From assembly GCA_030639985.1 (NCBI GenBank), contig DAOWKG010000142.1:1-11205 (forward strand): a stretch of DNA of 11,205 nt. Direction: 5' to 3'. Source of the stretch: Desulfuromonadaceae bacterium. GTDB lineage: Bacteria > Desulfobacterota > Desulfuromonadia > Desulfuromonadales > Geopsychrobacteraceae. The notes below the pieces were generated by a model that saw nothing but the letters and a program-made list of their open reading frames with translations, searched no databases and was not told the DNA's origin. Below, piece by piece: positions 1-11,205 of this stretch. Numbering within the stretch: position 1 is the stretch's first letter; each line of letters begins with the position of its first letter. Made by a program: the position numbers and the translations under genes.

Positions 1-1
1 G

Positions 2-118
2 CTGATTTTGCAGGCGTTAAGTCAGAGTGGCGGTAACAAGAAAGAGGCGGCGCGGATGTTGAATCTGAAGCGGACAACCTTGATTGAAAAAATAAAAAAG
101 AAGAATTTGCCCGTATAA
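2..118 (+). CDS. C-terminal fragment of a Fis-type HTH protein, probably a sigma54-dependent transcription activator
   Basis: Only the last 38 codons are inside the window; the frame is open to the left edge and stops at TAA 116-118. The peptide contains SGGNKKEAARMLNLKRTTL followed by IEKIKKK, which is the Fis/NtrC-type helix-turn-helix: the G-N-x3-A-A-x2-L first helix and the K-R-T-T-L recognition helix. In NtrC/FleQ-type enhancer-binding proteins this is the extreme C-terminus, after receiver and AAA+ domains. Those domains are not visible here, so the family is inferred from the tail alone. The gene converges on the chemosensory operon with about 12 bp between stop codons. A sigma54 activator beside a chemotaxis cluster could regulate motility or surface genes, but no sigma54-type promoter was recognised in the window. 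Confidence 0.8.
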   Translation: MILQALSQSGGNKKEAARMLNLKRTTLIEKIKKKNLPV

Positions 119-126
119 ATTTCGGG
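110..126 (-). terminator. Weak candidate terminator for the minus-strand operon
   Basis: CCCG (110-113) and CGGG (123-126) form a short 4-bp GC stem around an AT loop, just past the stop codon of the last minus-strand gene. Read on the minus strand, the stem is followed within a few bases by a T-rich run that lies inside the lysine-rich end of the convergent gene. The stem is short and the T run does not start immediately, so this is only a candidate. Confidence 0.25.
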
Positions 127-130
127 TCAA

Positions 131-2002
131 TCAACTCGCTTTTTTGAAGTGGGTAGTTACCTTATTTTGAATTTCATCATTGCTGGCGGGCATAATCAAA
201 ATATCTTTGGCCCCATATTTTACTGCCCGCAGTACTGCTGAGCGAGTCCATTCCGGTCCGGCAAAAATGATCGGTGGTAATGGCTGCCCTGCCGATTGTA
301 GTTTGATTGCCGAGGCAAATCCTTTTTCTCCCACCTGAGTCATAATCAAAATAATTCCGAGGATTTTATGATGCTGAAATTGTTCTCGCACTTCATCCTG
401 AAAAGTTAAAACCTGACATTCTAATCCGGCTGACGATAATATTTCGACAAATGGGGCGGTAGCGGTCTCTTGATCACTGATCAGAAGGACAACCGGTGCT
501 CCGGTTGGTTCCGCTAGCGGTTGTTTTGCTGTTGTCGCTCCAACGGCCTCTCCAGCAGTTGTTGGTGTTGCCGGTGGGCCACCCCATTCCCCCAGCGCTG
601 GTTCAGGAGCTGTAGCCGCTGCTGGGGTTGTTGCTGTTGCTTCAGCACTGGCAGTGTTATTGGCACTGGTTTCTGTGCTGGCCTGAGCTGTTGCTGGTAG
701 GTCGTCAAGTTGAAAAACTTCGGCGGGGAAAATCAGCAGTATGCGCTGCAATTCAAACCCGTCCATGGTAATGGCAAACGATGCAAGGTAGTAATTGCCT
801 TCCGGAAATGGTTCTTCCGAAGCCGTATCAACCTTGGTTGGTACGACTGTTTCCGATTCGGTTCTGATGAAACGCAACTGCTGGGGATAACGATCGAGAA
901 AAACTTGCGTGAGGCCACCAGCAAGGATGTTGGCAATTTCACCGTAAGCATCTTCCGTTTCACCATCAAGGTTTGCCGCTGCTCTCTGTTTTTCAATTTG
1001 ATCTTCAGGGAGCATGATTAAGGTGCCGCCGAGAGCAACGGCATCGGGAACCTGAACGCACATGAAGCCCCGTCCCTCACGCTCACCGGTTACATTTAGA
1101 CGGGAAAAGACCGACTTTTCAATACAATGGTTAGAGAAAAAATCGGCTTTACTGGTCATTAGCAGTTGGACATCGCTACATTTAAGGGGTTGACCGAGCA
1201 ATGCACCAATTTCTTCACCTAGTTGACCGATGGTGGCATTAAAGACCACGTCGGTGAGTTTTTTTGCATCGGCAAATGGTGGCCGCGGTGGTGGCGGCGG
1301 AGCTGCTGCCGGTTCCGGGGTAGCTTCCTCGGTTGCGGTAACGGGTTCCGGCTCTGGAGTTGGTTCTGGTGCGGTGGTTACCGGTTCTGGTTTCGCTTCC
1401 GGTGTTGCTGCCGGTGTATCTGCGCTAGTTTCTTCGAGATCAAATATTGCTGCTGGAACTACAAATTCCTGAATTCCGAGGTCTGTCTCGCCAAAGGCCA
1501 TATTGCAGCTGGCAACATAGTAGTTGCCGGGAGGAAATGGTTGATCGCTGGCGGGATCAATTTTTGTCGGGATCAGTTCTTCAACCGATTGTTTTATGAA
1601 GCGGAGACTTTTATTGTATTTATCGACAAATGATTGGGTGTAAACACCGGCAATAATATTGGCAACCTCACCAAAAGCATCTTCCAATTCACCATCGAGT
1701 TTTTCAGCATTGGCGCTATCTTCAATGACATCTTCGGGAAGCATGATCAGGGTGCCAGCCAGGATAGCAGCGGCAGAGATCGAGTTGAGCAGGTAGCAAT
1801 TGCCTTCACGATCACCTTCAACGGACATTCTGTTAAGGGCAGTTTTTTTACGTTCGAGATTGCTGAACAGATTGTCTTTGGTGGTGAGGGTTAATTTAAT
1901 ATCAGAACAGATCAGATCCTGCCCCAGCAGCATGCCAATTTCGCTGGCAAGTTTTTCAGTGCCAGTCTTGCAAACGACATCTATGATAGCTCGATGATCC
2001 AA
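131..2002 (-). CDS. Double CheX/CheC-like phosphatase-fold protein with C-terminal degenerate receiver domain
   Basis: The 623-residue protein has two homologous CheX/CheC-like domains at about 1-192 and 243-435. A Pro/Glu-rich linker (193-242) separates them, and an Ala/Thr/Pro-rich linker (436-502) leads to a receiver-like domain at 503-620. Each CheX-like domain keeps the phosphatase signature D-x3-E-x2-N (D108/E112/N115 and D351/E355/N358). The following proline lies 29 residues after N (P145, P388) rather than the 21 of its neighbours. The last domain has the receiver layout but M554 replaces the phosphoacceptor Asp, M604 the conserved Lys, and the Thr/Ser site is A581/G582, so it should not be phosphorylated. 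No signal peptide or membrane segment is seen. The start is TTG at 2002 with AGAGG five bases upstream; the first internal Met is already inside the domain. It is the last gene of the che operon. Role inferred: scaffold or phosphatase acting on the CheY proteins. Confidence 0.75.
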   Translation of the reverse strand: MDHRAIIDVVCKTGTEKLASEIGMLLGQDLICSDIKLTLTTKDNLFSNLERKKTALNRMSVEGDREGNCYLLNSISAAAILAGTLIMLPEDVIEDSANAEKLDGELEDAFGEVANIIAGVYTQSFVDKYNKSLRFIKQSVEELIPTKIDPASDQPFPPGNYYVASCNMAFGETDLGIQEFVVPAAIFDLEETSADTPAATPEAKPEPVTTAPEPTPEPEPVTATEEATPEPAAAPPPPPRPPFADAKKLTDVVFNATIGQLGEEIGALLGQPLKCSDVQLLMTSKADFFSNHCIEKSVFSRLNVTGEREGRGFMCVQVPDAVALGGTLIMLPEDQIEKQRAAANLDGETEDAYGEIANILAGGLTQVFLDRYPQQLRFIRTESETVVPTKVDTASEEPFPEGNYYLASFAITMDGFELQRILLIFPAEVFQLDDLPATAQASTETSANNTASAEATATTPAAATAPEPALGEWGGPPATPTTAGEAVGATTAKQPLAEPTGAPVVLLISDQETATAPFVEILSSAGLECQVLTFQDEVREQFQHHKILGIILIMTQVGEKGFASAIKLQSAGQPLPPIIFAGPEWTRSAVLRAVKYGAKDILIMPASNDEIQNKVTTHFKKAS

Positions 2003-2007
2003 AGTTG

Positions 2008-2012
2008 CCTCT
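2008..2012 (-). promoter_or_regulatory. Ribosome binding site supporting a TTG start
   Basis: On the minus strand AGAGG lies five bases before the TTG at 2000-2002. No ATG or GTG is available at the domain start, so this site is the main support for the 623-residue reading. Confidence 0.6.
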
Positions 2013-2027
2013 TTATTGCCAGGGAGT

Positions 2028-2133
2028 TAAGAACCTGTCTGGAAATAAGTTAGACAATTTCGCCCTTAAATTCAGGTTGCCTACCCTGAAGGTATAGTGC
2101 GAGATGTTTAAACTATTTACGGACAGTTCCTTA
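2028..2133. repeat. About 106-bp imperfect palindrome, MITE-like or IS-end-like
   Basis: Bases 2028-2056 and the reverse complement of 2105-2133 match at 22 of 29 positions without gaps. At the exact centre (2080.5) sits an inner hairpin, TTCAGG (2071-2076) with CCTGAA (2085-2090). The outer arms read TAAG-AACCTGTCTGG and TAAGGAACTGTCCG. A 7-bp direct repeat AGTTAAG occurs at 2025-2031 and 2133-2139, overlapping the arm ends, as a target-site duplication might. The right arm supplies the TAA stop of the upstream cheX gene. No transposase is present. It could be a small non-autonomous transposon remnant, a regulatory dyad or an mRNA-folding element; the family was not identified. Confidence 0.55.
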
Positions 2134-2589
2134 GTTAAGGTTATATTTTATTTCGATAAAAAATTGCCCCGATTCAACCTGAAATGGAATAATCACCCGG
2201 TTATTTGTTTTCGGTGGCGCAATTGTATATGATTTACCCGTAACAGCAGTCGGAATTGCCAGTTGCAGCATCAGGTCTTCTTTTGCAAACCGTTCTTTTA
2301 AACCACCGGCGACCATATTGGCGATCTCTCCGAGTGTATCTTTGACATCGGCATCAATCGTCTCAAATTCCATCCCTAGCATCGCTCCGGCAATTGCCAG
2401 ACCCACTTCTTCTGGGCAGTGAATATTGAGCATCGCGGCAAAGCTACCGGTCAGCCCGATCATTGCAGTTATATGACCACCGATGTTATGCTTGCTTTGT
2501 TCAAGTGGTTTTGCCGCAGAGATATCCATGAAAATCATAGTACTAAATATCTCTTCGGTTGTTTCTACGATTTTTTTAGCAAATTCCAC
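2131..2589 (-). CDS. cheX: CheX-like CheY-phosphate phosphatase (tandem copy, distal)
   Basis: The 152-residue cytoplasmic protein matches the CheX fold and length. The signature D84-x3-E88-x2-N91-x21-P113 is intact; in the CheC/CheX/FliY family the Glu and Asn insert into the CheY active site and promote hydrolysis of the Asp-phosphate. The N-terminal FSTMIFMD segment and the PTAV segment after P113 are typical of the family. The start is GTG (2587-2589) with AAGGA seven bases upstream. It is a clear paralogue of the next gene upstream: same length, same motif positions and FSTMI in both. That points to tandem duplication. A 38-bp gap separates the two, and the downstream side runs directly into the palindrome. 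Substrate inferred: one or both CheY proteins of this operon. Confidence 0.85.
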   Translation of the reverse strand: MEFAKKIVETTEEIFSTMIFMDISAAKPLEQSKHNIGGHITAMIGLTGSFAAMLNIHCPEEVGLAIAGAMLGMEFETIDADVKDTLGEIANMVAGGLKERFAKEDLMLQLAIPTAVTGKSYTIAPPKTNNRVIIPFQVESGQFFIEIKYNLN

Positions 2590-2596
2590 AGTTTTT

Positions 2597-2601
2597 TCCT
2601 T
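2597..2601 (-). promoter_or_regulatory. Ribosome binding site for the GTG start of the distal cheX
   Basis: AAGGA on the minus strand, seven bases before GTG 2587-2589. It supports the non-ATG start that makes this protein the same length as its tandem paralogue. Confidence 0.55.
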
Positions 2602-2627
2602 GAAAATGATTAATGTTGAACGATTTT

Positions 2628-3086
2628 CTATGATTGACTGATTTGTAGTTCGACCATGAAGGTATGATTATCGAAGGTAAAAGGGACTGTTATTAATTCA
2701 GCATCAGCAAGACAGTCAATCGTATATTCTTGTCCATGTATTGCCGATGGCATTGATAGTTGGACTTTGCTACCACCGGGGTCAATGGCTGCTTTTAAGC
2801 TGCCACCAAGCATGTTTGCCAGCTCACCAATGGCATCACAGACATCTTCATCAACGTCCTCAACGTCCATTCCCAAAAAAGCGGTAGTAACTGCTAGGGC
2901 CGTTTTTTTAGGAAGGTGAATTGCTAGCATCCCTTTAATATCACCCGCTAACCCAACAATGCCTGAAACGCTATCTTCTAATTTACTATTGGTGCGGCTA
3001 AAAGATTCCCCTGCAGATACCTCCAGCATTATCATCGTGGAAAAAATCTCTTTGGTTGCAGCGGCGATGTCTTGAACGTATTTCAC
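2628..3086 (-). CDS. cheX: CheX-like CheY-phosphate phosphatase (tandem copy, proximal)
   Basis: This 152-residue CheX-family protein has the signature D84-x3-E88-x2-N91-x21-P113 at exactly the same residue numbers as its downstream paralogue. It shares FSTMI near the N-terminus and the GELANMLGG helix around the catalytic pair. It is expected to dephosphorylate CheY-P in the cytoplasm. The start is GTG (3084-3086) with AGGAG six bases upstream. It lies 57 bp downstream of cheY, separated by the strong hairpin at 3108-3132, so CheY and a probable phosphatase are neighbours on one transcript but may not be made in equal amounts. The loop between N91 and P113 contains DPGGSK, while the paralogue has AKEDLM there. 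Surface loops like this could distinguish partners, but that is inference. Confidence 0.85.
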   Translation of the reverse strand: MKYVQDIAAATKEIFSTMIMLEVSAGESFSRTNSKLEDSVSGIVGLAGDIKGMLAIHLPKKTALAVTTAFLGMDVEDVDEDVCDAIGELANMLGGSLKAAIDPGGSKVQLSMPSAIHGQEYTIDCLADAELITVPFTFDNHTFMVELQISQS

Positions 3087-3092
3087 TTAAGA

Positions 3093-3097
3093 CTCCT
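3093..3097 (-). promoter_or_regulatory. Ribosome binding site for the GTG start of the proximal cheX
   Basis: AGGAG on the minus strand, six bases before GTG 3084-3086. It is a good Shine-Dalgarno match that fixes a non-ATG start. Confidence 0.6.
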
Positions 3098-3107
3098 TTT
3101 TACAACT

Positions 3108-3132
3108 GGATGGGTCATCGGATGACCCATCC
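3108..3132. other. Perfect 12-bp-arm hairpin between cheY and cheX
   Basis: GGATGGGTCATC (3108-3119) and GATGACCCATCC (3121-3132) are exact reverse complements around a single G, so in RNA the stem would close with a small 3-5 base loop. On the minus strand it follows the cheY stop by 11 bp. The bases after it are AGTTGTAAAAAGG, not a U tract, so it is not a standard intrinsic terminator. It may instead stabilise or process the mRNA 3' of cheY, or bind a protein as a dyad. Confidence 0.7.
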
Positions 3133-3143
3133 GCAAAACATTT

Positions 3144-3515
3144 TTAAAGTAGTGGTCCTAGAGTTTCATTGATCAGGTCGGGTGTGAATGGTTTTTTGAT
3201 CGCCCCTTTGGCACCATATGATTTTGCTTCGTCAATAATATCAGCACCGGTCTCGGTAGAGATCATAATAACCGGAATGTCCTTTATGGCATCGTCTTCA
3301 GATTTGGCTTTGAGAAACTCCAAGCCAGTCATGTTGGGCATATTGATATCACTAAGGACAACATCTACCTGATTGGCATGGAGGACATCGAGTGCTTCCT
3401 GGCCATCTGCAGCTTCAAGGATTGAATCAAAATCGATTCCTGCTTGACGTAATGACCGGGCCACAATTTTACGCATGGTGTTTGAGTCATCAACGATGAG
3501 GACAGTTTTACCCAT
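3144..3515 (-). CDS. cheY: CheY single-domain response regulator
   Basis: The protein is 123 residues, a stand-alone receiver with all key residues: acidic pair D9/D10, phosphoacceptor D56 in LSDINMP, S86 after the IMI strand, and K108 in KKPF. The usual aromatic switch position (Tyr106 in E. coli CheY) is A105, so its signalling switch may differ from the enteric form. It is expected to take phosphate from CheA and control the output. The start is ATG with GGAG seven bases upstream. It sits between CheX-like genes on both sides, which suggests it is a substrate of these phosphatases. An 88-bp AT-rich gap precedes it; no convincing promoter was found there. Confidence 0.92.
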   Translation of the reverse strand: MGKTVLIVDDSNTMRKIVARSLRQAGIDFDSILEAADGQEALDVLHANQVDVVLSDINMPNMTGLEFLKAKSEDDAIKDIPVIMISTETGADIIDEAKSYGAKGAIKKPFTPDLINETLGPLL

Positions 3516-3603
3516 TTTCTTGCTCCTTTGTTTGAATGTATATAGTTTAGTTATTTACTGGTATGGTGAGCGGTTCGGTTCGCCAGTTAAATTAATAAAG
3601 TAT

Positions 3604-4083
3604 TTAATTATCTTTTAACGCAACCAGAGAAGCTCCAGTAGCAAAAATTTGGATTGCATCTTCCTCGCTGGTCATAAGCTTCCAGACAATGGTACTGGCA
3701 TCAACTTCGGGCACTTTTTCGTTGTGACTTTCTGGTAGCCCAATTTTGTATTCTTGATTATCGGCAAGCAGATTGGTCATGAACAGCCCGACAATGGTGT
3801 TGAGAAGTTCATTAAGGATGTCATCCATCTGCTCTGGTTCGATTTCATCATCATCCAGAGAAAAAATATTCCCGGTTAGCTTTCGTAACAGGGTTTTGGT
3901 CATCGCAAATTTGATCTCTCCCTGGATTGGATCATTAATCAGGATGCTGTTGCAAACTACATCGTCAGCAGGGAGTTCATAGGCGCTATCAAAATGTTCC
4001 ATAGCTTCCATGAAAACCATGTTTTCCAGAGTCTGACTTACCGCCGTGATCATTGCTTGGTAGAGTGGTTTATGTTCGATCAT
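3604..4083 (-). CDS. cheX: Divergent CheX-like phosphatase
   Basis: The 159-residue protein is only distantly similar to the two tandem cheX products, yet has the same active-site geometry: D88-x3-E92-x2-N95-x21-P117. The N-terminal LENMVFMEAMEH segment also resembles the CheX family. An acidic stretch (LDDDEIEPEQMDD, about 76-88) leads into the catalytic helix. It probably acts on CheY-P; its divergence suggests a different CheY partner from that of the tandem pair, which is inference. The start is ATG 4081-4083 with GAGGAG upstream. It lies 29 bp after the cheY-like gene and 88 bp before cheY, so it is flanked by the two receivers of the cluster. An uncharacterised CheX/CheC-superfamily protein is the safe minimal label. 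Confidence 0.78.
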   Translation of the reverse strand: MIEHKPLYQAMITAVSQTLENMVFMEAMEHFDSAYELPADDVVCNSILINDPIQGEIKFAMTKTLLRKLTGNIFSLDDDEIEPEQMDDILNELLNTIVGLFMTNLLADNQEYKIGLPESHNEKVPEVDASTIVWKLMTSEEDAIQIFATGASLVALKDN

Positions 4084-4112
4084 ATGGTTATCTCCTCATG
4101 CCTTTGCGTTGG

Positions 4113-4487
4113 CTATTCATCAATAAAATCGGCAAGAGCTTCCATCATCACTGGTGGTGAAACTGGTTTGTTGAGAACCCGATGAGCTCCAAGCTCCAAC
4201 AGTTGTTTCTCTTTTGCCGGGTTGCCAGCACTGGAAATTACAACAATCGGTAAATCTGCAAGTTTGGGGCTTGCTTTCACCCATTTGACCAAGGTTTCAC
4301 CATCCATGACCGGCATGTTCAGATCGGTCAACAGCAGATCAACCGGTTCCTTTTTAGCAACGGCAAGTGCCTCTTTGCCGTGTTCCACTTCAATTATTTC
4401 AGCATCCCCAAGCCCGATTATTTGTAGACAGCGCTTGATAAACATTCGGGCAGTGGCTGAGTCATCAGCGATAAGGATTCGTTTCAT
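4113..4487 (-). CDS. Second CheY-like single-domain response regulator
   Basis: The protein is 124 residues, a complete receiver domain with acidic pair D8/D9, phosphoacceptor D55 in LLTDLNMP, S85 and K107 in NKPVS. It is clearly distinct from the other CheY in the cluster (different loops after S85, and HRV before the Lys-Pro). No output domain is attached. Its start codon overlaps the stop of the HDOD gene by one base (TGATG), so translation of the two is probably coupled. That hints it is matched in amount to the HDOD protein. It could be a second output regulator, a phosphate sink, or a partner for the HDOD protein or for the CheX-like protein encoded next. Confidence 0.88.
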   Translation of the reverse strand: MKRILIADDSATARMFIKRCLQIIGLGDAEIIEVEHGKEALAVAKKEPVDLLLTDLNMPVMDGETLVKWVKASPKLADLPIVVISSAGNPAKEKQLLELGAHRVLNKPVSPPVMMEALADFIDE

Positions 4488-5365
4488 CAGGTTTCATCTC
4501 CCGAGTTGTTAAGTGAACTTTCCAATTTTTCAAATTCTATATCAACATTCAACATGACGGTTGCGAGGCTGTTCGGGGTGATATTTATATAATTTTTATA
4601 GTTATTATCAAGTTTGTAACGCATGCTATCTGAGCCGGTTCCGAAGCCACCCATCATGGCGATGTTGTCACCAAGGTGAACTGCGTAGACCAGTAGTCGG
4701 TACTCTTCTTTGGCGTTCGCTGGATTGTGATGATGCCGAATAACTTCGGCGAGTTCCTCCGGTAGCTGCCACGCTTTAGCCAATTCGTAGCCTGCTTGGG
4801 TATGGTCAAAGCCCACCAAGATTTCTTCCGCATCAAGATAGTTGAGCTCTTCTTCGGCGGAGACTATTTCTACCGCATCAATAACTGATCCCTGTAAATA
4901 GTCTGAAATTAGTGCTTTACCGATGTCGTGGAGTAACCCCGCCGTAAAAGCGAGAGCCGGATTTAAGTCGACGCCACTTTGAAAAACAACTTCACGAGAA
5001 GCAATGGCGGTGCGTAAATCGTGTTTCCAGAGGTCTCCTCCCGCAGCTTCATAGCCGGAAAGTTCTTTTTGAAATAATTTTCCGGCACAATCTCCTATCG
5101 CTATACTGACGATAATGCGTTCGCCAAGATATGAAATTGCCCGATCTATGGACGTAACCTTGTTGACCAAACTGAATGCGGCCGAATTGACTACCTTAAG
5201 GACGCGGGCGGTAAGGTTGGCATCGTTTCTAACCAGATTGATAACATCAATGAGATCGTGATCTTCTTTAGCCGTAAGCTGCAGTAATTGACTGGCGCTA
5301 GCTGAAAGCATCGGCACCGATGTAACTATTTTTTGCAGCTCTTCATGACTGATTTTTTTTGTCAT
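4487..5365 (-). CDS. HDOD-domain signalling protein
   Basis: The 292-residue protein is nearly all HDOD domain. It starts with the typical VPMLSASASQLLQLTAKEDH segment (about 17-36), followed by a VLKVVNSAAF helix at about 55-64 and the AISYLG segment near 76-81. Many HDOD proteins have lost the HD-hydrolase residues, but here an H...HD...D set is kept (H115, H146-D147, D233), with additional H188 and H211-213, so metal binding or hydrolase activity is conceivable. HDOD proteins are known as adaptors in signalling and stress control, often near two-component genes. The start is ATG 5363-5365 with AGGAGG six bases upstream; that site overlaps the end of cheD, ten bases away. The TGATG overlap with the following receiver suggests they work as a pair. 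Confidence 0.9.
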   Translation of the reverse strand: MTKKISHEELQKIVTSVPMLSASASQLLQLTAKEDHDLIDVINLVRNDANLTARVLKVVNSAAFSLVNKVTSIDRAISYLGERIIVSIAIGDCAGKLFQKELSGYEAAGGDLWKHDLRTAIASREVVFQSGVDLNPALAFTAGLLHDIGKALISDYLQGSVIDAVEIVSAEEELNYLDAEEILVGFDHTQAGYELAKAWQLPEELAEVIRHHHNPANAKEEYRLLVYAVHLGDNIAMMGGFGTGSDSMRYKLDNNYKNYINITPNSLATVMLNVDIEFEKLESSLNNSGDET

Positions 5366-5375
5366 TGTCAGCCTC

Positions 5376-5864
5376 CTAAAGCTGCCAGTTTGGTTTTCCG
5401 GGCGAGCTGAGGGTTATTTGCCCTGCGGCAACGGAAATTGAGACAGTCCTACTGAAGTTTTTCCCTAAATCTTCGGCAATGGCACCCATGCCGTATGACC
5501 AGAGAATTTTTTTAATTGCCAGTGCATTACGTTTGCCAATTTGAAAGGTATCGTTAGTGTCCATGACGTTAGCTCCCCCGCAAAGCTTGACGATCATCCC
5601 TTTTCCCCGTTTGTCACAACCAAACTTGCTCATTTTAGTCAACAGTGCAGGGATAGCTGTGTCGGCAAAGTAGCCCGGTTTTTCTGCCGCTTTGGCTTTG
5701 TTGATTGAAGAATCTGGCAGGGCTATATGTGCCATACCGACAGTTCTACTTTTAGGATCAAGGAAGATTACCGAAACGCAGGAACCCAGGGCGAAAGTTT
5801 TAACTACGTCCCCAGGAGAGTTTGACGCACCGTAATCACCAACTCCCAATATTATTTGCCCCAT
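5376..5864 (-). CDS. cheD: CheD chemoreceptor glutamine deamidase
   Basis: The 162-residue protein has the CheD catalytic set in the right spacing: C29 in LGSCV, H46 in AHIALP, and T23 six residues before the Cys. This mirrors the Cys27-His44-Thr21 triad described for Thermotoga CheD. It converts specific receptor glutamines to glutamate, so that methylation sites mature or receptor activity is tuned. The GGANV motif near residue 96 and the N-terminal LGVGDYG are also typical. Its ATG directly abuts the cheB stop codon, with GGAGAG upstream inside the end of cheB. CheD is classically controlled by CheC, but no cheC occurs in the window; only CheX-like proteins do, so its regulation here is open. 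Confidence 0.95.
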   Translation of the reverse strand: MGQIILGVGDYGASNSPGDVVKTFALGSCVSVIFLDPKSRTVGMAHIALPDSSINKAKAAEKPGYFADTAIPALLTKMSKFGCDKRGKGMIVKLCGGANVMDTNDTFQIGKRNALAIKKILWSYGMGAIAEDLGKNFSRTVSISVAAGQITLSSPGKPNWQL

Positions 5865-6917
5865 CTATTTTCTCTCCGTGAGCAAGCTTAATAGTGATGC
5901 TGCAATTTTGTCCAGAGGCACTAATTTTTCTGCCCCCCCTTTTTCGTAGGCAACTTTTGGCATGCCAAAAACTATCGATGACGCCTCGTCCTGAGAAATA
6001 CAACGAGCGCCAGCCTGTCTCATTGCCAACATTCCGTTAGCGCCATCTTGCCCCATTCCCGTCAGCATGGCACCAACTGCATTGCTGCCAACATGTTTTG
6101 CTATGGAGTGCATCATGACATCGACTGATGGACAATGGCCACTTACTTTTTCATCGGTGCCGAGGCTGACTTCATAAAAACCACCGCGGCGGATAACCTC
6201 AAATTGTTTGCCGCCGGGGGCAATGAGAATCAGTCCCGAGCGAACCCGGTCACCATGTTCGGCTTCTTTTACTTGCATCTGACAAAGTTGATTGAGGCGT
6301 TCGGCGAACATTTTAGTGAAACCACCGGGCATGTGTTGGACAATTACTGTGCCGGCAGTGGTTGCCGGGAACTTTTCAATTACCTGCCGAATCGCTTCGG
6401 TGCCACCGGTTGATGCCCCTATCGCAATGATTTTATCGGTCGACTCTGCCAGTGCTGAAGATGAAGATCGACTTGACGGTGCCGTTAAACGTTTGCCTTT
6501 CCAATGGGAAACGTTAGCGGTTGAAGCAATTCTTACTTTAGTGCGTAGTTCTGCCAACATGGCATTTAGACCGCTAGCAACATTGCTGGTTGGTTTGGCG
6601 ACAAAATCTACCGCCCCCGCTTCCAATGCTTCCATAGTGATTTGCTTGCCACGTTGAGTCAATGAACTGACCATCACGATAGGAATTGGATATTGTGGCA
6701 TCAACTTCCGCAGGAATGCAACTCCATCCATGCGCGGCATCTCAACATCAAGGGTGAGAACGTCGGGATGTAGGCGGACAATCATGTCTCTGGCAATGTA
6801 GGGGTCAGCTGCAGTACCAACCACCTCAATACACGGGTCAATGGAGAGCCCCTGACTGAGGATATTTCTGACCAGAGCCGAGTCATCGACGATGAGAACA
6901 CGTATCGGTGGTGCCAT
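5865..6917 (-). CDS. cheB: CheB receptor methylesterase / response regulator
   Basis: The 350-residue protein has a receiver at about 1-120 (D11/D12, phosphoacceptor D57, K108) joined by a Ser-rich linker (about 145-160) to a methylesterase domain. The catalytic triad is S169 in GASTGG, H195 in VQHMPGGF and D291 in GMGQDGANGM. Each is five residues later than Ser164/His190/Asp286 of E. coli, so the enzyme looks intact. It removes methyl groups from, and can deamidate, receptor glutamates when phosphorylated by CheA. The ATG overlaps the cheR stop (TAATG), giving coupled expression of the opposing methylation enzymes, and its own stop abuts cheD. Confidence 0.97.
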   Translation of the reverse strand: MAPPIRVLIVDDSALVRNILSQGLSIDPCIEVVGTAADPYIARDMIVRLHPDVLTLDVEMPRMDGVAFLRKLMPQYPIPIVMVSSLTQRGKQITMEALEAGAVDFVAKPTSNVASGLNAMLAELRTKVRIASTANVSHWKGKRLTAPSSRSSSSALAESTDKIIAIGASTGGTEAIRQVIEKFPATTAGTVIVQHMPGGFTKMFAERLNQLCQMQVKEAEHGDRVRSGLILIAPGGKQFEVIRRGGFYEVSLGTDEKVSGHCPSVDVMMHSIAKHVGSNAVGAMLTGMGQDGANGMLAMRQAGARCISQDEASSIVFGMPKVAYEKGGAEKLVPLDKIAASLLSLLTERK

Positions 6918-7813
6918 TATCCTTCCCCTTTTTGGTAAAGGGCAGGTTTTAAATAGCGGTATAATGCTTGGTCACGCCCTAAGGTTTCCGAATGGCCAAT
7001 AAAGAGGTAGCCATCTTTTTCGGTATGTTTATGATAGCGGTTGACCAAGGCATCTCTGGTGACTTGATCAAAATAGATCATTACGTTACGGCAAAAAATC
7101 ATTTGAAACGGTTTTTTGAAGGGGAAAGTAGTATTCATCAAATTGAAGCGTCTGAAGGTAGTTTCTTTTTTGATTTTGTCTATTACCTGCATCTCTCCTG
7201 CCCCTGCCGGCGCGAAATATTTCTTTCGCAATGGATCCGGTAGCTGCATTACCCGATCGGTAGCGTAAGCACCGCGTCTGGCGACCGTTAATGCTCGGTC
7301 GGAGATATCGGTTGCCAGAATGCCAGCATCCCAGTTTTTATAATCGTTGCCCAAATATTCCATCATCAGCATCAATAGAGTGTATGGTTCTTCGCCACTG
7401 GAGCAGCCGGCGCACCAGATACGTAAATCTTTCCGATTCTCTCTTTTCAGCTTTTCAATTACTGCTGGCAACGCGGTTTCAGAGAAGTAGGTAAAATGCT
7501 CTTTCTCCCGGTTAAAGTAGGTGTGATTGGTAGAAATAAGATCAACCAGTTCACTAAGAGCTGCTTCGGTTTTATCGTTGTCGAGATAGTCAAAATAAGC
7601 AGCAAATGTTGGCAGCTGCCGTTGGCGGATGAGCTTCTGCAATCTGCCTACCAGCAGCGAACGTTTTTGTTCTGTCAAGTTAATCCCAAAACGTTTATAG
7701 ATCAGATCACGAATATGTTTAAATTCGGAATCTGAAATGGCCATCATGCCACTGCTTGGCTGCATGTTCATCGATGGTTGTTTCTTTCCGTTATTAATCT
7801 TCCGTTTTTTCAA
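6917..7813 (-). CDS. cheR: CheR receptor methyltransferase
   Basis: The protein is 298 residues from the TTG at 7813. It has an N-terminal helical CheR domain (FKHIRDLIYKRFGINL and following) and a SAM-dependent methyltransferase domain. Visible motifs are TNHTYFNRE (95-103), the SAM-binding CAGCSSGEEPYT (134-145), TDIS with D169, and FCRNVMIYFD (240-249). It methylates glutamates of chemoreceptors, opposing CheB. The start is uncertain. TTG at 7811-7813 overlaps cheW by 20 bp and has a weak GGA upstream. An ATG at 7769-7771 (residue 15 of the long form) lies 22 bp after the cheW stop with GGAAAG about 12 bases upstream. Both retain all known domains. Methylation implies receptors encoded elsewhere in the genome. 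Confidence 0.95.
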   Translation of the reverse strand: MKKRKINNGKKQPSMNMQPSSGMMAISDSEFKHIRDLIYKRFGINLTEQKRSLLVGRLQKLIRQRQLPTFAAYFDYLDNDKTEAALSELVDLISTNHTYFNREKEHFTYFSETALPAVIEKLKRENRKDLRIWCAGCSSGEEPYTLLMLMMEYLGNDYKNWDAGILATDISDRALTVARRGAYATDRVMQLPDPLRKKYFAPAGAGEMQVIDKIKKETTFRRFNLMNTTFPFKKPFQMIFCRNVMIYFDQVTRDALVNRYHKHTEKDGYLFIGHSETLGRDQALYRYLKPALYQKGEG

Positions 7814-8294
7814 TCAAATCCAACATTTCGCCACTGAAAAGTAATTTATTAATATTCAGTAGGATCTTAACATCATTATTGATTTTACCCATCCCCTGGA
7901 TGTAGTTGTCGTCGTTGTTTTTACTGGTTTTTGGTGCTGGTTCAACGTCAGCTTCAGGAATGTCGGCAACTTCGCTAACTTCATCGACAACCAGACCCAC
8001 TTCGGTTGTGTCAATATTTACCACAATGATACAGGTTCGCTCGTCGTAGGCGCGCGCTTCAAGCCCAAATCTGGCTCTGACATCCATAATCGGAATAACT
8101 TTACCACGCAGGTTGATGACTCCACGGATGAAGTCGGGCATGTCAGGGACATCGGTAATATTTTGAATGCCAATAATTTCAATAACGTATTGAATTTCGA
8201 TACCGTAATCTTCACCAGCAAGGTGAAAAGTCAGATACTTGTCTTTCTGCGTGTCTTCAGTTTCATAATTAGATAAGGTTGTCGCTTCAGCCAC
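7794..8294 (-). CDS. cheW: CheW coupling protein
   Basis: The 166-residue single CheW domain links receptors to CheA in the signalling array. The diagnostic RGVINLRG segment is at 57-64, followed by VIPIMDVRARFGL, and a VGLVVDEVSEVADIP strand-turn at about 99-113. The start is GTG 8292-8294, with AGGAGG five bases upstream inside the last codons of cheA; the two genes overlap by 8 bp. Residues 120-135 form a hydrophilic loop rich in Lys, Asn and Asp. It is the only stand-alone CheW here; a second CheW-like domain is the P5 of CheA. Confidence 0.96.
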   Translation of the reverse strand: MAEATTLSNYETEDTQKDKYLTFHLAGEDYGIEIQYVIEIIGIQNITDVPDMPDFIRGVINLRGKVIPIMDVRARFGLEARAYDERTCIIVVNIDTTEVGLVVDEVSEVADIPEADVEPAPKTSKNNDDNYIQGMGKINNDVKILLNINKLLFSGEMLDLIEKTED

Positions 8295-10626
8295 GGATTC
8301 CTCCTTTAAGTATCAATTCTTGTTGTGCTTCGTATTTTCTTTTTTTATTTTCTGCTGACTCAATCAGTGTACCGACATCCAGGATTAGACAAACGTTACC
8401 GTCGCCGAGGATGGTACAGCCGGAAACACCAGCAATATTACCAATGTAGTTAGATAACCCCTTGATAACGGTCTGCTGCTGGCCAAGAATTTCGTCAATG
8501 AAGAGGCAAAAACGGGTATCCTGATATTCGAGGACAATCAAAATACCGTCATCGAGGTTGCTTGAATCTGGTTTTTTGCCCAAGATTTCGTGAAGCCTGA
8601 TCACGGGGAGGAAGTTCTCTCTAACTTTTGCGAGCTCATCGCCATCTGGAGTGATGGTGATTTGATCCATTGCCGGCCGGTAGGCTTCAAGCATAGACAG
8701 GGTTGGAACAATACAAGTGGCTGAGCCAACTCTTACAATCATGCCGTCGATAATTGCCAAGGTCAGTGGAATTCGCAAAATTATTTTGCTGCCCTCTCCC
8801 GGGGTACTGTAGACATCGATCTTACCTTTGATTTTTTCCAGATTTTTCTTGACCACGTCCATGCCGACGCCACGTCCTGAGATGTCGGTAATTTTTTCTG
8901 CCGTAGAAAAGCCTGGCGCAAAAATCATATTATTGATCTGCTTATCGGTCAGGTCGTCAATCTCGCTAGCTTCGATAATGCCGTTAGCAAGGGCTTTTTC
9001 GAGGATTCTTTCTTTATTCAATCCGCGACCGTTGTCTTCAATCGTCACCCAGACTTCGCCCTCTTCGTGACGAGCTGAAAGGGTAATTGTCCCTTTTTCA
9101 CCTTTTCCTGCTGCCAGGCGTTCGTCAGGGGGTTCAAGGCCGTGATCCAGAGAATTGCGCAACAGGTGAACCAAGGGATCGGTTATTGTTTCGATTACAG
9201 TTTTGTCAATCTCAGTTTCTTCGCCGATCAATACCAGCTCAACTTTTTTGCCCGCTTTAACCGAAATATCATGAACCAGACGGATCATGCGGCGGAACAA
9301 GCCCGATACCGGAATCATCCGGATTGTCATTGCCATTTCCTGAAGCTCACGCACCAGTTTTGACATATGTTGGCCGGCCTTGTTGAAGTTTTCCAGTTCT
9401 AACCCTTTAAGGTCAGGGTTGTGGATAAGCATATTCTCAGCAATAACCAGTTCGCCGATCAGGTTGATCAAGCTATCCAGTTTGCCTAACTCGACCCGAA
9501 TATCCTGGCGTTTTGCTGGAGTCTTAGTCCTGACGGCAGGTTTGGCCGCAGCTTTGGACTTGTTGATGGTCTCTTGTTGCTTTTTTAGTGCCGTTGTAAC
9601 TTGCACAGTTGATGCGGAGCCCTGTTCTACCAGTATCTCCCCGACCGGTTTTTTCTGGGTTTCAACCGCCTTGCTGATGGCTTGTTCTGTAACTCCTTCA
9701 TCAACCAGGAAATCTCCCAGTAGCGGGGCAATAAGCTTTTGTAGATCCATGAGGTGCTGGTCAAGGTTTTCAACTGTGTCATCTTTGCCATCAGAAATAT
9801 TATTTACCCCCCGTTGTAAAACATCAAGCGAGGCGAGGAGTTGATCGGCGGGGTTTTCAACTGCTAATTTAGAACCAGCTTTGGCTCGATCAAGGACATT
9901 TTCCATTTGGTGCCCAAGTTTTTCGAGATGGGAATAGCCGAAAAAACCACAGTTGCCTTTAAAGCTATGGACGTTGCGAAAAATATCGCTGATGAAATCG
10001 ATATCACCAATATTGTCGCCCCATTCGAGTAAGCCCTGCTCAGTGTTTTGCAGAAGTTCGTTGCTTTCCTGGACAAAGCTCAGGCGCATTTCATCGGTAA
10101 TCTCTATCGCCGGGAGGGCATTTGGATCCAGTATTGGTGAAGCTGATTGCTTGGCGGGCTCTTCAGGTGCCGGCTCACTGGCTTCTGCCGCTGGTGCTTC
10201 ATCTGTCTTGCCACCACCCTTGGCTACTTCAATGGCATCGTGCAGGCGTACCGATATCTCATCTGCTGGTGTGACCATGGCATCATCGATGTAGTCATTT
10301 TCAACCATGTCGAGGGCCTCTTTGGCAAAATCACACGCTGCACAAAGGAGGGTGACGTGATCCGGAACCAAGCTGATTTCACCGTTACGAATTAGATCTA
10401 GAAGGTTTTCGGCTGCATGTGCAACCCTGGTCATATGATCAAATTCCAGGAAGCCGGCACTTCCTTTCATCGAATGAAATAACCGGAAAATTGAATTTAT
10501 AATTTCAGGATCGCTGTCTTGACCTAGTTCGATGATCGCCGGTTCCAGCTGTTCGATCATGTCCCGGCTCTCAGTTACAAATTCCTGAATAATTTCAATT
10601 TGATCGTCGTCGATAGGTGTACTCAT
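8287..10626 (-). CDS. cheA: CheA histidine kinase with two Hpt domains
   Basis: The 779-residue cytoplasmic kinase has these domains in order: Hpt1 (about 8-115) with phosphorylatable H51 in HSMKGSAGF; an Ala/Glu/Pro linker (about 138-170); Hpt2 (about 176-280) with H220 in HSFKGNCGF; a segment at about 301-350 with two motifs resembling the MshEN/GspE-N repeat; the P3 dimerisation helices (about 375-440); a catalytic ATPase with N box (HLLRNSLDHGLE, 487-498), G1 DNGRG (531-535) and GRGVGMD (584-590); and a C-terminal CheW-like P5 (about 620-760). A classic P2 CheY-binding domain was not recognised. It autophosphorylates and passes phosphate to CheB and the CheY proteins. The start is ATG 10624-10626 with AAGGA six bases upstream. 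It is the first gene of the operon. Confidence 0.96.
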   Translation of the reverse strand: MSTPIDDDQIEIIQEFVTESRDMIEQLEPAIIELGQDSDPEIINSIFRLFHSMKGSAGFLEFDHMTRVAHAAENLLDLIRNGEISLVPDHVTLLCAACDFAKEALDMVENDYIDDAMVTPADEISVRLHDAIEVAKGGGKTDEAPAAEASEPAPEEPAKQSASPILDPNALPAIEITDEMRLSFVQESNELLQNTEQGLLEWGDNIGDIDFISDIFRNVHSFKGNCGFFGYSHLEKLGHQMENVLDRAKAGSKLAVENPADQLLASLDVLQRGVNNISDGKDDTVENLDQHLMDLQKLIAPLLGDFLVDEGVTEQAISKAVETQKKPVGEILVEQGSASTVQVTTALKKQQETINKSKAAAKPAVRTKTPAKRQDIRVELGKLDSLINLIGELVIAENMLIHNPDLKGLELENFNKAGQHMSKLVRELQEMAMTIRMIPVSGLFRRMIRLVHDISVKAGKKVELVLIGEETEIDKTVIETITDPLVHLLRNSLDHGLEPPDERLAAGKGEKGTITLSARHEEGEVWVTIEDNGRGLNKERILEKALANGIIEASEIDDLTDKQINNMIFAPGFSTAEKITDISGRGVGMDVVKKNLEKIKGKIDVYSTPGEGSKIILRIPLTLAIIDGMIVRVGSATCIVPTLSMLEAYRPAMDQITITPDGDELAKVRENFLPVIRLHEILGKKPDSSNLDDGILIVLEYQDTRFCLFIDEILGQQQTVIKGLSNYIGNIAGVSGCTILGDGNVCLILDVGTLIESAENKKRKYEAQQELILKGGIRG
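8300..8304 (-). promoter_or_regulatory. Ribosome binding site for the GTG start of cheW
   Basis: GGAGG on the minus strand, five bases before GTG 8292-8294, embedded in the Gly-Gly-Ile-Arg-Gly codons that end cheA. It fixes a non-ATG start and indicates translational coupling of cheA and cheW. Confidence 0.65.
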
Positions 10627-10659
10627 CGCAGATCCTTAAAAAGACATACTTACAGAATG

Positions 10660-10665
10660 ATTATA
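10660..10665 (-). promoter_or_regulatory. Candidate -10 element for the che operon
   Basis: On the minus strand a consensus TATAAT lies 33 bases before the cheA ATG, leaving room for a short leader with the AAGGA site. No good -35 hexamer occurs at the expected spacing (the bases there read TAATAT), and the region upstream is very AT-rich, so this may be chance. Confidence 0.3.
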
Positions 10666-10745
10666 TTACTCCAAGCAAGCGAATATTAATTATATAAAAC
10701 AAATATATAAAAAGCAAAGATAAAATTAGGTTGGACCAGGTGCCA

Positions 10746-10764
10746 TTGTTTAGTTTTTAAACAA
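10746..10764 (+). other. Small inverted repeat in the miaA upstream region
   Basis: TTGTTTA (10746-10752) and TAAACAA (10758-10764) form a perfect 7-bp AT-rich stem with a 5-base loop. AGGTGC (10738-10743) and GCACCT (10831-10836) could close a larger structure around it. This may be an operator or leader fold, or simply chance in AT-rich DNA. Confidence 0.3.
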
Positions 10765-10877
10765 CCTTAGCTCCTTGCGGTTGACCTGCAAATAGATATT
10801 GTTTCGGATAGCGAATTGAAATGGTCAAGTGCACCTATTTTCTGTATCCTTAGGCTGCAAGGGAGATAAAAACATTG

Positions 10878-11205
10878 ATGCAAGAAAAATATAATTTATT
10901 GGTTATTCTGGGGGCAACCGCTGGTGGCAAGACTGGACTGGCAGTTAAGGTTGCGGCCTATCTTGATGGTGAAATTATCTCAGCCGATTCCCGCCAGGTG
11001 TATCGGGGGATGGATCTGGGAACGGGTAAGGATCTCCATGAATATGGGGATATCCCTCACCATTTGATCGATATCGCTGAGCCTGGTAGTGAATACAATG
11101 TATTTCAGTTTCAGAAAGACTGTTTTGACTGCATAGAGACTATCTGGCAGCGGCAAAAAATGGCAATTATCTGTGGCGGTACTGGAATGTATCTTGATGC
11201 CATCC
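10878..11205 (+). CDS. miaA: tRNA dimethylallyltransferase MiaA, N-terminal part
   Basis: The first 109 codons are present, and the gene runs off the right edge. The product transfers an isopentenyl group to A37 of tRNAs that read UNN codons. The P-loop GATAGGKT (about 12-19), the ISADSRQVYRGMDLGTGK segment and the IPHHLIDI segment identify the family, and ICGGTGMYLDAI follows near the edge. Where the commonest bacterial form has GTAKP or GTGKP, this one has GTGKD, resembling a second MiaA type found in some genomes with two copies; that comparison is from memory. ATG at 10878 was chosen; an in-frame TTG directly before it (10875) has a closer spacing to GGGAG at 10861-10865. Its divergence from cheA implies no functional link with the che genes. 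Confidence 0.93.
   Translation, partial: MQEKYNLLVILGATAGGKTGLAVKVAAYLDGEIISADSRQVYRGMDLGTGKDLHEYGDIPHHLIDIAEPGSEYNVFQFQKDCFDCIETIWQRQKMAIICGGTGMYLDAI

Follow-up and report, generated by a model that had tools for sequence, protein, structure and literature searches.

A CheC/CheX/FliY-type phosphatase fused to an aspartate-less pseudo-receiver, a candidate CheY-P phosphatase of flagellated Desulfuromonadia

The DNA analysed here (the window) is a stretch of 11,205 nucleotides from the genome of a Desulfuromonadaceae bacterium, which is assembled as 2.06 Mb in 345 contigs. It carries a che operon of 12 same-strand genes, spaced by -20 to 128 bases, in the order cheA, cheW, cheR, cheB, cheD, HDOD, cheYb, CheX-like (c), cheYa, cheX (b), cheX (a) and, as the last gene, a fusion. 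This fusion was read from a TTG start in the open reading frame 131-2002 of the minus strand and encodes a protein of 623 amino acids. The features are the following:

131..2002, minus strand: fusion gene, CheX/CheC-type domain 1, linker, domain 2, linker and pseudo-receiver (ORF reading and Pfam)
1427..2002, minus strand: D1, residues 1-192, CheX/CheC/FliY-type domain (Pfam, alignment, profile search)
1658..1669, minus strand: catalytic pair of D1, E112-x-x-N115 (invariant in 34/34 aligned domains)
1277..1426, minus strand: linker 1, residues 193-242, P/E/A/T = 88% (composition)
698..1276, minus strand: D2, residues 243-435, CheX/CheC/FliY-type domain (Pfam, alignment, profile search)
929..940, minus strand: catalytic pair of D2, E355-x-x-N358 (alignment)
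497..697, minus strand: linker 2, residues 436-502, with GEWGG at 471-475 (homologue alignment, composition)
134..496, minus strand: pseudo-receiver, residues 503-623 (AlphaFold2 and alignments)
242..250, minus strand: W585-T586-R587 at the start of alpha4, family signature (W and T in 38/38, R in 37/38)
2131..2589, minus strand: CheX (a), 152 aa (Pfam)
2628..3086, minus strand: CheX (b), 152 aa (Pfam)
3144..3515, minus strand: CheYa, canonical receiver, likely substrate (Pfam and locus comparison)
3604..4083, minus strand: CheX-like (c), 159 aa (Pfam)
4113..4487, minus strand: CheYb (Pfam)
4487..5365, minus strand: HDOD protein (Pfam)
5376..5864, minus strand: CheD (Pfam)
5865..6917, minus strand: CheB (Pfam)
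6917..7813, minus strand: CheR (Pfam)
7794..8294, minus strand: CheW (Pfam)
8287..10626, minus strand: CheA with two Hpt stretches (Pfam)

The TTG start codon of the fusion gene (2000-2002) may be kept, as a TTG was picked at a similar position in 8 of 20 relatives, and an AGAGG lies 5 bases ahead of it. At the other end of the gene, positions 2-118 (plus strand) hold the 38 last codons of a reading frame resembling the end of a converging sigma-54 activator; a gene for such an activator with a Fis-type HTH converges on the fusion in all six loci tested (L033, L034, L037, L038, L041 and L045). A second CheX-CheY pair, CheXc and CheYb, is encoded in the same operon (3604-4487). All five CheX matches of the genome fall in this che operon. 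The genome further contains five MCP matches, two CheA-type dimerisation domains and one FliM, whose N-terminus starts EKILSKEEISDLL and resembles a CheY-binding peptide. P2, the CheY-binding domain of CheA, was not among the Pfam matches of the window CheA (8287-10626) at E 0.001.

The initial annotation had described two phosphatase-fold domains on one 623-residue chain, joined by Pro/Glu-rich linkers to a receiver-shaped domain. This was borne out. D1 and D2 are 45% identical, far beyond shuffled sequences, both retain the catalytic pair, and both linkers are rich in Pro, Ala, Glu and Thr. The Pfam CheX score of the whole protein is 37.5 bits (gathering cut-off 27; two stretches matched), and each stretch alone reaches 23.9 and 20.2 bits, below the cut-off. 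Of 8000 candidates scored in a homologue search with the fusion, 200 proteins passed E 0.001 and 120 were listed; among the matches listed, the Glu-x-x-Asn motif is present twice in 120/120 homologues. Asp108, Glu112 and Asn115 are invariant in 34/34 aligned phosphatase domains. When a profile of these 34 domains was compared to solved sequences, the best match was 4hyn (E 1.3e-4 for the whole sequence; E 0.007 for the best single stretch, positions 3-175 of 192). CheC (1xkr) was matched with E 7e-4 and CheX weakly (E 0.26), while the comparison of the profile with 26 single CheX proteins gave an HH probability of 95.8% over 72 columns. We read 4hyn, deposited as a CheC/FliN fusion, as FliY. 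The sequence profiles make D1 and D2 candidates for the CheC/CheX fold; judged by its Pfam score and catalytic pair, the fusion is a member of the CheC/CheX/FliY phosphatase family. Enzymes of this family act by placing an Asn and an acidic residue in the active site of the receiver (PMC3035606).

Within this family the fusion differs from CheX, FliY and CheC. With CheX (PF13690; solved from Thermotoga, Borrelia and others) it shares the Pfam family, the Glu-x-x-Asn pair and the CheY gene context. However, its domains are about 190 aa long, often two per chain and joined to a pseudo-receiver, whereas the solved CheX chains have 155-172 residues; an identity as CheX proper, a stand-alone protein of about 150-160 aa, was rejected on the same grounds. 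With FliY, the CheC-type phosphatase of the flagellar switch (4hyn), the fusion has in common its best solved-sequence match and the link to flagella. Yet Pfam lists no FliN-type domain among its matches up to E 10 (CheX, Response_reg and CheC only), which rules out FliY, and the pseudo-receiver stands at the C-terminus instead. The likeness to CheC is the profile match to 1xkr, but only the Glu/Asn of the second pseudo-repeat is recognisable in each domain of the fusion. In a two-domain relative (L111, genome G327) the catalytic Asn is gone from both domains; no CheYa or CheX match was found beside it.

A GEWGG-type motif in linker 2 (window 578-592) occurs in at least one copy in 92 of 119 homologues and in two or three copies in 16 of 119, among the matches listed; it is absent from residues 181-260, the linker 1 region, in all 119. 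A docking peptide is a possible role of this motif.

The C-terminal domain was predicted by AlphaFold2 to adopt the (beta-alpha)5 receiver fold (pLDDT 91), in line with the receiver shape proposed earlier. The loss of the acceptor Asp, the Lys and the Thr/Ser, also noted in the initial annotation, is a property of the close homologues as well: among the matches listed, the acceptor column is Met in 119/119, the Lys column is without Lys in 119/119 and the Thr/Ser column is Gly in 117 and Ala in 2. Pseudo-receivers have been defined as receivers without at least one of five residues, with an aspartate-less subset that lacks the Asp (PMC12632262). On its alignment columns, the C-terminal domain is a pseudo-receiver of the aspartate-less subset. 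The VIA and Foldseek lists for this domain contained ordinary receivers, and no named pseudo-receiver family was prominent in them.

Across 38 loci, conservation in the pseudo-receiver is highest in alpha4 (3.41 bits), the beta4-alpha4 loop (3.28) and beta5 (3.10), and lowest in beta2 (1.38) and alpha1 (1.59 bits). In CheYa of the same loci the values are 4.32 for beta3, 3.98 for alpha1 and 3.20 bits for alpha4. In the pseudo-receiver, conservation is shifted away from helix 1, which is the side for kinase docking, and towards alpha4-beta5. A decaying or chance receiver was ruled out by this conservation. The alpha4-beta5-alpha5 surface is described as a common working face of pseudo-receivers (PMC12632262).

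Forms of the fusion from another taxonomic order within the class keep two adjacent acidic residues in 8/8 rows and the Lys in 114/119, but have Ser or Gly at the acceptor column, and hence the loss of the acceptor looks older, from these alignments, than the loss of the remaining receiver residues. An Asp is found 2-3 residues past the acceptor column (W minus 30) in 117/119 of these forms, with further Asp at W minus 28 (117/119) and minus 27 (119/119); in L042, L045 and L046, relatives that belong to the window's order, an Asp lies one residue past the Met/Phe column. Since other rows have Thr or Asn there, we provisionally took none of these neighbouring Asp residues as a left-over acceptor. 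We also searched for free-standing pseudo-receivers with residues 500-623 as query, which gave 12 proteins of 70-211 aa among 14 candidates. Eight of the 12 come from contigs that are 544-1295 bases long, two more carry a 'partial' label, and P0241 and P0246 have no such explanation; given the short contigs and partial labels, there is no good evidence for a free form.

The fusion is not peculiar to one genome but is a family conserved across the class Desulfuromonadia, where a phosphatase-plus-receiver profile matches 199 of 277 genomes (E 1e-8). The closest named relatives of the window are Desulfuromusa records. The databases give members no name, 'hypothetical protein' or 'response regulator', and one automated label names both parts ('CheY-P-specific phosphatase CheC/CheY-like chemotaxis protein'). 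In the window's taxonomic order, CheYa and a CheX lie ahead of the fusion gene in 20 of 21 loci, L050 being the exception. They do so in 18 of 19 additional loci as well, 10 from the window's order and 9 from other families in the class; the one locus without them, L094, is at the end of a contig. Proteins of the window's order carry either one phosphatase domain, with a length of about 350-400 aa, or two, with about 580-670 aa. At the nine loci outside this order a one-domain form ends a cheY-cheX-fusion triad, without a CheA match in the examined stretch in 9/9. In three of three triad loci scanned, a gene for a TPR protein lies downstream and is followed by FlgC-like and/or FliF genes, and one triad genome encodes a protein that is identical to one of Trichlorobacter ammonificans (Geobacterales). 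The smallest constant partner set of the fusion is one CheY and one CheX. A phylum-wide profile search gave matches in 17 of 297 genomes; those in f51 and f62 comprise the phosphatase part only and were excluded from the family. In a more distant family of the phylum two-domain forms are found, with CheYa and CheX adjoining in 2/3. At L113 and L114, CheX and CheY have a neighbour of about 390 aa whose N-terminus is CheX-like and which seems to contain a CBS pair.

In domain trees D1 groups with D2 of its own family (f1 98/96, f5 100/99, f14 96/91), also when four more rows were added (f1 97/93, f14 96/90, f5 98/76); the pairs of f18, f21 and f39 were unresolved, and f19 was starred only in the constrained comparison of D1 with D2. 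A single ancestral doubling, with all D1 against all D2 (12 vs 12), costs 87 log-likelihood units (p-AU 1.8e-11) and was rejected. The trees suggest either several doublings or homogenisation of the D1 and D2 copies. Reversion to one domain is seen within the window's family at L050 (G024). Here the che operon is nearly gone and no CheYa was found, and a one-domain fusion, seemingly the start of D1 run into D2 and the receiver, persists near miaA.

Next to the gene neighbours, the distribution of FliM was compared with that of the fusion. FliM is present in 197 and CheA in 271 of the 277 genomes of the class. Fusion and FliM occur together in 192 genomes, the fusion only in 7, FliM only in 5 and neither in 73, an agreement of 265/277 with a Fisher p of 4e-52 that overstates independence, as genomes of one class share ancestry. 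In these counts 36 genomes beyond those listed were taken as lacking both, consistent with the overall tallies. For fusion and CheA the corresponding numbers are 198, 1, 73 and 5 (p 0.0075), and of the 75 genomes with CheA and without FliM only 7 have the fusion. Fusion and FliM were each found in 52 of 82 genera. Among the discordant genomes, two of the seven with the fusion and without FliM are more than 90% complete (G030 91%, G035 96%), as is one of the five with FliM and without the fusion (G002, 96%). These results indicate that the family tracks flagella and not chemotaxis in general.

In 34 of the 53 genomes with compared coordinates fusion and FliM lie on one contig, 12.5-27.5 kb apart, and in 19 on different contigs. 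A constant linkage to FliM does not hold in the window's family: FliM was found in 9 of 11 genomes searched. G022 has it on the contig of the fusion but 1.16 Mb away, and the other 8 have it on another contig; the remaining two genomes, G030 and G035, have the fusion and no FliM match. The window's own genome also has the two genes on different contigs. CheZ exceeded its cut-off of 30.7 bits in 0/60 genomes; two weak matches scored 20.7 and 20.5 bits. As the fusion is found mostly in flagellated bacteria, a part in ending the steering signal is probable.

The reading that we favour, and that we regard as reasonably probable, is that the fusion is a CheY-P phosphatase of flagellar chemotaxis in Desulfuromonadia and some relatives, with the pseudo-receiver as a permanently 'on' binding module. 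CheA would phosphorylate CheYa, and CheYa-P would travel to FliM. Each CheX/CheC/FliY-type domain would reach into the CheYa-P active site with its Glu and Asn and hydrolyse the phosphate, with up to two active sites per fusion chain. The pseudo-receiver, non-phosphorylatable and on a long tether, would use its conserved alpha4-beta5 face either to pair two phosphatase chains or to dock them at a site of CheY-P action such as the flagellar switch, so that the enzyme would wait at the site where CheY-P arrives. We infer hydrolysis and substrate from the catalytic residues, the gene context and the co-occurrence; the conservation of the pseudo-receiver alone points to a role that is probably docking or dimerising. 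With three more CheX-type proteins in the operon, the fusion is not the sole candidate phosphatase. A more specific and tentative version, which we would hold with considerable reserve, takes the pseudo-receiver to be a frozen CheY mimic which, without being phosphorylated, would anchor the phosphatase domains at the flagellar switch or on CheYa. The fusion would then be a modular counterpart of FliY whose number of enzyme domains was changed repeatedly by tandem duplication.

In chemotaxis a phosphate sink is a receiver that takes phosphate from CheA. The protein had initially been suggested to be a scaffolded 'CheY-phosphate sink'. The kept catalytic pairs predict that it can hydrolyse, but having no acceptor it cannot store phosphate, so that CheY-P could be drained by hydrolysis only; an anchoring of the phosphatase domains by the pseudo-receiver is a plausible suggestion. 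That the C-terminal receiver itself accepts phosphate from CheA is extremely improbable: the fold, the Lys kept in 114/119 of the other-order forms and the acidic residues near the site would agree with it, but in the close homologues among the matches listed neither the Asp nor the Lys is present in any of 119. It is more conceivable, if still unlikely, that the pseudo-receiver is a control domain through which a ligand, redox or oligomer change switches the phosphatase on or off. Pseudo-receivers regulated by ligand, disulfide or oligomer have been described (PMC12632262), and the domain stands at the end of a long flexible chain across the family. Rigid allostery, however, fits poorly with long low-complexity tethers, and no candidate ligand site was identified in the pseudo-receiver.

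Slightly less likely again is a scaffold or titration role. The phosphatase domains would then bind CheY-P (or CheD) but not usefully hydrolyse it, and the pseudo-receiver would link them to CheA or some other partner, an attachment already proposed in the initial annotation. The operon does encode CheA, CheD and three further CheX-type proteins, and the Pfam match of each phosphatase domain alone is weak; against this, both catalytic residues are invariant in the 34 aligned domains, and the triad lacks a CheA match at all nine other-order loci. The distance from FliM in the window's family, together with the seven genomes that have the fusion without a FliM match, could also suggest a chemosensory pathway with a non-flagellar output. 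This we consider improbable in view of the agreement with FliM in 265 of 277 genomes, the flagellar genes adjoining all three triad loci scanned and the rarity of the fusion in CheA-containing genomes without FliM (7/75).

The phosphatase and pseudo-receiver architecture, thought to be undescribed when the locus was annotated, was not described in the literature searched either; this is weak evidence, as open-licence papers only were covered. In the passages covered, no pseudo-receiver was described as fused to a CheY-P phosphatase. Aspartate-less and other pseudo-receivers (e.g. FrzS, ChxR and FleQ) share with the fusion a receiver fold without acceptor. In CheA-CheC/CheX fusions of Leptospirae a CheC/CheX domain is joined to a chemotaxis part as here, but this part is the kinase and not a pseudo-receiver (PMC10542144). 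For Desulfuromonas AOP6 and 2873T a 'unique type' of che cluster with cheA, W, B, R, C, D and X was reported upstream of flagellar genes. Among the strains of that study it was confined to those with flagella, and a role in flagellar function was conjectured; cheX and cheC genes are counted in the paper, and its che-cluster section mentions neither fusion nor pseudo-receiver (PMC8235581). This cluster is probably the same operon type as that of the window. Geobacter surveys give one cheX gene per genome in the passages covered of the 2008 paper (PMC2577667) and 1-4 in the rows covered of the 2021 paper (PMC8396549). As far as seen, the fusion is an uncharacterised variant of the CheC/CheX/FliY phosphatases with an aspartate-less pseudo-receiver.

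Many Desulfuromonadia, which comprise Geobacter relatives and iron and sulfur reducers, are flagellated, and CheZ is above the cut-off in none of the 60 genomes. The family is a strong genomic candidate for ending the CheY-P signal in the flagellated members of this class, and also offers a clear example of the purpose that a pseudo-receiver may serve. If the reading as a frozen mimic is true, a receiver would have become the address label of an enzyme that erases receiver signals.
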